Shown here: positions 1 through 64,000 of the stretch, in pieces
Layout of the letters: each line of letters opens with the position of its first letter
How positions within the stretch are numbered: the first letter of the stretch is position 1
Assembly (NCBI GenBank): GCA_026398235.1
Contig: JAPLTE010000048.1
Location: forward strand, 1-64,000
Direction of reading: 5' to 3'
Length of the DNA: 64,000 nt
Source of the DNA: Verrucomicrobiota bacterium
GTDB taxonomy: Bacteria; Verrucomicrobiota; Verrucomicrobiia; Chthoniobacterales; Chthoniobacteraceae
Position numbers and translations under genes: made by a program
Notes under the pieces: model-generated
Told to the model about the DNA's origin: nothing
The model's database searches: none
What the model saw: only the letters and a program-made list of their open reading frames with translations

Positions 1-213
1 ATCCGCGAGCTTGCGGGTGATCGCCAGCCCTTCGCACTGGTCTTCGAGCCGCCAATACGCGTCCTTGAGGATTTCCAGCGACTGGTAGTCATCCGGGTTG
101 GCCTCGGTGATCGCCTTCAATGTCTCGACCGTCTGAAGGGTTTGCTCGCGTTCCTCCGGGGTGAGATGCTCGGCAAGGGAGATGGAGATCGGGTTGTCGA
201 TGCCCGCTAGCAT
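1..213 (-). CDS. TPR-like protein, N-terminal part (runs off the window)
   Basis: The reverse strand is open from an ATG at 213 to the window edge, giving 71 residues that begin MLAGIDNPISISLAEHL. The segment is acidic and helical, with PDDYQSLEILKDAYWRLED at about residues 41-59, which has the spacing of a tetratricopeptide helix pair. The C-terminus lies outside the window, so full length and function cannot be judged. A scaffold role typical of TPR proteins is inference only. No clear ribosome binding site is visible upstream of the start. Coding quality is good and no better overlapping frame is seen. Confidence 0.6.
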   Translation of the reverse strand, partial: MLAGIDNPISISLAEHLTPEEREQTLQTVETLKAITEANPDDYQSLEILKDAYWRLEDQCEGLAITRKLAD

Positions 214-528
214 CGGCACAGCACGCGATTTTTCAAGTGTGTTTTTTTGGTTTCGCGCCTCCTGCTCGAAAAAGTCCCGGTGGCCCTCCGGTCTTTTCAC
301 CGGGGTCGCGCTCGGGTGTTTGGGAACGACTTTTCCCAGACAGAATGTGGATTCGATGCGAAACTCTATCAGACAACAATTCACCGGAAATGGGGTCCGG
401 TGCAGTGGGACGGGTATCGGGGGAGCCCGTCCCACTTAATGTACAGGCAGGCCGTTCAACGCCGCACAAGAAGTTAAAACGAATCTGGAACTCAGGAACT
501 CAGGAAAAGGCGGAGTGACTTTATTCTC

Positions 529-733
529 ACACGAAGGCACGAAGGCACGAAGGCACGAAGGCACGAAGGCACGAAGGCACGAAGGCACGAAGGCACGAAG
601 GCACGAAGGCACGAAGGCACGAAGGCACGAAGGCACGAAGGCACGAAGGCACGGCACGAAGGCACGAAGGCACGAAGGCACGAAGGCACGAAGGCACGAA
701 GGCACGAAGGCACGAAGGCACGAAGGCACGAAG
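529..733. repeat. 8-bp tandem repeat GCACGAAG, about 25 copies
   Basis: The unit GCACGAAG repeats without a break from 529 to 733, except for one shortened 5-bp unit (GCACG) near 650-655. The tract is 205 bp, which is 25 full units plus the short one; the first unit has A in place of the leading G. Because 8 is not a multiple of 3, all three frames on each strand cycle through the same short peptides, which creates artificial open frames on both strands. Slippage is the likely source. Confidence 0.95.
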
Positions 734-791
734 AAAAGAAGGGGAGGGAGGGAAAAAGCACCCATGAACCCGGAGGGTTCACGGATATTAG

Positions 792-820
792 CCGGGGGTT
801 GAGCGAAGCGATACCCCCGG
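792..820. repeat. GC-rich hairpin repeat (isolated copy)
   Basis: CCGGGGGT and ACCCCCGG arms flank a short loop containing GAGCGAAGCG. The same hairpin occurs at 30978-31006 and 31249-31277, also following an ACCCGGAGGGTT-type sequence and preceding a CACCCC/GGGGTG mini-stem. It is a dispersed intergenic palindrome family. Confidence 0.75.
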
Positions 821-1101
821 GACCCACCCACCAACGCCTCACCCCGGTAGGGGTGGCGGACAGGCAATTCGTGCGGAGGAAGCTGGAGCTTGGGAACGAG
901 GAAAAAGAGCGCTCCAAAAATACAGAAGACCTTGGGAGAAAGATGCGCCGTTCGTGCGAATCCGTGAATTCAGCATTTATAAAAGGCTGTAAAATTTTTC
1001 TGTCCCATTCCTGAGTTCCTGAGTTCCAGATTTTTTTGTCGGCAAGCGCGCCAAGGTTCCTGCTTGCTGCGCCCGGTGCGTTCGGGTTTAACCTTGAGCG
1101 C

Positions 1102-1995
1102 GTGAACCTGTCCATCCAACCGCAAATCCTCCGCACCGAGCCTTCGGCTGACTACGAACTGCTCGACAGCGGCGAGGGGGAAAAACTGGAGCGCTACGGC
1201 AAGGTGCTGTTGCGCCGGCCCGACCCGCAAGCGCTCTGGCACAAGGCCAACGCGGCCTTATGGAAGGAGGCGCACGGTGTGTTTGTGCGCGAGGGACGCG
1301 ACGGGCGGTGGAATTTCACCAAATCCGTTCCGGAAAAATGGACCATTCGTTTGAGTGAGCTCGCTTTCCATATCCGCCCGACGGCTTTCAAACACACCGG
1401 CATTTTTCCGGAGCAAGCGCCGAATTGGGCTTGGATGCGGGAGACCCTTCGGGCGGCAAAACGGGAGGTCTCCGTCTTGAATCTTTTTGGCTACACCGGC
1501 GGGGCTTCGCTTGCGTGCGCGCAGGCCGGTGCCAGGGTGTGCCATGTGGATGCCTCCAAGGCGAGCGTCGGCTGGGCCCGCGATAACGCGCAGCTCTCGG
1601 GCCTCGCAGACAAGCCGATCCGCTGGATCGTGGATGACGCGAAGGCGTTCGTCGCAAGGGAACTGCGGCGCGGCAACCGCTACGATGCGATTGTGATGGA
1701 CCCGCCCGCCTTCGGTCGCGGCCCCGAAGGGGATGTCTGGCAAATCGAGGACGATTTCGTGCCGCTGGTGGACGCCTGCAAACGGCTCTTGAGCGAGGCT
1801 CCGGTCTTCTTCGCGATCAACGGTTACGCCTCGGGTTATTCCCAACTGGCCTACCGGTATAATTTGGAGGATATGATCGAGAAATACCAGGGCGGAATTG
1901 CCTCCGGGGAACTCACGCTCCTCGAATCCAAGGGAGGCAGACTGCTGCCGTGCGGCATTTTTGCGCGCTGGAGCGCGATGCCTCCTGCTCCTTAA
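1102..1995 (+). CDS. Class I SAM-dependent methyltransferase, RlmI/RlmK-like (probable rRNA methyltransferase)
   Basis: The C-terminal two thirds has a Rossmann methyltransferase fold: motif I at NLFGYTGGASLACAQAGA, an acidic ribose-binding residue in VCHVDASKASVGWARDNA, and the catalytic DPPAFGRG loop typical of RlmI/RlmK/RlmL-family 23S rRNA methyltransferases. I prefer the GTG at 1102, giving about 297 residues. An in-frame TTG at 1036 would add 22 residues read from non-conserved intergenic sequence. It stands alone between a repeat-rich region and a convergent regulator gene. The family assignment is firm; the exact target base is not. Confidence 0.85.
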   Translation: MNLSIQPQILRTEPSADYELLDSGEGEKLERYGKVLLRRPDPQALWHKANAALWKEAHGVFVREGRDGRWNFTKSVPEKWTIRLSELAFHIRPTAFKHTGIFPEQAPNWAWMRETLRAAKREVSVLNLFGYTGGASLACAQAGARVCHVDASKASVGWARDNAQLSGLADKPIRWIVDDAKAFVARELRRGNRYDAIVMDPPAFGRGPEGDVWQIEDDFVPLVDACKRLLSEAPVFFAINGYASGYSQLAYRYNLEDMIEKYQGGIASGELTLLESKGGRLLPCGIFARWSAMPPAP

Positions 1996-2103
1996 CTTTC
2001 TGGTTGAGCGATTCGAAGCTGGGGCAGCGCGCCGCCCCAAGTGATGCCATGGGGTTTAATGCTTCGTTGCGGATGCTTTTTTGGCATCACTCTCGCTCTG
2101 GCC

Positions 2104-2568
2104 CTAAATCCCCGCGCCGTAGATCAGCGTCTCTTTGAAAACCTCTTCGCGCGTGACCGGTTCAGCCTTGAACACGGCCTCCAAAGTCGCTTCGTCCATC
2201 GCACGGGCGGCGTAATTGCGAACGTCGAGGAAGAGGCGGCGAAACCGGCAGACCGCTTCTTGCGAGCAGCATTTGTAGCCTGCAGAGGAGACGCACGCAA
2301 TGGGCGCGAGAATCCCGTCAAAATGCCGGATGACCTCCCCCATCGTGATCTGTCCCGGCGGTTTGCCCAGGCGATAGCCGCCCCGTTTGCCGGTAACGCT
2401 CACGATCCACCCTTTCTGCTTCATCTCCATCAAGATCTGCTCCAGAAATTTTTTGGGGATGTCGTTGCGCTCCGCCAGTTGCCGCGTGGAGACGAGTTGC
2501 TCCTCCCCGGCTTCCACCAGGCTAAAGAGCGCACGCAGCGCATAGTCAGTCCGGTTGGAAAGTTTCAT
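2104..2568 (-). CDS. Rrf2-family transcriptional regulator (possible Fe-S sensor)
   Basis: The 154-residue protein begins MKLSNRTDYALRALFSLVEA, the standard winged-helix N-terminus of Rrf2 proteins (IscR, NsrR, CymR). The recognition region KKFLEQILMEMKQKGWIVSVTGKRGGYRL is also typical. Cysteines at about 92, 100, 101 and 107 sit where IscR and NsrR hold their cluster ligands (IscR: 92, 98, 104), so iron-sulfur sensing is plausible. It lies 81 bp downstream of the metal ATPase on the same strand, so both may form one unit. The ligand and target genes are inference. Confidence 0.88.
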   Translation of the reverse strand: MKLSNRTDYALRALFSLVEAGEEQLVSTRQLAERNDIPKKFLEQILMEMKQKGWIVSVTGKRGGYRLGKPPGQITMGEVIRHFDGILAPIACVSSAGYKCCSQEAVCRFRRLFLDVRNYAARAMDEATLEAVFKAEPVTREEVFKETLIYGAGI

Positions 2569-2649
2569 ATTTCTACGTATCCACTAGGACGACCCATTTG
2601 TCCATCCCGCGCGTCGGACCGTGAAATACGTGAGATTTCCGCCAGGGGG

Positions 2650-5022
2650 CTAAACCTTTCCCCGGAATGCCAGCAATCGCAGCCCGTTGAGGCAGACGAG
2701 GACCGTGCTGCCTTCGTGGCCCACGACGCCAAACGGCAAGGGTAGGTGGAATCCAAGCGCCGAAATGATGAGGACCAAAATCACGGAAAGCGCGAAGATG
2801 AGGTTTTGCCAGATGACCCGACGGGCGTGGCGCGCAATGGAAATGGCAAAGGCGACGTTGTGCAGGTCGTTGCTCATCAGCACGACATCGGCGGTTTCCA
2901 TCGCCACATCGGTTCCGGCGGCTCCCATCGCAATGCCGACGTTGGCCAGGGCGAGCGCGGGCGCGTCGTTGACCCCATCCCCCACCATCGCCACCGGGCC
3001 GATCTTTTTGAGCTCTTTGATGACGCGCACTTTGTCCTCGGGCAACAAATCGGCATACACTTCGTCCACACCCGCCAGCTTGCCGATGGCTGCCGCGACG
3101 CGATGGTTGTCGCCCGTAAGCATCACCACGCGTTGGACGCCGATCGCTTTGAGCCGCGCAACCACCTCGGAGGCGCTTTTGCGCAGCACGTCGGCGATGG
3201 CGATGGCTCCCAAAATGACCCCGGTTTCACCTTGCAGTTCTCCCACCAGCACGCACGTTTTGCCTTCGTTCTGGAGTTTTTCCACTTCCTGCAGCGTCTT
3301 CTCGCATTGGGTCATGCGGAGGTTTTCAAAATAACGCGGACTACCCACCACAATCCGCCGCCCGTTGACGAGTCCGGTGGCACCGTTGCCGGAAACGGAT
3401 TGGAATTCGACGCAATGCGGCAGCGCAATGCCCCGTCGCCCGGTTTCCTCGACGATGGCACGGGCCAGCGGGTGTTCGGACTTGAATTCCACCGCCGCCG
3501 CGAGTTGGAGCAATTCCAGCGCGCCGTTCTCCGCACCGCCATTCAAATGCACGACGGTCCCGCCGACCACGGTGTCGGTGATGCGCGGTTTGCCCTCGGT
3601 GAGCGTGCCGGTCTTGTCCAGCGCGACGACGGTCACCGTGGCGGTCCGTTCCAGGTGCGCGCCGCCTTTGAAAAGCACGCCGCGCCGGGCCGCGCCGCCG
3701 ATGGCAGAGAGGATCGAGGCGGGCGTGCTGATGATGAGCGCGCACGGCGAGGCGACCACCATGACGGTCATGGCTTCCAGGAAAATTTCATGGAAGGGCC
3801 GGTGCGGTACCAGCCGGGGCAACACTTGGGCGAGCAGGGGCGGCGCAAAAATAAGCGCCAACGTAAACAAGATCACCCCGCAGGCGTACCATTGCTCGGC
3901 CTTGTCGAGGAAGCGCTGCGTTTCGGCTTTCTCGCTTTGGGCTTCCTCGACCATGCGGATGAGCTTTTCGATCGTGGAATCTTTGGCCAGTTTGGTGACG
4001 CGGATTTCCAGCCCGCCGCTCTGGTTGATCGTCCCCGCAAACACGGGGTCGCCCGTTTTTTTATGGACCGGCATCGACTCGCCCGTGACAGACGCCTGGT
4101 CAATCGCGCTGGAGCCTTCGACGATCTGGCTGTCGAGCGGGATCGCCTCGCCGGGGCGCACCAGCACGATGTCGCCCACTACGAGTTGCTCCACCGGCAG
4201 GAGAACCGTCGCGCCGTCGCGCCGGGTGAGCGCTTTTTCGGGCCGCAGCTTCATGAGCGAGTTGATCGCCTTGCGGGTGCGGTCGATGGCGTATTCCTGG
4301 AGAACGTTGGAGAGAGAGAAGAGAAAGAGGAGCGTCGCCCCTTCCAGCGGTGCGCCGACATAAGCGGCTCCGAGCGCGGCGAGCACCATCAAGAGATCGA
4401 CATCAATGGTCCACTGCCGCAGCGATTGGAAGCTCGCCAATACACCGAAGGAGCCGCCGGTGAAGTAGGCGAGGAGATAAAAAGCGTTGGAGAGCGTCGT
4501 CCCTTTGCCTGCCCACCAACCTGCCACCGTGAAAATGAGGCACAGCGCGGTGAACGCGGCTTCAACGCGGTCCATCCGCAGGCCGGTTTCCGACTCTTTT
4601 GCCGTGATCGGCGAAACATCGGCCCCCGTCGCACCCACCTTTGCGAACACCTCTTCGGGGCTCAGCAGCGCCTCGTTGTAAGTCACCGTCATCACCCCGC
4701 CAATGAAGGTTGCCGTTGCCCGCCGCACCCCGGGGATCGCTTCCGCCTTGCGTTCAAAGCGGATCGCGCACGCTTCGCAAGCCCGCCCGTGCAGCCGCAT
4801 CAGGCATTTTTCAAAATGCTCCCCCCCGTCCGGGAGCAAGCGGCTGGCCACTTCGCGGATGGTCTCGTCCGTGATGCGTGCGGGATCGTAGTCGAGCGTC
4901 AGCGATTGTTTCTCGGCATCGACCGAAGCGCGAAGCACCCCCTCGGGCACCTCAATGGGCGGAGGCGGAGAAGAGTGAAGGCACTGGGCCTCCTGCGGTT
5001 TTTCGGCGTCTTTCATGAGCAA
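2650..5022 (-). CDS. P1B-type heavy-metal-transporting ATPase, P1B-4 motif set
   Basis: This 790-residue membrane pump should export a metal cation from the cytoplasm using ATP. Motifs run in order: heavy-metal-associated-like N-terminal region with CxxC at about residues 82-85, actuator loop VTGESMP near 312, SPC in the membrane helix at about 425-427, phosphorylation site DKTGTLTEGKP at 469, hinge GDGVNDAPAL, and HEGST in the last helix near 768. SPC with HEG(S/G)T is the signature of the P1B-4 subgroup (Co, Zn, Fe efflux: CoaT, CtpD, PfeT) rather than CPC-type Zn/Cd/Cu pumps. Start at ATG 5022. The Rrf2 gene follows on the same strand. The metal cannot be fixed from sequence. Confidence 0.92.
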   Translation of the reverse strand: MLMKDAEKPQEAQCLHSSPPPPIEVPEGVLRASVDAEKQSLTLDYDPARITDETIREVASRLLPDGGEHFEKCLMRLHGRACEACAIRFERKAEAIPGVRRATATFIGGVMTVTYNEALLSPEEVFAKVGATGADVSPITAKESETGLRMDRVEAAFTALCLIFTVAGWWAGKGTTLSNAFYLLAYFTGGSFGVLASFQSLRQWTIDVDLLMVLAALGAAYVGAPLEGATLLFLFSLSNVLQEYAIDRTRKAINSLMKLRPEKALTRRDGATVLLPVEQLVVGDIVLVRPGEAIPLDSQIVEGSSAIDQASVTGESMPVHKKTGDPVFAGTINQSGGLEIRVTKLAKDSTIEKLIRMVEEAQSEKAETQRFLDKAEQWYACGVILFTLALIFAPPLLAQVLPRLVPHRPFHEIFLEAMTVMVVASPCALIISTPASILSAIGGAARRGVLFKGGAHLERTATVTVVALDKTGTLTEGKPRITDTVVGGTVVHLNGGAENGALELLQLAAAVEFKSEHPLARAIVEETGRRGIALPHCVEFQSVSGNGATGLVNGRRIVVGSPRYFENLRMTQCEKTLQEVEKLQNEGKTCVLVGELQGETGVILGAIAIADVLRKSASEVVARLKAIGVQRVVMLTGDNHRVAAAIGKLAGVDEVYADLLPEDKVRVIKELKKIGPVAMVGDGVNDAPALALANVGIAMGAAGTDVAMETADVVLMSNDLHNVAFAISIARHARRVIWQNLIFALSVILVLIISALGFHLPLPFGVVGHEGSTVLVCLNGLRLLAFRGKV

Positions 5023-5095
5023 TAAAGGTTAAGTTCGCACTTCCTATGCAAAAAACAGCCAAGAGTGGATCAGAAAACGCGGGGGGAGGGAAAAT

Positions 5096-5238
5096 GAATT
5101 CGGGAATCAGTCGCAGTAAGGGCGGAGATCCAAAAATTTAGCCGCAAAAAAGCGCAAAAGGCACAAAACTTCCGGCTGGCGCGGTGCGGTTCGTCCGGGG
5201 AGCGCAGCCGTCCCGGCTGCTGGTTTCGGCGTCCCGGG
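5096..5238 (+). repeat. 143-bp direct repeat, copy 1
   Basis: This copy matches 5418-5560 base for base over 143 bp as far as can be read by eye. It contains the dispersed motif GCCGCAAAAAAGCGCAAAAG. Weaker similarity extends about 55 bp further upstream in both copies. Confidence 0.9.
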
Positions 5239-5417
5239 AGTGCGGCGGAGGCGTTGAGCCTGCTTGACGCTTTTTGGCTGCTGAGGATGGGAAGTTCGCA
5301 TGGGCGGGACGCCCCTGCCAGCACGCGAGACGCGTGCGCTCCCCGGAGGGGAACTGTCGCATTTCCTACGCAAAAAACAGGCGGGTGTGGACCAGAAAAC
5401 GCTGGGATGGGAAAAAA

Positions 5418-5560
5418 GAATTCGGGAATCAGTCGCAGTAAGGGCGGAGATCCAAAAATTTAGCCGCAAAAAAGCGCAAAAGGCACAAAACTTCCGGCTG
5501 GCGCGGTGCGGTTCGTCCGGGGAGCGCAGCCGTCCCGGCTGCTGGTTTCGGCGTCCCGGG
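5418..5560 (+). repeat. 143-bp direct repeat, copy 2
   Basis: Second copy, offset by 322 bp from the first, ending about 105 bp before the start codon at 5665. An open frame that begins inside this repeat would extend the downstream protein, but the signal-peptide ATG at 5665 is the better start. Confidence 0.9.
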
Positions 5561-5664
5561 TTTTAAAGTTTAACACTTCCTTAACAATTTGGCATTTTCC
5601 CCCACATAAATCCTTAACAAAGAGCGGGTTTACTTCTGCCTGGATCTCTCTGCTCACCTCTCTA

Positions 5665-7230
5665 ATGAAGGCGTTCTTTTTTTTCGTTCTTTTCCTCGCT
5701 CTTCCGGCTTGGGGCGGGGAACCTGTCGCGGTTTTCGAGACCAAACCGGGCGCCTCCGTGCCTGCTCCGACGCGGGTTGACTCCTTCATCTCCGCCCGGC
5801 TGAAGCAACTGGGGCTGCCAGCGGCCAACCTCTGTTCTGACGCGGTATTTCTGCGGCGGGTGTACCTGGATCTGCTCGGCACACTCCCCACAGGCCAGGA
5901 GGCACAAGCTTTTCTCGACAGCCCGAGCCCCACCAAGCGCGCGGAATGGATCGAACGACTTTTGGCGCGCGACGAGTTCGCGGATTATTGGGGGATGAAA
6001 TGGTGCGATCTGCTGCGCGTCAAAGCGGAGTTCCCCGTCAATCTCTGGCCCAATGCTGCGCAGGCGTATGATCGTTGGATCCGCACGGCCCTCAAACAGA
6101 ACATCCCCTACTCGCAATTCGCCCGGGAACTCCTGACAGCCAATGGGAGCAATTTCCGCGTGCCGCAGGTGAATTTCTACCGCTCGGCGGGCAGCCGGGA
6201 GCCGAAGGCGATCGCGCGGGCGGTGGCGTTGACCTTCCTGGGAGAGCGCACGGACCATTGGCCCAAAGCGAAGCTGGACGGCATGGCGATTTTTTTCTCC
6301 CAGATCGGGTTCAAAGCCACCGGGGAATGGAAGGAAGAGATTGTTTCATTCAACGGAATGGGAGGAGGCCACGAGGATCCCGTACAAGCCACATTCCCGG
6401 ACGGCACGAGCGTCGAAATTTCCCCGGATCAAGATCCGCGCGAGCTGTTTGCGGATTGGCTGCTTACCTCCAAAAATTCCCCGTTTGCGCGCAATGCGGC
6501 CAACCGGGTTTGGTTTTGGCTGATGGGCCGGGGAATCATCCAGGAACCCGACGACAGCCGTCCCGACAATCCCCCCAGCAACCCGGAACTGCTCGCCTTC
6601 CTCGCCAGGGAACTGGTGGCGGCCCATTATGACCTGAAACATCTGTACCGGTTGATCCTGAACTCCAACACATATCAACGCTCCTGCATCCCTGCCACGC
6701 CCAAACCGGAGGGCGAGGCCAACTTTGCCTCCTACCCGTTGCGGCGTCTCGATGCCGAGGTGTTGATTGACGCGATCAACCAGATCACCGGGGCAAGCGA
6801 TGAATACTCGAGCATGATTCCCGAGCCGTTCACCTGGGTGCCGGTGGACAAACGCTCCATTGCCCTGCCGGACGGGAGCATCAGCAGCCCGTTTCTCGAC
6901 CTGTTCGGGCGGCCTTCGCGCGACACCGGGTTGCTGAGCGAGCGCACGAACCGATCCACGGCGGCGCAGCGTTTGCACCTGCTCAACTCCAGCCATATCC
7001 AAAAAAAAATTACGGGCAGTGCAAAATTGCGTGCGTTGATTCCTCCGGGTCGCCCGCCTGTTGAGGGGCTCGCCCCGCTTTACCTGACCGTCCTTTCCCG
7101 CTACCCCACCGAGCAGGAGGTGCAGGAAGCGAACTCGTATGCTTCGAGCAGCGAAGCCAAGGGCGAGCAAGCGTTCTTCGACCTGGCTTGGTCGCTCATC
7201 AACAGCGCGGAGTTTCTTTACCGTCATTAA
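5665..7230 (+). CDS. DUF1549/DUF1553 domain secreted protein (planctomycete-type)
   Basis: After a signal peptide (MKAFFFFVLFLALPAWGG), the protein carries the DUF1549 block (VDSFISARLKQLGL, then LRRVYLDLLGTLPT and FADYWGMKWCDLLRVK) and a DUF1553 block (FARNAANRVWFWLMGRGI, then NPELLAFLARELV and YDLKHLYRLILNSNTYQRS). These proteins abound in Planctomycetes and Verrucomicrobia and are almost always next to a DUF1501 gene, as here (4 bp downstream). Some members carry cytochrome c domains; this one does not. Biochemical function is unknown. I chose the ATG at 5665, since the open frame further upstream runs through a duplicated intergenic repeat. Length 521 residues. Confidence 0.9.
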   Translation: MKAFFFFVLFLALPAWGGEPVAVFETKPGASVPAPTRVDSFISARLKQLGLPAANLCSDAVFLRRVYLDLLGTLPTGQEAQAFLDSPSPTKRAEWIERLLARDEFADYWGMKWCDLLRVKAEFPVNLWPNAAQAYDRWIRTALKQNIPYSQFARELLTANGSNFRVPQVNFYRSAGSREPKAIARAVALTFLGERTDHWPKAKLDGMAIFFSQIGFKATGEWKEEIVSFNGMGGGHEDPVQATFPDGTSVEISPDQDPRELFADWLLTSKNSPFARNAANRVWFWLMGRGIIQEPDDSRPDNPPSNPELLAFLARELVAAHYDLKHLYRLILNSNTYQRSCIPATPKPEGEANFASYPLRRLDAEVLIDAINQITGASDEYSSMIPEPFTWVPVDKRSIALPDGSISSPFLDLFGRPSRDTGLLSERTNRSTAAQRLHLLNSSHIQKKITGSAKLRALIPPGRPPVEGLAPLYLTVLSRYPTEQEVQEANSYASSSEAKGEQAFFDLAWSLINSAEFLYRH

Positions 7231-7234
7231 AATT

Positions 7235-8590
7235 ATGAAACACGATCCTATTTCCCATATGCTTGAGCACATGGTGTCGCGTCGACAGCTTTTGCGGAGC
7301 GGATCTTTGGCTGCGGCGGGGCTCATGCTCGGCAAACATCTTGGGATGGCTTCGCAGTTGGCCACCCCTGCGCCCCCCACGGCGAAAGCAAAAGCGGTGA
7401 TCCAGATCTGGCTTTGGGGCGGGCCGTCGCACCTCGACACCTTTGACCCGAAACCGGACGCAGGCAACGATTACTGCGGGCCTTTGAACAAGCCGCTCGC
7501 GACCAATGTGGACGGGATCGTCATCAGCGAATTGATGCCGGAACTCGCCAAGCAGGCCGACAAATATTCACTCATCCGCAGCATGACGCACGGCAGCAAC
7601 GGCCACGAGACGGCGGCTTACATGGTGCAGACCGGGCATGCCGAAGGGGATCGCCTGGTTTATCCTTCCATGGGCGCGGTGGTTTCCTTGTTGAAGGGGT
7701 ATGATGGCGGGTACAAGGGCCTCGTCCCGCCCTACATCGTACTCACCGAGCCCCAGGGGCGCTTTTCCGAAGCCGGGTTCCTGGGGCCAAGTTACAAGCC
7801 GTTTGCCACGGGAGGCGACCCGAGCAAGACGCCCTTTGCCGTGCAGGGAATTGTGGCTGAGGGGATTTCCGGAAAACGCCAGGAGCAGCGGCGCAAGTTG
7901 CTGCACAACATGGACGCGCTGAGCCTTGCGATGAAACAAAACCAGGCCATGCTGGAGTTTCACCATGCCGAGGAGGGCGCCTACGACATGATCATGGGCG
8001 ATGGGGCCAAAATATTTGATGTGACTTCGGAAGGCGATAAAGTGCGGCAATGGTATGGCACCAACACCTTTGGCCAATCGTGCCTGGTGGCGCGGCGGCT
8101 CATCGAGCGCGGCGTGCGTTTTGTGACGATCAATTTCAAAGGGTGGGACAGCCACAAGCAAAACTTCCAAACGATGCGCACGAAGTTGCCGCAGTTGGAT
8201 GCCGGTCTTGCGGCGTTAATCCAGGACCTGTCCTCGCGCGGGCTGCTCGATAGCACCATCGTCTGGTGCGGTGGCGAGTTTGGCCGCACGCCCAAAGTGC
8301 AATGGGAAGAGCCTTGGGGCGGCGGTCGCGGGCATTGGGGAAGGGTTTTTTCCACCTTCATCGCCGGGGGCGGTTTCCGGGGTGGTCAGATCGTGGGGGC
8401 CTCGGACGCGCGGGGCGAGGAGGTCAAGGATCGCCCCGTTTATCCGTGGGATTTACTCGGCAGCATGTACGAACAGCTCGGGATCGACCCCGATGCCAAG
8501 TTCCCCCGGATGAGCGACGGCAATGTGCGGATCACTCAGGCCATTTCCGGGGAAATCAAGTCCGGGGGACGCCTGCGGGAAATCATGTAA
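7235..8590 (+). CDS. DUF1501 domain protein, probable Tat-exported
   Basis: The 451-residue protein starts MKHDPISHMLEHMVSRRQLL; SRRQLL followed by a hydrophobic stretch suggests twin-arginine export. The body shows DUF1501 (sulfatase/alkaline-phosphatase-like fold) motifs: WLWGGPSHLDTFDPKPDA, SLIRSMTHGSNGHETAAYMV, TINFKGWDSHKQNF, and a C-terminal EFGRTPK segment. It follows the DUF1549/1553 gene by 4 bp and precedes the PPC-domain gene by 11 bp, a recurrent secreted gene set in this phylum. Substrate and catalytic activity are unknown. Confidence 0.9.
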   Translation: MKHDPISHMLEHMVSRRQLLRSGSLAAAGLMLGKHLGMASQLATPAPPTAKAKAVIQIWLWGGPSHLDTFDPKPDAGNDYCGPLNKPLATNVDGIVISELMPELAKQADKYSLIRSMTHGSNGHETAAYMVQTGHAEGDRLVYPSMGAVVSLLKGYDGGYKGLVPPYIVLTEPQGRFSEAGFLGPSYKPFATGGDPSKTPFAVQGIVAEGISGKRQEQRRKLLHNMDALSLAMKQNQAMLEFHHAEEGAYDMIMGDGAKIFDVTSEGDKVRQWYGTNTFGQSCLVARRLIERGVRFVTINFKGWDSHKQNFQTMRTKLPQLDAGLAALIQDLSSRGLLDSTIVWCGGEFGRTPKVQWEEPWGGGRGHWGRVFSTFIAGGGFRGGQIVGASDARGEEVKDRPVYPWDLLGSMYEQLGIDPDAKFPRMSDGNVRITQAISGEIKSGGRLREIM

Positions 8591-8601
8591 GTGGTCCATT
8601 G

Positions 8602-10807
8602 ATGAAAACGATGAAATCTCACACGAAGGATGTGAAAATACTAAAACCGGGCTGTTTGGGTACCAGAGCCGCCTTTCTGTGTCTCCTCATCTGGGGGATG
8701 GGTGCATCGGCGCTCCAGGCTCAAAAAGCGCAATTTGGAGGTGCCCCGCATATCGGCTATCTTTTTCCGGCGGGAGCCCAGCGCGGCACGACTTGTAGCA
8801 TCGTGGTGGGTGGGCAGGGTCTCAAAGATGCCAAAGAGATTCTCGTCTCCGGGAGCGGAGTGAAAGTAACCGTGGGCAAATATTCCAGGCAGCTTACCCA
8901 AGGGCTGCGCGCTAAATTTCGCAATCGTTTGGATGAAGCGCGCAAAAAGGCAAAGGAGGCAAATCCTGCGCTGAATTGGCGGGAATTCTCCCGGGACGAA
9001 TGGGTCACGGGACCCGAACGCTCCGCCCGGCCCGTGCGAGATGCGGTTATTGACCCCCCAGGGACTCTCCAATCCCCTTGCCTTCTGCATCGGCACCCTG
9101 CCGGAACAGCGCAAGCCGGAGGCGCTTGGGAAAACAGTCGAAACGGCGATGCAGGTGGTTTTGCCCACCGTCATCAACGGCCAGATTCTGCCGGGCGAAG
9201 TGGATCACTATGCTTTTCAGGCCCGGCGCGGCGCACGGGTGGTCATTGCCACACAAGGCCGGGATTTGATTCCGTATCTGGCCGACGCTGTCCCCGGCTG
9301 GTTCCAGCCGGTGGTGGCGCTCTACGATGCCAAAGGCCGCGAGGTGGCCTACGCCAACGACTACCGTTTCAGTCCCGACCCGGTCCTTTGCTACGAAGTT
9401 CCCGCCGACGGCGTTTACCTCCTTGAAATCAAAGATGCGCTGTACCGCGGACGCGAGGATTTTGTGTACCGCCTCACCGTGGGAGAAATTCCGTTCGTCA
9501 CAGGCATTTTTCCGCTGGGCGGACACACGGGCCTCGCCTCCACCGTGGATGTGGCGGGCTGGAATCTCCCGAGCACGCGCGCGATTGTGAAACCGGGGGA
9601 GACCGAGGGCATTTATCGCGTGGAGAATCTTCGCAACGGGTTTGTCATTGGGGACGTCGCCTTTGCCCACAGCAATCTGCCTGAAAGAATCGAAAAGGAG
9701 CCCAACAACACTCCCAAGGAAGCGCAACCCGTGACTCTCCCGAAGATCCTCAATGGGCACATCAATGCCCCGGGGGATGTCGATGTGTTCAGCTTTTCCG
9801 CCAACCCGGGAGACAAGGTGGTGGCGGAAGTCGTGGCGCGCCGACTCAATTCCCCGCTGGATTCCTGGCTCAAAATCACCGATGAAACCGGTCTGCAGGT
9901 CGCGTTCAATGACGACCGGGACGACAAAGGCTCGGGCCTGCTCACCCACCAGGCCGATTCGTACCTCTCCTTCACCATTGTGGCGGGCGGACGCTACTTT
10001 CTTTCCATCGGGGATTCCCAGCACAAGGGAGGCCCCGAGTATGCTTATCGGTTGCGAATCAGCGCGCCCCAGCCCGATTTCGCCCTGCGAGCCGTCCCCT
10101 CCAATCTGAATGCACGTCCCGGGGAAACGGTGCCGCTGACCGTGTATGCCTTGCGCCAGGACGGCTTCGCGGGCGACATCCAGTTCGCCTTCAAAGACGC
10201 CCCGGAAGGATTTCTTTTGGCGGGGGGAGACATCCCGGCGGGCCAGGACAAGATTCGCGCCACCGTGACTTTTCCCCAGGCTCCATTGCCCGAGCCGGTT
10301 GTCCTTGCGCTTGAGGGCAGCGCAGATATGGAAAAGCGCAAACTGATCCACCCGGTTGTTCCCGCCGACGACATGCTCCAGGCCTTTATCTATCACCATC
10401 TCGTACAGGCAGGGGCGTTGTACGCGACCAATAATGGGGGCCGCGGGAGAACTTTGTTCCAGATTGCAAAACCGGAGCGGGTCAAGCTCGCCCCAGGGAG
10501 TGTCACGCGGGTGACTTTAGCCAGCCCGTATCGAAAACCGTTTGCTTCCAATGCGCTTCGGATCCAATTAAGCGAGCCGCCGGCCGGCATCACGCTCGAG
10601 AGCGTTTCGCCCGATCCCGTGGGGCTCGCCATCGCGCTGCGCACCAGTGCCAAAGTTCCGCAGGGGTTGCGGGGAAACCTGCTTCTCGAAGCCTTTTATG
10701 AAAACGGGGACTCGGAAAAGAAAAAGTTCACCAAAAGCAGCTATCCAGTCGGGTTCCTGCCTGCGATTCCGTTTAAGGTCGGAACATTAAAGCCATCGGG
10801 AGATTGA
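8602..10807 (+). pseudogene. PPC-domain secreted protein gene with one frameshift
   Basis: Reading begins at ATG 8602 with an N-terminal signal sequence (about residues 15-36, ending SALQAQK) and stays in one frame to about 9005. The conserved continuation (NAPPGPCEMRLLTPQGLSNP and onward) is in the next frame and runs to 10807. The break is near 8998-9015, consistent with one extra base or two missing bases. The second part has two bacterial pre-peptidase-C-like beta domains (around GEVDHYAFQARRGARVVI and GDVDVFSFSANPGDKVVAE). It completes the DUF1549/DUF1501 gene set. Both halves keep good coding character, so a sequencing error or a recent mutation is equally possible. Confidence 0.75.
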
Positions 10808-10815
10808 CCAATCAC

Positions 10816-10827
10816 TATCGGTTGATA
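10816..10827. promoter_or_regulatory. Candidate operator TATCGGTTGATA
   Basis: A TATC-N4-GATA inverted repeat lies 13 bp upstream of the ATG of the ArsR-methyltransferase gene. ArsR-family regulators bind such short palindromes and often control their own gene. The assignment rests only on position and symmetry. Confidence 0.3.
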
Positions 10828-10840
10828 TGTTCATAAGTGC

Positions 10841-11761
10841 ATGTCTTCCATCGTCAAATCCCTTAAGCTCCTCGCCGATCCCACGCGGCTGCGGCTGCTG
10901 CTCCTTTTGGGCGAGGAGGAGCTTTCGGTGGCGGAAATCCAGGAGATCCTGGGCATGGGCCAGAGCCGCATTTCCAGTCATCTGGCGCAATTGAAGGCGG
11001 CGCGGTTGGTGGTGGACCGTCGCGCGGGCAAGAACATCTACTATGGGCGCTCGGGCCACCATGACGGGCCATTTAAAGAGATCATCGCGGCCAGTGCGGC
11101 CGACCTCCCCGAGGCGGAGCACGATCGGGCAGCGCTCAAGCTCATCCGCAAAAAGCGCCAGGACACCGCGCGCGAATATTTTAACAAACTGGCCGGGAAA
11201 TTTGGGCGCAGCTATTGCCCGGGACGTTCCTGGAAAGGGTTTGCGCATATGTTATTGGCGATGATCGGGCCCATCACCGTGGCCGATCTCGGTGCGGGCG
11301 AAGGGACCCTCTCGCAACTGATGGCGCGCCGCGCCAAAGCGGTGATCGCCGTGGACAACTCGGAGAAGATGGTCGAGTTCGGCGCGCAACTCGCAAAGGA
11401 GCACGGGTTTGAAAATCTGGAGTACCGCCTGGGGGACATCGAGGAGCCCCCCATCGCGGATGAGACAGTGGACCTCGTCCTCTTAAGCCAGGCGCTGCAC
11501 CATGCCGGGAGCCCTGCGCGCGCCATCGCCGCCGCCCGCCGCATTCTCAAACCGGGAGGGCGGATCGCCATCCTCGATTTGCTGGCGCATCAATTCGAGA
11601 ATGCCCGGGATATGTATGCCGATCTCTGGCTCGGTTTCACCGAAGTGCAGCTCGACAACATGCTGCGCGAGGAGGGGTTCCGCGAAATCGACATCAGCGT
11701 GGTCGATCGGGAGCCGGAGAGCCCCCATTTTCAGACCGTCTTTGCGACCGGGGTGAAGTGA
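10841..11761 (+). CDS. ArsR-family regulator fused to a SAM-dependent methyltransferase
   Basis: Residues 1-95 are an ArsR winged helix (LLADPTRLRLLLLL, then SVAEIQEILGMGQSRISSHL as recognition helix). Residues 130-306 are a class I methyltransferase (VADLGAGEGTLSQLM, VIAVDNSEKMVEFG, LSQALHHAGSPARAIAAARR, LKPGGRIAILDLLAH). This fusion is widespread, and relatives such as SahR have been tied to control of methionine/S-adenosylhomocysteine metabolism; that link is family knowledge, not visible here. Length 306. It begins 33 bp after the PPC gene but probably has its own promoter. A possible small operator precedes it. Confidence 0.87.
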   Translation: MSSIVKSLKLLADPTRLRLLLLLGEEELSVAEIQEILGMGQSRISSHLAQLKAARLVVDRRAGKNIYYGRSGHHDGPFKEIIAASAADLPEAEHDRAALKLIRKKRQDTAREYFNKLAGKFGRSYCPGRSWKGFAHMLLAMIGPITVADLGAGEGTLSQLMARRAKAVIAVDNSEKMVEFGAQLAKEHGFENLEYRLGDIEEPPIADETVDLVLLSQALHHAGSPARAIAAARRILKPGGRIAILDLLAHQFENARDMYADLWLGFTEVQLDNMLREEGFREIDISVVDREPESPHFQTVFATGVK

Positions 11762-11769
11762 AAGTCGGG

Positions 11770-11966
11770 CGGTTTTCGATCAGGAGAATCGCCGTTCCTG
11801 CCAGGGTGAAATCTCCCGCTCCCACATGCCCGGCCCCCAAAACCCAGCCATTCCCGAGAAGGTACACGCCGCTGGCGTCTTTGAGGGTCCCGACGTAGTT
11901 CCACCCGGTCACTCCTCCCGTGCTGCTCCAACCGTTGGCCCAGTCCGCGCTCTGTACCCACTGGGG
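11770..11966 (-). pseudogene. Relic of a trypsin-like/PEP-CTERM type secreted protein
   Basis: In the reverse frame the text TGGVTGWNYVGTLKDASGVY, LLGNGWVLGAGHVGAG and DFTLAGT strongly resembles the start of verrucomicrobial secreted trypsin-like proteins, where GNGWVLTAGHV holds the catalytic His. There is no suitable start: the preceding codons overlap the C-terminus of the XylR-like gene, and after IENRP the similarity stops. It looks like a decayed fragment trapped between convergent genes. Identification is by pattern only. Confidence 0.45.
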
Positions 11967-13054
11967 CTCATGCCCGTCCAGCGTCGAAACGCAGTGGAAA
12001 AAACGCACGGCTCAAGATAGCCGCAGGTCCGGGCGATGGATTGGATGCCCATTTGCGTGGTCCGCAACAAAGTTTGCGCCCGCTCCTTGCGCAAGTTTTG
12101 CAGGTAAACCGCGGGACTGGCCCCGCACGCCATTTGCATGGCGTTTTCCAGCGAACGGCGGGACATCCCGGCGATCCGGCAGAGGTCGGCCACCGGCAGC
12201 GGTTGGTCCAGGTTGCTGCGCGCGTAGGAAAGGGCGCGCTCCAAGCCAGTCGGGGAACGCAGGCTGCTTTTGCGCTCATGCAGAAACCCCGCAGGCTGGG
12301 GAAATAGGCTGCCGTCCGCAGCCGTGCCATTGAGCTGCTTCAGAAGCCAGCGGGCGGCGATCCGGCCGAGTTCGCGCCCCGGCAATTCGTAGCTGGAGAG
12401 GGGAATCCCTGCGTAGAGCGATTCCAGGCGCACATTGCCCACGCCGATCACCGCCAACTCCTCGGGAACGCGCCATCCGAGTTCGCGCGCGGCCAGCACG
12501 GCAAAGCGGGCCAGCCGGTCGGAAGCGGCGAAAAGGCCGAGCGGACGCGGTTGGGGGCGAAGGAACTCGCGGATTTGCGCCAGCGAGGTGCCGCTGGAGC
12601 GCTTGCATTCCGAGGAAAGCGCCCCTGCGAACCCTTGGAAAAGCTGGTTGGACGCATGCTGGCCCGGCGCGCCGAGAAACGCGAACGCCCCGGCCCCGTT
12701 GCTGCGCAGGGTTTGGGCCGCCCCCCGGCCCATTGCCTCGTAATCGGCTGTAATGGCTGCCACGGTCTTCATGTGCGTGCTGTGGGCAAGTTGCACCACT
12801 TTCACCCCATGCACGCAGAGCGTCTGCACCCAGGCGTCGCTCACAAAGTCGCCAATCGCTCCCGCCAGCTCTTTCATTTCGGCAAGCTGCCGCAGAATGC
12901 TCTCGTAGCCGCCCGTCAGGACAACGATTTCCCAATGCCGCCCCGGCCCCACCGCTTCGCGGATGCCGTCCAGCACCGCCAGTTCGGTTTCCGTAATGGA
13001 CGGAAAAGCCACGGCGAGGATGCGCCGCCGGAGGACAGGGTCGAATTTCCCCAT
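11909..13054 (-). CDS. XylR-like regulator: periplasmic-binding-protein fold + AraC HTH
   Basis: The 381-residue protein starts MGKFDPVLRRRILAVAFPSI at ATG 13054. Residues 15-270 look like a LacI/GalR-type sugar-binding domain (GAAQTLRSNGAGAFAFLGAP, LGLFAASDRLARFAVLAARE, VPEELAVIGVGNVRLESLYA). Residues 275-370 form an AraC/XylS double HTH (LPVADLCRIAGMSRRSLENA, then IQSIARTCGYLEP and FRRWTGMSPSGYR). Such proteins normally sense sugars. It diverges from gmd-fcl across 78 bp that hold a perfect palindrome. The last 14 residues or so overlap a decayed fragment in another frame, so the original C-terminus may have been altered. Confidence 0.85.
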   Translation of the reverse strand: MGKFDPVLRRRILAVAFPSITETELAVLDGIREAVGPGRHWEIVVLTGGYESILRQLAEMKELAGAIGDFVSDAWVQTLCVHGVKVVQLAHSTHMKTVAAITADYEAMGRGAAQTLRSNGAGAFAFLGAPGQHASNQLFQGFAGALSSECKRSSGTSLAQIREFLRPQPRPLGLFAASDRLARFAVLAARELGWRVPEELAVIGVGNVRLESLYAGIPLSSYELPGRELGRIAARWLLKQLNGTAADGSLFPQPAGFLHERKSSLRSPTGLERALSYARSNLDQPLPVADLCRIAGMSRRSLENAMQMACGASPAVYLQNLRKERAQTLLRTTQMGIQSIARTCGYLEPCVFSTAFRRWTGMSPSGYRARTGPTVGAAREE

Positions 13055-13080
13055 AAATTGCGCATAATCTAAAACAAACT

Positions 13081-13096
13081 TTGCGCGTTTGCGCAA
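13081..13096. promoter_or_regulatory. Candidate operator TTGCGC-GTTT-GCGCAA
   Basis: A perfect 6-bp inverted repeat with a 4-bp spacer lies in the divergent promoter region between the XylR-like regulator and gmd. Another TTGCGCA half-site lies near 13058. Position and symmetry suggest a binding site for the adjacent regulator. Confidence 0.4.
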
Positions 13097-13132
13097 GGAC
13101 AAAGGCAAAAAATTCCGCTTCAATCGCCCCTC

Positions 13133-14155
13133 ATGAAGAAAGCACTCATCACGGGGATCACCGGTCAGGACGGCTCTTACCTTGCCGAACTGTTGCTGCA
13201 AAAGGGGTATGAAGTCCACGGCGTCATCCGCCGGGCCTCCACCTTCAACACGAGTCGCATCGACCATATCTACAACGATCCCCACTCCAAGGGTGCCAAC
13301 CTCAAGTTGCATTACGGCGACCTGGCCGACTCCGTGCAGATGGTCAAATTGCTTTACGATTTGAAGCCGGACGAAATCTACAATCTCGGCGCGCAAAGCC
13401 ATGTCCGGGTCTCCTTCGATATTCCCGAATACACGGGCGACGTCACCGGGTTGAGCGCCGTGCGGTTGCTCGAGGCCGTGCGCGAAGCCGGGTTGACCCG
13501 CGATGTCCGTTTTTACCAGGCTTCCTCTTCGGAGATGTTCGGCAAGGTCCACGAAGTGCCGCAGCGGGAGACCACCCCGTTCCATCCCCGCTCGCCCTAC
13601 GGCTGCGCCAAAGTGTTTGCCTACTGGCTGACGGTCAACTACCGGGAAGCCTACAATTTGCATGCGACCAACGGCATCCTTTTCAACCACGAGAGTCCGC
13701 GCCGGGGCGAAACGTTTGTGACCCGCAAGATTACCCGCGCCGCCACCCGCATCAAGATGGGGCTCCAGGACGACCTGTATCTGGGCAACCTCGATGCCCA
13801 GCGCGACTGGGGTTACGCCAAGGAATACGTCGAGGTGATGTGGCTGATGCTTCAGCAGGACAAGCCGGACGATTACGTCTGCGCCACCGGCGAGACGCAC
13901 ACCATCCGCGAGTTCTGCGAAGAATGCTTCGGGATGCTCGATCTGGATTGGCAGAAATACGTCAAGCACGATGCCCGGTACGAGCGCCCCAGCGAAGTCG
14001 AGCTCTTGATCGGGGACCCGGCCAAAATGAAAAAACAACTCAACTGGGAACCCAAGGTGAAATTCAAGGATTTGGTGCGCATCATGACCGAGGCCGATCT
14101 GGAACTGGCCCGGCGCGAGCTGGCTTACAGCGGCACCGCAACCAACTGCGCCTAG
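13133..14155 (+). CDS. gmd: GDP-mannose 4,6-dehydratase
   Basis: Converts GDP-D-mannose to GDP-4-dehydro-6-deoxy-D-mannose in the cytoplasm, first step to GDP-L-fucose. It is an extended SDR enzyme of 340 residues, the usual length. The NADP site is GITGQDGSY (8-16), the catalytic Ser-Glu lies in ASSSEMFG (about 130-137), and Tyr156 and Lys160 sit in YGCAK. Downstream motifs [20 protein letters not shown] and [17 protein letters not shown] are hallmarks of the family. The next gene, 5 bp downstream, is the partner GDP-fucose synthase, so the two form an operon. Confidence 0.97.
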
Positions 14156-14160
14156 AACTC

Positions 14161-15117
14161 ATGACGCTTACTCCTTCGACGCGCATCTACGTGGCCGGGC
14201 ATCGCGGCATGGTCGGCGCGGCCGTTGTCCGCGCGCTGCAAACCCGCGGGTTTGAGAACCTCATCCTGCGCACCCGGCAGGAACTGGATTTGTGCGACGG
14301 CGCGGCCGTACGCAGCTTTTTCGCCGGGGAGAAGCCGCAGGTGGTCGTGGTCGCCGCCGCGCGCGTGGGCGGCATCCATGCGAACAACACCTATCCCGCC
14401 GAGTTCCTGCACGAGAACCTCGCAAGCGCCCACAATGTGATCCACCAGGCGTGGAAGCACGAAACCCAGCGCCTGCTCTTTTTGGGAAGCTCCTGCATTT
14501 ACCCGCGTGAAGCCCCGCAGCCGATGACGGAGGAGTGCCTGCTCACCTCACCGCTGGAGCCGACCAACGAAGCCTACGCCATCGCGAAGATCGCGGGCTT
14601 GAAGCTCTGCCAGTATTACCGGAAGCAATACGGCGTTCTGTTTCATTCGGCGATGCCGACCAATCTGTACGGCCCCGGCGACAATTATCATCCCGAGAAC
14701 TCGCATGTCTTGCCCGCGCTGCTGCGGCGTTTTCACGAGGCGAAGGAAAGCGGCGCTTCCACCGTGACCCTGTGGGGCACCGGGGTGGCCCGCCGCGAAT
14801 TCCTGCACGTGGACGACCTTGCCGCCGCCCTCCTGACGTTGCTGGAGCTGGAAACGCCCCCGGACTGGATCAATGCCGGGTCCGGCTCGGATATATCCAT
14901 TGCGGAACTCGCCGAGGCCATTGCCCGCGTGACCGGGTTCCAGGGTAAACTCGCGTGGGACTCTTCCAAACCCGACGGCACCCTGCGCAAATTCATGGAC
15001 AGCTCAAAGCTGCTGGCGACCGGCTGGAAACCCAGGTATGACCTGGAAAGCGGCATCCGCCACACCTACGCCGACTTCTTAAGCCGGCTCGGGACTGGCG
15101 AACTGCGCCAGCGGTAG
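14161..15117 (+). CDS. fcl: GDP-L-fucose synthase
   Basis: NADPH-dependent epimerase/reductase that turns the Gmd product into GDP-L-fucose for surface glycans. The 318-residue protein has the nucleotide motif GHRGMVG (13-19), the [15 protein letters not shown] segment, SSCIYP near 110, and the catalytic YAIAK with Tyr139 and Lys143. The ATG at 14161 follows the gmd stop by 5 bp; an in-frame extension upstream would overlap gmd and is rejected. Confidence 0.96.
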
Positions 15118-15188
15118 AGGAGAGTGGGAGAGTTGGTCATCAAGTAAACGAACCAATCTCTCACGTCTGCGCCCTCGGACGCATTCCG

Positions 15189-15569
15189 CTATTCGCCGAG
15201 GAGCGCCTGGTATTCCGCCGCGCTTTTGAGCTGCGCGACTTCTTCCGGGGCGTCGAGGGCGACCACGAAAATCCACCCCTCCCCATGCGGGTCGGTGTTG
15301 ACCAGCGCGGGGTTGTTTTCCAGCGCTTCATTGACCGCAACCACAGTCCCCGTGACCGGCGAATAAATATCCCCGGCGGCCTTCACCGATTCCACGACGG
15401 CTGCGGGCGCTTTGGCCTGCACTTTGGCTCCGATCTTGGGCAGCTCGACATAGACCACGTCGGTCAACTCGGCCTGGGCATGGTCGGTGATGCCCACGCG
15501 CGCTTGCGCTCCTTCGAGGCGGACCCATTCATGTGTTTCGGAGTATTTCAGATCGTCGGGGATGTTCAT
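15189..15569 (-). CDS. gcvH: Glycine cleavage system H protein
   Basis: Lipoyl carrier that shuttles the aminomethyl group between glycine decarboxylase and GcvT. The 126-residue length is standard. The N-terminus YSETHEWVRLEGAQARVGIT and the lipoylation segment VVESVKAAGDIYSPVTG with acceptor Lys63 are clear. The ATG overlaps the gcvT stop by 4 bp, so translation is coupled. The P subunit is not in the window immediately around these genes. Confidence 0.97.
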   Translation of the reverse strand: MNIPDDLKYSETHEWVRLEGAQARVGITDHAQAELTDVVYVELPKIGAKVQAKAPAAVVESVKAAGDIYSPVTGTVVAVNEALENNPALVNTDPHGEGWIFVVALDAPEEVAQLKSAAEYQALLGE

Positions 15570-16678
15570 TTCTTGTGGAGCGGTTTCTTTTCAATGGTTG
15601 CGGGGAAACGGCGGCCCCGGATTTCGATTTCGATTTCTTCGTTGATGCGGGCAAACTCGGCGGGCACGTAGGCCATGCCGATGCCGATGCCCAGCGTGGG
15701 CGAAACGGTGCCGCTGGTGGTCTCGGCGATCGGCTCGCCGTTCTTGAACACCCGATAGTGCGGGCGCGGCGGCGGGGTTTTGCCTTTCATTTTAAAGGGA
15801 ACAAGCCGGTGCTGGACGCCGCCTTCCCGCTGCTGGACCAGCTTCGAGCGCCCGATGAACGCCGGTTTTTCCAAATCCACAAAGAACGACATGCCCGCTT
15901 CGATCGGGGTGTGTTGAGGCGAAAGATCGGAGCCGTTGAGCGGGTAGCACATCTCCAGACGCAAAGTGTCGCGCGCCCCGAGTCCGCACGGCTTGATGCC
16001 GAGGTCCGCCCCTTTTTCCAGAATCGCTTTCCAGATGGTGTCGGCGCAGTCCGCCTTGAAGAAAAGCTCGAAGCCGTCCTCGCCGGTGTAGCCGGTGCGG
16101 GCGATCAGGACCGGGGTGCAATCTGCCTGGTAGCGCTGGATTTCGTTGCGGGCCGGGCGGGAGATTTTTCCCTCGAAAAAGCGATCGAAGAGCTGTGCCG
16201 CGCGCGGTCCTTGGACGGCGATGCCCGCGAACTCGTCGCTGCGGTTTTCCAGCGTAACGCCCGTGCGCAGATGCTTTTGCATCCAGGCGACGTCTTCCTC
16301 GATCATGCTGGCGTTGACGACGAGCAGGTATTCGCTTTTTTCCAGCCGATACACGAGCAAATCGTCGATCACGCCGCCCTCTTCGTTGAGCAGAAAACTG
16401 TATTGGCACTCGCCGAGGCCCAGGCGGTCCACGTTGTTGGTCAGCAATTCGTTGAGCCACTTGCCCGCCTCGGGGCCGTTGATAAACACCTCGCCCATGT
16501 GGGAAATGTCGAACACCCCGAGGGTGTTGCGCACGGCGTGGTGTTCCTCAAGAATTCCGCTGTATTGAACCGGCATGTGCCAGCCGCCGAAATCCACCAT
16601 TTTCCCCCCCGCGGCCAGATGGGCGTCGAAGAGCGGAGTTTTTTTGGGCGCGGCAGGAGAGGCGGTTTCGGAAGACAC
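15566..16678 (-). CDS. gcvT: Aminomethyltransferase (glycine cleavage T protein)
   Basis: Transfers the methylene group from aminomethyl-lipoyl H protein to tetrahydrofolate and releases ammonia. At 370 residues it has family length, with the folate-binding region FDISHMGEVFINGPEA, the catalytic-Asp stretch EGGVIDDLLVYRL, and TGYTGEDGFELF followed by CGLGARDTLRLE. It is first in a two-gene gcvT-gcvH unit. No glycine riboswitch is recognised in the short upstream region, which instead holds an imperfect palindrome. Confidence 0.97.
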   Translation of the reverse strand: MSSETASPAAPKKTPLFDAHLAAGGKMVDFGGWHMPVQYSGILEEHHAVRNTLGVFDISHMGEVFINGPEAGKWLNELLTNNVDRLGLGECQYSFLLNEEGGVIDDLLVYRLEKSEYLLVVNASMIEEDVAWMQKHLRTGVTLENRSDEFAGIAVQGPRAAQLFDRFFEGKISRPARNEIQRYQADCTPVLIARTGYTGEDGFELFFKADCADTIWKAILEKGADLGIKPCGLGARDTLRLEMCYPLNGSDLSPQHTPIEAGMSFFVDLEKPAFIGRSKLVQQREGGVQHRLVPFKMKGKTPPPRPHYRVFKNGEPIAETTSGTVSPTLGIGIGMAYVPAEFARINEEIEIEIRGRRFPATIEKKPLHKK

Positions 16679-16737
16679 GCCGCAATGCTACCGAGAGGCG
16701 GGGGAAAGTCAATGCGCAGGACTCACCCATCCCATGT

Positions 16738-16830
16738 ATTCACCACGAAGGACACAGGGGCCACGAAGAAAGGAACAAGTTTTTAGTCCCTCTTCTTATC
16801 TTCGTGCTCTTCGTGTGCTCTGTGGTGAAT
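16738..16830. repeat. Intergenic imperfect palindrome (ATTCACCAC family)
   Basis: ATTCACCACGAAGGACAC at the left is mirrored by GTGCTCTGTGGTGAAT at the right, with further CACGAAGA/TCTTCGTG pairing inside. The sequence type (CACGAAGGACAC) is related to the 8-bp tandem unit at 529-733. It lies between divergent gcvT and the rhomboid-like gene. Confidence 0.65.
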
Positions 16831-16899
16831 CCTCCGGGATGCGAGGGAACAGGTTGCCTTGCCGCCGGTTCGGGTTTATGAAGAGCGGTTTCCATTTGC

Positions 16900-17709
16900 A
16901 TGAACCTGATCGACTCTTTGGAACGCCGTTTCGGCCGCTTCGCCATTCCCGGCCTGGTGCGGATGATTGTGGGGCTCAACGTGCTGGTTTTTGTCCTCGG
17001 CCTGCTCAGCCCGTCGCTGCTTTCCTGGCTGGCGTTGGACCCCAACGCCATTTTCCATGGGCAGATCTGGCGGCTGATCACCTACATTTTCATTCCCAGC
17101 TACGGCTCCGTTTTTTCCGCGATTTTTGGCCAGCAGGGAAGCGCTTTGGATACCGCATGCAGCCTGGCGTTCCTGTGGATGATCGGCGACAGCCTTGAAG
17201 CGATTTGGGGCGCGTTCCGGCTCAACCTGTTTTATCTCATCGGGATGTTGGGAACGACTGTTGCCGCGTTTCTTTTCGGCGCGCAATTTTCCAATGGGAT
17301 GCTCAATCTTTCGCTCCTGTTCGCCTTCGCCTGGCATTTCCCGAACACGCAAATCCTGTTCTTTTTCCTGTTTCCGTTGCGGGTGAAATGGTTGGGGTGG
17401 TTTTCCGCGGCCGTGCTGCTGTGGCAGTTTCTGAGTTTGGATGACCTGTCCTACCGGATGGCCGTTGTCGCTTCGCTCACGAATTTCCTGATCTTTTTCG
17501 GGCCGGAAACCATTGCCCATCTTCGCCAGCGCGGCACTGTGGAGGGCCGCCGTCGGCAATTCGAAAAAACCTCCGTCCCCGAAGGCGAACCGCTGCACCG
17601 GTGCGTCGTCTGCCAGCGCACGGAGTTGTCGCATCCCGAACTGGAATTCCGCGTCGCACGCGACGGAAACGATTACTGTTTGGAACATCTGCATGTCTCT
17701 TCTGTCTAA
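16900..17709 (+). CDS. Rhomboid/Derlin-like membrane protein with C-terminal zinc-ribbon-like tail
   Basis: The 269-residue protein has five to six membrane segments from residue 18 to about 200, with the rhomboid-type arrangement (MIVGLNVLVFVLGLLSP, then HGQIWRLITYIFIPSYGSVF). The catalytic GxSG serine motif is absent; the matching region reads FLWMIGDSLEAIWG, so it is probably a non-proteolytic member. The soluble tail (205-269) has CVVC and YCLEH, a likely zinc ribbon. It overlaps the metallophosphoesterase gene by 17 bp. The function is not known. Confidence 0.7.
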   Translation: MNLIDSLERRFGRFAIPGLVRMIVGLNVLVFVLGLLSPSLLSWLALDPNAIFHGQIWRLITYIFIPSYGSVFSAIFGQQGSALDTACSLAFLWMIGDSLEAIWGAFRLNLFYLIGMLGTTVAAFLFGAQFSNGMLNLSLLFAFAWHFPNTQILFFFLFPLRVKWLGWFSAAVLLWQFLSLDDLSYRMAVVASLTNFLIFFGPETIAHLRQRGTVEGRRRQFEKTSVPEGEPLHRCVVCQRTELSHPELEFRVARDGNDYCLEHLHVSSV

Positions 17710-18901
17710 AATCCTGGGCGTGTTCTGCGCCATCGATCTGTTTGTCTGGTGGCGCAGCGCCCGCCTTTTGGGACGCGGCGCGCATCCCGGAGCGCGGTGG
17801 GTGGTGCACGGTTTTTTCACCGCGCAGGTCGCCACATTGGGCGCGATGATTTGGGGCAGTTTCCATCAGGTGAGCAGCTTTCTGCTTTCCGCCCCTTTTT
17901 TGGGTTTGGCTTTTCTCTGGCATTTGCTCGTGGCCCCGCTGGCTCTCGTGGGCAACCTGCTGGGGGTTGGGATTGAGGCGGTGATGGGATGCTTTCGCTT
18001 TGTCCCACGGAAAACGGCGACTGCCCCGGCGGACCCCAACGGAATAAGCCGTCGCAATTTCCTGGGAACGGTGGCGGCGTTGGCTCCGCCCGTTTTAACG
18101 CTGGGGCTTGGAACCATTGCCGCGCGCCAACTCGGCCATTTCCGCATCCGGCGGCTGACCGTGCATCTGCCCGGGTTGCCCGCCGCGCTGGACGGGATGA
18201 CGATTGCGCATCTGACCGATTCGCATGTCGGCCCGTTCACGAACGGGCGTGCGCTCAAGCAAATCGTGGAGGAAGCGAACAAGCTCAATGCCGATTTGAT
18301 GTTGTTTACGGGCGATCTCATCAACCACGACCTCGCGTATTTGCCGGAATCCCTCGAGATGCTGCGCGCCTTGCGCCCCGAGCCGGTGCTCTGCGAAGGC
18401 AACCACGATTTGATGCAAGGCCGCTATCCGTTTGAGAGCCAGGTGAAGGCCGCAGGATTTCGTTTGCTCGTGGATGAAACCGTCACGGTTTCCGTGCGCG
18501 GCCAACCGGTGCAGTTGCTTGGGCTGCGCTGGACGGGCCCGGGCAATCTGGAGGATCGCCACGACGAAACGGGGATCGCCGCTTCCATGCATGCCCTTTT
18601 GCGGCAGCGCGACCCGGCTGCGTTCCCGATCCTGCTCGCGCACCATCCGCATGCGTGGGACTACTGTGGCGACCTTCCGCTGACCCTTTCCGGCCACACG
18701 CACGGCGGGCAGTTGATGCTGAATCCGCAATACGGTTTTGGCCCGCTGATGTTCCGGTACTGGTCGGGCCTGTACAGCCGCCCCGCCACGTCCAGTCACC
18801 CGGTACAGACGCTCGTGGTCAACAACGGGATCGGCAACTGGTTTCCCCTGCGCACCGCCGCCCCTGCGGAGATCATCCACCTTACCCTGCGGCGCGCGTA
18901 G
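17693..18901 (+). CDS. Membrane-linked metallophosphoesterase (calcineurin-like)
   Basis: The 402-residue protein has an N-terminal membrane region (about residues 1-95) and a SRRNFL segment followed by a hydrophobic stretch (about 119-145) that could be a Tat-type or internal signal. The phosphoesterase domain follows, with DSHVGPF, GDLINHD, GNHD, LLAHHPHAWDYC and SGHTHGGQ, which supply the five metal-ligand motifs of the YkuE-type family. The catalytic part should face outside the membrane. Start ATG 17693 lies inside the last codons of the rhomboid-like gene, so the two are co-translated. Substrate unknown. Confidence 0.9.
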   Translation: MSLLSKILGVFCAIDLFVWWRSARLLGRGAHPGARWVVHGFFTAQVATLGAMIWGSFHQVSSFLLSAPFLGLAFLWHLLVAPLALVGNLLGVGIEAVMGCFRFVPRKTATAPADPNGISRRNFLGTVAALAPPVLTLGLGTIAARQLGHFRIRRLTVHLPGLPAALDGMTIAHLTDSHVGPFTNGRALKQIVEEANKLNADLMLFTGDLINHDLAYLPESLEMLRALRPEPVLCEGNHDLMQGRYPFESQVKAAGFRLLVDETVTVSVRGQPVQLLGLRWTGPGNLEDRHDETGIAASMHALLRQRDPAAFPILLAHHPHAWDYCGDLPLTLSGHTHGGQLMLNPQYGFGPLMFRYWSGLYSRPATSSHPVQTLVVNNGIGNWFPLRTAAPAEIIHLTLRRA

Positions 18902-18955
18902 CGGAAAAAACCGTTTACAAAAGGAACGGCTCGCCGAAAATTCCCTCTTCCCAAA

Positions 18956-19096
18956 ATGAAAACCGTTTCCCTGCTCCTGCTGGTCCTTTCCCTTTCCCTG
19001 TTGTTGGGCGGCTGCGCTTCGAATGCCGAAGACCAGGCCTTTTTTGAAACCGGCTGGCGGCATCCCGGCGAGAACGAAGCCCGGCTGGGGCATTAG
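18956..19096 (+). CDS. Small lipoprotein (46 aa)
   Basis: ATG 18956 opens a short frame with a basic start, a leucine-rich core and the lipobox LLGGC at residues 16-20, then 26 polar residues ending at TAG 19096. It lies 54 bp after the metallophosphoesterase gene. A lipobox in this position rarely arises by chance, but no function is known. Confidence 0.65.
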   Translation: MKTVSLLLLVLSLSLLLGGCASNAEDQAFFETGWRHPGENEARLGH

Positions 19097-19134
19097 AGCG
19101 TTTTTCGGCGCTTCGAGAGGGGCCGGGCGCGCGC

Positions 19135-21018
19135 TTACGATCCCGGCAGCAGTTTTTGCACGAGGCGCTGAATGCCTTCCTGCGCAAATTCGCTGGGGGG
19201 ATACACCTTTTGCGCTTTCAAATACCAGGCAAGGCTGGAACCGGTCTGCCCCTTGGCTTCCAACTGCTGCGCGTTGCGGATGCAATGCACAAAATCCGAA
19301 GCTTCCGTGGTCAGATTCGCCCGTAACTGGTTGAGCTTCGTGTCGTCCGGGAATTGTTTGGAAGCCCGCTCCACGCCTTCCCACGCTCCATTCGTGTCGC
19401 CACGTTTGGCAATCTCCGTGCTGCGCCCGATCACCGTTTCGATCTGCTGCAAATTCATGAGCGCGGCTTCGAGCTGCTTCTGGCGCTGGGGATCAAAAGC
19501 CGTGGCCGCAATGAAGCGTCCCTTGTCTTCGTAAATCTGCCGGTAGTTGTGCTGGCTGGTCAACTGCTCGAGGTCGGCCAACGCTTTGCCCTGCACATCG
19601 GCGTGCGAGAAAATCATGCCTGCGACTTCGGCCAGCGCGGGATTGCGCGGCCAGAGGGTGGTCGCCTCGCGTAATTCGTTTTCCAGTGTTGTGCGATCCC
19701 CGCTTACGGCGGCGTTCTTGGCCTTAGCGAGGTGCATGGCGCTCACGGTGCGGGCGGTTTCGATGGCAGCCCGCGGCTGGGAGGCATCGAAATCCTTGGC
19801 GATGGTTTCCAGTTCTTTAACCAACGTTTCGGCCAGCGCGTAATCGCGCACGTCGAGCGCGGAAATGAGCCGGTTGCCCTTTTGGGTGAACTCGAGCGCC
19901 TGCCGCTTTTTGTCGCGTTGGAGCGTGCGGATTTCCGGCATGTATTCGCCAACGAGAAACGCTTCGCTGAGGCGTTTGGTGGCGCTTTCAATCTCGTTCT
20001 TCTGGAGCAGGAAATGGTACGCTTCGACCCCTTCTTTCACGTCGCGCATCGCCTCATTGGCGAGGGAATCGACCACGCCAACGGTGAGCGGCATCCCGGT
20101 TTCCTTCGTGTAGAGTTCCGTCATGGACGCATTGTTCCCGGATTTGCTCCCCTTGTCCGGTTTGCCCGATTTACTTTTGCCCAGGGTCGTGCCGCCGTCG
20201 TTAAAGATGTGCCGGTAAAACCGGGTGGCCATCACGACATGCTGGAACCGGCGCTGGAGGAAAAATTGCGCGATCAAGGCCTGGAACTCAATGCGGGCCT
20301 GGACTTCGGTGATTTCCCGCTTCGTGGTGTTCGCGACGATGCGGGCGTTGACCTCGACGAGGCGCTGGACGTAAGGAGCCATCCGCTTTTCTTGATCCTT
20401 GGCCTCCTTGGCCTCCTTGGCGGCGCTCGATTTCCCGCTGGGATGGAACGTGATCGAATCGGTATGCTGCGCGGCCCATTCATACTGCTTGCGCTGATTT
20501 TGCAACTCCTGGTTGGCCGCCACGAGGCGGTCCTGTGCCCGCATGGAGAGCCAGGAGCTATAAACGGCATCCGCCAGGGCATCGCAAAGGCGGGCATCAA
20601 TGCTGAAATTGGAGGCTTGGGGGAGCAATTTCCAGGCTTCCAGGGTGGCAGTGCGGCTGTCGTTTTCGGGAGCTAGTTTGGTGAGGATGGCGCGCAGGAT
20701 CTTCTGATATTGCAAATCCTCCCCGGTCGTTTCCTCGGCGGCATTCAGGTATTTCTCAAACCGCGCCTGGAAAAAGCGCTGGTTGGTGATGTTCCAGTTC
20801 TTGCCATCCCAAGTGAGCACTTCGTTCCCGGGATTGAGCACCGGCACATCTTTGCCGAGGAAGGACGGTTGTCCGGTTTTCGACGAGGATGAGGATGGGG
20901 CCGAGGAGGAAGCCGGGGCGGCAGGCTGCGCATGGGATGGGGCGGGAGCGGGAGCGTCGGGAACCTGCGCACCTAAGGGGGCCGCGCCGCACAAGAGGAG
21001 AAGGAGGAGCCGTTTCAT
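19135..21018 (-). CDS. Secreted alpha-helical protein of unknown function
   Basis: The 627-residue protein has a signal peptide (MKRLLLLLLCGAAPLGAQ), a Pro/Ala/Ser-rich linker to residue 50, then long helices with TPR-like spacing, for example LVKELETIAKDFDASQPRAA, and a lysine-rich loop near residue 290. I do not recognise a named family; it resembles conserved verrucomicrobial envelope proteins. It overlaps the upstream membrane-protein gene by 4 bp, so the two are co-translated and may act together. Confidence 0.8.
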   Translation of the reverse strand: MKRLLLLLLCGAAPLGAQVPDAPAPAPSHAQPAAPASSSAPSSSSSKTGQPSFLGKDVPVLNPGNEVLTWDGKNWNITNQRFFQARFEKYLNAAEETTGEDLQYQKILRAILTKLAPENDSRTATLEAWKLLPQASNFSIDARLCDALADAVYSSWLSMRAQDRLVAANQELQNQRKQYEWAAQHTDSITFHPSGKSSAAKEAKEAKDQEKRMAPYVQRLVEVNARIVANTTKREITEVQARIEFQALIAQFFLQRRFQHVVMATRFYRHIFNDGGTTLGKSKSGKPDKGSKSGNNASMTELYTKETGMPLTVGVVDSLANEAMRDVKEGVEAYHFLLQKNEIESATKRLSEAFLVGEYMPEIRTLQRDKKRQALEFTQKGNRLISALDVRDYALAETLVKELETIAKDFDASQPRAAIETARTVSAMHLAKAKNAAVSGDRTTLENELREATTLWPRNPALAEVAGMIFSHADVQGKALADLEQLTSQHNYRQIYEDKGRFIAATAFDPQRQKQLEAALMNLQQIETVIGRSTEIAKRGDTNGAWEGVERASKQFPDDTKLNQLRANLTTEASDFVHCIRNAQQLEAKGQTGSSLAWYLKAQKVYPPSEFAQEGIQRLVQKLLPGS

Positions 21019-21419
21019 GCTTTTTTGAGACCCTTTACGCTGAGGATTCCCTTCTCGTCGACTTCCACTGAAAAGTTGAAGTGCTGCCCTTTCTGGATGT
21101 TCACGCTGTTGAATTCGGCAGGGATAAACACCGGAAGGATCTCGGTGGAAGCCCCGGTGTTCACCTCGACCGAGAACAACCGGCCCGCCTGGGTCGAGGA
21201 GGCCAGGTAATTCCAGATGGTGCCGTTGATCTTGTAGCTATTGCCCCGCAGACTATTCGAGTTTTCCAAATACGCGGGCACCTCCAGCGGGGCCAGCGTC
21301 CGGTAGGGGTCACTCACCCGGCCTACCAGGAAATAGCCCGTGGTGACTGCCCCGATGATGAGAAAGAAAACCAGGGCAATCCACACAGGATGAATGGCGA
21401 AACTTGCGCGACGAGCCAT
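21015..21419 (-). CDS. Membrane-anchored conserved protein of unknown function
   Basis: 134 residues with one N-terminal transmembrane helix (VWIALVFFLIIGAVTTGYFL, about 12-31) and a beta-rich exported domain. Start ATG 21419; a longer frame upstream overlaps the intergenic region and is not supported. It is the first gene of a pair with the 627-residue secreted protein and follows the ABC transporter by 44 bp on the same strand, so the three may be one operon. Confidence 0.78.
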   Translation of the reverse strand: MARRASFAIHPVWIALVFFLIIGAVTTGYFLVGRVSDPYRTLAPLEVPAYLENSNSLRGNSYKINGTIWNYLASSTQAGRLFSVEVNTGASTEILPVFIPAEFNSVNIQKGQHFNFSVEVDEKGILSVKGLKKA

Positions 21420-21463
21420 GGGGTGAATATGTAGGGGGGAAGGGGGCGGTTTGCAACCTGCTT

Positions 21464-23212
21464 CTACTCCCACCGGCAGCGAATGCAGCCAAGGTAGGAA
21501 ACGATGAGCCCGATGATCACGTGGCAGGCGAGCGCAAAGAGACACAGGTCGCCCAGAGAAAGATCGGTGGGGGCAACCGACTGTACCACGTCGTAATAAC
21601 GGGTGTCGCGCATGGTTTGCAGCACGCCCGACCAGCTCCAATAGGCCGCGATGAACGGCCGCGTCAGCCAGCGGAAGAAATCCGGCAACCCGAGCACCGC
21701 GCCCGAAAGCGGCAATTGGAAGCCGACGAGGTAAATCGAGACAAGGGAGGCTTGTTCGGGCGACTTCATCATGCTCGAAATGGCGAGGCACGTGGAGGTC
21801 ATCGCGGCATTGGCGAGAAAGAGGAGGAGAATTTGGTCCCCGAGGTCGCCCGGCACATGGCAGATCCCGTTGACGAAGACCGCCATCCAACACGACTGCA
21901 AGGCCACCAGCACGCACAAAAACGTGGCCTTGCTGGCCAGGTAACTCAGCGGCCGCAACCCGCCGAGTTTTTCTTTTTCAAAAATGAGCCGTTCGGCGGC
22001 GATCTCCCGCGCGGAGTTGTTGGACCCCATCAACGTGAGGAGCACCACCTGCATCACGACCAACCCGGAAACGAGTTGCCCGATTTTGGCAGACTGGATG
22101 GTGAACGCGATGGCTTCGCGCAGTTGCTGGATCACGTTGATGTCGGCGGTCATCCCCGGATTTTGCACCTGCGGCAACCCGCCGAGGGCAAAGATCACCA
22201 CGAGACACGGGAAGCCCAGCAGGAGGGCGAGGTGCAGCCAGACCTGGCTTTTGTCGCGGAAAAAGATGCGCCAGCGCCGCTCCAGCAACACCAAGAATTG
22301 GTTCAGCAGTCCCGGCGTCGCAATCGGTTTCGGGCGCTCGCTTGCGCCGTCTTCCGGAGCCGTGGAAGCGGGGGGCGCGGGGTCTGGCGCCGCGAGCGGT
22401 TGGTCCATCTTCGGCTCAAATTCCGCGCGCCGGGCATTCCAGGCGTCGTGCCATTCCTGGGGGTTGCGCTTGGCCAGTTTGGGAAAGACGTCCTCGGCGC
22501 TTTCGGCCTTGAAATATTCCAGCAATTGCGCCGTTGTGCCATGAAACACCATCGAGCCGTGGAACATCACGACCACCGAATCGCAAAGGGCGATGTGCCG
22601 CAGGTTATGGGTGACGGCCAAGACGATCCGCTCGCCGCCCCGGGTGAGATCGTACATCAGGCGCATGATTTCCTCCTCGGATTTGGGATCGAGCCCGCTG
22701 GTGACTTCGTCGGCAATGAGCAGCGACGGGTAGGTAACCAGTTCCAGCGCCAGCCCGAGCCGCCGCTTTTCACCGCCTGAAAGCACGCGCACGCGCCGCC
22801 CCGAGATCCCCATGATGCCGACCTGTTCGAGGATCGATTTTGCACGGAAATAGCGGTCCTGTTCGCTTAGGCCCGTCACGCGAAGCCGGAGCGCGTCGAT
22901 CATACTTTCCCATACCGTCAAGTGATCGAACGCGATGCTGAATTGCGGGACGTAGCCGATGTCGTAAGGCGCGAGATCCTCCTCTGCAAGATCGCGGCCG
23001 CACCAGTGGACGCCTCCCTCCGTGGCTTCGTGGACGCCTGCAATCACTTTGACCAGCGTGCTCTTGCCGCTGCCCGCCGGGCCAACGATTCCCACCAACT
23101 GGCCGGGCGGAATATTCAGGCAAACATCGCGCAATAAATCCTGCGGGGCGTGCGTGGGGCCGACTTGGAGGTGAATGTGGTGGAGGGCAAGCACGCCGTG
23201 GATCTTAGGCAC
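21464..23212 (-). CDS. ABCG-like half transporter: ATPase fused to ABC-2 permease
   Basis: Residues 1-240 form an ABC ATPase with intact Walker A GPAGSGKST (about 44-52), signature LSGGEKRRLG, Walker B LLIADEVTSGLDP and an H-loop in LAVTHNLRHIALCD. A linker rich in Pro/Ala leads to a C-terminal ABC-2 membrane domain (residues 325-582, about six helices). This order is that of ABCG-type half transporters, which act as dimers. The substrate is unknown. It is the first gene of a likely operon with the two envelope genes downstream. Confidence 0.88.
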   Translation of the reverse strand: MPKIHGVLALHHIHLQVGPTHAPQDLLRDVCLNIPPGQLVGIVGPAGSGKSTLVKVIAGVHEATEGGVHWCGRDLAEEDLAPYDIGYVPQFSIAFDHLTVWESMIDALRLRVTGLSEQDRYFRAKSILEQVGIMGISGRRVRVLSGGEKRRLGLALELVTYPSLLIADEVTSGLDPKSEEEIMRLMYDLTRGGERIVLAVTHNLRHIALCDSVVVMFHGSMVFHGTTAQLLEYFKAESAEDVFPKLAKRNPQEWHDAWNARRAEFEPKMDQPLAAPDPAPPASTAPEDGASERPKPIATPGLLNQFLVLLERRWRIFFRDKSQVWLHLALLLGFPCLVVIFALGGLPQVQNPGMTADINVIQQLREAIAFTIQSAKIGQLVSGLVVMQVVLLTLMGSNNSAREIAAERLIFEKEKLGGLRPLSYLASKATFLCVLVALQSCWMAVFVNGICHVPGDLGDQILLLFLANAAMTSTCLAISSMMKSPEQASLVSIYLVGFQLPLSGAVLGLPDFFRWLTRPFIAAYWSWSGVLQTMRDTRYYDVVQSVAPTDLSLGDLCLFALACHVIIGLIVSYLGCIRCRWE

Positions 23213-23281
23213 CTTTTAAACGCTTTACAACAAGGCTCACGCAACAGGAAAAGGAATCTGGAACTCAGGATCTCTGATGCG

Positions 23282-23319
23282 TGTCATCCCGAGCAGAGTG
23301 AGTGGGTCCCGCAAACCAT
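23282..23319. repeat. Left arm of a palindromic intergenic repeat split by an insertion
   Basis: The arm begins TGTCATCCCGAG and ends CGCAAACCAT. Its reverse complement, with several mismatches, is at 26017-26053 (ATGGTTTGCG to GGAATGACA). The cassette from 23337 to 25996 sits between the two arms. Confidence 0.75.
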
Positions 23320-23328
23320 TTCAGGGTT

Positions 23329-23336
23329 GGATTTTT
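23329..23336 (+). repeat. Target-site duplication, left copy (GGATTTTT)
   Basis: GGATTTTT abuts the left terminal inverted repeat, and the same 8 bp abuts the right one at 25997-26004, as expected after transposition. Confidence 0.85.
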
Positions 23337-23356
23337 GGTAGTGTCCTAATTTGAAT
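23337..23356 (+). repeat. Left terminal inverted repeat of the cassette
   Basis: GGTAGTGTCCTAATTTGAAT is matched in reverse complement at 25977-25996 with no mismatch. Confidence 0.95.
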
Positions 23357-23454
23357 TTTCTCGCCGGGTTTGCGGAGGTGTGCGATTTTTCCGCCTGGGG
23401 ACTCGAACCCTATGCGGTTCTATCTCCAGCGCAGCGCCAAGCCACCCCCGGTTT

Positions 23455-24456
23455 TTACATCGGCAGGCTCATTGTATCTCCAAATTTTGGAGCGGAAACA
23501 TCAAGTCGCCTCTTGAATTCATCCCATGTTTGGCACCCCCTCATTAAAAAAATCACATTTGAAAGATACTGCTGTAGCTCTGGGATGCCGATATCCTCAG
23601 TTAGGTGCTGATGGTGCTTTCTGGTACGTCTGCCGGTGGTTTCGTTTTTGGGGTTAACTTCGCGCAGCCGCTTCTTGATTCCTGGGGCTAGGCGGTCGTA
23701 CACGATGTCGTTTGTCCAATGTCCAACATACGACGGTTTCACAGAATTGCCGCTAACGTGAATATTCAAATTTTTGAGACGAAATAGATGTTGGTAAAAT
23801 TCCAATGGAAATCGCCGCGTCCACTTTGCCCAATCATCCTTGATATACTTCTCAAGAATTTTTTGAAGGGCTTTGCGATCTCGGATTTCTTGGTATCCTG
23901 TGGCCTCATCAACCAGCGCTAAAATTCCAAGTTTTGCCAAGCTGCGCATAATTATTTCGCATGCCTTGGCAACATTTTGTTGCGAAGAATGAAGTGCTCC
24001 CGGTGTGTCTCGCGCAGAAAGATATGCTTCGCACGCTAATGGAACAATCTCGGCACGATAGCCCTGCTTGCTTGACCCAGATTCCGTTCTGTATTCCACC
24101 ATGTCCAGTACGCCCCGTAACTCCTTTGAAATAAAGGGCTCCAAGTTCTTTGCCTCCAAAAAATTCGGCATGTCGGTACGCTTATATGATCCCTTCCACG
24201 GGCGTCCCAATGCCTTCATAAAACCGGCGCTGTTAATCAGGCGCACTGTCTCGCCGTTTATTTCTACCACCGCACAGGGGATTTTCGCCGTTCCAAGCTC
24301 TATTTCTCCTTCAAAATGAGAAACAGGCAACCCCCACCTCGCATCTGCGGCCTTCTTGGCGATTTCTGCCCGCTGTTCTGCGGACAAGGCTTTTTTCCTC
24401 GCCTCTCCGCCTAATGATTGGATGGATTTTTCCTGCATGGATGAGAGATTTGCCAA
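23455..24456 (-). CDS. P63C-domain protein
   Basis: The 333-residue protein carries the P63C domain in its C-terminal half (LVDEATGYQEIRDRKALQKI, EFYQHLFRLKN, then HWTNDIVYDRLAPGIKKRLR and QHLTEDIGI). The N-terminal 40 residues are charged and helical (LGGEARKKALSAEQRAEIAK). P63C proteins occur on phages and mobile elements; no biochemical role is established. It lies downstream of the DNA methyltransferase inside the cassette, where a restriction enzyme would be expected, but no nuclease motif is evident. Confidence 0.85.
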   Translation of the reverse strand: MANLSSMQEKSIQSLGGEARKKALSAEQRAEIAKKAADARWGLPVSHFEGEIELGTAKIPCAVVEINGETVRLINSAGFMKALGRPWKGSYKRTDMPNFLEAKNLEPFISKELRGVLDMVEYRTESGSSKQGYRAEIVPLACEAYLSARDTPGALHSSQQNVAKACEIIMRSLAKLGILALVDEATGYQEIRDRKALQKILEKYIKDDWAKWTRRFPLEFYQHLFRLKNLNIHVSGNSVKPSYVGHWTNDIVYDRLAPGIKKRLREVNPKNETTGRRTRKHHQHLTEDIGIPELQQYLSNVIFLMRGCQTWDEFKRRLDVSAPKFGDTMSLPM

Positions 24457-24527
24457 AAGTTATGCTTTCTTGCAAGCACAAAAAGATTTTGCTTTAAGTG
24501 CTTGCAAGGATTTGAGAATATCCGCGT

Positions 24528-24578
24528 ATGGCAAACATCCTCTCAAAAGAAAAACAGGCCGCAGTTGGAGGTCTTTGA
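24528..24578 (+). pseudogene. Possible N-terminal remnant of an IS1-type transposase
   Basis: ATG 24528 reads MANILSKEKQAAVGGL and then a stop. Many IS1-family transposases of PVC bacteria begin in this manner, with a basic helix leading into a HTH. Only this fragment remains; the rest is replaced by an unrelated small frame. The identification is from memory of family starts and is tentative. Confidence 0.35.
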
Positions 24579-24728
24579 CCTTACGGGCCACCCTAAAGCC
24601 AAACGATGCTATGCTGGCACTATCTAGACGGCAAAACATGGCGCTACACGGCGGTTTTAGAGATTCCGCCCGTGGATTCTCCACAAATGGCCGTCTTGGT
24701 GGCGGTTGCGGCTAAGGCGAAATCATGA
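24562..24728 (+). pseudogene. Remnant of a small conserved mobile-element protein, one frameshift
   Basis: One frame reads QLEVFDLTGHPKAKRCYA up to about 24614. The next frame continues WHYLDGKTWRYTAVLEIPPV and stops at 24728. Joining them by adding one T restores a plausible 55-residue protein. Such small proteins are common near insertion sequences and in phage-like regions; the function is unknown. Its end overlaps the stop of the methyltransferase gene on the other strand. Confidence 0.45.
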
Positions 24729-25592
24729 GCGGCATCTTTCTTTAATTTTGGTCAGTGCGGAAGATGCCCCCATACTCTTCAATTCTTCTATCGCCACTTT
24801 GACATATTCACCATCTATCTCGAAGCCGCTAAAACTCGCAACATGACGCTCCACAGCAGCAAATGCGGTGTGCCCTATTCCCAAAAATGGGTCCATTACT
24901 ACGGAGTCGCCATTTTTTCCGTGAAGTTTGATGCACTGCTCTGCCAATTCAGTGGGAAATGTTGCTGGATGAGGGCGATCCTTGGCTCGATTGCAAATTG
25001 TCTTGTAGGGAATGAACCAGGTATTCCCTCTGCATTTTACATCTTCTCCGCCTGTATGCCCCCATCGTGAAATGTTGCTTTTATCGGCGTATGGAACCCC
25101 GACCGCTTTTCGGTCTAGGTGGGTATCGCCGCGCGGCGTTAAGTGGAAAATATATTCGTGCAGATCATTTACAAAACGATCCGAATTGATTGGTTTGTAG
25201 TGCCCGAAATGTCTTGTTTCCTCTCCGTCCTTCCCTGGCATAGCAATAGACTTGATCCAATGAATCGTATTTTGAAGATGAAACATCTCATTTTCCTGCA
25301 CAAGCCTCTGGACAATGGCATGGGGCAATAAGGGCTGTTTTAAGGAGCCGCCCACATTCAAAAAAAGCGATCCATCTTCTTTTAATGTTCTTCTCACTTC
25401 TGAGGCCCATTCATCTGTCCATTCCAAATATTCCTCCCACTGGAGCGTGTCGGAATACGAGCGGTAGGATATTCCGAGATTATATGGGGGAGATGTGACG
25501 ACAATATCAACGGTTTTGGACTGAACGAACTGCCGCATACCAGCAACGCAGTCTCCGTGAAAAATATTGATGGATGTGGGAGAAAAATTCAT
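24723..25592 (-). CDS. Site-specific DNA methyltransferase, beta-class (N4-cytosine or N6-adenine)
   Basis: Transfers a methyl group from SAM to an exocyclic amino group in a DNA site. The catalytic motif IV TSPPYNLG occurs near residue 33, before the SAM-binding motif MDPFLGIGHTAFAA near residue 240, which is the beta-class order. TSPPY favours N4-cytosine but does not exclude N6-adenine. I use ATG 25592 (MNFSPTSINIFHGDC, 289 residues), since the frame upstream overlaps the neighbouring 90-residue gene. It is the middle gene of the cassette. The recognition sequence cannot be read from the protein. Confidence 0.92.
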   Translation of the reverse strand: MNFSPTSINIFHGDCVAGMRQFVQSKTVDIVVTSPPYNLGISYRSYSDTLQWEEYLEWTDEWASEVRRTLKEDGSLFLNVGGSLKQPLLPHAIVQRLVQENEMFHLQNTIHWIKSIAMPGKDGEETRHFGHYKPINSDRFVNDLHEYIFHLTPRGDTHLDRKAVGVPYADKSNISRWGHTGGEDVKCRGNTWFIPYKTICNRAKDRPHPATFPTELAEQCIKLHGKNGDSVVMDPFLGIGHTAFAAVERHVASFSGFEIDGEYVKVAIEELKSMGASSALTKIKERCRS

Positions 25593-25653
25593 GGCGAAAT
25601 GAATTTCGACAATCCAATCCAAAAAGTACAGGAAAAAATATATTTGCAAATCA

Positions 25654-25926
25654 CTAATTTTCAGCAACTTGCCTGCCCAGCCTCGGCCCAAGCGTGCGAC
25701 AAAAAATTGTCACAAGCCGTTTTTCCCACCCTCCATTACCATAATCGAACGCATACCGGGGAATTTTTTCCTCATGTTCATCCATCAACTCCAATTCCCC
25801 CGTTTCCCTATTAACCCGGCGCTGCAATTCAACCAGTAAGCCTTGATAACCCCCATCTCGCTCTGTGGCAGGTGACTGCTCATCCAACTCTGCGATTTCC
25901 TCCTGATTCAATATTACAATTCGCAT
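25654..25926 (-). CDS. Small acidic protein of unknown function (first gene of the cassette)
   Basis: 90 residues from ATG 25926: MRIVILNQEEIAELDEQSPA, a central charged region and RYAFDYGNGGWEKRLVTIF near the C-terminus. It lies 61 bp upstream of the methyltransferase on the same strand. Similar small proteins precede methyltransferases in other mobile restriction-modification loci as far as I recall, but I cannot name the family. A regulatory (controller-like) or accessory role is possible. No HTH is evident. Confidence 0.6.
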   Translation of the reverse strand: MRIVILNQEEIAELDEQSPATERDGGYQGLLVELQRRVNRETGELELMDEHEEKIPRYAFDYGNGGWEKRLVTIFCRTLGPRLGRQVAEN

Positions 25927-25976
25927 ATTGGATCGTATTTTAGCGCTGCGCCGTCCGAAGATCAAGTTTTTCAAAG

Positions 25977-25996
25977 ATTCAAATTAGGACACTACC
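25977..25996 (-). repeat. Right terminal inverted repeat of the cassette
   Basis: Exact reverse complement of 23337-23356. Confidence 0.95.
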
Positions 25997-26004
25997 GGAT
26001 TTTT
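25997..26004 (+). repeat. Target-site duplication, right copy (GGATTTTT)
   Basis: Matches 23329-23336 and directly abuts the right inverted repeat. Confidence 0.85.
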
Positions 26005-26016
26005 TTGAGGCCTTGC

Positions 26017-26053
26017 ATGGTTTGCGAGGTTCCTCACTGTGTTCGGAATGACA
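26017..26053. repeat. Right arm of the palindromic intergenic repeat
   Basis: Imperfect reverse complement of 23282-23319. The inner nine bases (ATGGTTTGC versus GCAAACCAT) pair perfectly. Before the insertion the two arms would have been about 30 bp apart. Confidence 0.75.
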
Positions 26054-26157
26054 AGCAAGTTTGCGACCTTGCTGTTTTTCCTGATTTCCTGATTCTCCCC
26101 TTTCGGATCATTCAGCGATTGCCCCTTTTTCCTGAGCGCATTACAGTCCGGGCACTT

Positions 26158-27392
26158 ATGCCTCCCGAAAGCAAGCCTCCCATCTGCTGGAGCCGTGTGG
26201 CACTCTGGACCGGCATCACCTTTGCGGCCCTCGCCGTGGCCGGTTATTTCGGTTCCTCGATTCTGCTCAACCGCTATTTGCACAGCGACTCTTTCCGCGC
26301 CTTGCTGGGTCAAAAGACCTCGGCGTTTCTTGCAACCGAAGGCGAATACCTCCCGATCCATTGCAACGGCTTTTCATTCTACTCCGACGGCTACACGGGC
26401 CATAGCGCCCCGATAAAGGAGTTGCGGGCAGACCAGATCCGGGCTGATTTCGAGCCCGGCGCGCTCTTCCAGGGAGCATGGCAGGTCAGCAACCTGCAAA
26501 TCCAGCGGGTGAAGGTCGCGCTCGACCTCGTGCATCCTCCCGTCGCGCAAAGTCCCGTATTGGGAAATGCCAGCGAGCCGCCCAAGCGCCGTTCATGGTG
26601 GATTCCCGAGCGGTTCGAGCTCAAGCGCGCGCGCATCGAGGAAACGCAACTCGCCTGGTCGCCGCCGGGCCGGGAGGGGAGCCTCCAAGGGATGCGGCTC
26701 CTGCTCGAACCCAACGGACGCGACCTGGTTGCCACCGGCTATGGCGGCACTTTGCAGCAGGCGGGCTGGCCCGCGCTGAAGGTCGATCACGTGAAGCTGC
26801 GTTGCCGATACCCGGATCTTTTTCTCACCGACAGCCTGTTCCAACTCACGGCGAGGCGCGCGTGACGGGGTCGCTCGATACGGCGGAGAGTTTGCAAGCC
26901 GTGGGAACGTTCAACCTGACGGGTGCCCAACTCGAAGCGCTGCCGATCCTGGAGAAAATCGCCGCCTTCACCCGCACCCGGGAGTTTCGCCGGGTTGCGT
27001 TACAAAGAGCGGAAGCGAATTTTGTGTATGCGGGGCCGAAGCTCACCGTCACGCACCTGATTGCGGAATCCGACGGATTAATCCGCATGAAAGGCGGATT
27101 CACCGTGGAGCGCGGCATGCTGCAAGGGACATTCCAGCTCGGCGTGACGCCTGGAAGCCTGCACTGGCTGCCGGGTTCGCGCACGCGGGTCTTTACGCAG
27201 GAACACGACGGCTATGCCTGGACGGTGCTGCAAATCAGCGGCCCGCTGGATCATCTCAATGAAGACCTCAGCGCCCGGTTAATTTCCGCCGCCGGGGAGG
27301 AGGTCATGGACGGGGTGAAAGGAACGCTCGAAAACGGCGTGCAGGGAACAATCGAGAAGGCCAAAGGGCTCTTTGACCTGCTCAAGCCTTAG
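26158..27392 (+). pseudogene. AsmA-like membrane-anchored protein gene with one frameshift
   Basis: From ATG 26158 the protein has an N-terminal transmembrane helix (VALWTGITFAALAVAGYFGS) and a long beta-rich region resembling AsmA/DUF3971-type envelope proteins. The frame is lost near 26850 (FQLT then a stop at 26865), and a second frame continues GEARVTGSLDTAESLQAVGT to 27392. The junction needs a shift of one base. Both parts have good coding character, so a sequencing error is possible. If real, the gene has lost its C-terminal half. Confidence 0.65.
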
Positions 27393-27556
27393 AGCGGTTT
27401 CGGTTTATTTTGTCGGATGCTCTTCGGCGGCGTAGGCCGCTGCGCGACTTTTCGAGCTTGGGCTGTATTTACAAATACAGCCGCTGCGCTCAAAAAGCCC
27501 CGCATCAACCCGCGGCGCCTTCAGATCATTGCGACAACCTAATCCGAAAACGCTCT
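27391..27556. repeat. 166-bp palindromic element with AGAGCG ends
   Basis: The ends AGAGCGGTTTCGG and CCGAAAACGCTCT are inverted repeats with one mismatch. The interior has a hairpin, GGGCTGTATTTACAAATACAGCC split by a short loop, extended by imperfect pairing on both sides. It has no open frame and resembles a MITE or large REP-type element. It starts at the stop codon of the AsmA-like gene. Confidence 0.7.
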
Positions 27557-27560
27557 TGGC

Positions 27561-28070
27561 TCACTGCTCGGAACCCGAATCGCCGGAGCTGATTTTCAGG
27601 AACGTTTCCTGATTCTTGCGCCACGCATCCTCCAGACTTTTCTGGACTTTCTTGATTTGATCCGTGCTGTCGAGGCGGTATTCCACGGTATGCGCATGGG
27701 TCGTCAACGGGTAGTTCTTCACCACTTTTTTCCAGACCTCCTCCGTTTCCGTCCGGGTGGACGCTTCCTGAGCTTTCTCCTGCGCTTTATCGAGCAGCGA
27801 TTGCCCGAAACCGACGGGCGATTTGGGAACCATCGGCTCCAAATAATAAAATCGGGCGACCACCGCGCTGTTGGTCCCGATGGTGAGTTCGGTGACGCGC
27901 ACCGCGCCATCCACGACGTATTCGTGCGTGCTGACCGAAGAAACGGCGGGAAGGCTGACCATGTAAACCCCGCCGGGGAGTTCGCAGCGCCAGAAAGCGG
28001 CTTGGGCCGGGAGGTTGGCAAGCGCCAGGAGGAGCGCCGAAAGCAAAACGGGTTTGAGGGGAGGGGCCAT
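27561..28070 (-). CDS. Secreted protein of unknown function (169 aa)
   Basis: Start ATG 28070 gives a signal peptide (LLSALLLALANLPAQA) followed by a beta-rich region (YMVSLPAVSSVSTHEYVVDG, then RFYYLEPM) and a C-terminal helical, charged tail rich in Lys/Glu/Gln. No family is recognised. It stands 47 bp downstream of dgt on the same strand. Longer frames upstream overlap dgt and are not used. Confidence 0.75.
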   Translation of the reverse strand: MAPPLKPVLLSALLLALANLPAQAAFWRCELPGGVYMVSLPAVSSVSTHEYVVDGAVRVTELTIGTNSAVVARFYYLEPMVPKSPVGFGQSLLDKAQEKAQEASTRTETEEVWKKVVKNYPLTTHAHTVEYRLDSTDQIKKVQKSLEDAWRKNQETFLKISSGDSGSEQ

Positions 28071-28117
28071 AAGGAATTGCTGAACCGGGGCGAGATTACG
28101 CCCGTGGCTTTCGCGGA

Positions 28118-29260
28118 TCAAGCGCCGAAGAGCCGCGTATATTCGTCCAGCAAATAGCGGTCGGTCATACCGGAGAGGTAATCGCACACGGCGCGGTGCA
28201 AGCCATCGGTTTCGATCCGGTTGACGGCGTTGCCTCCCAAAAGGTTGGGGTTTTCCACATACGCAGCGAACACCCGGTTGAGCATCTCGCAGGCCCGGCG
28301 GTTTACGTGTGCGACATCGGGATGGTAATACAAATTTGCGTAAAGGAAGGTGCGCAGGGCGCGGTTGGCGCTGCAAAGCCGTTCGCTGTAGCCGATCAGC
28401 GGCGCAGGTTGCCGCCGCACCTCCTCGACATTGTGTACGTGGGCTGCGGCGATGCGTTGGGCGCTCGTGACGATGACATCCTCCACTTCCCGGTCGATGA
28501 TGCACCGGATCACATAGGCATTGAGTTCCCGGCCTTCAATGTCCGGGTACCGGCGCTTCACGTCTTCATACGATTCCTGCCAGACCTCGAGCTGTTCGAG
28601 CTGGATTGGGTGGATCAAGTGGCAGTCGAGCCCGTCGTCCAAATCGTGGCTGTAGTAAGCGATCTCGTCGGCGAGATTGGCGATCTGCGCTTCGAGCGAC
28701 GGGTTCAGGTAACAAAGCGCATCGCTGCCCGGCGGCGGCTGGTAAATTTCCCGGTGTTTTTGCAGCCCTTCGAGCAATTCGAAAGTGAGGTTCAGGCCGT
28801 CGATATGCGGGTATTTTTTCTCGATTCGCTCCACGATGCGCAGGCTCTGTTCGTTGTGGTCGAAGCCGCCATGCTCGCGCATCTGCTCGTTGAGCGCCTC
28901 TTCGCCGGAGTGGCCGAAGGGGGCGTGGCCGAGGTCGTGCGCGAGCGCAATGGCTTCCGCGAGGTCCTCGTTGAGCCCCAGCGCGCGGGCGATGCAGCGG
29001 CTGAGGGAAACCACCTCCATCGTGTGCGTCAGTCGCGTGCGCAGGTGATCTCCAGTGCCATTGAGAAATACCTGCGTTTTGTATTCCAACCGCCGGAATG
29101 CGCGTGAATGGATGATCCGGGCATAATCGCGCTGGTATTCCGTGCGGAACGCGTGTGGCGGCTCGGGATGCCTGCGCCCGGCGGTTGCGCCGGACTTCTG
29201 GGCATAGGGAGCAAGCGTCGCCTCCTCCTGTGCCATCATCGTTTCGCGGGTGCGGATCAT
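28118..29260 (-). CDS. dgt: dGTPase-like HD-domain triphosphohydrolase
   Basis: Hydrolyses dNTPs to the nucleoside and triphosphate. The 380-residue protein has the family N-terminus RTEYQRDYARIIHSRAFRRL and KTQVF, then the HD metal site RLTHTMEVVSLSR with ALAHDLGHAPFGHSGE and later DEIAYYSHDLDDGLD. It is of the shorter, dGTPase type 2 form. Its start overlaps the stop of the small membrane-protein gene by 4 bp. Confidence 0.95.
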   Translation of the reverse strand: MIRTRETMMAQEEATLAPYAQKSGATAGRRHPEPPHAFRTEYQRDYARIIHSRAFRRLEYKTQVFLNGTGDHLRTRLTHTMEVVSLSRCIARALGLNEDLAEAIALAHDLGHAPFGHSGEEALNEQMREHGGFDHNEQSLRIVERIEKKYPHIDGLNLTFELLEGLQKHREIYQPPPGSDALCYLNPSLEAQIANLADEIAYYSHDLDDGLDCHLIHPIQLEQLEVWQESYEDVKRRYPDIEGRELNAYVIRCIIDREVEDVIVTSAQRIAAAHVHNVEEVRRQPAPLIGYSERLCSANRALRTFLYANLYYHPDVAHVNRRACEMLNRVFAAYVENPNLLGGNAVNRIETDGLHRAVCDYLSGMTDRYLLDEYTRLFGA

Positions 29261-29574
29261 AAAGAACGATCTCCCGGTTCGTCGGTTCCGAGCACCTGCG
29301 CTTTGAGCCGCTGCCGTTCGAGGGCGGCTTCGCGGCGGATCGCGAGCAGGTCATACAGCGCAAGCAGCAGCGAAGTCACTGTGAGCCAGAGGCACGCGCC
29401 CCAATAAAGAAGCAACAGCACGGGATGTTCCGAGAGCCAGGCATCCAGCAGGAGCGCGCCAGTCCCCAGCAAGCCCAGATTCGCCACGACGATCCAGAAC
29501 AACACCGTGCGCCGCACGTGCCGATCGCGCAGAATCCCCTTGGAAACCAGGAGAATGAAAGAGGTGCTGTTCAT
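29257..29574 (-). CDS. Small membrane protein of unknown function (105 aa)
   Basis: Two predicted membrane helices (VLFWIVVANLGLLGTGALLL and VLLLLYWGACLWLTVTSLLL) and a basic C-terminal tail. ATG 29574 is preferred; an ATG at 29598 would add 8 residues. It is translationally coupled to dgt by a 4-bp overlap, but a functional link is not known. Confidence 0.7.
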   Translation of the reverse strand: MNSTSFILLVSKGILRDRHVRRTVLFWIVVANLGLLGTGALLLDAWLSEHPVLLLLYWGACLWLTVTSLLLALYDLLAIRREAALERQRLKAQVLGTDEPGDRSL

Positions 29575-29656
29575 GGTGCAATCAAAAGGGAAAGACAACC
29601 GCAGGCCTGTTTGGATTTAATCTGTGTAAATCTGCGTAATCTGTGGACACTTCTCT

Positions 29657-30754
29657 TCATATCCGACCCGTCGTCGCCGCGTCAAAAAGATGCACCTTTT
29701 GCGGGTCGATGTCGAATTGCATCCGGCGTCCGGCACCGCCGTGTTCTCCCGCGCCGCTCCGAATCACGAGCACGTGCGCGCCCGTCTGCACCGAATAAAA
29801 AACCTCCGCGCCGGTCGTTTCCACGTGGTCAATGATCCCCTGGCAACGCACTCCGCGCGTTTTGGTTTCCGCGTCCGGCACAATGCGGATCTCTTCGGGA
29901 CGGATGCCGAGCACCACGTCCGTGCCGACGCCCTCTTTGCCTGGGGGAAGGGCCGCGAGCTGCACCTCGACCGTGCCGCCGGTTTCCTTAAACAGCAGGC
30001 CTTCGGGGGCGGTGCGCAGCCGTCCCGCGAGCAGATTCATCGGCGGCTGTCCCAGAGATCGCGCGACGAAAAGGTTCGCTGGCCGCTCATAAAGCGCGAG
30101 CGGCGTATCGAACTGCTGGAGGGCGCCCTCCCGCAGGACGGCGACCCGCTGGCCCAACGCCATCGCTTCCAACGGATCGCGCGTTGCGTAAATCAGCGTG
30201 GTCTGAAGCCGCTCCTGGAGTTTTACCAACTCCGCGCGCATCCCGGCCCGTTCGGCGGGTTCAAGCGCGGCAAGCGGTTCGTCCATCAGGATCGCCTTCG
30301 GCTGGCCGACAATCGCGCGCGCCAACGCCACTTTGAGTTTTTCCACCGCCGTGAGCGTTTGCGGTTTGCGTGCCAGCGCCTCGGTGATTCCCGCCACGCC
30401 CGCCGCCTCGCGCACCCGCTTTTGCATCTCGGTTTTGGGAAAATGGCGGCCCTTTAAACCAAATGCGATGTTGGCAGAAACGGGCAGGTTCGGAAAAAGC
30501 GCGTAATGGGGGAAAACCATTGCGACCTCGCGCGCCAATGGAGACAAGGTGTTCACCGGGCGGTTGCCGATCGTGATTTCGCCGCCGGAAACCGGGTCCA
30601 GACCCGCGATCAACCGCAGCAAAGTCGAGTTGCCGCATCCGGGAGGGCCGACGAGCACTGCGAACTCGCGGTCGCGCACCTCCAGAGTGCAGTCCCGAAC
30701 CGCGCCGCCCTCCGTGGAAATCCCGGAAACGTTTTTGAGAGATACTTGTGCCAT
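29657..30754 (-). CDS. MalK/UgpC-type ABC ATPase with degenerate catalytic motifs
   Basis: Full-length homologue (365 residues, start ATG 30754) of sugar-type ABC ATPases, with a C-terminal TOBE-like region (LGIRPEEIRIVPDAE). Catalytic residues are altered: Walker A GPPGCGNST has Asn42 in place of Lys; the Q-loop is MVFPHYALF with Pro82; the LSGGQ signature is LTAVE (134-138); and the H-loop His is Arg192. Walker B ILMDEP is kept, but the D-loop Asp is Glu165. ATP hydrolysis is unlikely by family rules. No permease gene is adjacent. The frame is intact, so it is not simply decaying. Confidence 0.87.
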   Translation of the reverse strand: MAQVSLKNVSGISTEGGAVRDCTLEVRDREFAVLVGPPGCGNSTLLRLIAGLDPVSGGEITIGNRPVNTLSPLAREVAMVFPHYALFPNLPVSANIAFGLKGRHFPKTEMQKRVREAAGVAGITEALARKPQTLTAVEKLKVALARAIVGQPKAILMDEPLAALEPAERAGMRAELVKLQERLQTTLIYATRDPLEAMALGQRVAVLREGALQQFDTPLALYERPANLFVARSLGQPPMNLLAGRLRTAPEGLLFKETGGTVEVQLAALPPGKEGVGTDVVLGIRPEEIRIVPDAETKTRGVRCQGIIDHVETTGAEVFYSVQTGAHVLVIRSGAGEHGGAGRRMQFDIDPQKVHLFDAATTGRI

Positions 30755-31452
30755 GTGTGGAAACGATCTGCTCCAGAATAGAATCGCCCACCCCGAGGGC
30801 AAGCGCAAAGGGGAGGGGGAGTAATCCGCAGATTTCGCAGATTAACGCAGATTTTTACGGAAAAGGAGGGGCTGGTCTCGCGCAAAGAACGCAAAGGACG
30901 CAAAGAAGGGAAGGATCGGAGGCCCAGGAGGGTTCAGGGGAAGGATCAGAGAACCCGGAGGGTTCGTAAGAGAATAGCCGGGGGTTGAGCGAAGCGACAC
31001 CCCCGGTTTCAATAACGATTGGCTCACCCCGGAGGGGTGGCAGAAAACCCGCGCCTGCCACCCCGTTGGGGTGAGCGCAAAGGGGAGGGGGAGTAATCCG
31101 CAGATTTCGCAGATTAACGCAGATTTTTACGGAAAAGGAGGGGCTGGTTTCGCGCAAAGAACGCGAAGGACGCAAAGAGCGGAAGGATCGGAGGACCCGA
31201 GGGTTCAGGGGAAGGATCGGAGAACCCGGAGGGTTTGTAAGAGAATAGCCGGGGGTTGAGCGAAGCGACACCCCCGGTTTCAATAACGATTGGCTCACCC
31301 CGGAGGGGTGGCAGAAAACCCGCGCCTGCCACCCCGAGGGCAAGCGCAAAGGGAGGGGGGAGTAATCCGCAGATTTCGCAGATTAACGCAGATTTTTACG
31401 GAAAAGGAGGGGCTGGTTTCGCGCAAAGAACGCAAAGGACGCAAAGCAAGCG
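30755..31452. other. Gene-free tandem-repeat interval
   Basis: No gene is seen. It is filled by a roughly 270-bp repeat in about 2.4 copies, with short hairpins inside. Frames open here run across the repeat and are not coding. Confidence 0.7.
30790..31450 (+). repeat. About 270-bp tandem repeat, 2.4 copies
   Basis: The landmark GTAATCCGCAGATTTCGCAG starts at 30821, 31093 and 31362, so the periods are 272 and 269 bp. Each full copy holds the ATTAACGCAGATTTTTACGG segment, a CGCAAAGAACGCAAAGGACG segment, a CCGGGGGT/ACCCCCGG hairpin and a CACCCC/GGGGTG mini-stem. The third copy is cut off at the CGCAAAG segment. Confidence 0.9.
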
Positions 31453-31845
31453 TCACATGCGGTCTGCTTTGGCCGAACGACACCGCCTTGCAATACAGCA
31501 AACAGCCTGCATCAGGCCATAAACCAAAATCCACGGGACGGAATAAACCAAACCATAGGCCCAACCAAAAAGCAGTGCAAAAATCATTTTGGCACCATCT
31601 GCGCAGCGGAGCGCCAGCAAATCGGCGGGGGCATGGTTGCATTCCGCGTACGGGCGCAAGAGGTCGTCCAGATGCGCGTAGTAGAAATGCACTGCCGCGT
31701 TGACGAGGAACCATCCCAGCACCGCAACCAGCACAGCCGCAAACCACCATGGCATCAGCTTGGGCCGAAATGCCCGAATACAAAGCACAATGGGGGGCAG
31801 GGCAAAGAACGCCCAAAGCGCTGTAAGATAGATGATGCGGTTCAT
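31453..31845 (-). CDS. Membrane protein of unknown function (130 aa)
   Basis: From ATG 31845 (MNRIIYLTALWAFFALPPIV) there are three to four hydrophobic segments, and the C-terminus is Cys/Arg rich. It overlaps the ribD stop by 4 bp, so it is probably translated with ribD. Its 3' end lies at the tandem-repeat region. No family recognised. Confidence 0.65.
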   Translation of the reverse strand: MNRIIYLTALWAFFALPPIVLCIRAFRPKLMPWWFAAVLVAVLGWFLVNAAVHFYYAHLDDLLRPYAECNHAPADLLALRCADGAKMIFALLFGWAYGLVYSVPWILVYGLMQAVCCIARRCRSAKADRM

Positions 31846-32864
31846 GGATACTCCACTTCGCCCATCAGCCGCAGGTCGTCGCCGAAGCGCTCGTAGGTGG
31901 GGTTCACGATCCGGGGGGCTTCGCTCGTTTGGCCTGCGCCGAGGCCGCCCGTAACGAGCTTGGGGCCGCCCAAGAGCATTGGGGCGACGTAAAAGCAAAC
32001 CTGATCCACGAGCCGTGCGTCGAACGCCTCGCCCAGAGTGCGCATCCCGCCTTCAATGAGGACGCTCGTGATCCCGCGCTGGCCCAACTCCCTGAGCACC
32101 TCGCGCAAAGGCTGCCCCGTGAAGACCAGCGTCCGGTCCCGGTGGCCATCGGTGAAGACGGTGGCGTCCGGCGGCAGGTTGCCGGAGCGACTCACTACAA
32201 CCCGCCAAGGCTGGCGGGGTTGTTCCCCCGGCACGCCGCGTACGGTCAGTTGCGGGTTGTCGGCGCGCACGGTTTCGCCGCCGACGAGAATCGCGTCCAC
32301 CTGCGCGCGCATCCGGTGGGTATCGGCCCGCGACGCTTCATTGGTGATCCAGCGGGGAGCCTCGGGCGGGCGGCTGATCCGGCCATCCAGCGACATCCCG
32401 GCTTTGGCGATCACCCACGGGAGCCGGGTCACGATCCATTTATTAAAAGCGAGGTTCAACCGGCGGCATTCCTCTTCAAGCACGCCGCAACGGACTTCCA
32501 CGCCCCGTTCCCGCAGGAGACCGACGGCGCGTCCGGCATGGGCCGGGTTGGGGTCGAGCGTGCCGATCACCACCCGGCGGATGCCCGCGTTGAGAATAGC
32601 TTCCGTGCAAGGGGGGGTGCGGCCGTGCGTGGAGCACGGTTCGAGGGTGACGTAGAGGGTCGCTCCTTGCGCCAGCGACGGATCGGCGAGCGAACGCAGC
32701 GCTTCGATTTCCGCATGCGGCAGGCCGGCTTTGCGATGCCAGCCGCTGCCGACGATCTCAGCTCCGCGCACAACCACCGCGCCGACGGCGGGATTCGGGC
32801 TCGTCGCCCCCAAGCCGCGCCGGGCTTCGGCGAGAGCTGCCTGGATGAACGCTTCGTCAATCAC
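31842..32864 (-). CDS. ribD: Bifunctional riboflavin deaminase/reductase
   Basis: Catalyses the deamination and reduction steps of riboflavin synthesis. The N-terminal deaminase zinc site is HAE (residues 50-52 region) with PCSTHGRTPPC. The C-terminal reductase begins at PWVIAKAGMSLDGRI and includes ILVGGETVRADNPQLT and VLIEGGMRTLGEAF. 340 residues, near family length. No FMN riboswitch is recognised upstream, where the sequence is a palindromic repeat. Other rib genes are not in the window. Confidence 0.96.
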   Translation of the reverse strand: MIDEAFIQAALAEARRGLGATSPNPAVGAVVVRGAEIVGSGWHRKAGLPHAEIEALRSLADPSLAQGATLYVTLEPCSTHGRTPPCTEAILNAGIRRVVIGTLDPNPAHAGRAVGLLRERGVEVRCGVLEEECRRLNLAFNKWIVTRLPWVIAKAGMSLDGRISRPPEAPRWITNEASRADTHRMRAQVDAILVGGETVRADNPQLTVRGVPGEQPRQPWRVVVSRSGNLPPDATVFTDGHRDRTLVFTGQPLREVLRELGQRGITSVLIEGGMRTLGEAFDARLVDQVCFYVAPMLLGGPKLVTGGLGAGQTSEAPRIVNPTYERFGDDLRLMGEVEYP

Positions 32865-32917
32865 GCTGTTATTTAAGCTGAAAACGGGCGGCGGGGATAG
32901 GGATTGTTTGACCAGAA

Positions 32918-33000
32918 TGTCTCACGCAAAGCCGCAAAGACGCAAAGAAAGAGAAGGATTTCCTTTGCCCCTTTGCGGCTTTGCGGCTTTGCGTGAGGAA
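32918..33000. repeat. Intergenic palindrome (CGCAAAGCCGCAAAG family)
   Basis: CTCACGCAAAGCCGCAAAG on the left is mirrored by CTTTGCGGCTTTGCGTGAG on the right, making a strong hairpin between divergent ribD and the membrane-protein gene. The motif recurs in other intergenic regions and near the ends of several genes. Confidence 0.75.
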
Positions 33001-33064
33001 AATGCGAGCGGCCGCCTCGAAAACCCATCTTGCAAATCGCCCACCGCTCCGGCACATTTTGCGC

Positions 33065-33484
33065 ATGTCTCCAATCAAAGGCGCGGGCGGCACTCCGGGT
33101 GGCATCGGATCTTTTTTTCTTGGGTTCTTGATGATGTGCACCGGGTTCTATTTGCTTTTGCAATCCATCGTCGTCACCCACGCCTTCGGCGTCGGCATGG
33201 GCCTGTTTCATTTCGCGGTTTTTGGCGGCGGGTTTTCGATTACGAGCGGCATGATTTTGATCCCGATGCTGTTTGGGGTCGGAATCGTTTTCTTTAACGC
33301 CCGAAACCTGATCGGCTGGGCGCTGGCCGTGGGATCGCTGGCCGCGTTGATCTTCGGGGTGATCTCCAGCATCCATTTCATGATGCGCCCGATGAGCCTT
33401 TTCGATTTGCTCGTGATCCTGATTCTTTGCGTGGGAGGCACCGGCCTCTTTCTGCGGTCGCTGCGGGACCAGAATCGCGCATGA
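33065..33484 (+). CDS. Four-helix membrane protein of unknown function (139 aa)
   Basis: From ATG 33065 (MSPIKGAGGTPGGIG) a Gly-rich start leads to four hydrophobic helices (for example SFFLGFLMMCTGFYLLLQSI and LIGWALAVGSLAALIFGVIS). It ends RSLRDQNRA. It lies 87 bp upstream of RNase R; an inverted repeat lies between them. Confidence 0.75.
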   Translation: MSPIKGAGGTPGGIGSFFLGFLMMCTGFYLLLQSIVVTHAFGVGMGLFHFAVFGGGFSITSGMILIPMLFGVGIVFFNARNLIGWALAVGSLAALIFGVISSIHFMMRPMSLFDLLVILILCVGGTGLFLRSLRDQNRA

Positions 33485-33493
33485 AGCATTTTC

Positions 33494-33570
33494 ATCAGGA
33501 AATCAGGAAATACAAAGCCAAGCTCTTCTTTTCCTGATTTCCTGATAAATCCGTTTTCCTGATTTCCTCT
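33494..33570. repeat. Inverted repeat TCAGGAAATCAGGA / TCCTGATTTCCTGA
   Basis: TCAGGAAATCAGGAAAT pairs with TTTTCCTGATTTCCTGA downstream; a further TCCTGATTTCCT follows. It can form a hairpin between the membrane-protein gene and rnr. A related TCCTGA motif family occurs near 1.0 kb and 37.9 kb. Confidence 0.65.
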
Positions 33571-33571
33571 C

Positions 33572-35845
33572 ATGAGCACCAAACTACAAGACCTCCCCGG
33601 GCGCATTCTCGCGCTGATGCGTTCGCCCCGTTACCAACCGCTCGACAAGGTGGGGCTCTCCAAGAAATTGGGGCTCCCGCCGGAGGATCGCGCGATGTTG
33701 CGCGAGGTGCTCCGGGATTTGGAGGAACGCGGCGAGATCGCCCGCATCCGCAAAGACCATTACGTGCTGCCGGAAGCGGCGGAACTCGTCACCGGCGTTT
33801 TGCAGGTGCACACGAGCGGCAATGCCCATCTCATCAGCGAACGCGAGGGAGTGGCGGACCTTTACATCGCCTCGGAGAACACCTGGACGGGAATGAACGG
33901 CGACCGCGTCGTGGCCCGCATCCTGCATGAGGGAATCGCGGGGGTGGCGAGCTTTCGACGCCGACTGCCTACCGCAGGGGAGCGCAAGGAAGGGCGCGTG
34001 ATCCGCATTCTCAAGCGGGCCAGCGAAACGCTCGTCGGCACGCTCCAAAAGACCAACAAAGGGTTTTATTACGTCATCCCGGACGACCCGCGCATCGCTC
34101 ACAATATCTACGTCCACCGCGGGACGACTCCGTTGCCCCAGCCGCCCAATGTGGGGGATAAAGTGGTGGTGCGGCTGGATGAATGGACCTCGCGCCACAT
34201 CAATCCCGAAGGCGAAATCATAGAGGTCCTGGGGGCGGCCTCCGCGCCCGGCGTGGACATGCTTTCGATCATCCGCAAACACCATCTCCCGGTTGAATTC
34301 CCGACGGCGGTGGTCGAGGAAGCCCACCGCATTCCCGAACAGGTGCCGCCGACGGAACTGGAGCGCCGCGAGGATTTGCGCGATTGCCTGATCTACACCA
34401 TCGACCCGGATGATGCGCGCGATTTCGATGATGCGATCCAGGTCGAAAAAACCGCCGACGGCTGGCGCGTGGGCGTTCACATCGCGGATGTGGGCCATTA
34501 CGTTTTCCCCGGCACGGCGCTGGATAAAGAGGCCTTCGAGCGCGGCAACAGCGTGTACCTCGCCGACCGCGTGATCCCGATGCTTCCCGAGCGGCTCAGC
34601 AACGGCATTTGCTCGCTCAAGCCGAATGTGGAGCGGCTCACCCGCTCGGCGTTCATGGAGTTCACCCGGGGCGGCAAAATGAAAAGCGCGCGGTTTTCGA
34701 TGAGCGTCATTTGCAGCAAGGCCCGGCTGACTTACAAACAGGCTTTCGCCATCTTAACCGGCAAAACCCCGGAGCCGCTCCCCGCAACGGTGCCCGACCG
34801 CACCGAGTCGATTCCCCAGGCAGTCGCGGAGAACATCCGGCTCGCGTGGGAACTGGCGTCCATCTTGCGCAAGAATCGGTTTGGGTCGGGCTCGCTCGAT
34901 CTCGATTTTCCCGAAGTGAAAGTCTGGCTCGATGCCCAAGGCACCCCGGTCAAGATGGAGAAGATCGAGAACGACATTTCCCACCAGCTCATTGAGGAAT
35001 TCATGCTCGCCGCCAACGAAGCCGTCGCGCGCGAGACCAAGAACAAGAATTTTCCTTCGCTCTACCGGGTGCACGAAAATCCCGACCCGGATAAACTGGC
35101 GGAATTCCGCGAACTCGTCCGGCTCTATAATTACCGCGTGGGCGATCTGACCGTGCGCGCCGAAGTGCAACGGCTGCTGGAGGCGATCAAGGGCAAGCCG
35201 GAAGAATACGCATTGAAAATCGCGTTCTTGAAAAGCCTCAAGCGCGCCGCGTATGGCACCCGGGCGCTGGGGCACTACGGTTTGGCGAAGGTCAACTACA
35301 CCCATTTCACCAGCCCCATCCGGCGGTATGCCGACCTCGTGGTGCACCGGGTGCTCGGGCATATCGGCGAGCAGCGGCAACGGGTCGCCGCGGCGGACAT
35401 GACCTCCGTGGGTGAGCACATTTCGATCACCGAACGGACGGCGGAAGATGCCGAGCGCGAATCGGTGAAGCTTAAAAAGATCGAATTCTTCGCGCTGGCC
35501 GCAGGTCGCCGCGACAAGTTCACCGCTGTGATTCTGGACGTGCGCAATTACGGGCTCGTGATCGAGTTGCCGGAATTCCTCATCACCGGGCTTGTCCATG
35601 TTTCGGCACTTTCGGATGATTTTTATCTCTTCGACGCCGCCCGGCTGCGGTTTGTGGGGCGCAAAAACAACCGGGTCTTTGCCGCTGGAGAGCGGATCGA
35701 AGTCGCGGTGGCCAAGGTGGACATGTACAAACAGCAGATCGACTTCCAACCAGTTCCAGACGGGGAAGGCAAGAATCTCGCGCCAAGAGCGCAAAGGCCG
35801 CAAAGGCAGAAAAAAGAACGCACAAAGGGACGGCGACGGAAATAA
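33572..35845 (+). CDS. rnr: Ribonuclease R (3'-5' exoribonuclease)
   Basis: Processive RNA degradation enzyme. The 757-residue protein has an N-terminal winged-helix/OB region (to about 250), the RNB catalytic domain starting at YTIDPDDARDFDDAIQV (around 272-288, with the metal-binding Asp cluster) through LGHYGLAKVNYTHFTSPIRR, and an S1 domain from about 640. The final 23 residues are a basic tail, RPQRQKKERTKGRRRK, encoded by sequence that matches the CGCAAAGG-type intergenic repeats. RNase R tails are often basic, but the repeat origin here is notable. Confidence 0.95.
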   Translation: MSTKLQDLPGRILALMRSPRYQPLDKVGLSKKLGLPPEDRAMLREVLRDLEERGEIARIRKDHYVLPEAAELVTGVLQVHTSGNAHLISEREGVADLYIASENTWTGMNGDRVVARILHEGIAGVASFRRRLPTAGERKEGRVIRILKRASETLVGTLQKTNKGFYYVIPDDPRIAHNIYVHRGTTPLPQPPNVGDKVVVRLDEWTSRHINPEGEIIEVLGAASAPGVDMLSIIRKHHLPVEFPTAVVEEAHRIPEQVPPTELERREDLRDCLIYTIDPDDARDFDDAIQVEKTADGWRVGVHIADVGHYVFPGTALDKEAFERGNSVYLADRVIPMLPERLSNGICSLKPNVERLTRSAFMEFTRGGKMKSARFSMSVICSKARLTYKQAFAILTGKTPEPLPATVPDRTESIPQAVAENIRLAWELASILRKNRFGSGSLDLDFPEVKVWLDAQGTPVKMEKIENDISHQLIEEFMLAANEAVARETKNKNFPSLYRVHENPDPDKLAEFRELVRLYNYRVGDLTVRAEVQRLLEAIKGKPEEYALKIAFLKSLKRAAYGTRALGHYGLAKVNYTHFTSPIRRYADLVVHRVLGHIGEQRQRVAAADMTSVGEHISITERTAEDAERESVKLKKIEFFALAAGRRDKFTAVILDVRNYGLVIELPEFLITGLVHVSALSDDFYLFDAARLRFVGRKNNRVFAAGERIEVAVAKVDMYKQQIDFQPVPDGEGKNLAPRAQRPQRQKKERTKGRRRK

Positions 35846-35926
35846 TGAGCAAGGGGCACACGCCATCCCGATTGCGCCCGGAAGTCGCGATCCACCCCGG
35901 ATCGGGGTGCAATGGGAAAGCGGGGC

Positions 35927-36013
35927 AGGTGGATCGACCGCTCCGCGGGCGATTCCGGGGACGAGCCATGCAGATCGGCTTCTTCTTTTGCGTCTTTTGC
36001 GCCTTTTTGCGGC
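35927..36013 (+). repeat. 87-bp dispersed repeat, copy A (spans a gene start)
   Basis: Two blocks, 33 bp (35927-35959) and 28 bp (35986-36013), match 55417-55449 and 55363-55390 in reverse complement without mismatch. Both copies have a 26-bp, poorly conserved core between the blocks. Here the core holds the ATG at 35968, and the second block encodes part of a hydrophobic N-terminus. Confidence 0.85.
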
Positions 36014-36888
36014 CCATTCCTTATCTGGATCTAGCCCGGGCCCAAACGGCCGCCGACCCGACCTACACCATCGCCACCGTCCCGTTCGATCGGCTGTCGG
36101 ACCAAAACATCAGCGTGGACGGGCGCCGCGCTTTGGCGATCCGTCCCGGCGAATGGAAACATGCCGAGACGGAACATTTCATCCTCCATTTTTTTCGCAC
36201 CTTCCTGGCGGCTCCCGTTTCGGTGGAGGCGGAGTTTTATTACCGCTACATCACGGCGGATCTCGGCGCGCCTTCCCAAAACGGAGCGCATAGCGGCAAA
36301 ACGCATCTCTATTTATTTGAATCGCGGGACGATTGGGTGGTATTCCGCAAATCGGCCTGGCTGGAGCCGTGGACGGGCGCGGTCCACATCGACGGCGCGC
36401 TTTTTGTGCCCCGCTACCCGGAATTCAAATGGAAAGGGAATGCGCTGGGCCACGAGATTGCCCACCTTTTGACGAACCGGTTTGTGGGAACCCGGCTGCC
36501 GCTCTGGTTGAAGGAAGGGTATGCCGAGGACGTCTCCAGCCGGGGCAACGCCGCATTTTACCGAGCCCGGGGCTACCTGGCTCACCCGTTGGAATTGATC
36601 CCGCCGGGTTTCATGCCGTTGGCCCGCCTCACGGCCCTCACGGGGTATCCGCCCGAGGCCGAGATCAAGACCTTTTATCGGGAATCGCGTGCGTTGACCG
36701 CTTTCCTGAGTGCCGAAGTGAATAAGCCGCGTTTTATGAAAATGTTCACCGCGATGGCGCAGGGAGCGCCGTTTTCTTTCGCATGGAAAGACGCCTATGG
36801 TCCGCGATGGCTGAACCTGGAGGCAATGGAGCTTGAGTTCAAAAAATATTTGGACCAAAACGGGAATAAATCCCCACTCTCCGAATAA
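35968..36888 (+). CDS. Secreted gluzincin-type metalloprotease-like protein, paralogue 1
   Basis: 306 residues from ATG 35968. The zinc site is HEIAH (about 162-166) with the third ligand in WLKEGYAED (Glu183). The surrounding GEWKHAETEHFILHF and LGHEIAHLLTNRF are shared with the next gene, so the two are tandem paralogues (DUF1570/peptidase MA-like). The N-terminus (MQIGFFFCVFCAFLRPIPYL) looks like a signal peptide but is encoded within a dispersed repeat. The frame is open further upstream (to 35845), but that part is repeat sequence too. It ends 1 bp into the next ATG. Confidence 0.8.
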   Translation: MQIGFFFCVFCAFLRPIPYLDLARAQTAADPTYTIATVPFDRLSDQNISVDGRRALAIRPGEWKHAETEHFILHFFRTFLAAPVSVEAEFYYRYITADLGAPSQNGAHSGKTHLYLFESRDDWVVFRKSAWLEPWTGAVHIDGALFVPRYPEFKWKGNALGHEIAHLLTNRFVGTRLPLWLKEGYAEDVSSRGNAAFYRARGYLAHPLELIPPGFMPLARLTALTGYPPEAEIKTFYRESRALTAFLSAEVNKPRFMKMFTAMAQGAPFSFAWKDAYGPRWLNLEAMELEFKKYLDQNGNKSPLSE

Positions 36889-37796
36889 TGCGTTCACATT
36901 CTTTTTATCGGCTGGTTTTCATTCTTCTCGCATCTGGCATTTTGCGTGCGCAGGCGATCGACGAGCCGCCTCCGCGCGAGATTCAACTCGTGGAGAAGAA
37001 GGCGGAGCAGCTTACCGCCAAGGACGCCAGCCCTCTCGGGCTCAAGGCAATGACCTTCGCCCCCTCGAAATGGAAACACGCCGAGACAGACCATTTCATT
37101 GTGCATTACCGGCGGGTGACCGAAGCCCAACGGGTCGTGCGGGAGATCGAATACACGCTCTGGTTTGTGGCCCAGTCGCTGGGGGCGACCAAGGAGCGGT
37201 ATGCCAAAAAATCCCACGTCTATGTGTTTCAGGATCAGAAGGAATGGAAGGATTTCCTTTCCCAGACCCCCAACCCTTCCTGGTTTGCGAGCTTTGCCCA
37301 CGGCGACAATCTCTTCTTGCACATCGGCGGGGTGGGGGAACGGTTCGACTCCGAGACGCTCGCCCACGAAACCACCCACGCCGTGGTGGCCCGGCTGTAT
37401 CCTGGCCATCGATGGCCGATCTGGCTCAACGAAGGGTTTGCCGAATACATGAGCACGGCGAGCCTGGCTGCGCGCAAGAAGGTTTGGACCCAGGGGATGC
37501 AGAGGGGGCTTTCGGAAGCCTCGTTGCCGCTCGCCGAACTCGTCGCGACAACCGAGTATCCCGCAAGCAGCGCAAACGCGGGAGAATCGGGGCACAAGGC
37601 CGTGCACCGTTTTTACCAAAGCTCCCAAAAGCTGGTGCGCTTGCTCATGAACAACTTTCCCAAAGACCGTTTTCCCCGATTCATCGACGTCATCCTGGCA
37701 GGTGCGAATTTTGAAAACGCCATCGTGCAGGTTTACGGCGACCAAGTGAAAAATTACGCGGATTTCGCCAAACAATACGAGCGGTTCGTCAAGTAG
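36888..37796 (+). CDS. Secreted gluzincin-type metalloprotease-like protein, paralogue 2
   Basis: 302 residues with a conventional signal peptide (FYRLVFILLASGILRAQA). Zinc site HETTH at about 160-164 with Glu182 in WLNEGFAEYMS. SKWKHAETDHFIVHYRRV matches the corresponding part of the upstream paralogue. Its ATG shares one base with the upstream stop (TAATG), so translation is coupled. It should act outside the cytoplasmic membrane; substrate unknown. Confidence 0.85.
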   Translation: MRSHSFYRLVFILLASGILRAQAIDEPPPREIQLVEKKAEQLTAKDASPLGLKAMTFAPSKWKHAETDHFIVHYRRVTEAQRVVREIEYTLWFVAQSLGATKERYAKKSHVYVFQDQKEWKDFLSQTPNPSWFASFAHGDNLFLHIGGVGERFDSETLAHETTHAVVARLYPGHRWPIWLNEGFAEYMSTASLAARKKVWTQGMQRGLSEASLPLAELVATTEYPASSANAGESGHKAVHRFYQSSQKLVRLLMNNFPKDRFPRFIDVILAGANFENAIVQVYGDQVKNYADFAKQYERFVK

Positions 37797-37828
37797 CCGG
37801 GCGCATCCGAATCGGAAGAAAGACAGAA

Positions 37829-37950
37829 AATCTGGAACTCAGGAAAACGAGAACTCCCATTCGCGCGAGGCCTTTCTTTTCTCTCGTTTCCTGGTTTCCT
37901 GGTTTCCTGATTGTTTTTTCTCTTTTTCCTGAGTTCCTGAGTTCCAGATT
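37829..37950. repeat. Inverted repeat pair AATCTGGAACTCAGGA
   Basis: AATCTGGAACTCAGGA at 37829 is mirrored by TCCTGAGTTCCAGATT ending at 37950, with TTTCCTGG/CCTGATT repeats between. The same motif lies at 481-505, 1009-1033 and 23251-23268. It separates the protease pair from holA and could end transcription. Confidence 0.7.
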
Positions 37951-37982
37951 GTTTTTTTCCTGCGTTCGCCCAAAATTCCGTA

Positions 37983-39137
37983 ATGCCCGTTGCCCCAAAA
38001 CGCACCCAAACCCAGGCCATTTGTGCCGTGGTGGGCTCGGACGAAGCGGAGGTAAAGCGGGTCGCCTTGCAGCGTTCGAGCGAAATGTCTCCTGCCGATG
38101 CGGGGGATATGGGGTGCGAAATTGTCGATGGCGTGGCAGACAACGCAGACCAGGCGGCCACCCGCGTCCACCAAGCCATCGAAGGGCTCTTGACGCTGCC
38201 GTTTTTCGGGGGCGACAAACTGGTCTGGCTCAAGAACGCGAATTTTTTGGGCGACTCCGTGACGGGCCGTGCGGCCGCGGTTTTGGAAGCGCTGGAGAAG
38301 CTCGTGGAGACTTTGCAAGCCGGGCTGCCTGCGGGGGTGCGGTTCCTGCTCAGCGCCACCGAGATCGACAAGCGCCGCGCCTTTTACAAGGCACTCGGGA
38401 AACTCGGCACCCTGGAAACCTTCGACAAGCTCGACACCAGCCGCTCGGGCTGGGAGGAAGCGGCTGCTGCCGTGGCCCGGGAGCGAGCCGAAGCGCTCGG
38501 TCTGCGGCTGCGCGGCGAAGCGCTGGAACTTTTTGTGCTCCAGACCGGCGGCGATTCCCGGCAGGTGGACAACGAATTGGAGAAACTCGATCTTTACTTG
38601 GGAAAATCGCGCAGGGAAGTCGCCCTCGCCGACATCCGCTTAATGGTCCCGGCCTCGCGTGCCGGGGTGGTTTTTGAACTCGGCAACGCCCTGGCCGCGC
38701 GCGACCTGGGCGGCGCGCTTGCGCTGGTCGAGCAACTGCTTTTCCAGGGGGAAACCGCCATTGCCATCCTGCTGGTGGCCATCATCCCCACCGTGCGCAA
38801 TCTTTTATTGGCCAAAGACCTGATGCAGCGCTACCGGCTCAGCCGCCCCGCCGCCGCCTTCCATTTCACCGGCACGATCAACCGGCTGCCCCCCGAGGCG
38901 ACAGACCATTTGCCGCGCAAAAAGGATGGAGGGATCAACACCTACGCCCTCGGGATCGCCGCCATGCACGCCCAGCGCTACACCTTGGGCGAGCTGCGGG
39001 CCGCCCTGGGCGCGTGTCTGGAAGCCAACGTGGCGTTGGTCAGCACCGGGCTCGAAGCGCGCACGGTCCTGACGGAACTCGTTGTGAAAATCGCCGCGCC
39101 CGATGCGCAAAAACAAGACTTCTCTTCCGCCCGCTAA
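37983..39137 (+). CDS. holA: DNA polymerase III subunit delta
   Basis: Clamp-loader subunit that opens the sliding clamp. The 384-residue protein has the family pattern: an N-terminal AAA-like domain without a functional Walker A, LLTLPFFGGDKLVWLKNANF, LQTGGDSRQVDNELEKLDLY, and the C-terminal helical domain with FELGNALAARDLGGALALVE and GETAIAILLVAIIPTVRNLL. Divergent in sequence, as usual for HolA. Confidence 0.88.
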   Translation: MPVAPKRTQTQAICAVVGSDEAEVKRVALQRSSEMSPADAGDMGCEIVDGVADNADQAATRVHQAIEGLLTLPFFGGDKLVWLKNANFLGDSVTGRAAAVLEALEKLVETLQAGLPAGVRFLLSATEIDKRRAFYKALGKLGTLETFDKLDTSRSGWEEAAAAVARERAEALGLRLRGEALELFVLQTGGDSRQVDNELEKLDLYLGKSRREVALADIRLMVPASRAGVVFELGNALAARDLGGALALVEQLLFQGETAIAILLVAIIPTVRNLLLAKDLMQRYRLSRPAAAFHFTGTINRLPPEATDHLPRKKDGGINTYALGIAAMHAQRYTLGELRAALGACLEANVALVSTGLEARTVLTELVVKIAAPDAQKQDFSSAR

Positions 39138-39159
39138 TCCTTTATGAACCTCTGAATCT

Positions 39160-40107
39160 ATGAGCACCTCCTCGCAAAAAACCGCTCTCGTCACCGGCGG
39201 AGCCGGTTTTCTGGCCTCGCACCTCACCGACCGCCTCCTTTCCGAAGGGTTTCGCGTCATCGGGATCGATAATTTTATTACCGGCAGCCTCGCCAATATC
39301 GAGCACCTCTCCGGGAACGAAAACTATCGGTTCATCAAACAGGATGTGACGCAATATCTTTTTGTAAACGAACCGGTCGATTTTGTTTTTCACTTTGCCT
39401 CGCCCGCGAGTCCCATCGATTACCTTGAGCACCCGATCCCCACATTGAAGGTGGGTTCGCTTGGCACGCACAACGCCCTCGGGCTGGCCAAGGCCAAAAA
39501 AGCCCGCTTCCTGCTCGCTTCCACCAGCGAATGTTACGGAGACCCGCTCATCCATCCGCAGACGGAGGATTACTGGGGCAACGTGAATCCCATCGGGCCG
39601 CGCGGCGTCTATGATGAAGCCAAGCGTTTCGCGGAGGCGATGACCATGGCCTATCATCGCTACCACAATGTGGACACCAAGATCGTCCGCATTTTCAACA
39701 CCTACGGGCCCCGCATGCGTCTGCGCGACGGGCGCGTTGTCCCCGCCTTCATCGGGCAGGCGTTGACCGGCCAGCCGCTGACCATTTTCGGCGACGGCTC
39801 CCAGACCCGCTCCTTCTGCTATGTGAGTGACTTGATCGACGGCATCTATCGCTTGGCGCTCTCGGATTTCCACGAGCCGGTCAACATCGGCAACCCGCGC
39901 GAAATGACCATCCGCCAATTTGCCGAAGAGATTCTGCGCATCACCGGCAGCCATTCCCAAATCGAGACCCATCCGCTGCCGGTGGACGACCCCAAAGTGC
40001 GTCAGCCCAACATCACGCGGGCACGGAAAGTGCTTGGATGGGAGCCCAAAGTCGCTTTTGAGGACGGCATCGCAACCACCATTGATTATTTTCGCACCCG
40101 AATCTAA
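39160..40107 (+). CDS. UDP-glucuronate decarboxylase (UDP-xylose synthase) type epimerase
   Basis: Extended SDR enzyme that makes UDP-xylose from UDP-glucuronate in the cytoplasm. 315 residues. NAD site GGAGFLA (13-19), the UXS hallmark [20 protein letters not shown], catalytic STSECYGDP and YDEAK (Tyr151, Lys155), and the [20 protein letters not shown] and [19 protein letters not shown] segments. Close to the UXS clade rather than generic UDP-glucose epimerases. It precedes the pilus/secretin locus by 79 bp but is not obviously part of it. Confidence 0.92.
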
Positions 40108-40186
40108 ACTGAGCCGGTTGTAAAAATCTGACTTTTGCTTTGCCTCCGCCTGAAAATTTACCATAAACTTCCGTTTTCCCCCGAAC

Positions 40187-40765
40187 ATGAATAAGTTTCC
40201 GCTCATTGCGCTGGCCTTGCTGGCGTTTGCGCCCCCCTGCCTCGCAGTGCCGGGGGTCGAATACGCCATCAAGAAAGTAGAGGTTCAATTCCCGCCCTCG
40301 CCGGATTTCGGGCAGAATGGGACCGTCCGGTGGACGCCGCAAAAATGGGTCAAAATGGAAGTCACTTTTGATGCAAGCCCCGAGTTTACCGAAGAGTTGG
40401 CGTTCACCTATTACGCCTTGACCACCGAAAACCGGTTGCTGGTCGGCCGCGTCAACCACGTGAACATCACCAAGGGGCGCGACCTGCATTCGGTCATGTA
40501 TGTTTCTCCGAAAACGGTCGTCAAAATCTTGCAGCATAAGGCGGCTTCCACGGGGGAATTGCCGCTGGCCCAAGTCACCGTGACGATCAGCAAGCCGGGT
40601 GTTGCCGCCCCGATTGCGATAGGGAATTTCAAAGGCGCCGGACGCGGGGACTGGTGGTCAACGATGAAGCAGGAGGAAGGTTATTTGTTGAACAAGACCG
40701 AAACGCCCTTTGCTCCGTTGTATTGGGATTATTACGAGTCTGTTAAACCCGCGGGTGCACGCTAG
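40187..40765 (+). CDS. Amuc_1102-like secreted protein of the pilus/secretin locus
   Basis: 192 residues with a signal peptide (NKFPLIALALLAFAPPCLAV), then a beta-rich domain (VEYAIKKVEVQFPPSPDFGQ, then LTTENRLLVGRVNHVNITKG). Position and size match Amuc_1102 of Akkermansia, first of a five-gene block. The pilM-like gene follows after 6 bp. The match is by synteny and general features rather than an alignment. Confidence 0.75.
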   Translation: MNKFPLIALALLAFAPPCLAVPGVEYAIKKVEVQFPPSPDFGQNGTVRWTPQKWVKMEVTFDASPEFTEELAFTYYALTTENRLLVGRVNHVNITKGRDLHSVMYVSPKTVVKILQHKAASTGELPLAQVTVTISKPGVAAPIAIGNFKGAGRGDWWSTMKQEEGYLLNKTETPFAPLYWDYYESVKPAGAR

Positions 40766-40771
40766 GAAACC

Positions 40772-42430
40772 ATGGCTGCATCCAATCGCATTTTCTGTTT
40801 AAGTCTGGGGTCCCAGACGGTCCGGCTCGCGGAATTCACGTTTGACTCGCGCGGCGGTTTGATCCTGTGCGACTACCGCACTTCGGAGTTGATGGCCGAT
40901 CCCGCAATGGACGCCACCCGCGTGGCCCAGACCGGTATTGTGCTCCGGGAATTCAGCGCCGCTGTCAAGGCCGCGAATGCTCCGGCCAATTACTCCATCC
41001 CCGCCCAATCGGTCTTTACCCGGTTCGTCAAGCTGCCGTCCGTCGCCGAAGAGCAGGTGGACCAAATTGTCGCCTTTGAGGCGCAGCAGAACGTCCCGTT
41101 TCCCATCGACGAGGTGGTGTGGGATTACCAACTGGTCACCTCGCCCGACCCGGGCAAACTCGAGGTGGTGCTTGTAGCCATCAAGGCCGATCTGCTTGAA
41201 GAGCTGAACACGGCGGTCGAAGAGGCCGAGTTCCGCACCGAGGTGGTGGATGTGGCCCCAATGGCCCTTTACAACGCGTTCCGCTACAATTACAGCGACC
41301 AGACCGGCTGCTCGCTGCTGATCGACATCGGGGCCCGCACGACCAACCTCCTTTTTGTGGAGGCGAAGAAAGTTTTTTCGCGTTCGATCCCCATCGGCGG
41401 CAACACCATCACCGCCGCGATCGTCAAAGATTTCAACGAGCCGTTCGCCGACGCCGAAGAGCGCAAAAAGCGGCAGGGTTTTGTGAGCTTGGGCGGCACG
41501 TACGCCGAGCCTAAAGACCCGGAGATCGCCCGCGTTTCCAAGCTCGTCCGCAACACCATGACCCGGCTGCATGCCGAGATCACCCGGTCCATTTCCTTCT
41601 ACCGCTCGCAACAGAACGGCAGCCAGCCCGAGCGCGTCTTTTTGTGCGGCGGCGCTGTGGCGATGCCGTACATGCGCGAGTTCTTCAGTGAAAAACTGGC
41701 GCTGCCGATCGAATTCATCAACCCGCTGCGCAACGTCGCCGTGGACAAAGGGGTGGATGTGAGCGAGATCGTCCGCGATTCTCATTTGCTGGGCGAGTTG
41801 GTCGGTTTGGGGCTGCGCAGCGGGTCCGACTGCCCGATGGAGCTCAACCTGCGGCCCGCAAGCGTGGTCCACGCCCGGGAAACCGCGGCCCGCGTCCCCT
41901 GCCTGGTTCTTGCGGGGGTCTGTTTGCTGGCGATTCTGGGCGGCTGGTGGGCCTACTTCTCCAAGGCGACCCAAATCCAGACGCAGGTCTCCGAACAGTT
42001 GCAAACCAGGATCAGCGGCTTGCAGGCGATCGAGTCCAAGTTCAACGCCATCCGGGCGACCATCAAAGCCAAACAGCAGATTGTTGCACCGTTGATGGGG
42101 GCGATTGAAAACCGGGAATACTGGGTGCGCCTCATCGACGACCTCAACTCCCGGTTGCCGGACCAGGGGATCTGGATTACCTCGATGGAACTCGACACGG
42201 CAAAGAATGAGGTTGCCGCAAAAGCGCCCAAAAACCCGGTGTTGGTTTTGAAGGGACTCTGGCTTGCCAATCCGCACGGGGTGAACATCATCGACGATTT
42301 CACCGCCGCTTTGGAAAAATCGCCTTTCTACACGGTCCACCCCGAAAAAATTCGTCCTCCGCAATCCGCCGAAGAATGGGCCACTGAATACACCCTGCGC
42401 CTTTCGCTCAAGAAGCCTTCTCTGCCATGA
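40772..42430 (+). CDS. pilM: PilM-type actin-like ATPase with PilN-like C-terminus (Amuc_1101-like)
   Basis: Residues 1-350 are a PilM domain of the actin/FtsA fold (SLGSQTVRLAEF phosphate loop, KLPSVAEEQVDQIVAFEAQQ, LLIDIGARTTNLLFVEAKK, VFLCGGAVAMPYMREFF). A transmembrane helix at about 375-396 and a coiled-coil plus small domain at 397-552 resemble PilN, so the protein joins the cytoplasmic PilM ring and the PilN anchor in one chain. It overlaps the next gene by 4 bp and should form the inner-membrane platform of the pilus-like machine. Confidence 0.9.
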   Translation: MAASNRIFCLSLGSQTVRLAEFTFDSRGGLILCDYRTSELMADPAMDATRVAQTGIVLREFSAAVKAANAPANYSIPAQSVFTRFVKLPSVAEEQVDQIVAFEAQQNVPFPIDEVVWDYQLVTSPDPGKLEVVLVAIKADLLEELNTAVEEAEFRTEVVDVAPMALYNAFRYNYSDQTGCSLLIDIGARTTNLLFVEAKKVFSRSIPIGGNTITAAIVKDFNEPFADAEERKKRQGFVSLGGTYAEPKDPEIARVSKLVRNTMTRLHAEITRSISFYRSQQNGSQPERVFLCGGAVAMPYMREFFSEKLALPIEFINPLRNVAVDKGVDVSEIVRDSHLLGELVGLGLRSGSDCPMELNLRPASVVHARETAARVPCLVLAGVCLLAILGGWWAYFSKATQIQTQVSEQLQTRISGLQAIESKFNAIRATIKAKQQIVAPLMGAIENREYWVRLIDDLNSRLPDQGIWITSMELDTAKNEVAAKAPKNPVLVLKGLWLANPHGVNIIDDFTAALEKSPFYTVHPEKIRPPQSAEEWATEYTLRLSLKKPSLP

Positions 42431-43362
42431 ATCTGAATTTGGGTAAAAACAAATTTTATGTCGGGTTGGGAGCCGTCCTGCTGCTGGGCTGCCTGATTTT
42501 GGGCGGGCTGCTTTTCCAAGCTTCCAGCGAGTTCGGCGAGGCGGAACAGAAATACAATGCGCAAGTCGCGGAATTGAACCGACTGCAAAAGCTCGATCTC
42601 TATCCCGAAGTGCAGAACCAAAAGATCCTTGAAGACCAAATGGCTGCGGCAAAGCAAGCGGCGGTTTCGCTGCATCGGCAGCTGGTCCCCATGGCTTTTG
42701 CCCTTGAGCCAATGACCCCGGAGCAGTTCCAGGACAAGCTCAACGCGGCAGTCAAGAATTTGGGAGAAAAGGCGGCCAATGCCGGAGTCAATTTGTCGGA
42801 TAAATTGTATCTCGGATTTTCCGAATACCGCACCGCCACCCCCAAGCCCGAAGCGGCGGCGGCATTGGGCAGGCAGTTGAAATGCATTGAGCTTGCGGTG
42901 GATACGATGATCGAGCGGAAGATCGCTTCAGTGGAAAAGATCACCCGGACCTTGCTGCCCGAAGAGCAGGATGCCAAAGCTGCAGCGCCTACGCCGAAGC
43001 CGAAGCAGGCCGGTGGAAAACAACCGGCAACGGAACTCCTTGCGGCCTATCCTTTTGAAATCCAGTTTTCCGCGGAGCAGAGGGCGTTTCAGTCCGTCCT
43101 GAACGAGCTTTCCAAAAACACCCAGCAATTTTTCATTATCACCCCTGTGGCGATCAAAAACCAGAGCGAGAAGGGGCCCAAAAAGATCGCCCCGGCCGCC
43201 GCTGCGGAAATCGCCAAAAGCGCCGCTGAAGCCGCCAAGGCAGCCCCGGGGGATGTCGCCGCTCCTAAAACGGAGAAGTTGCGCTACGTTCTGGGAGCGG
43301 AAAAGCTGAATGTGACCCTGCGCTTGGACGCGGTCGTATTTGCCAGCAACTTGCCGAAATAG
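42427..43362 (+). CDS. Amuc_1100-like membrane-anchored pilus-locus protein
   Basis: 311 residues (Amuc_1100 has 317), with an N-terminal transmembrane helix (FYVGLGAVLLLGCLILGGLL), a coiled-coil region (EAEQKYNAQVAELNRLQKLD), and an Ala/Lys/Pro-rich linker near 180-205 before the C-terminal domain. Order and topology fit the PilO-like component of a secretin complex. In Akkermansia, Amuc_1100 is abundant in the outer-membrane fraction and acts on host TLR2; that host activity should not be assumed here. Confidence 0.82.
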   Translation: MNLNLGKNKFYVGLGAVLLLGCLILGGLLFQASSEFGEAEQKYNAQVAELNRLQKLDLYPEVQNQKILEDQMAAAKQAAVSLHRQLVPMAFALEPMTPEQFQDKLNAAVKNLGEKAANAGVNLSDKLYLGFSEYRTATPKPEAAAALGRQLKCIELAVDTMIERKIASVEKITRTLLPEEQDAKAAAPTPKPKQAGGKQPATELLAAYPFEIQFSAEQRAFQSVLNELSKNTQQFFIITPVAIKNQSEKGPKKIAPAAAAEIAKSAAEAAKAAPGDVAAPKTEKLRYVLGAEKLNVTLRLDAVVFASNLPK

Positions 43363-43364
43363 AT

Positions 43365-44333
43365 ATGGACTGGATCAAGAAGAATTACGACCGATTTGCG
43401 CTGCTGCTGCTGGCTTTGGCTCTGCTGGTCTCCTCCGGCGCCATCATTTATTCCATCAAGAGCTATCCCGAACGGTTCGCGCCCATTCAGGCCGTGGTGC
43501 CCCATGGGGCCAAGGTGACATCCCTGGAAACCGAGGCGCTCGAGCAGGCCAACCGTTCGTTGGCAAAACCGGCTGCCTGGGAACCTCACAACAGTTCGCT
43601 TTATGTTTCCCGCAAATACGTGGCCCGGCACAATTCCGCTACCGGGGCGGATTTGCTGATCGATCCCTTTGAGCCCGGCAGCGCCCCGTTGCATCCGCCG
43701 ATTCCCAACGATTGGTTCCTGAAAAACAAACTTGAGGATCGGATTCTCGACGCTGACGTGCTGGAACAGGATGAAGACAAGGACGGGTTCTCCAACCTGG
43801 ATGAATTCCTGGGCAAGACCGATCCCCAAAAAGCGGATTCGCACCCGCCCTATTTGACCAAACTGCGTTTGAAGCGCTTCATCCGGATCCCCTTCCGGTT
43901 GAAATTCGAGGCCTATGACGATGATGGCAACTTCCAGATCAACACCGTGGACGTGCGCCAGCCGACCCAGTTTGTGAAGATGGGCGAAACCATCGCCGGA
44001 ACCAAATACAAGGTGGTCAAGTTTGAGAAAAAATCGGTCCCCAACCCAAGCACAGGCGTGGACAAGGACACGACCGAACTGACCGTGGAGCACGGCGAAA
44101 CCGGTGTCAAGGTGGTGTTGGTCGTCGGCACAGAAGTGAACTCTCCCGATCAATATGCGCGGTTCGCATTCTTGTGGGATCACACGGAATTTACGGTTAA
44201 ACGAGACCAGAAATTTTTCCTCAAACCCGAACCCGGCATCGAGTATAAACTCATTGACATCGGGGAGAGCGAAGCTGTAATTATCAATGTTAAAACTGAA
44301 GGCGATCCGATAAAAGTTCCCCACTTGGATTAA
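43365..44333 (+). CDS. Amuc_1099-like membrane-anchored pilus-locus protein
   Basis: 322 residues with an N-terminal membrane helix (FALLLLALALLVSSGAIIYS). A DxDxDG-type calcium-binding segment, DEDKDGFSNLDEFLGKTDP, lies at about residues 137-155, and beta-rich repeats follow (for example LTVEHGETGVKVVLVVGTEV). It starts 2 bp after the Amuc_1100-like stop and precedes the secretin gene by 116 bp. Probably a PilP-like periplasmic link to the secretin; that role is inferred from order. Confidence 0.78.
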   Translation: MDWIKKNYDRFALLLLALALLVSSGAIIYSIKSYPERFAPIQAVVPHGAKVTSLETEALEQANRSLAKPAAWEPHNSSLYVSRKYVARHNSATGADLLIDPFEPGSAPLHPPIPNDWFLKNKLEDRILDADVLEQDEDKDGFSNLDEFLGKTDPQKADSHPPYLTKLRLKRFIRIPFRLKFEAYDDDGNFQINTVDVRQPTQFVKMGETIAGTKYKVVKFEKKSVPNPSTGVDKDTTELTVEHGETGVKVVLVVGTEVNSPDQYARFAFLWDHTEFTVKRDQKFFLKPEPGIEYKLIDIGESEAVIINVKTEGDPIKVPHLD

Positions 44334-44449
44334 TGCTGGCCGCATGCACTGCGGCTTGTGTCATGTCTGGGGGGAGTTTCGTTTGAACTCCTTTGCCCTT
44401 GCGCACCTTGGTTCCTCTCCCAACAAAATTTCCCGAAGATAGACTGAAT

Positions 44450-47101
44450 ATGATCAAACCCCCATTGCTTCCGATTGTTTGCGCCTTTGCGCTCCTATGG
44501 ACCGTTGCTCCAGCTTTTGCAGACGGAGCGGCTGCCTCCACAGTCCCAAACTCTGTGCAGGGGATAGCCGAGCGGGAAATCGCGCGTCGAGCCGACCATG
44601 TTGCCCTGGCGCAGCAGGCGATCGCGGCGGGGGACAAGGCGATGGCGGTCAAAGATTATGAGACGGCGGTGCAACAGTACAAAGCCGCCACCAACGCTCT
44701 CACGGAGAGTCCCGTTACCCACAAACTGCGGTGCGCCGCCGTGGAGCGCCTTTGCATTGCGAGCGTAAAATTGGCCGAGCAGCAAATTGCGGAAGGGAAC
44801 TTCGCCCAGGCGGAAACCACCGCCAAGGCGGTGCTCGCCAGCGAGTATGATCCCAAATGCAGCGGCGCTCTTGCCATTTTGGCTCATTTGGAGGATCCGG
44901 GCTACTACAACAAGACCATCACGCCGAAATTCCACGCAAAAGTCGAGCAGGTCAAAGAATGGTTTGTGGATGCGCAGGGATATTATGACTCCGGCCAATA
45001 CGCCTTGGCGATGCAGCGCTACAACCAGATTCTCGGGATCGACCCCACCAACACAGCCGCTCGGGAAGGGTTGATCAAGGTGGACCTGGCGCTTACCCAA
45101 TACCAAGACAAGGCTTACGAACAGACACGGGCTCACCAACTCTGGAAACTGAGCAAGGGTTGGGAATTGCCCGTTCCCAAATATGGGGCAAACCGCAGCG
45201 GGAAAGTCATTCAAAACGGACAGCCATCCAGCAGCACCGCCGCCATTCAGAACAAGCTCAATAGCATCTATATTCCCAAGGTGGAATTCAAGGATGCAAC
45301 CGTCCGTGAAGCGATCGATTTCCTCAAGAAGAAGTCGGTCGACTTGGACATCCGGGAGCCCGATCCGGCTCGTCGCGGGGTGAATATCGTTCTGCAGCTT
45401 GATAATCCCGGAGCCGGTTCCGTGCCCGCAATGCCCGCTCCAGGCGCTGATGCCGCAGCCGCACCCATCCCTGGGCTTGATGCCGCCGCAGTTGCTCCCG
45501 CAGCCGCTGCAGGAGCCCCGGTCGCTCCCGTGGTCAACCCCTCAGATGCCCGCATCACCCTTTCTCTGACCAATGTTCCTTTGGCGGAAGTCTTGCGCTA
45601 TATCACCACCTTGGCGGGTCTCAAAGTGAAGATTGATCCGTATGCCGTGGCGGTTGTGCCGTTGACCGTCGTGGTCGAGACCCTCATCACCAAGGAATAT
45701 AAAGTGCCGCCGGGAACCTTTACCGGCCCGGCAGGCAGCGGATCGGCCGGTGCCGCTCCCGCCCCCGTGGTCGCTCCTGCAGGGGGAACGATGAGCAATG
45801 GCGCGCCGATTGCCTCGCGCATCTCGGCCAAGGAATATTTCACAAATCTTGGAGTCCAGTTCCCTCCGGGAGCCGCGGCCAACTTCCTCCCCACCAGCAG
45901 CCGATTGATTGTCAAGAACACGCAAGAGCAGCTGGATTTGATCGACACGTTGGTTGAGGCGCTCAATGGGGCCGTGCCCTCGCAGGTTGATATCGAAGCG
46001 AAATTCGTTGAGATCACCCAAACCAACTTGAAGGAATTGAGCTTCGACTGGACCCTCGGCCAGTTCAATATCCCCGGCAGCAATCGCGTGTTCGGTGGAG
46101 GCGGCACTGCCGGCGATGGGCGTCAGGTCAGCAATCAGGATTTTACCTTTATTGATCCGACCACTGGAAAAGTGGTGGGAAGCCCGTTGACCTCCGGGAA
46201 TCGCACGGGAGCAGGAGTAGGTGGGGCGATCAGCGCCAATGCGATCGATTCCCTCTTGTATCCACCTGCTCTTGGGGGATCCACGGCTGCACCAGCCATC
46301 TTATCGGCGGCGGGCATTTTCACCGATCCGCAATTCCAGGTGGTGATGCGGGCGCTGAACCAGAAAAAAGGAGTGGATTTGCTCTCCTCGCCCCGTGTGA
46401 CCTGCAAAAGCGGACAGGAAGCGGAGATCGAAGTGGTGCGCGAATTCAAATACCCTACCGAGTACAACCCGCCCCAAGTTCCGAGTTCCAGTGGCGGCGG
46501 CGGTGGTGGCACCGGCACCACAATCATCATGACCGTGGTTACGCCGACAACGCCTACCGCGTTTGATGTGAAGCAGGTGGGTGTCCGGCTTCATGTGCAG
46601 CCGACCGTTGGGGCGGATGGCTCGACCATTGACTTGCAACTGGAACCGCAGGTCGTCGAATTCGAGGGGTTCATCAACTACGGATCTCCGATTTATGGGA
46701 TCACCCCCGGCTTTTTCGGCTCGGCCTCCACGTCCGAACTGTTGACTCCGAACGTGATCAATCAACCCATCTTCAGCACCCGCAAAGTGCGGACCAGCGT
46801 CAGTGTCTGGGACGGCCAGACCGTCATGCTCGGCGGGTTGATGCGTGAGGACGTTCAAAAAGTCGAAGACAAAATCCCGTTCCTCGGCGACGTTCCGATC
46901 CTCGGACGCCTGTTCCGCTCCTCGGTGGACCAACACCAAAAGCGCAATCTGGTGATTTTTGTCACGGCCCGTTTGATCAACCCCGCGGGCGATCCGATCA
47001 ATGCCAGCGAAGAAGACAAGGATGATACCGTGGATGCTGCAATTCCGGGAGCTTCCCTTGACGCGGCTCCGGTGTTGACCCCCGCGATGCCCTTGAAGTA
47101 G
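44450..47101 (+). CDS. pilQ: PilQ/GspD-family secretin with N-terminal TPR domain (Amuc_1098-like)
   Basis: The 883-residue protein should form the outer-membrane channel. A signal peptide (LLPIVCAFALLWTVAPAFAD) precedes TPR-like repeats (about 40-250: ALAQQAIAAGDKAMAVKDYE), an STN/N0-like region with two Ala/Pro-rich linkers (VPAMPAPGADAAAAPIPGLD near 325), and the secretin domain from about 540 with VDLLSSPRVTCKSGQEAEIE, WDGQTVMLGGLMRED and the signature PFLGDVPILGRLFRSS. I use ATG 44450 because it starts the signal peptide. Last gene of the five-gene locus. Confidence 0.93.
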   Translation: MIKPPLLPIVCAFALLWTVAPAFADGAAASTVPNSVQGIAEREIARRADHVALAQQAIAAGDKAMAVKDYETAVQQYKAATNALTESPVTHKLRCAAVERLCIASVKLAEQQIAEGNFAQAETTAKAVLASEYDPKCSGALAILAHLEDPGYYNKTITPKFHAKVEQVKEWFVDAQGYYDSGQYALAMQRYNQILGIDPTNTAAREGLIKVDLALTQYQDKAYEQTRAHQLWKLSKGWELPVPKYGANRSGKVIQNGQPSSSTAAIQNKLNSIYIPKVEFKDATVREAIDFLKKKSVDLDIREPDPARRGVNIVLQLDNPGAGSVPAMPAPGADAAAAPIPGLDAAAVAPAAAAGAPVAPVVNPSDARITLSLTNVPLAEVLRYITTLAGLKVKIDPYAVAVVPLTVVVETLITKEYKVPPGTFTGPAGSGSAGAAPAPVVAPAGGTMSNGAPIASRISAKEYFTNLGVQFPPGAAANFLPTSSRLIVKNTQEQLDLIDTLVEALNGAVPSQVDIEAKFVEITQTNLKELSFDWTLGQFNIPGSNRVFGGGGTAGDGRQVSNQDFTFIDPTTGKVVGSPLTSGNRTGAGVGGAISANAIDSLLYPPALGGSTAAPAILSAAGIFTDPQFQVVMRALNQKKGVDLLSSPRVTCKSGQEAEIEVVREFKYPTEYNPPQVPSSSGGGGGGTGTTIIMTVVTPTTPTAFDVKQVGVRLHVQPTVGADGSTIDLQLEPQVVEFEGFINYGSPIYGITPGFFGSASTSELLTPNVINQPIFSTRKVRTSVSVWDGQTVMLGGLMREDVQKVEDKIPFLGDVPILGRLFRSSVDQHQKRNLVIFVTARLINPAGDPINASEEDKDDTVDAAIPGASLDAAPVLTPAMPLK

Positions 47102-47143
47102 TCGTGAGCGAGCCAACGCCAGTGAGCCGGGGGGAGTGATTGC

Positions 47144-47743
47144 GTGGCAGTCATCGGAATCACCGGCGGAGTCGCTTCAGGCAAGTCGAGCTTCACAGCG
47201 CGCCTCGCTCCCCGGTTGGCGGCGCAGGTGTTCGATGCCGATGCCGCCGCTCGGGACCTGCTGAAAAACGACCCGGAGGCGCGGCAAGCCGTGGGGCAAC
47301 GGTTTGGCTCCCGGATTTTGGGAGCCCAAGGGCAGGTGGACCGGGCCCGGTTGCGGGAGATTGTTTTTGAGGATGCACAAGAGAGGACCGCGTTGGAAGC
47401 GATCTTGCACCCGTTGATTCGCGAACGCTGGATCCAGGCGGCGCAAGTCGCCCGGCGCGACCAGACGTGGTTGCTGGTGGACATTCCGCTGCTCTTTGAA
47501 ACCGGCGCCGAACGGGAATGTGACGCCGTGGTGGTCGTCGCGTGCAGCCCGGAGACGCAGCGCGAGCGGATCATCTCGCGCCGCGGACTTTCGCCAGAAA
47601 TGGCGGAGAAGATGATCGCCTCGCAAACGAGCCTTGCTTCCAAGGCCGTGCGGGCCGATTATGTGATCTGGAACGACGCCCCACTGGCGCGTTTGGACGA
47701 ACAGGCCGAACTTTTTGCAGGATACCTTTTAAGCTATGGATGA
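47144..47743 (+). CDS. coaE: Dephospho-CoA kinase
   Basis: Last step of coenzyme A synthesis. 199 residues from GTG 47144, with P-loop GGVASGKSS (8-16), VFDADAAARDLL, HPLIRERWIQA and the DIPLLFETGAERECD lid region. It overlaps the rho start by 8 bp, so the two are co-translated. Confidence 0.95.
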   Translation: MAVIGITGGVASGKSSFTARLAPRLAAQVFDADAAARDLLKNDPEARQAVGQRFGSRILGAQGQVDRARLREIVFEDAQERTALEAILHPLIRERWIQAAQVARRDQTWLLVDIPLLFETGAERECDAVVVVACSPETQRERIISRRGLSPEMAEKMIASQTSLASKAVRADYVIWNDAPLARLDEQAELFAGYLLSYG

Positions 47744-49073
47744 CCACCCTGCCGACATAACATCGGGAGCAGCGACCACCGCCTCAACTGAGGCGGAGCC
47801 GGTTCAACGCCCCGGTCGTCTGCACTTGGATGAATTGCACGCGATGACCCATGCCGCCCTCATTGAGCGGGCGGATGCCTTGCGCATGCGTGCCAACCCG
47901 GACCGTTCCAGGCACCATCTGATTCTCGATTTGATGAAGTTTCACGCGAACCGCGGCGGTGAATTGCAGGCCGAGGGGGTGCTGGAAATCACCCCCGACC
48001 ACCAGGCTTTCCTCCGCTGGCCCCGCTTCAGCTTCAAACCGTTTCCCGAAGACGTCGCCGTGCCGCGCCACATCGTCCAGCGGTTCGGGTTGCAACAAGG
48101 GCACCTCATTTCCGCCCGCATCCGGCCGCCCCGCGACAATAAAGAGCGGTGGATGATGCTCGATCAAGTGCTCGCGATCGAAGGCATTCCGCTCGAACGC
48201 TGGGTCGAACCCAAACCGTTTGATAACCTCACCCCCCTTTTTCCGAACCAGCGGATCGTGCTCGAAAACAACGTCACCCGTTCACTTACCGGGCGTGCCG
48301 TCGATTTGATCACGCCGCTCGGGCGCGGCCAGCGTGCCTTGATCGTCGCCCCGCCGCGTGGAGGCAAGACCATGATCATGAAAGACATGGCCAAGGCGAT
48401 CCGCGCCAGTTCGCCTGAAACCGTGGTCATTTTGCTGTTGGTGGACGAGCGCCCCGAGGAAGTCACCGACCTCAAGCGCGAAGTGGACGCCGACATCTAT
48501 TCCTCCACCTTCGACGAAAGCGCGCCGCGCCATGTCCAGGTGGCCGAAATCGTTATTGATCGGGCCAAGCGTCTCGTCGAATTGGGCCGCCATGTGGTCG
48601 TGATGCTCGACAGCATCACCCGGCTTGCGCGTGGCTACAATAATATGATGCCCAGCAAGGGGCGGATCATGTCCGGCGGCGTCGATGCCAAGGCGCTCAT
48701 CAAACCGAAAAAATTCTTTGGCGCCGCCCGCAACGTGGAAGAAGGCGGCAGCCTCACCATCATCGCCACCGCGCTGGTCGAAACCAACAGCCGGATGGAC
48801 GAGGTCATTTTCGAGGAATTCAAAGGCACGGGAAACATGGAGTTGCACCTCGCCCGGGAACTTGTCGAAAAACGGATCTTCCCAGCCATCCACATCCTCA
48901 ACTCCGGTACCCGGCGCGAGGATTTGCTCTACCACCCGGAGGAGTTCGCGCGCATCAACGTCCTGCGCAAGCAGCTCGCCGCGCTCCCGCCCATGGAGGC
49001 GATGGAAATCCTCGTGCAACAACTCAAGGCGACCAAAACCAATGCCGAGCTTTTGCTGCGGGGCATCCGCTAA
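47736..49073 (+). CDS. rho: Transcription termination factor Rho
   Basis: Hexameric RNA helicase that ends transcription. 445 residues: N-terminal Rho domain ([20 protein letters not shown]), RNA-binding cold-shock-like domain ([20 protein letters not shown]) and the ATPase with Walker [10 protein letters not shown] (205-213), Walker [17 protein letters not shown], the Q-loop [13 protein letters not shown], and the secondary RNA site [20 protein letters not shown]. It shares 8 bp with coaE. Confidence 0.98.
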
Positions 49074-49085
49074 CCTTCCGAAACG

Positions 49086-50141
49086 GTGATTGCCACGCCC
49101 GAAGCTCTAGCCGAATTTTTGGAACCGATGCGTGCCACCGGGCGCATCGCCCTCGACACCGAGGCGGACAGCCTGCATTGCTATTTTGAGAAACTTTGCC
49201 TTATCCAGATCAGCATTCCGGGATGGGATGTGCTCATTGATCCGCTGGCCGGGTTTGCGCTGGAACCCCTCTTTGAGGAACTCGCCCGGCACGAACTCAT
49301 CATCCAGGGGCTCGACTACGATTTGCGGCTCCTGCGCCGGGTCGGGATGGCCGAAGTGGGCGGCGTATTTGATACCATGATCGCGGCCCGCCTGGTCGGC
49401 TGCCTGGAGTTCAGCCTCGCCGCGTTGCTGCAAAACTATTTCGGCATCGTCCTTGCCAAAGGGTCCCAAAAAGCCAACTGGGCCCGGCGTCCGCTCTCTC
49501 CCCAGATGGAAGAGTACGCGCGCAACGACACCCGGCACTTGGAAGCTCTCACCGCCAAGCTGGAAGAGGAACTCGCCCGCCTGGGGCGCAGCGAATGGTT
49601 CCGGCAATCTTGTGAAAAAGCCATTGAGGCCACGCGCATCGTCCGCGAGCGGGAACTGGATACGTTGTGGCGCATCTCCGGCAGTGGCGAACTGCGCGGG
49701 CGCGCGGCGGCGCTCCTGCGGGCCCTGTGGACCTGGCGGGACGAAGAAGCGCGCGCGGTGGATCGCCCGGCTTTTCACATCGCCCGCAACGATCTGCTCA
49801 TCGACGCCGCCAAACGGTTTGCCGCCGGGGATCCCGTCCACATCCCCCATCTTTCTGGCAGCCGCAGCCGCCGCTTTTTTGAAGCGGCGGAAATAGCCCT
49901 GGCATTGCCTGAAAGCGATTGGCCCAAAGTGATCCGCGTTGCGCGCCAGCGCCCCACGCCGGAGATGGAGCGGCGTTTCAACGATTTCAAAACCCGGCGC
50001 GACCATGCCGCCAAGGCGCACCGGATCGAGGCCTCGCTCATTGGCTCCAAGAGTGTGCTGGAAAATCTCGCCGCCGACACCGAAGCGACCCTTTCCAAGC
50101 TCCTTCCCTGGCAGCGGATGTTGCTGGGATTTGAGCAGTAA
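49086..50141 (+). CDS. rnd: Ribonuclease D
   Basis: 3'-5' exoribonuclease for RNA maturation. 351 residues from GTG 49086. The DEDD active site is seen as LDTEADSLHCY, IQGLDYDLRLLRRVG, and MEEYARNDTRHLEAL (DEDDy). The C-terminal part (from about 205) holds an HRDC-like helical domain (ALLRALWTWRDEEARAVDRP). It follows rho by 12 bp, so coaE-rho-rnd read as one transcript. Confidence 0.93.
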   Translation: MIATPEALAEFLEPMRATGRIALDTEADSLHCYFEKLCLIQISIPGWDVLIDPLAGFALEPLFEELARHELIIQGLDYDLRLLRRVGMAEVGGVFDTMIAARLVGCLEFSLAALLQNYFGIVLAKGSQKANWARRPLSPQMEEYARNDTRHLEALTAKLEEELARLGRSEWFRQSCEKAIEATRIVRERELDTLWRISGSGELRGRAAALLRALWTWRDEEARAVDRPAFHIARNDLLIDAAKRFAAGDPVHIPHLSGSRSRRFFEAAEIALALPESDWPKVIRVARQRPTPEMERRFNDFKTRRDHAAKAHRIEASLIGSKSVLENLAADTEATLSKLLPWQRMLLGFEQ

Positions 50142-53100
50142 TTATTCGTTGCGGAGCGCGTCCAAAAGCGGGCCGCGCAACGCCAGCCAGGCGGCGAGCC
50201 AACTCCAGACGCCACCCAGGAGCGCCAATAAACCAAGCGTCGCCAGCGGCCCAATGGGCGAGGCATGGATTCCCGGCGACAGCATCGACGGCAGAATGGC
50301 AGTCGCCGCCGAGAGGCCGCCGATTCCGACGCCGAGAGCAATCAAGAGCCAGTGCTCGCTCAAGACCAGCCAACGCACGGCGCGTGGGGAAAATCCCAGC
50401 GCCAGCAGCAGCGCCAGTTCGCCACGCCGCTCCGAGACATTGCGCAAAACCACAATGCCCAGCCCCGCACTGCCGAGCAGCAACCCGAGCCCGCCGAGCG
50501 CTTCAAAAATCTCGATGTAGCTGCTTTCCACCGACTGGAATTCCGCCAGTCGGCGCCACGCTGGAACGAATTCCACCCCGTGCGATTTTAAAAGTTCATC
50601 AGTATTATTGGATAGGTTATCGATCAGGAATGCACGGTTTCCAGCTTGCGAGGGGAAACGCTTCACAAAATCGTCATCCGAAAGCAGAAGGCTCCCCTGC
50701 AAAATGGAATTTGCGATCACCCCCACGATGCGCACACGGAACGGGTTACCGCGCTCATCGGTGCAAGAGAGCGTTTCGCCTGCGGATTTCCCCAAGCCCC
50801 ACCGTGTGGTGGCTTCATCGCCAATCGCCGGGACCGCCCCGTCCGGCTGCGGCTGGTGGAGCGCTTCCCAGCCCAAGGCGCCCGCGATGAAAGTGAACGC
50901 TTTGCGCGTGGCAAGCTGCTCCGGCCGGACTCCCAGGAAGCTGGGCTGTTGTGCGCGGTTCAGATTCAAGCAACTCGCGTCGTCCCCGGCTTGGACACGA
51001 AGCGCAACCAGTTCCGACTCCGGCAGGCTAGCGTACACCGGCAGGGTTACTTGCCCATACGCGGAAAACCCGCCGGTGCCTGAGCCTCGCTCTTGGGCAT
51101 GGGCCAGGGGGTCTGCGCGGAATGCTCCCACTGCCACCACCATGAATACTCCCGAAGCGAGGACCGCTATGGTGGTGAGGCTGCGTCCCGGGCGGCGTGC
51201 CGCGCCGCGCATGCCGATTGCCGCGATCCCGCTTCTGCTGGTAGAGCGCGCGAGCTTTGCCAGCAAGGTATGGCAGCCTGCGATCCCGGCGCAGAGCAGA
51301 AGCGCGCCCGCGCTGAAAAAAGCGTCCGCAGAACGCCCGCCCAATGCCAGCGCTGCGAGCGCTCCCGCGAGCGCGAGGAAGCCAAGCAGCCGGCTCCAGC
51401 GTTCGCCGCGCGTTGTGGGCGCCGATTCCATTTCTGCGCCGCTGGCCAAGAGTTCCGCCGCGGGCCGCCGCGCCTGGCCCCGTCCGGCGATCCAAGTAGC
51501 CAGCAGCGCGGCACCGAGACCCGCCAAGCAGCCAATCACCAGGGTCCCCCATTGACTGTGATAGCTAAACTCCGAAAAATGCACTGCGCGGTGCCATACG
51601 GTGGAGAGGCCATGCAATGCCAAGCGGGCATACAAGCACCCGGCGGCGGTTCCCGCCAGCGTGCCGAGCCCCGCGATCAGGAAACCTTCCCAGAGCAGGA
51701 AACGCCTGACGCGCCGCGCGCTGAACCCCAGGGCGAGCAGCAGCCCTGTTTCTGTCGTGCGTTGTTGCAGGCTGAATACAAAAAGCATCGCCATTAAAAG
51801 CAGGGCTGCAATCACAAGGAAAAAGCTGAAGCCGACGAACAACTGTCCGAAATCCTGCGCCCCGGCACTTGCCTGGAGAGCCAGTTCTCGCACGGGTTGA
51901 AACGAGAGTCCGGCCTTGATGGGATCGATCGCATTGCGCAGCATCCCCTCGATCGCATCCGCTTTCTGTGTGTAGCGGATCGCGGTCAGATCCCCAAAGC
52001 GATTGGCCCAGATGGCCTGTCCCGCTTTGAGCGGAAGAAACGCCTTGGGCGTGCCGCGGAACGCTTTCCAATACTGCTCGTCCTTGGGGCGGATCCGGCT
52101 CATGTCCATTGGAATGCCCGGCTCCCATTCGCGGCAGTTCTCGGCATCTGCCAGCCCTGGGAACGGCGGCATCCAGCTTGCATCCGGGCCTTCCAGTGGA
52201 AGGAGGGAGCGCACTTTGAAAGTGCTCGTTTTTTCCACAAGCTGCCGGTTCGCCGCGGCCACATAATAGCGCAGAGAGACTGCATCGCCCGGCTTCGCGC
52301 CAAGGTCTTCCGCCAGCCAGGCGTTGATTGCAAGCTCGTTCCCGGGCCACTCAGCGGAATCCACCGCAGTCACCATGGAGTAAGGGGTTGCGCGTTCGCC
52401 CAGGCGGATTTCGTTGACAAGATAAGTCAAAACGCCGCGTGCATCCGGCGCGGCTTTCAACGCGGCTGCGGCGAGCCCCGGTTCCAGGAATACGCGCTCG
52501 GTTCGCAGTTCCGCTCCGCCCGGCAAATCACGCAATTCCAGATTCAGATCCGCGAGCGTCCATGCCTTGCGCAGCGCTGCGTTGGCAGTCGTTGCTTCGA
52601 TGGTTTGCGCAAGCAGCACATTCGCGCATCCCGGTTTTTTGATCTGCTTTTGCAGCACGCCAAGCGGCAGGAAAATCGTGAGGGGTGGCACTTGGTTGGA
52701 TTGTAAACCGAACCGGCCAAATTGCTTCGGACCTGCCACTGCATGGAGCCGCAGTCGGATCGCCACCGACGCATCGCTCGCGCCCGAGAGGGGGGCATCG
52801 CGCGAGAGTGCAGACGGTTCCTCAACACGCACGATCACGGGATCGCCCGGTGCAAGCCGCAGTCGCTCGGCGAGCCGGTCATTTGCGGCGAACCCGTCCT
52901 CACCCGCTCCGAAAAGCAAATCCGCGCTTCCGCCCATGTTCCAAAACCGCTCATCGACGCCGACGATCTGCACGTTCTCCGCGCGCGCGCTTGCGTCGGG
53001 CAGCGCCACCGTGCCGCGCAGGAGCAAAAGCGGGGCTGTAGCCGCGTGCGTCTGCGCCGCGATTTTGGCGGCAAGTTGTTCGCGAAAAAAATGTTCGCCC

Positions 53101-53288
53101 GGCCCGAGCGCCACGCGGGTTGCACCGAGACGCGCCAGCGCAATCTGCCGCAGGCTGTAGCGCACGGAATCCCCGACGCTCAACGAACCCGTCAGAATTG
53201 CCGCCGCGAGCAGCGCCCCGAGGAAAACGCCAAGATGCGTGCGCCGATAAAAAACGAGGCTGCGCAGAATATAACGGGCGAGGGTCAT
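50142..53288 (-). CDS. Large FtsX-like ABC transporter permease
   Basis: 1048-residue membrane protein with an N-terminal helix (LGVFLGALLAAAILTGSLSV), a large extracytoplasmic domain (50-470), a central set of helices (FSFFLVIAALLLMAMLFVFS, FLIAGLGTLAGTAAGCLYA), a second extracytoplasmic domain and a C-terminal helix set (FEALGGLGLLLGSAGLGIVV, WLLIALGVGIGGLSAATAIL). This double-FtsX layout fits MacB/DevC/YtrF-type exporters. It overlaps its ATPase by 4 bp. The substrate, perhaps a lipoprotein or peptide, is unknown. Ends in a convergent contact with rnd, where the stop codons almost touch. Confidence 0.9.
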   Translation of the reverse strand: MTLARYILRSLVFYRRTHLGVFLGALLAAAILTGSLSVGDSVRYSLRQIALARLGATRVALGPGEHFFREQLAAKIAAQTHAATAPLLLLRGTVALPDASARAENVQIVGVDERFWNMGGSADLLFGAGEDGFAANDRLAERLRLAPGDPVIVRVEEPSALSRDAPLSGASDASVAIRLRLHAVAGPKQFGRFGLQSNQVPPLTIFLPLGVLQKQIKKPGCANVLLAQTIEATTANAALRKAWTLADLNLELRDLPGGAELRTERVFLEPGLAAAALKAAPDARGVLTYLVNEIRLGERATPYSMVTAVDSAEWPGNELAINAWLAEDLGAKPGDAVSLRYYVAAANRQLVEKTSTFKVRSLLPLEGPDASWMPPFPGLADAENCREWEPGIPMDMSRIRPKDEQYWKAFRGTPKAFLPLKAGQAIWANRFGDLTAIRYTQKADAIEGMLRNAIDPIKAGLSFQPVRELALQASAGAQDFGQLFVGFSFFLVIAALLLMAMLFVFSLQQRTTETGLLLALGFSARRVRRFLLWEGFLIAGLGTLAGTAAGCLYARLALHGLSTVWHRAVHFSEFSYHSQWGTLVIGCLAGLGAALLATWIAGRGQARRPAAELLASGAEMESAPTTRGERWSRLLGFLALAGALAALALGGRSADAFFSAGALLLCAGIAGCHTLLAKLARSTSRSGIAAIGMRGAARRPGRSLTTIAVLASGVFMVVAVGAFRADPLAHAQERGSGTGGFSAYGQVTLPVYASLPESELVALRVQAGDDASCLNLNRAQQPSFLGVRPEQLATRKAFTFIAGALGWEALHQPQPDGAVPAIGDEATTRWGLGKSAGETLSCTDERGNPFRVRIVGVIANSILQGSLLLSDDDFVKRFPSQAGNRAFLIDNLSNNTDELLKSHGVEFVPAWRRLAEFQSVESSYIEIFEALGGLGLLLGSAGLGIVVLRNVSERRGELALLLALGFSPRAVRWLVLSEHWLLIALGVGIGGLSAATAILPSMLSPGIHASPIGPLATLGLLALLGGVWSWLAAWLALRGPLLDALRNE

Positions 53289-53992
53289 GCGCGGAAAGGT
53301 TCGAGTGCGCCATCGCGGATCTGAACAATGCGAGACATCCGGCGCGCGAGTTCCAAGGAATGGGTTGCGACCACCAGTGTGACCCCATTGTCGCGGTGGA
53401 GTTCTGCAAGCAAGTCGGCCAGGCTTTCTGCCGAAGCCCGGTCCAGCGAACCGGTCGGCTCGTCTGCGAGCAGTAGAGGAGGTTCGTTAATCAAAGCGCG
53501 CACGAGCGCGGTGCGTTGGCGTTCGCCGCCGGAGAGCTGGCCGGGGCGGTGATGGCGGCGATCGGCAAGGCCCACGCGATCCAATAAATATTCCGCGCGC
53601 CGGGTGCATTCCGTGCCCGGTCGCGATTGCGGCTCCGCGAGCGTCGGCAGGAGCACGTTTTCCAACACCGTGCATTGCGGCAGTAAATGGTGGAGTTGAA
53701 AAACAAACCCGATGCGTCTGTTGCGCAGCCGCGCGATCCCGCGCTCATCCAGTGTTTGCAAATCGACCCCTTCGAACAACACCTGGCCGGAGGTCGGCTG
53801 GTCGAGAGTGCCGATCAATTGCAAGAGCGTGCTTTTTCCGCAGCCGGACGGCCCCAGGAGTGCGAGCGATTCGCCCCGGGTGAATGCGTGGCTCACATTT
53901 TTGAGAACATCGACAGCGCCGCCGTCCCAACGGTAGCTCTTGCACACATTGCGAAGTTCCAGCAGGGGCGGGGTGGGGGTGGGAGTGCTCAT
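53285..53992 (-). CDS. ABC transporter ATP-binding protein (LolD/MacB type)
   Basis: Partner ATPase of the FtsX permease. Walker A GPSGCGKST, Q-loop FVFQLHHLLPQ, signature LSGGERQRTALVRAL, Walker B LLLADEPTGSLD and the H-loop VVATHSLELARRMS are all intact. Start: MSTPTPTPPLLELRN at 53992 is preferred; an in-frame ATG at 54007 would add five residues. It is the first gene of the unit and the permease ATG overlaps its stop. Confidence 0.92.
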   Translation of the reverse strand: MSTPTPTPPLLELRNVCKSYRWDGGAVDVLKNVSHAFTRGESLALLGPSGCGKSTLLQLIGTLDQPTSGQVLFEGVDLQTLDERGIARLRNRRIGFVFQLHHLLPQCTVLENVLLPTLAEPQSRPGTECTRRAEYLLDRVGLADRRHHRPGQLSGGERQRTALVRALINEPPLLLADEPTGSLDRASAESLADLLAELHRDNGVTLVVATHSLELARRMSRIVQIRDGALEPFRA

Positions 53993-54043
53993 ATCGACCA
54001 TGCGCAAGACTACTTCGGTTCTATCAAATATTGAAGGGCCGTT

Positions 54044-55330
54044 TTAGAGGCGGGCCCGTTCGCACACTTCCGCGAAACTGCGCGCCATTGCCTCGCTGGT
54101 GAACTTCTCGCGCACCTGCTGCATGCCGCACCGTCCCCATTGCGCCAGTCGTGTGGGCTCGCTGAGCGCCGTTTCGAGCGCAAGCCCCAAAGCTCGCGGG
54201 TCTCCCGGCTCGTAAACGATTCCTCCGCCCGTGGCGGCGACCAGCTCTGGAAAAGCGGCATGCGCGGGTTGCACCACGGGAACCCCGCTCGCCAAGGCTT
54301 CGAGAAGATAAAGCCCGAACGATTCCCCATACGTCGCGGGCACCGAGAGCACGCTCAAGGTCCGTAGAAAGGCTTGCTTGGCCGGGCGGTCGAGATTGGG
54401 GAGGAACTCGACGCATTCTCCACACCCCGCCGCGCGAAGCTGCTCCTGTAAACCGTCCACAAACGGTTTGTCCCCGGCCGTCTGCCCGCCTGCGATCCGA
54501 AGCCGGACTCCGGGGATGCGCCCGCGCGTTTTGAGTTGGATAAAGGCATGGACCAGAACGTCGAGCCCTTTGCTCGGGTGCATCCGGGCGAGATAGCCGA
54601 TGACGGGGGAGGCAGGTGGCCCCGATGCCGCAGGCGCGTACCCGTCGAGTTGAATGCCGTTGTAAACCACCGCGACCCGCTCCGGCGCAAGGTCGAGGCG
54701 CCGCGCCATCACCCCGGCGTAATATTGACTCACAGGAATGAATATCGACACATCCGCTGTGCGTTCGCGGAGCGCCTGCCAACAGAGTTCCGGTTCGGGG
54801 AGGGCGTCCAAAAAACTGTCTTCACCTTGCAAACTGCACACCACCGGGATTTGAAGCGCCTGCCGGATGCGCCGCGCAAGCCCGATGAGCAGGGCATTGG
54901 AGAGGCTTACCACATCCGGGCGATTCTCTTTTTTGGAAAGCCACGCGATCACCTTTTCCAACTCCTTCGCCTGCCGACCGTCTTCGCCCAGCAGCATGGA
55001 AAGCGTCAAATCGCCCAGATCCTGCGCACTCGTCATGCCTGCCCGTAAAGCGGCGCGGTGGAGCAAGGCCGGAGCATCCAACAGCCGGTCCAGCCACGCC
55101 GGAGTGTTGCGGAAGAGAACCGATTTTTGCTGGAGATACACATTGATCCCCCCGAAAAAAAGCGGAGCATCTGCCGCCTCGCTTGTTTCATCGACAAAAT
55201 GCGGCAGGTACATCGGCAGCAACACGGCATCGTGCCCGTGCTTGCGCAACGCGGCGACGAGCGCGTTATCGCGCAGGCAGGTGCCGCAATAAAAATTGCC
55301 GGTTCCGGGCGTGAGTTGGACAATCCGCAT
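54044..55330 (-). CDS. Family-4-type glycosyltransferase
   Basis: 428-residue retaining GT-B enzyme. N-terminus MRIVQLTPGTGNFYCGTCLR, an acceptor-side domain, and the donor-binding domain from about 225 (VIGYLARMHPSKGLDVLVHA, LRIAGGQTAGDK, ATYGESFGLYLLEALASGVPV with the conserved E-x7-E-type segment). Donor and acceptor cannot be fixed; a role in surface glycan synthesis is likely given gmd/fcl elsewhere. It lies upstream of the ABC ATPase on the same strand with a 51-bp gap. Confidence 0.9.
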   Translation of the reverse strand: MRIVQLTPGTGNFYCGTCLRDNALVAALRKHGHDAVLLPMYLPHFVDETSEAADAPLFFGGINVYLQQKSVLFRNTPAWLDRLLDAPALLHRAALRAGMTSAQDLGDLTLSMLLGEDGRQAKELEKVIAWLSKKENRPDVVSLSNALLIGLARRIRQALQIPVVCSLQGEDSFLDALPEPELCWQALRERTADVSIFIPVSQYYAGVMARRLDLAPERVAVVYNGIQLDGYAPAASGPPASPVIGYLARMHPSKGLDVLVHAFIQLKTRGRIPGVRLRIAGGQTAGDKPFVDGLQEQLRAAGCGECVEFLPNLDRPAKQAFLRTLSVLSVPATYGESFGLYLLEALASGVPVVQPAHAAFPELVAATGGGIVYEPGDPRALGLALETALSEPTRLAQWGRCGMQQVREKFTSEAMARSFAEVCERARL

Positions 55331-55362
55331 GGGGAGGTTTTACCCTAAAAGACAAAAGAAAA

Positions 55363-55449
55363 GCCGCAAAAAGGCGCAAAAGACGCAAAAATAAAAAGTG
55401 GGTTGCCACGCGCTCTCCCGGAATCGCCCGCGGAGCGGTCGATCCACCT
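55363..55449 (-). repeat. 87-bp dispersed repeat, copy B (intergenic)
   Basis: Reverse-complement partner of 35927-36013. The two outer blocks (33 bp and 28 bp) match exactly, while the 26-bp core differs. This copy is intergenic, between the glycosyltransferase start and the end of a PQQ-propeller gene. Confidence 0.85.
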
Positions 55450-55495
55450 CCCTGAACGGCGCGTGCCATCGCCATCAGTTCGGATATTTGCGCGG

Positions 55496-56656
55496 CTATT
55501 GTTTTGGCGCGCTCTCAAACGCATAGACGCTGCCGTCTTCAGAGCCGATCACGACGAGGCCCGCAGCCACCGCCGGGGAAGCCGTGAGCGCTTTGCCGAT
55601 TTCATAGGACCAGACCTGTTTTCCCTCCGCGTTCAAGAGATAGAGCCGCCCGTCGCTGGAGCCGCACACGATGCGGTCGCCGCAAATCGCCGGGGAACTG
55701 TCCATGATTCCCTTGGCTGCAAAGGCCCACACGAGCTTCCCGGTTTCGCGTTCCAGGCAGTACAGTTTGCGGTCCCGCCCGCCGATGAACACGCGGGTTT
55801 CCGTCACGCCCGGGGTGGAGAAAAACGGCTGTGGGCTGGCCTTGAAACTCCAGACGATTTTTCCCGCGTCGAGATCGGCGCAAACCACTGCATTTCCATA
55901 ATGGCCCGCGTAGGCGAACCGGCCTTTCACCGCGCAAGATCCGGCGATGTAAGCGCCCGCTTCGATCTCCTTGAGCGGTTTGCCGTCTGCTGCCGCGAGC
56001 GCATGAATCCTGGCATCGCAGCCGCCGAACACCACGCGCCCTTGTGCAACTGCCGGAGAACCGTTCACAAAATTCTCCGTGTCGTAGGCCCAAATGGGTT
56101 TGCCGCTCGCGGCATCCACGCAGTGCACCTTGTTGTCGTAACTGCCGACGAGGATGCCTTTTGCCGTGCCGCAAGGAGCCCAATTGGGCGCGCCGAGAAT
56201 TTTGTCGCCGCACGCATATTTCCAGCGGAGCGCGCCGGTTGCGGCGTCGAGGGCATAAAGAGAGCCGTTTTCAGCGCCGACATAAACCGCCCCGTCGAGC
56301 GCCAGCGGAGAGGATTCCACGCCGCCTTCCCCGGTTTTGAAATTCCAGAGCGGCTTGCCCGAAACGAGATCAAGCGCGTACACCGATCCGTCATCGGAGC
56401 CGACAAAAACTTTGTTTCCATCAATGGCCGCGGACGATTTGACCGGCCCGCCTGTCTTGAAGCTCCAGCGCAGTTTGAGCGGTTCGCGCAAAGTTCCCTG
56501 CGCCACGCCCGCCAAATCCTGCGCGCCATGGAACATCGGCCAGGAGGCTTCCGCCATTGCCGCAGGAGCCAGGAGCAGCGCGACCCATCCCCAAAGGAGC
56601 GATCGTACGCAAATGCGCAAAGACACAGAAAGGCGAAATGTCCGCTTACTTCTCAA
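55496..56656 (-). CDS. Secreted PQQ-type beta-propeller protein
   Basis: 386 residues of repeated blades with the typical VGSDDGSVYALDLVSGKPLW unit (several close repeats such as VGAENGSLYALDAATGALRW). No catalytic residues of PQQ dehydrogenases are seen, so it is probably a non-enzymatic propeller. A hydrophobic signal (SLLWGWVALLLAPAAMA) precedes the blades. The start is uncertain: a TTG at 56656 overlaps the upstream gene by 11 bp, while a GTG at 56626 gives a compact signal peptide. The N-terminal codons lie in CTTTGCGCATTTGCG-type sequence like the intergenic repeats. Confidence 0.83.
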   Translation of the reverse strand: MRSKRTFRLSVSLRICVRSLLWGWVALLLAPAAMAEASWPMFHGAQDLAGVAQGTLREPLKLRWSFKTGGPVKSSAAIDGNKVFVGSDDGSVYALDLVSGKPLWNFKTGEGGVESSPLALDGAVYVGAENGSLYALDAATGALRWKYACGDKILGAPNWAPCGTAKGILVGSYDNKVHCVDAASGKPIWAYDTENFVNGSPAVAQGRVVFGGCDARIHALAAADGKPLKEIEAGAYIAGSCAVKGRFAYAGHYGNAVVCADLDAGKIVWSFKASPQPFFSTPGVTETRVFIGGRDRKLYCLERETGKLVWAFAAKGIMDSSPAICGDRIVCGSSDGRLYLLNAEGKQVWSYEIGKALTASPAVAAGLVVIGSEDGSVYAFESAPKQ

Positions 56657-57884
56657 TCCGATAAAGATGCGTCTTGGTTCTCAGAATGAGCGCATTGCCT
56701 GCCACCGCAGCGGAAGCCATGCAGCCGTTATCGAGCTTGTTTTGCGCAAGAATTTTGAACGTGTCCCCCGTTTGCAGTACGGTTGTCGTGCCGTCGCGAT
56801 CAAAGAAATAAATGCGTCCCGGAGCGGCCAGCAGCGAAGCACAATATTTGCCGCCGATCTTCTCGCGCCACACATCGCTGCCCGTCAGCGCGTCCAGGCA
56901 AAAGGCCATACCGCCTTCGTCCTGCACCACGTAGAGGCGATTTCCTACAAGCACCGGCGAGGGGATCGTGGGCACTTGCATGTTGATTTTCCAGACCACA
57001 CCCGTTTCGGTGAGATCGCCGGTCCCCCCAGGCCGGATCGCCATAAGGGTGGGTTTTCCATTGCCGGTGGTAAAATAAAGCAATCCATTTCCGTAAACGG
57101 GCCGGGCCGTCTCCGAAAAGCCGAGGTAGTCCACCCACCACAATTCTTTGCCGTCGTTCGGGTCGTATGCGGCCGCCCGGTTAGGGCCTGGAATGACGAT
57201 TTGATCCACCCCGTTCACATTGATGGGGAGGCCGGTGCAAAAGCCGCCTCGAACTTTTGGCGGGTTGCCGTCTTTGCTGCTGCGGTCGATTTTCCAAGCC
57301 GTCTCCCCGGTTTCTTTATTGAGCGCGAGAACAAACTGCGCATCCCTGCCATCCCAAGGGATGATGAGCTTGTCGCCCCAAAGTGCCGGAGAACTGCCCG
57401 GCCCCCATACGTGATCGTGTTTAATATCGCCCCGCTTCCAGAGAACCGCGGCGGTCTGCGTCGAGAGGCAAGCCGTGCCGTTCGTGCCGAAATGCACATA
57501 CAAACGCTCTCCTTCAATCACCGGGGAAGGGTCCGCATAGCTGTTCATCCGGTGTTTTTTCAAAGGATCCTGGGGGTGGAAGACCTCCACATCGTTGCGA
57601 ATCTTGCCGCTGGCCAAATCGACGCTCACGACGCGCAGCGATTTGCCATCCTCCGTCGCGGTCGTCATCCAGACCTGGCTGCCGGACACCACCGGCGAAG
57701 ACCAGCCTTGCCCGGGGATTTCACATTTCCATTTGATGTTCTCTGTCTCGCTCCAAGTCAGCGGCAGCCCCGCCGCTTCCGTGTGCCCCTGCCCATCTGG
57801 CCCGCGGAATTGGGTCCACTCCTGCGCATGCAGGGGTAGCGCCAGCAGCACTATGGCAAATCCAATAAAAAGAATAGAACGCAT
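56646..57884 (-). CDS. Secreted PQQ-type beta-propeller protein
   Basis: 412 residues from ATG 57884, with a signal peptide (MRSILFIGFAIVLLALPLHA) and then the characteristic start WTQFRGPDGQGHT, LPLTWSETENIKWKCEIPGQ and blades such as SYADPSPVIEGERLYVHFGT and RPVYGNGLLYFTTGNG. These outer-membrane or periplasmic propellers are very common in Planctomycetes and Verrucomicrobia; the function is unknown. It overlaps the downstream propeller gene by 11 bp if that starts at 56656. Confidence 0.88.
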   Translation of the reverse strand: MRSILFIGFAIVLLALPLHAQEWTQFRGPDGQGHTEAAGLPLTWSETENIKWKCEIPGQGWSSPVVSGSQVWMTTATEDGKSLRVVSVDLASGKIRNDVEVFHPQDPLKKHRMNSYADPSPVIEGERLYVHFGTNGTACLSTQTAAVLWKRGDIKHDHVWGPGSSPALWGDKLIIPWDGRDAQFVLALNKETGETAWKIDRSSKDGNPPKVRGGFCTGLPINVNGVDQIVIPGPNRAAAYDPNDGKELWWVDYLGFSETARPVYGNGLLYFTTGNGKPTLMAIRPGGTGDLTETGVVWKINMQVPTIPSPVLVGNRLYVVQDEGGMAFCLDALTGSDVWREKIGGKYCASLLAAPGRIYFFDRDGTTTVLQTGDTFKILAQNKLDNGCMASAAVAGNALILRTKTHLYRIEK

Positions 57885-57891
57885 TTTGTTA

Positions 57892-58047
57892 TTAAGTGGC
57901 CAGCCACCCTTTTTCGCTGGAAATACCGTCGCGATTGGGACCGCGCCATTGCGGCCAATCCGCCGCGCCCGCTTTTTCGCAGGCAGCCATCCAAAACAGC
58001 GCAAGCACGAGACGGCTGCACCAGATCGGCATTCCGGGGGGATTCAT
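57892..58047 (-). pseudogene. Truncated N-terminus of a third PQQ-propeller gene
   Basis: The reverse frame from ATG 58047 reads a signal segment (LVLALFWMAACEKAGA) followed by ADWPQWRGPNRDGISSEKGW, the hallmark start of PQQ-propeller proteins, and then stops after 51 codons. The intact propeller gene begins 7 bp later. It looks like the left end of a deleted paralogue; alternatively a short decoy frame, but the WPQWRGP hallmark argues for a real relic. Confidence 0.6.
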
Positions 58048-58156
58048 GGAGGATTTATTAGAGAAACCTGCGCGGATTGTCAAATGCCGCCTCGTGCAGT
58101 AAACCCTGATTCGCCATTGACTTGCGCAGCCAATTCCTTCCTGATCGAGCCCAGGC

Positions 58157-59077
58157 ATGAAAGAGGTTTATACGCTCGAAGATTTGCGCAATTGGGGGGC
58201 CGCCACCGCCGGGGAGGAGAACCCGATCCGGCTCGCCGTTTTTGGCGATCCCGTGGCCCATTCCCGCTCGCCCCAGATGCACAACGCCGCGCTGCAAGCG
58301 TGCGGCATCCCGGCCCGCTATGGCCGGTTGCACATTCGGTCCGAGGAACTGGCGGAAGCGTTGCGCCTGCTGCCGCAGGCGGGTTTCATCGGCGCGAATA
58401 TCACGATTCCCCACAAAACCGCCACGCTGGGTTTGCTCGACGCAGTGGATGAGCACGCCCGCAAAATCGGGGCCGTCAACACCGTGGTCGTGCAAGGCGA
58501 ACGGCTCCTGGGATTCAACACCGACGGCCCCGGCCTGCTGCGCGCGGTGCAACAGGAGTTCGGCGTCGATCTGCGCGATCTGCGCGTGATGGTGCTTGGC
58601 GCTGGCGGCGGCGCGGGCCGGGCGATTGCCGCCCAGTGCGCGATTGAAAATTGCGAGCGGCTCGTGCTCGTGAACCGGACTTTTGAAAAGGCCCGCCAAC
58701 TCGCGCTCGAACTGGAGCCGTTTTTCAAAGGGCCGCGCGTGTTTGGCCCGATGCGCCGCTTGGAAGCCGTTCCGTGGGAGGAAGCCAGACTTGCGGCGCA
58801 ATTGGCGCATATCGACCTCGTCATCAACGCCACTTCGTGTGGCATGAAACGGACCGATCCGTCCGTGCTCCCTGCGTCCATCCTCCAAGCCAATCTGCTC
58901 GTTTACGACACCATTTACACCGCGCAAAACACTCCGCTGATGGAGGACGCGCAATCGGTCGGCGCACGCACGGCCAACGGGGCTTCCATGCTGCTCTACC
59001 AGGGCGTGCTCGCGTTTGAGATATGGTTCAACCGTCCCGCCCCCATCGAAGTGATGCGCGCGGCGATGCAACGCTAG
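58157..59077 (+). CDS. aroE: Shikimate dehydrogenase
   Basis: NADPH-dependent reduction of 3-dehydroshikimate in aromatic amino-acid synthesis. 306 residues with the substrate motifs SRSPQMHNAAL and NITIPHK (catalytic Lys), NTDGPGLL, the nucleotide motif GAGGGAGRAIA and NATSCGM. The ATG at 58157 has good context; about 20 residues precede the usual start. Convergent with gpsA. Confidence 0.95.
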   Translation: MKEVYTLEDLRNWGAATAGEENPIRLAVFGDPVAHSRSPQMHNAALQACGIPARYGRLHIRSEELAEALRLLPQAGFIGANITIPHKTATLGLLDAVDEHARKIGAVNTVVVQGERLLGFNTDGPGLLRAVQQEFGVDLRDLRVMVLGAGGGAGRAIAAQCAIENCERLVLVNRTFEKARQLALELEPFFKGPRVFGPMRRLEAVPWEEARLAAQLAHIDLVINATSCGMKRTDPSVLPASILQANLLVYDTIYTAQNTPLMEDAQSVGARTANGASMLLYQGVLAFEIWFNRPAPIEVMRAAMQR

Positions 59078-59104
59078 GGGACGGCGTAGAAGGCCGAAGG
59101 CGTC

Positions 59105-60094
59105 TTATTCCTCTTCCGGCCTGGGCTCGCGGGAGAGGATTTCGCTGAGTACTTCGCGGGGCGATTTGCCCGCATAAAGCAACCCGTGGACGGCGTCGAT
59201 GATGGGCGTTTCCACCCCGAGCCTTCGCGCGCATTCGTACGCGCTCAACGCGGTGGGCACCCCCTCGGCCACCATCTGCATGGAGGCGGCGATCTGCTCC
59301 GGCGTTTCGCCGCGCCCGAGGCGTTCCCCCACGGAGCGGTTGCGGCTGTGCCGCGAAAAGCAGGTCACCATCAAATCGCCAATCCCGCTCAACCCCCGGA
59401 AAGTGGCTTTCCTGCCGCCCAGCGCGGTCCCGAGGCGGACGAGTTCCACCAGCGCGCGCGTGACAAGCGCCGCTTTGCTGTTGTCGCCAAACCCGAGGCC
59501 GTCGCTCACGCCCGCCGCGATGGCAAAAATGTTTTTGAGCGCGCCCCCGAGTTCAATCCCCGCCACATCGGTGCTGGTGTAAACGCGGAAGGTCTGGCTG
59601 TTGAGGGTGCCCTGGATTTGCGCCGCGAGCGCCGCATCCGCGCATCCCAAAACCACCGCAGTCGGCATGGAACGCGCCACTTCCTCGGCATGGCTCGGCC
59701 CGGAAAGAACGGCGATCCGGCTGGTAGGCATCGCTTGGTGCAGGATTTCACTCATTCGCAACCCGCTGCCCTGTTCGATCCCTTTGGTGAACGAGACGAG
59801 CACTCCGCGCGGAGCCACGTCGGCGAGCCGTCCGGCCACCCCGCGCATCCCTTTGGAAGGGGGGACGACCAGGAGAAGTTCCGCGTCGGCCACGTCGGCC
59901 ATATCCGCGGTGGGGGTGATCGCGTCGTGCAGGCGCACCCCTGGCAAAAACGGGGTATTCATGCGGGTGGCACGCAATTCCTCCACATGGTGGGGCTCAA
60001 AACCCCAGAGGGTGACGGGCTCTCCCTTGGAGGCCATAAGATTGGCGAGAGCGGTTCCCCAGCCCCCGGCCCCGATAACGGCAATGCGGTTCAT
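59105..60094 (-). CDS. gpsA: Glycerol-3-phosphate dehydrogenase [NAD(P)+]
   Basis: Makes sn-glycerol 3-phosphate for phospholipids. 329 residues with GAGGWGTALAN at the N-terminus, SGPSHAEEVARSMPTAVVLG, the catalytic-Lys region GGALKNIFAIAAGVSDGLGF and LSGIGDLMVTCFSRHSRNRS. It overlaps the plsY stop by 4 bp; the pair makes G3P and acylates it. Confidence 0.97.
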   Translation of the reverse strand: MNRIAVIGAGGWGTALANLMASKGEPVTLWGFEPHHVEELRATRMNTPFLPGVRLHDAITPTADMADVADAELLLVVPPSKGMRGVAGRLADVAPRGVLVSFTKGIEQGSGLRMSEILHQAMPTSRIAVLSGPSHAEEVARSMPTAVVLGCADAALAAQIQGTLNSQTFRVYTSTDVAGIELGGALKNIFAIAAGVSDGLGFGDNSKAALVTRALVELVRLGTALGGRKATFRGLSGIGDLMVTCFSRHSRNRSVGERLGRGETPEQIAASMQMVAEGVPTALSAYECARRLGVETPIIDAVHGLLYAGKSPREVLSEILSREPRPEEE

Positions 60095-60732
60095 TTTTTC
60101 TTTTCGAAACGGCTTTCAGTGCCAGCCAGGAGGCGTTGAATATTGGTGCGGTGCCGCCAGATCGCCAGCAGCGAGATGAGCAGCGTAAACCAGAAAATGG
60201 CGCCGATCTGCCGGTGCAACAGCCAGAGGATGATCGGCAGGGAGATTGCCGCCGTCACCGAAGCGAGCGAAACATAACGGCTGAGTTTGAAAACGACGGC
60301 CCAGATCGCCAGGCCGATGCCCGCCACCGCCGGGGCAAGGCCGATGAGAATGCCCGCGCCGACCGCGACCCCTTTGCCGCCCTTGAACCCGAGCCAGACC
60401 GGAAAGCAGTGCCCGAGAAAACAGCCCAGCCCGGCGAGGATGCCTAGATTGTCGGGAACGGTGAGCCACTCCCCTGGGGTCGGTGTCGGGGCGAGCCATT
60501 TCATGGCAAACTGCACCGCGAGGATGCCTTTGATTACGTCGAGCGCGAAAACCAGCACCCCCCAGTTGCGTCCGAGGGTGCGGAAGACGTTGGTCGCGCC
60601 GATGTTGCCGCTGCCGTGCTGGCGAATATCCACCCCCCGGCACTTGCCCACGACATAACCCCAGGGGATCGACCCCAGGAGATAGCCCGCCAACACGGAA
60701 ACCAAAGCACTTTGCATGAGCGGATTCTCCAT
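60091..60732 (-). CDS. plsY: Acyl-phosphate:glycerol-3-phosphate acyltransferase
   Basis: Integral membrane enzyme adding the first acyl chain to G3P. Motifs: GSIPWGYVVGK, GSGNIGATNVFRTLGR, and GHCFPVWLGFKGGKGVAVGAG, with about five membrane helices. 213 residues from ATG 60732; an ATG at 60717 (MQSALVSVLAG) would be closer to the usual family start. Upstream gene of the gpsA pair. Confidence 0.95.
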   Translation of the reverse strand: MENPLMQSALVSVLAGYLLGSIPWGYVVGKCRGVDIRQHGSGNIGATNVFRTLGRNWGVLVFALDVIKGILAVQFAMKWLAPTPTPGEWLTVPDNLGILAGLGCFLGHCFPVWLGFKGGKGVAVGAGILIGLAPAVAGIGLAIWAVVFKLSRYVSLASVTAAISLPIILWLLHRQIGAIFWFTLLISLLAIWRHRTNIQRLLAGTESRFEKKK

Positions 60733-60767
60733 CTTAACCGGTTCGCCGCAAGCAAATTGCGGCAGAC

Positions 60768-62054
60768 CTATTCCAACCGGATCTCCGCCGAGCGCCCGTG
60801 GGCGTCGAGCCCTTCGATGGCGGAGAAGGTCTGGATGATCGGCAGGGAGGCCCGGAGCGCGCCGGCATCGAAACGCACGAGACTTGTCCGGCGCTGAAAT
60901 TGATCGACCGTGAGGCCCGGGAACGATTTCCCTGCACCGCCCGTGGGAAGTTCGTGGGAGGGGCCCGCGACGAAATCGCCGCCGACGACCGGGGAATAGG
61001 CGCCCAGGAAAATCGCGCCCGTCGTGCGGAGTTGCGCCGCGATTTCGTCGTCTTTTTTGGTCACTACCGAGGCGTGCTCCGGCGCAAAGCGATTACAAAG
61101 GGTGACTGCGTCTTGAATGCGCTCCACCAACACCAGATAGGTGCTGGTTTGGAGCACTTCCTGGATATGCACGGCGCGGGCGAGCTTCGCGGATTGCGCG
61201 GCGACTTCCCGCTCCACCGCCCCCAGAAGAGCGGCGGAATCGGTCGCCAGCACGACCATGCTGTTGTGGCCGTGTTCGGCCTGCGCAAGAAGGTCGGAGG
61301 CGACCCAGGCTGGGTTGGCTGTCTCATCGGCAATCACAAAAATTTCGCTCGGGCCGGGAAGGAGATCGACGGCAACGCGCCCAAAAACCTGGCGCTTTGC
61401 TTCGACCACATACGCATTGCCCGGTCCGTAAATCTTGGCCACAGGGCGGATGGAGGCCGTGCCAAATGCCAGTGCGGCAATCGCCTGGGCTCCGCCGACT
61501 TTGTAAATCTCGGTGGCTCCGGCGTATTGGAGGGCGAACAGAAGGGCGTCGTTAACAGTCCCATCCGGCCCGGCAGGCGTGGTGACGACGATTTCCGGCA
61601 CTCCGGCGACCGCCGCCAGCGTGCAGGTCATCACCGCAGTGGAAACGAGCGGCGCGGTGCCGCCCGGCACATAAATGCCGACGCGCTGGAACGGATCGAA
61701 GCGCTCGCCGACTTCCACCCCTTGGGCATTCCGGCCCGACCAGTCGTTGCGGCGGCTTTTCTCGGCGAAATCGCGGACATTTGCATGCGCGGCGGCAATG
61801 GCGTCTTGGGTTGTTTGGGAAACGCGCGCCACGGCGGCTGCGATCTCCCCGGCGCTCACCCGCACGTTGGCGCTCGTGAGGTCGGCTCCCCCAAATTTCC
61901 TGGTCAATGCGAAAAGGGCTGCGTCGCCTTCAGCGCGAATCCTGCGGACGATCTCATGGACCGTGGCGTGCACTTCCTCGCCCGGTTCGGCATGGCGGTC
62001 GAGGAAAAGAATGGCTTGGGCAAAGTCGGGATCGGTATATCGCAGCGTGCGCAT
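60768..62054 (-). CDS. hisD: Histidinol dehydrogenase
   Basis: Last step of histidine synthesis, zinc-dependent oxidation of histidinol. 428 residues from ATG 62054 (MRTLRYTDPDFAQAILF). Conserved segments: GIYVPGGTAPLVSTAVMT, GGAQAIAALAFGTASI, DLLPGPSEIFVIADETANPA, AEHGHNSMV and FAPEHASV. An ATG at 62105 would add 17 residues of low value. No other his genes in the window. Confidence 0.96.
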   Translation of the reverse strand: MRTLRYTDPDFAQAILFLDRHAEPGEEVHATVHEIVRRIRAEGDAALFALTRKFGGADLTSANVRVSAGEIAAAVARVSQTTQDAIAAAHANVRDFAEKSRRNDWSGRNAQGVEVGERFDPFQRVGIYVPGGTAPLVSTAVMTCTLAAVAGVPEIVVTTPAGPDGTVNDALLFALQYAGATEIYKVGGAQAIAALAFGTASIRPVAKIYGPGNAYVVEAKRQVFGRVAVDLLPGPSEIFVIADETANPAWVASDLLAQAEHGHNSMVVLATDSAALLGAVEREVAAQSAKLARAVHIQEVLQTSTYLVLVERIQDAVTLCNRFAPEHASVVTKKDDEIAAQLRTTGAIFLGAYSPVVGGDFVAGPSHELPTGGAGKSFPGLTVDQFQRRTSLVRFDAGALRASLPIIQTFSAIEGLDAHGRSAEIRLE

Positions 62055-62212
62055 GGAACAAAAAATGTAGAGGTTCGCCGCCCGTGCCGTCAAGTCACTG
62101 CTCAAAGGCAGGACGCGGGGGTCCCCGAGGAAAATATTTCACCTTCCCCCAATGAAAAAAATACCGCCTGCAAACGCTCAACCAGAGGACTCATTGCCGA
62201 AACCAACGTACG

Positions 62213-63163
62213 ATGAAAAGCTATTACAGAATCGGTTTGGTGGCGTCGTTCCTGGGAAGTGCCGTGCTTTCCGCGACGGCTGGAACAAACTTCGGTGTCC
62301 CTGGAGTCACCACGGTGGGAAAAGGGGCTCGTGGGAGTGGGGTGGCCATTACCGTGCCGGGATATGGCAATGGCTACCCGGCCACGGTTGCAACCCGCGC
62401 TACGTTTTCGCGGAACAGAAACCGGTCCAGCAGCAGCGGCGTGGGGTTCACCACAGGGCAGAATATTCCCGGTGTAGTCACCGTGGGAAACGGCGCAAGC
62501 GGCAGCGCGGTGGCTATTACCGTGCCGGGATACGGGAATGGCTACCCGGCCTTGATCGCCACGCAGGCCAATTTTGCGAACGACCAGAGGCGCGATGGGA
62601 GGGGGTCTGATTTTGGCAGATTTGCAAACGACCCGAGGCGCGATGGGGGAAACGATGGGGGAGGATCTGATTTTTGCAGACGCAACTCTCGCCGGGGGGG
62701 CAATGACTGCAATCGCAATAACAATGGTGGGGGGGTGACAGTCATTTACCCGGACAATGGCTACGGGAATTATAACAACAGCAACTACCTCGGGTTGCCG
62801 CCGTGGTACCGGCTCAACTACTACACCCCCTGGATGTCGGATTACGAGAACGGCACAGCCTACCAAAACGTCCCTTCCTCCCATGCCTCGCTGGGCTATG
62901 GGGTTCCAGAGGACAATTTGGGAGCCACCAATTACCGGGTTTCCGATCAGCAAACGGCGGGGTATCAACAGGCTCAGACGGATGTCGATTTCGTAGTCGG
63001 CGTGCAGCGCGAATTGCGTCGGCGCGGTTTCTACCGGGGAATCGTCAACGGGATCAGCGACTCCGCGACCCGCTCCTCCATCCGGGCCTTTGAAGCCAGT
63101 GCCGGCCTCCCTGTAACCGGGGTGATCGGTATTCCCCTGCTGCGGACGCTCGGGTTTTTTTAA
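62213..63163 (+). CDS. Secreted peptidoglycan-binding domain protein with internal repeats
   Basis: 316 residues with a signal peptide (YRIGLVASFLGSAVLSATAG). Two near-identical blocks of about 38 residues follow (PGVTTVGKGARGSGVAITVP and PGVVTVGNGASGSAVAITVP, each followed by GYGNGYPA), then an Asn/Gly/Arg-rich low-complexity stretch. The C-terminal PG_binding_1 domain is VQRELRRRGFYRGIVNGISD with TRSSIRAFEASAGLPVTG. It precedes a second protein of the same type by 115 bp. Cell-wall association is likely. Confidence 0.85.
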   Translation: MKSYYRIGLVASFLGSAVLSATAGTNFGVPGVTTVGKGARGSGVAITVPGYGNGYPATVATRATFSRNRNRSSSSGVGFTTGQNIPGVVTVGNGASGSAVAITVPGYGNGYPALIATQANFANDQRRDGRGSDFGRFANDPRRDGGNDGGGSDFCRRNSRRGGNDCNRNNNGGGVTVIYPDNGYGNYNNSNYLGLPPWYRLNYYTPWMSDYENGTAYQNVPSSHASLGYGVPEDNLGATNYRVSDQQTAGYQQAQTDVDFVVGVQRELRRRGFYRGIVNGISDSATRSSIRAFEASAGLPVTGVIGIPLLRTLGFF

Positions 63164-63278
63164 AGCCCTTTGCGGAGCGGTGACGCAATGGCCTGGGAAA
63201 ACGTTGCGTCGCCTTTAAAACAAAAATCCCGGAGGCAAGGCGCTCAAAAAGGGGTTTCATCGGCGATACCTTCGTACT

Positions 63279-63950
63279 ATGAAACTGCAAAAATTTCCTA
63301 TTTTTGCCATCGCCTTCCTGGTCGTCGTCCCTGCCGATCTTTGGGCGCACGGCGGTTTTGGAGGAGCCCGGGGTGGAGGAGGCGGGGGCGGAGCACGTTC
63401 TTTTTCGGGTGCCCGAGGGTTCGCCGGAGTCCGTTCCCCGGGGATGGTGAGGGGAGCGGGGTTTAGGGGGCCTGGGGTTAGGGGACCCGGCTTTGTGGGA
63501 GCAACTGGCTTTGGGGGGCGGCCCGCGATGGTAGGCGAGCGGTTCCAGCACTTTGATCATCGACGTTTTGACCATAGGCGCTTTGACCACCGGCGCGGGT
63601 TTAATACCGTGGTGATCGCCGGTGGCGGCGGGTATGCCTACCCGTATGCGTATTACGGGGGGTATGATTACAGCGGTTATCCTGGGACCCCTTACTCCGA
63701 GCCGGCTTATCCGGGGAGTTACGCGGACTATAGTGGGCCCGTTCCTGACGTCAGCCCGGGTCTGGTTGCGGGCGACGTGGTGGGCAATGTGCAGCGGGTG
63801 CTCAGATACAGGGGTTTTTACCGGGGGCCGATCGACGGCTTGAGCGGTCCGGCCACCCGTGCGGCCATCCGCGCCTACGATGCCAGCGTGGGGTTGCCGC
63901 CTACGGGAATGATCGACGCTCGCTTGCTCATCTCGATGCAACTCATGTGA
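63279..63950 (+). CDS. Secreted Gly/Tyr-rich protein with peptidoglycan-binding domain
   Basis: 223 residues with a signal peptide (MKLQKFPIFAIAFLVVVPAD), a Gly-rich low-complexity segment, a triple RRFDH repeat at about 90-104, a Tyr/Pro/Gly-rich spacer, and a C-terminal PG_binding_1 domain (VQRVLRYRGFYRGPIDGLSG, TRAAIRAYDASVGLPPTG). Same final domain as the neighbour, so the pair probably arose by duplication with fast-changing N-terminal parts. Confidence 0.85.
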   Translation: MKLQKFPIFAIAFLVVVPADLWAHGGFGGARGGGGGGGARSFSGARGFAGVRSPGMVRGAGFRGPGVRGPGFVGATGFGGRPAMVGERFQHFDHRRFDHRRFDHRRGFNTVVIAGGGGYAYPYAYYGGYDYSGYPGTPYSEPAYPGSYADYSGPVPDVSPGLVAGDVVGNVQRVLRYRGFYRGPIDGLSGPATRAAIRAYDASVGLPPTGMIDARLLISMQLM

Positions 63951-63977
63951 AAAGCTATTTGCTGATTGAGGAACACC

Positions 63978-64000
63978 GTGAAAAAAAGTAATTGGTTCCT
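63978..64000 (+). CDS. Possible start of a further gene (runs off the window)
   Basis: A GTG at 63978 is preceded by GAGG 7 bp upstream and followed by an open lysine-rich start (VKKSNWF). Only seven codons are visible, so this is a suggestion based on spacing and the basic N-terminus. Confidence 0.25.

Follow-up and report, generated by a model that had tools for sequence, protein, structure and literature searches.

A DNA methyltransferase transposon with IS1-type ends and a transposase fossil in a Verrucomicrobiota genome

Classical IS1 elements have a short insA/insB frameshift arrangement. Mobile insertion cassettes (MICs) consist of insertion sequence (IS) ends that enclose passenger genes, the transposase being absent. 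MICs are named in PMC3129680, and insertion sequences that retain a transposase along with passenger genes are described as transporter IS, or tIS (PMC9330008, PMC3129680, PMC7986276). Tn7-like transposons carry restriction-modification, ImmA-type and toxin-antitoxin genes as cargo (PMC8649781).

The locus described here lies in a 64,000-nucleotide stretch of DNA from a Verrucomicrobiota bacterium, the whole of which is called the window, and it can be set beside each of these systems. As in a MIC, IS ends bound passenger genes and no transposase is present; the difference is that a transposase fossil, together with full-length relatives in other genomes, reveals the origin of the window element. 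IS ends and a target duplication are shared with tIS, but the window copy is without the transposase, whereas L023 and most other relatives hold a transposase and unrelated passengers between IS ends with a target-site duplication (TSD) and are tIS themselves. Ends that start GGT, 8-9-bp duplications and, in the relatives, a DDE_Tnp_IS1 domain recall classical IS1; the relatives, however, have a single transposase frame in place of overlapping insA/insB with a programmed frameshift, a co-gene, and 1-3 kb of cargo. The cargo of the group, like that of Tn7-like transposons, includes defence and toxin-antitoxin genes, but it travels with a single small DDE transposase in elements of 1-4.4 kb, typically one module per element. 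The literature searched (general reviews, with ISfinder outside the comparison) describes no group of IS1-family elements whose passengers are of the defence type, and an IS1-type group whose members carry single-module cargo and have repeatedly lost the transposase seems to be new.

The unit in the window is very probably an IS1-family passenger-gene transposon that lost its transposase by internal deletion, a derivative of the mobile-insertion-cassette type. It represents a readable intermediate, in which an IS gains a passenger and later loses its transposase, so that inverted repeats are left enclosing a methyltransferase cassette. Restriction genes described as lying between inverted repeats are thereby linked to one particular transposase family, of which there are intact members open to testing.

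Boundaries and insertion site

The element is flanked by two copies of the 8-bp TSD GGATTTTT (positions 23329 to 23336 and 25997 to 26004), evident in the sequence and returned by a detector with exact TSD. Directly inside these, the left inverted end GGTAGTGTCCTAATTTGAAT (23337 to 23356, plus strand) has its exact reverse complement as the right end (25977 to 25996, minus strand). The two agree at 20 of 20 bp, or at 22 of 23 when extended to 23 bp, and 2660 bp (2.66 kb) of DNA lie between their outer limits. Terminal inverted repeats starting GG(T) with an 8-9-bp duplication are features of the IS1 family. A search of 100 dinucleotide shuffles returned zero end matches with up to three mismatches tolerated; these shuffles, together with the reversed-pattern and reversed-sequence controls given below, exclude chance repeats as the source of the ends. 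At the same tolerance, the host genome has no further copy of the 20-mer beyond the two ends of the element. The perfect ends and 8-bp duplication of the original prediction are thus exact, and its account of three enclosed low-GC genes on one strand is equally accurate: all are on the minus strand, and GC content is 0.43-0.50 inside the element versus about 0.56-0.66 in the flanks.

A 125-base empty-site query, in which the two flanks are joined without the element, matches at 86% identity an uninterrupted intergenic palindromic repeat in contig C90 of the same genome. That repeat runs on across the point of insertion, where it has GGATTTC(T) once, and is a paralogous rather than an orthologous site. 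In the congeners G001 and G003, an ABC transporter and a DUF748-like gene are again neighbours, and the distance from one matching point to the other is about 180 and 280 bp, so that a gap of ~3.1 kb in the window compares with less than 0.3 kb in these genomes. Both sites are without the intergenic repeat as well as the element, so absence of the element is evident while the base-exact junction is not. For the congener G002, which has the closest transporter (94% identical), the alignment stops short of the insertion point, and none of the three congeners provides a base-exact orthologous empty site. The uninterrupted C90 repeat and the narrow neighbour gaps bear out the proposal of a transposon with real borders. 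The outcome named beforehand as damaging to it, conserved synteny across the borders with no empty allele, was not encountered, as G001 and G003 lack the element.

Other repeats in the window include a dispersed intergenic repeat with AATCTGGAACTCAGGA (476-508, 1008-1037, 23249-23274 and 37823-37956), one copy of which is just left of the element and adjoins the palindromic repeat that the element entered. A long intergenic array of the 8-base unit GGCACGAA occupies 536-734, and a near-identical tandem unit of ~270 bases, in two full copies plus part of a third, occupies 30797-31466.

The transposase fossil and elements with the same ends

Between the P63C and methyltransferase genes, the plus strand from 24528 reads ATGGCAAACATCCTCTCAAAAGAAAAACAGGCCGCAGTTGG, which encodes MANILSKEKQAAVG, the conserved transposase start in relatives (MANILSTEKQAVVIG in L023 and MANILSKEKQIAVIS in L068). 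By match to the transposases of relatives, this fossil (24528 to 24570, plus strand) represents the opening ~14 codons of a transposase of the IS1 family; MANILSKEKQAAVGG, read from 24528, matches the transposases of L023, L067, L068 and L071. The transposase start joins directly to VEVFDLTGHPKAKRCYA, followed by one frameshift and then AVLEIPPVDSPQMAVLVAVAAKAKS and a stop codon, a stretch (24565 to 24728, plus strand) that corresponds to the 3' half of the ~98-aa co-gene found beside transposases in relatives. Relative to L023, ~0.9 kb is absent; restoring it gives an ancestor of about 3.5 kb, a length that falls inside the 2.3-4.4 kb span of cargo-bearing relatives with a transposase. Because only ~14 transposase codons are left, with no IS1-type DDE transposase inside, the window element is a derivative of IS1 and not an IS. 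The original prediction of a unit with no transposase therefore holds for an intact gene, but overlooked a fossil readable on the plus strand at 24528-24728; similarly, the methyltransferase and its companions do lie inside a transposon, but one that appears to descend by deletion from an autonomous transposon with cargo rather than being a primary cassette. No intact homologue of the fossil's transposase was detected in the host genome (~95% complete), while the same query, run on 213 genomes of the order, finds homologues in 27.

The 20-bp end, allowing up to three mismatches, occurs in 20 of 57 relatives. Across the class, the end pattern with at most one mismatch is found in 39 of 384 genomes, versus 0 of 384 for the reversed-pattern control, and many of the genomes that have the end show paired ends with exact 8-bp duplications. 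For loci L067 to L105, the detector returned 25 end pairs with exact TSD, while 480 kb of reversed sequence yielded no pair, and four further paired-end copies in the class have exact 8-bp TSDs in every case (4/4). The ends vary by subgroup (GGTAGTGTCCTAATTTGAA, GGTAGTGGGTCAGTTTGAA, GGTGTTGGGGTGCC), and nearly all begin GGT or GGC.

Besides the window element, METHYLTRANSFERASE elements include L023 and L137. The first of these, from genome G026, is 4373 bp long with inverted repeats matching at 19 of 20 positions and the TSD CGCGCTCA. It keeps its transposase and co-gene alongside a methyltransferase 57% identical to the window enzyme and an upstream 217-aa protein, p217, with a C-terminal region resembling the 90-aa protein p90 of the window element (34%, E 1e-8). 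Intact transposase-bearing elements of this kind occur across the order, so the suggested search of relatives for a full IS with the same ends succeeds. L137, from a Limisphaerales MAG, is 2157 bp long with the 9-bp TSD GGTTTTTTT, and contains a p217-methyltransferase pair and a 26-codon transposase fossil; it is a second, independent transposase loss in a methyltransferase element. A third deletion derivative, L224 (1108 bp), holds the 3' half of the co-gene, and L022 (846 bp, DUF4760) and L025 (961 bp) are cargo-only elements with exact TSDs. The methyltransferase gene is downstream of the transposase and convergent in the window but divergent in L023 and L137, and this differing placement suggests separate captures.

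A transposase that worked on the 20-bp ends would have placed the ~3.5-kb ancestor in the loop of the intergenic palindromic repeat, giving the 8-bp duplication. A later deletion of some 0.9 kb would have run from codon ~14 of the transposase to codon ~45 of the co-gene, sparing the ends and cargo. The methyltransferase was probably retained, with its p90 partner, as a passenger, and the ends are predicted to be still fit for a transposase supplied in trans, making the element a candidate for mobilisation. The host assembly is a draft of 144 contigs (~95% complete); since a single copy and no cognate transposase were detected in it, the deletion may postdate the insertion, and the element may never have transposed in its shortened state. 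The opposite order, in which an element already without its transposase was moved in by one acting in trans that has since been lost or left unassembled, is possible but somewhat doubtful. Recurrence of cargo-only elements with exact TSD (L137 with a methyltransferase, L224, L022, L025 and a ~118-bp MITE-like copy) and the still-perfect ends of the window element speak for it; on the other side, the genome holds a single copy, identical copies are lacking elsewhere, the search for a helper transposase found none, and the fossil is so easily readable that the deletion must be young.

Passenger genes of the window element

The P63C-domain protein (23455 to 24456, minus strand; 333 aa) is identified by Pfam model PF10546 (1.7e-28) and by a full-length match to the phage family phrog_2384 (5.6e-105), with a weak match to an anti-repressor family. 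Its predicted structure (pLDDT 69.5) has no significant match in a PDB fold search. P63C genes occur in 7 of 213 genomes of the order, and six of the seven, that of the window included, are inside or adjoining an IS1-like transposase or a transposase fossil. P63C is either a recurrent passenger of IS1-like elements or an accessory of them.

The methyltransferase (24723 to 25589, minus strand; 288 aa from ATG) matches PF01555 (1.5e-41) and the PADLOC model MTase_II (2.9e-87), and has both N4-cytosine and N6-adenine enzymes among its PDB relatives. The METHYLTRANSFERASE enzyme is of the beta class by motif order, TSPPYN preceding FLGIG. A second methyltransferase of the host, on contig C8, is 55% identical to it. 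In a phylogenetic tree the C8 copy groups with the host genus and the window enzyme pairs with a Chthoniobacterales sequence as its sister (support 100/99), which marks the transposon copy as a second enzyme gained by horizontal transfer and separate from the orphan enzyme native to the host. The company of the C8 enzyme in this tree also points to a verrucomicrobial MAG as the host. The C8 gene (locus L162, 17364-18164 of that contig) is a vertically inherited member of the same family, and in several relatives methyltransferases of its type stand alone beside housekeeping genes, which we take by eye to resemble xseA, thiG, speA and uvrB. The putative role of the window methyltransferase is likely the shielding of element or host DNA from restriction, or a modification related to phage defence.

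The third gene (25654 to 25926, minus strand) encodes p90, which has no match among Pfam, PADLOC, PHROG or NCBIfam models. In an Acidisphaera MAG, a related methyltransferase has a homologue of p90 (52%) fused to its C-terminus (L157, 111-1112), and p90 is for this reason probably a methyltransferase helper.

These three genes might instead form a restriction-modification or addiction unit, a mobile selfish pair with P63C or p90 as partner to the methyltransferase. The enzyme does match type II methyltransferase models, and a p90-like or p217 gene is upstream of it in the window, L023 and L137, with the p90 domain fused in L157. No nuclease family match is found in p90 or P63C, however, so that a cognate endonuclease of a recognised type is lacking and one of unrecognised type would have to be supposed. 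Other IS1-like elements carry P63C but no methyltransferase, closely related methyltransferases in other places are solitary genes beside housekeeping genes, and the fusion in L157 makes p90 look more like a helper domain than a nuclease. We consider such a unit improbable. The restriction-modification genes to which the original prediction likened this cassette are in no shown sense present, as no restriction enzyme is recognised.

Transposase family and cargo of the group

Most of the elements with paired ends hold a transposase of ~274 aa in one open frame. That of L023 passes the DDE_Tnp_IS1 model PF03400 (35.4 bits, versus a cut-off of 24.1) and matches the NCBI IS1 model with a score under the model cut-off. 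Among seventeen element transposases, D67-E68, W70, G90-D91 and W93 are invariant and D124, D138 and E203 near-invariant (L068 numbering). Many elements keep the ~98-aa co-gene directly 3' of the transposase (3492-3788 in L023, and equivalents), and its predicted structure (pLDDT 91) has no significant PDB fold match. Derivation from the IS1595 family, first offered beside IS1 because both fit GG-starting ends and an 8-bp duplication, has a negligible chance of being correct: the IS1595 transposase domain PF12762 is found neither in the host genome nor between the same ends, where the transposases are DDE_Tnp_IS1, and it is these that the window fossil matches, leaving IS1 as the half of that proposal that stands.

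Model matches identify AbiU in L075 (2.2e-144), SoFic in L084 (3.4e-101), PD-Lambda-2_B in L083 (3.2e-35), RmrA-type HTH-ImmA proteins in L079 and L080, a zeta toxin in L072, a HigBA-like Gp49/HTH pair in L081, a SocA-like SocA/Panacea protein in L024, an NYN protein in L068, an aspartyl protease in L067 and a ClpP-like protein in L078. A second ClpP-like protein, in L082, was assigned by clustering; L097 carries DUF3800, and P63C genes are also present in related IS1-like elements. PADLOC matched at least 6 of 48 cargo proteins (RmrA twice, AbiU, SoFic, MTase and PD-Lambda-2_B), versus at most a few of 48 in a flank control, mostly by generic helicase or transporter-type models. Because the samples are small, enrichment of the cargo for defence genes is suggestive only. 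These findings point to small transposons of the IS1 type as vehicles for individual defence or toxin-antitoxin genes. We give even chances to a broader reading, in which a clade of IS1-family transposons, widespread in this bacterial class, serves as a minimal shuttle that moves immunity or addiction modules one at a time (methyltransferase, AbiU, SoFic, ImmA/RmrA, PD-Lambda-2, zeta, HigBA and SocA), and repeatedly sheds its transposase to leave cargo-only cassettes, that of the window among them, fixed in the genome.

MITE-like elements of 118-257 bp, with the same end type and exact 8-bp duplications, are present at L036 (3404-3521), L227 (5335-5591) and L095 (6887-7142).
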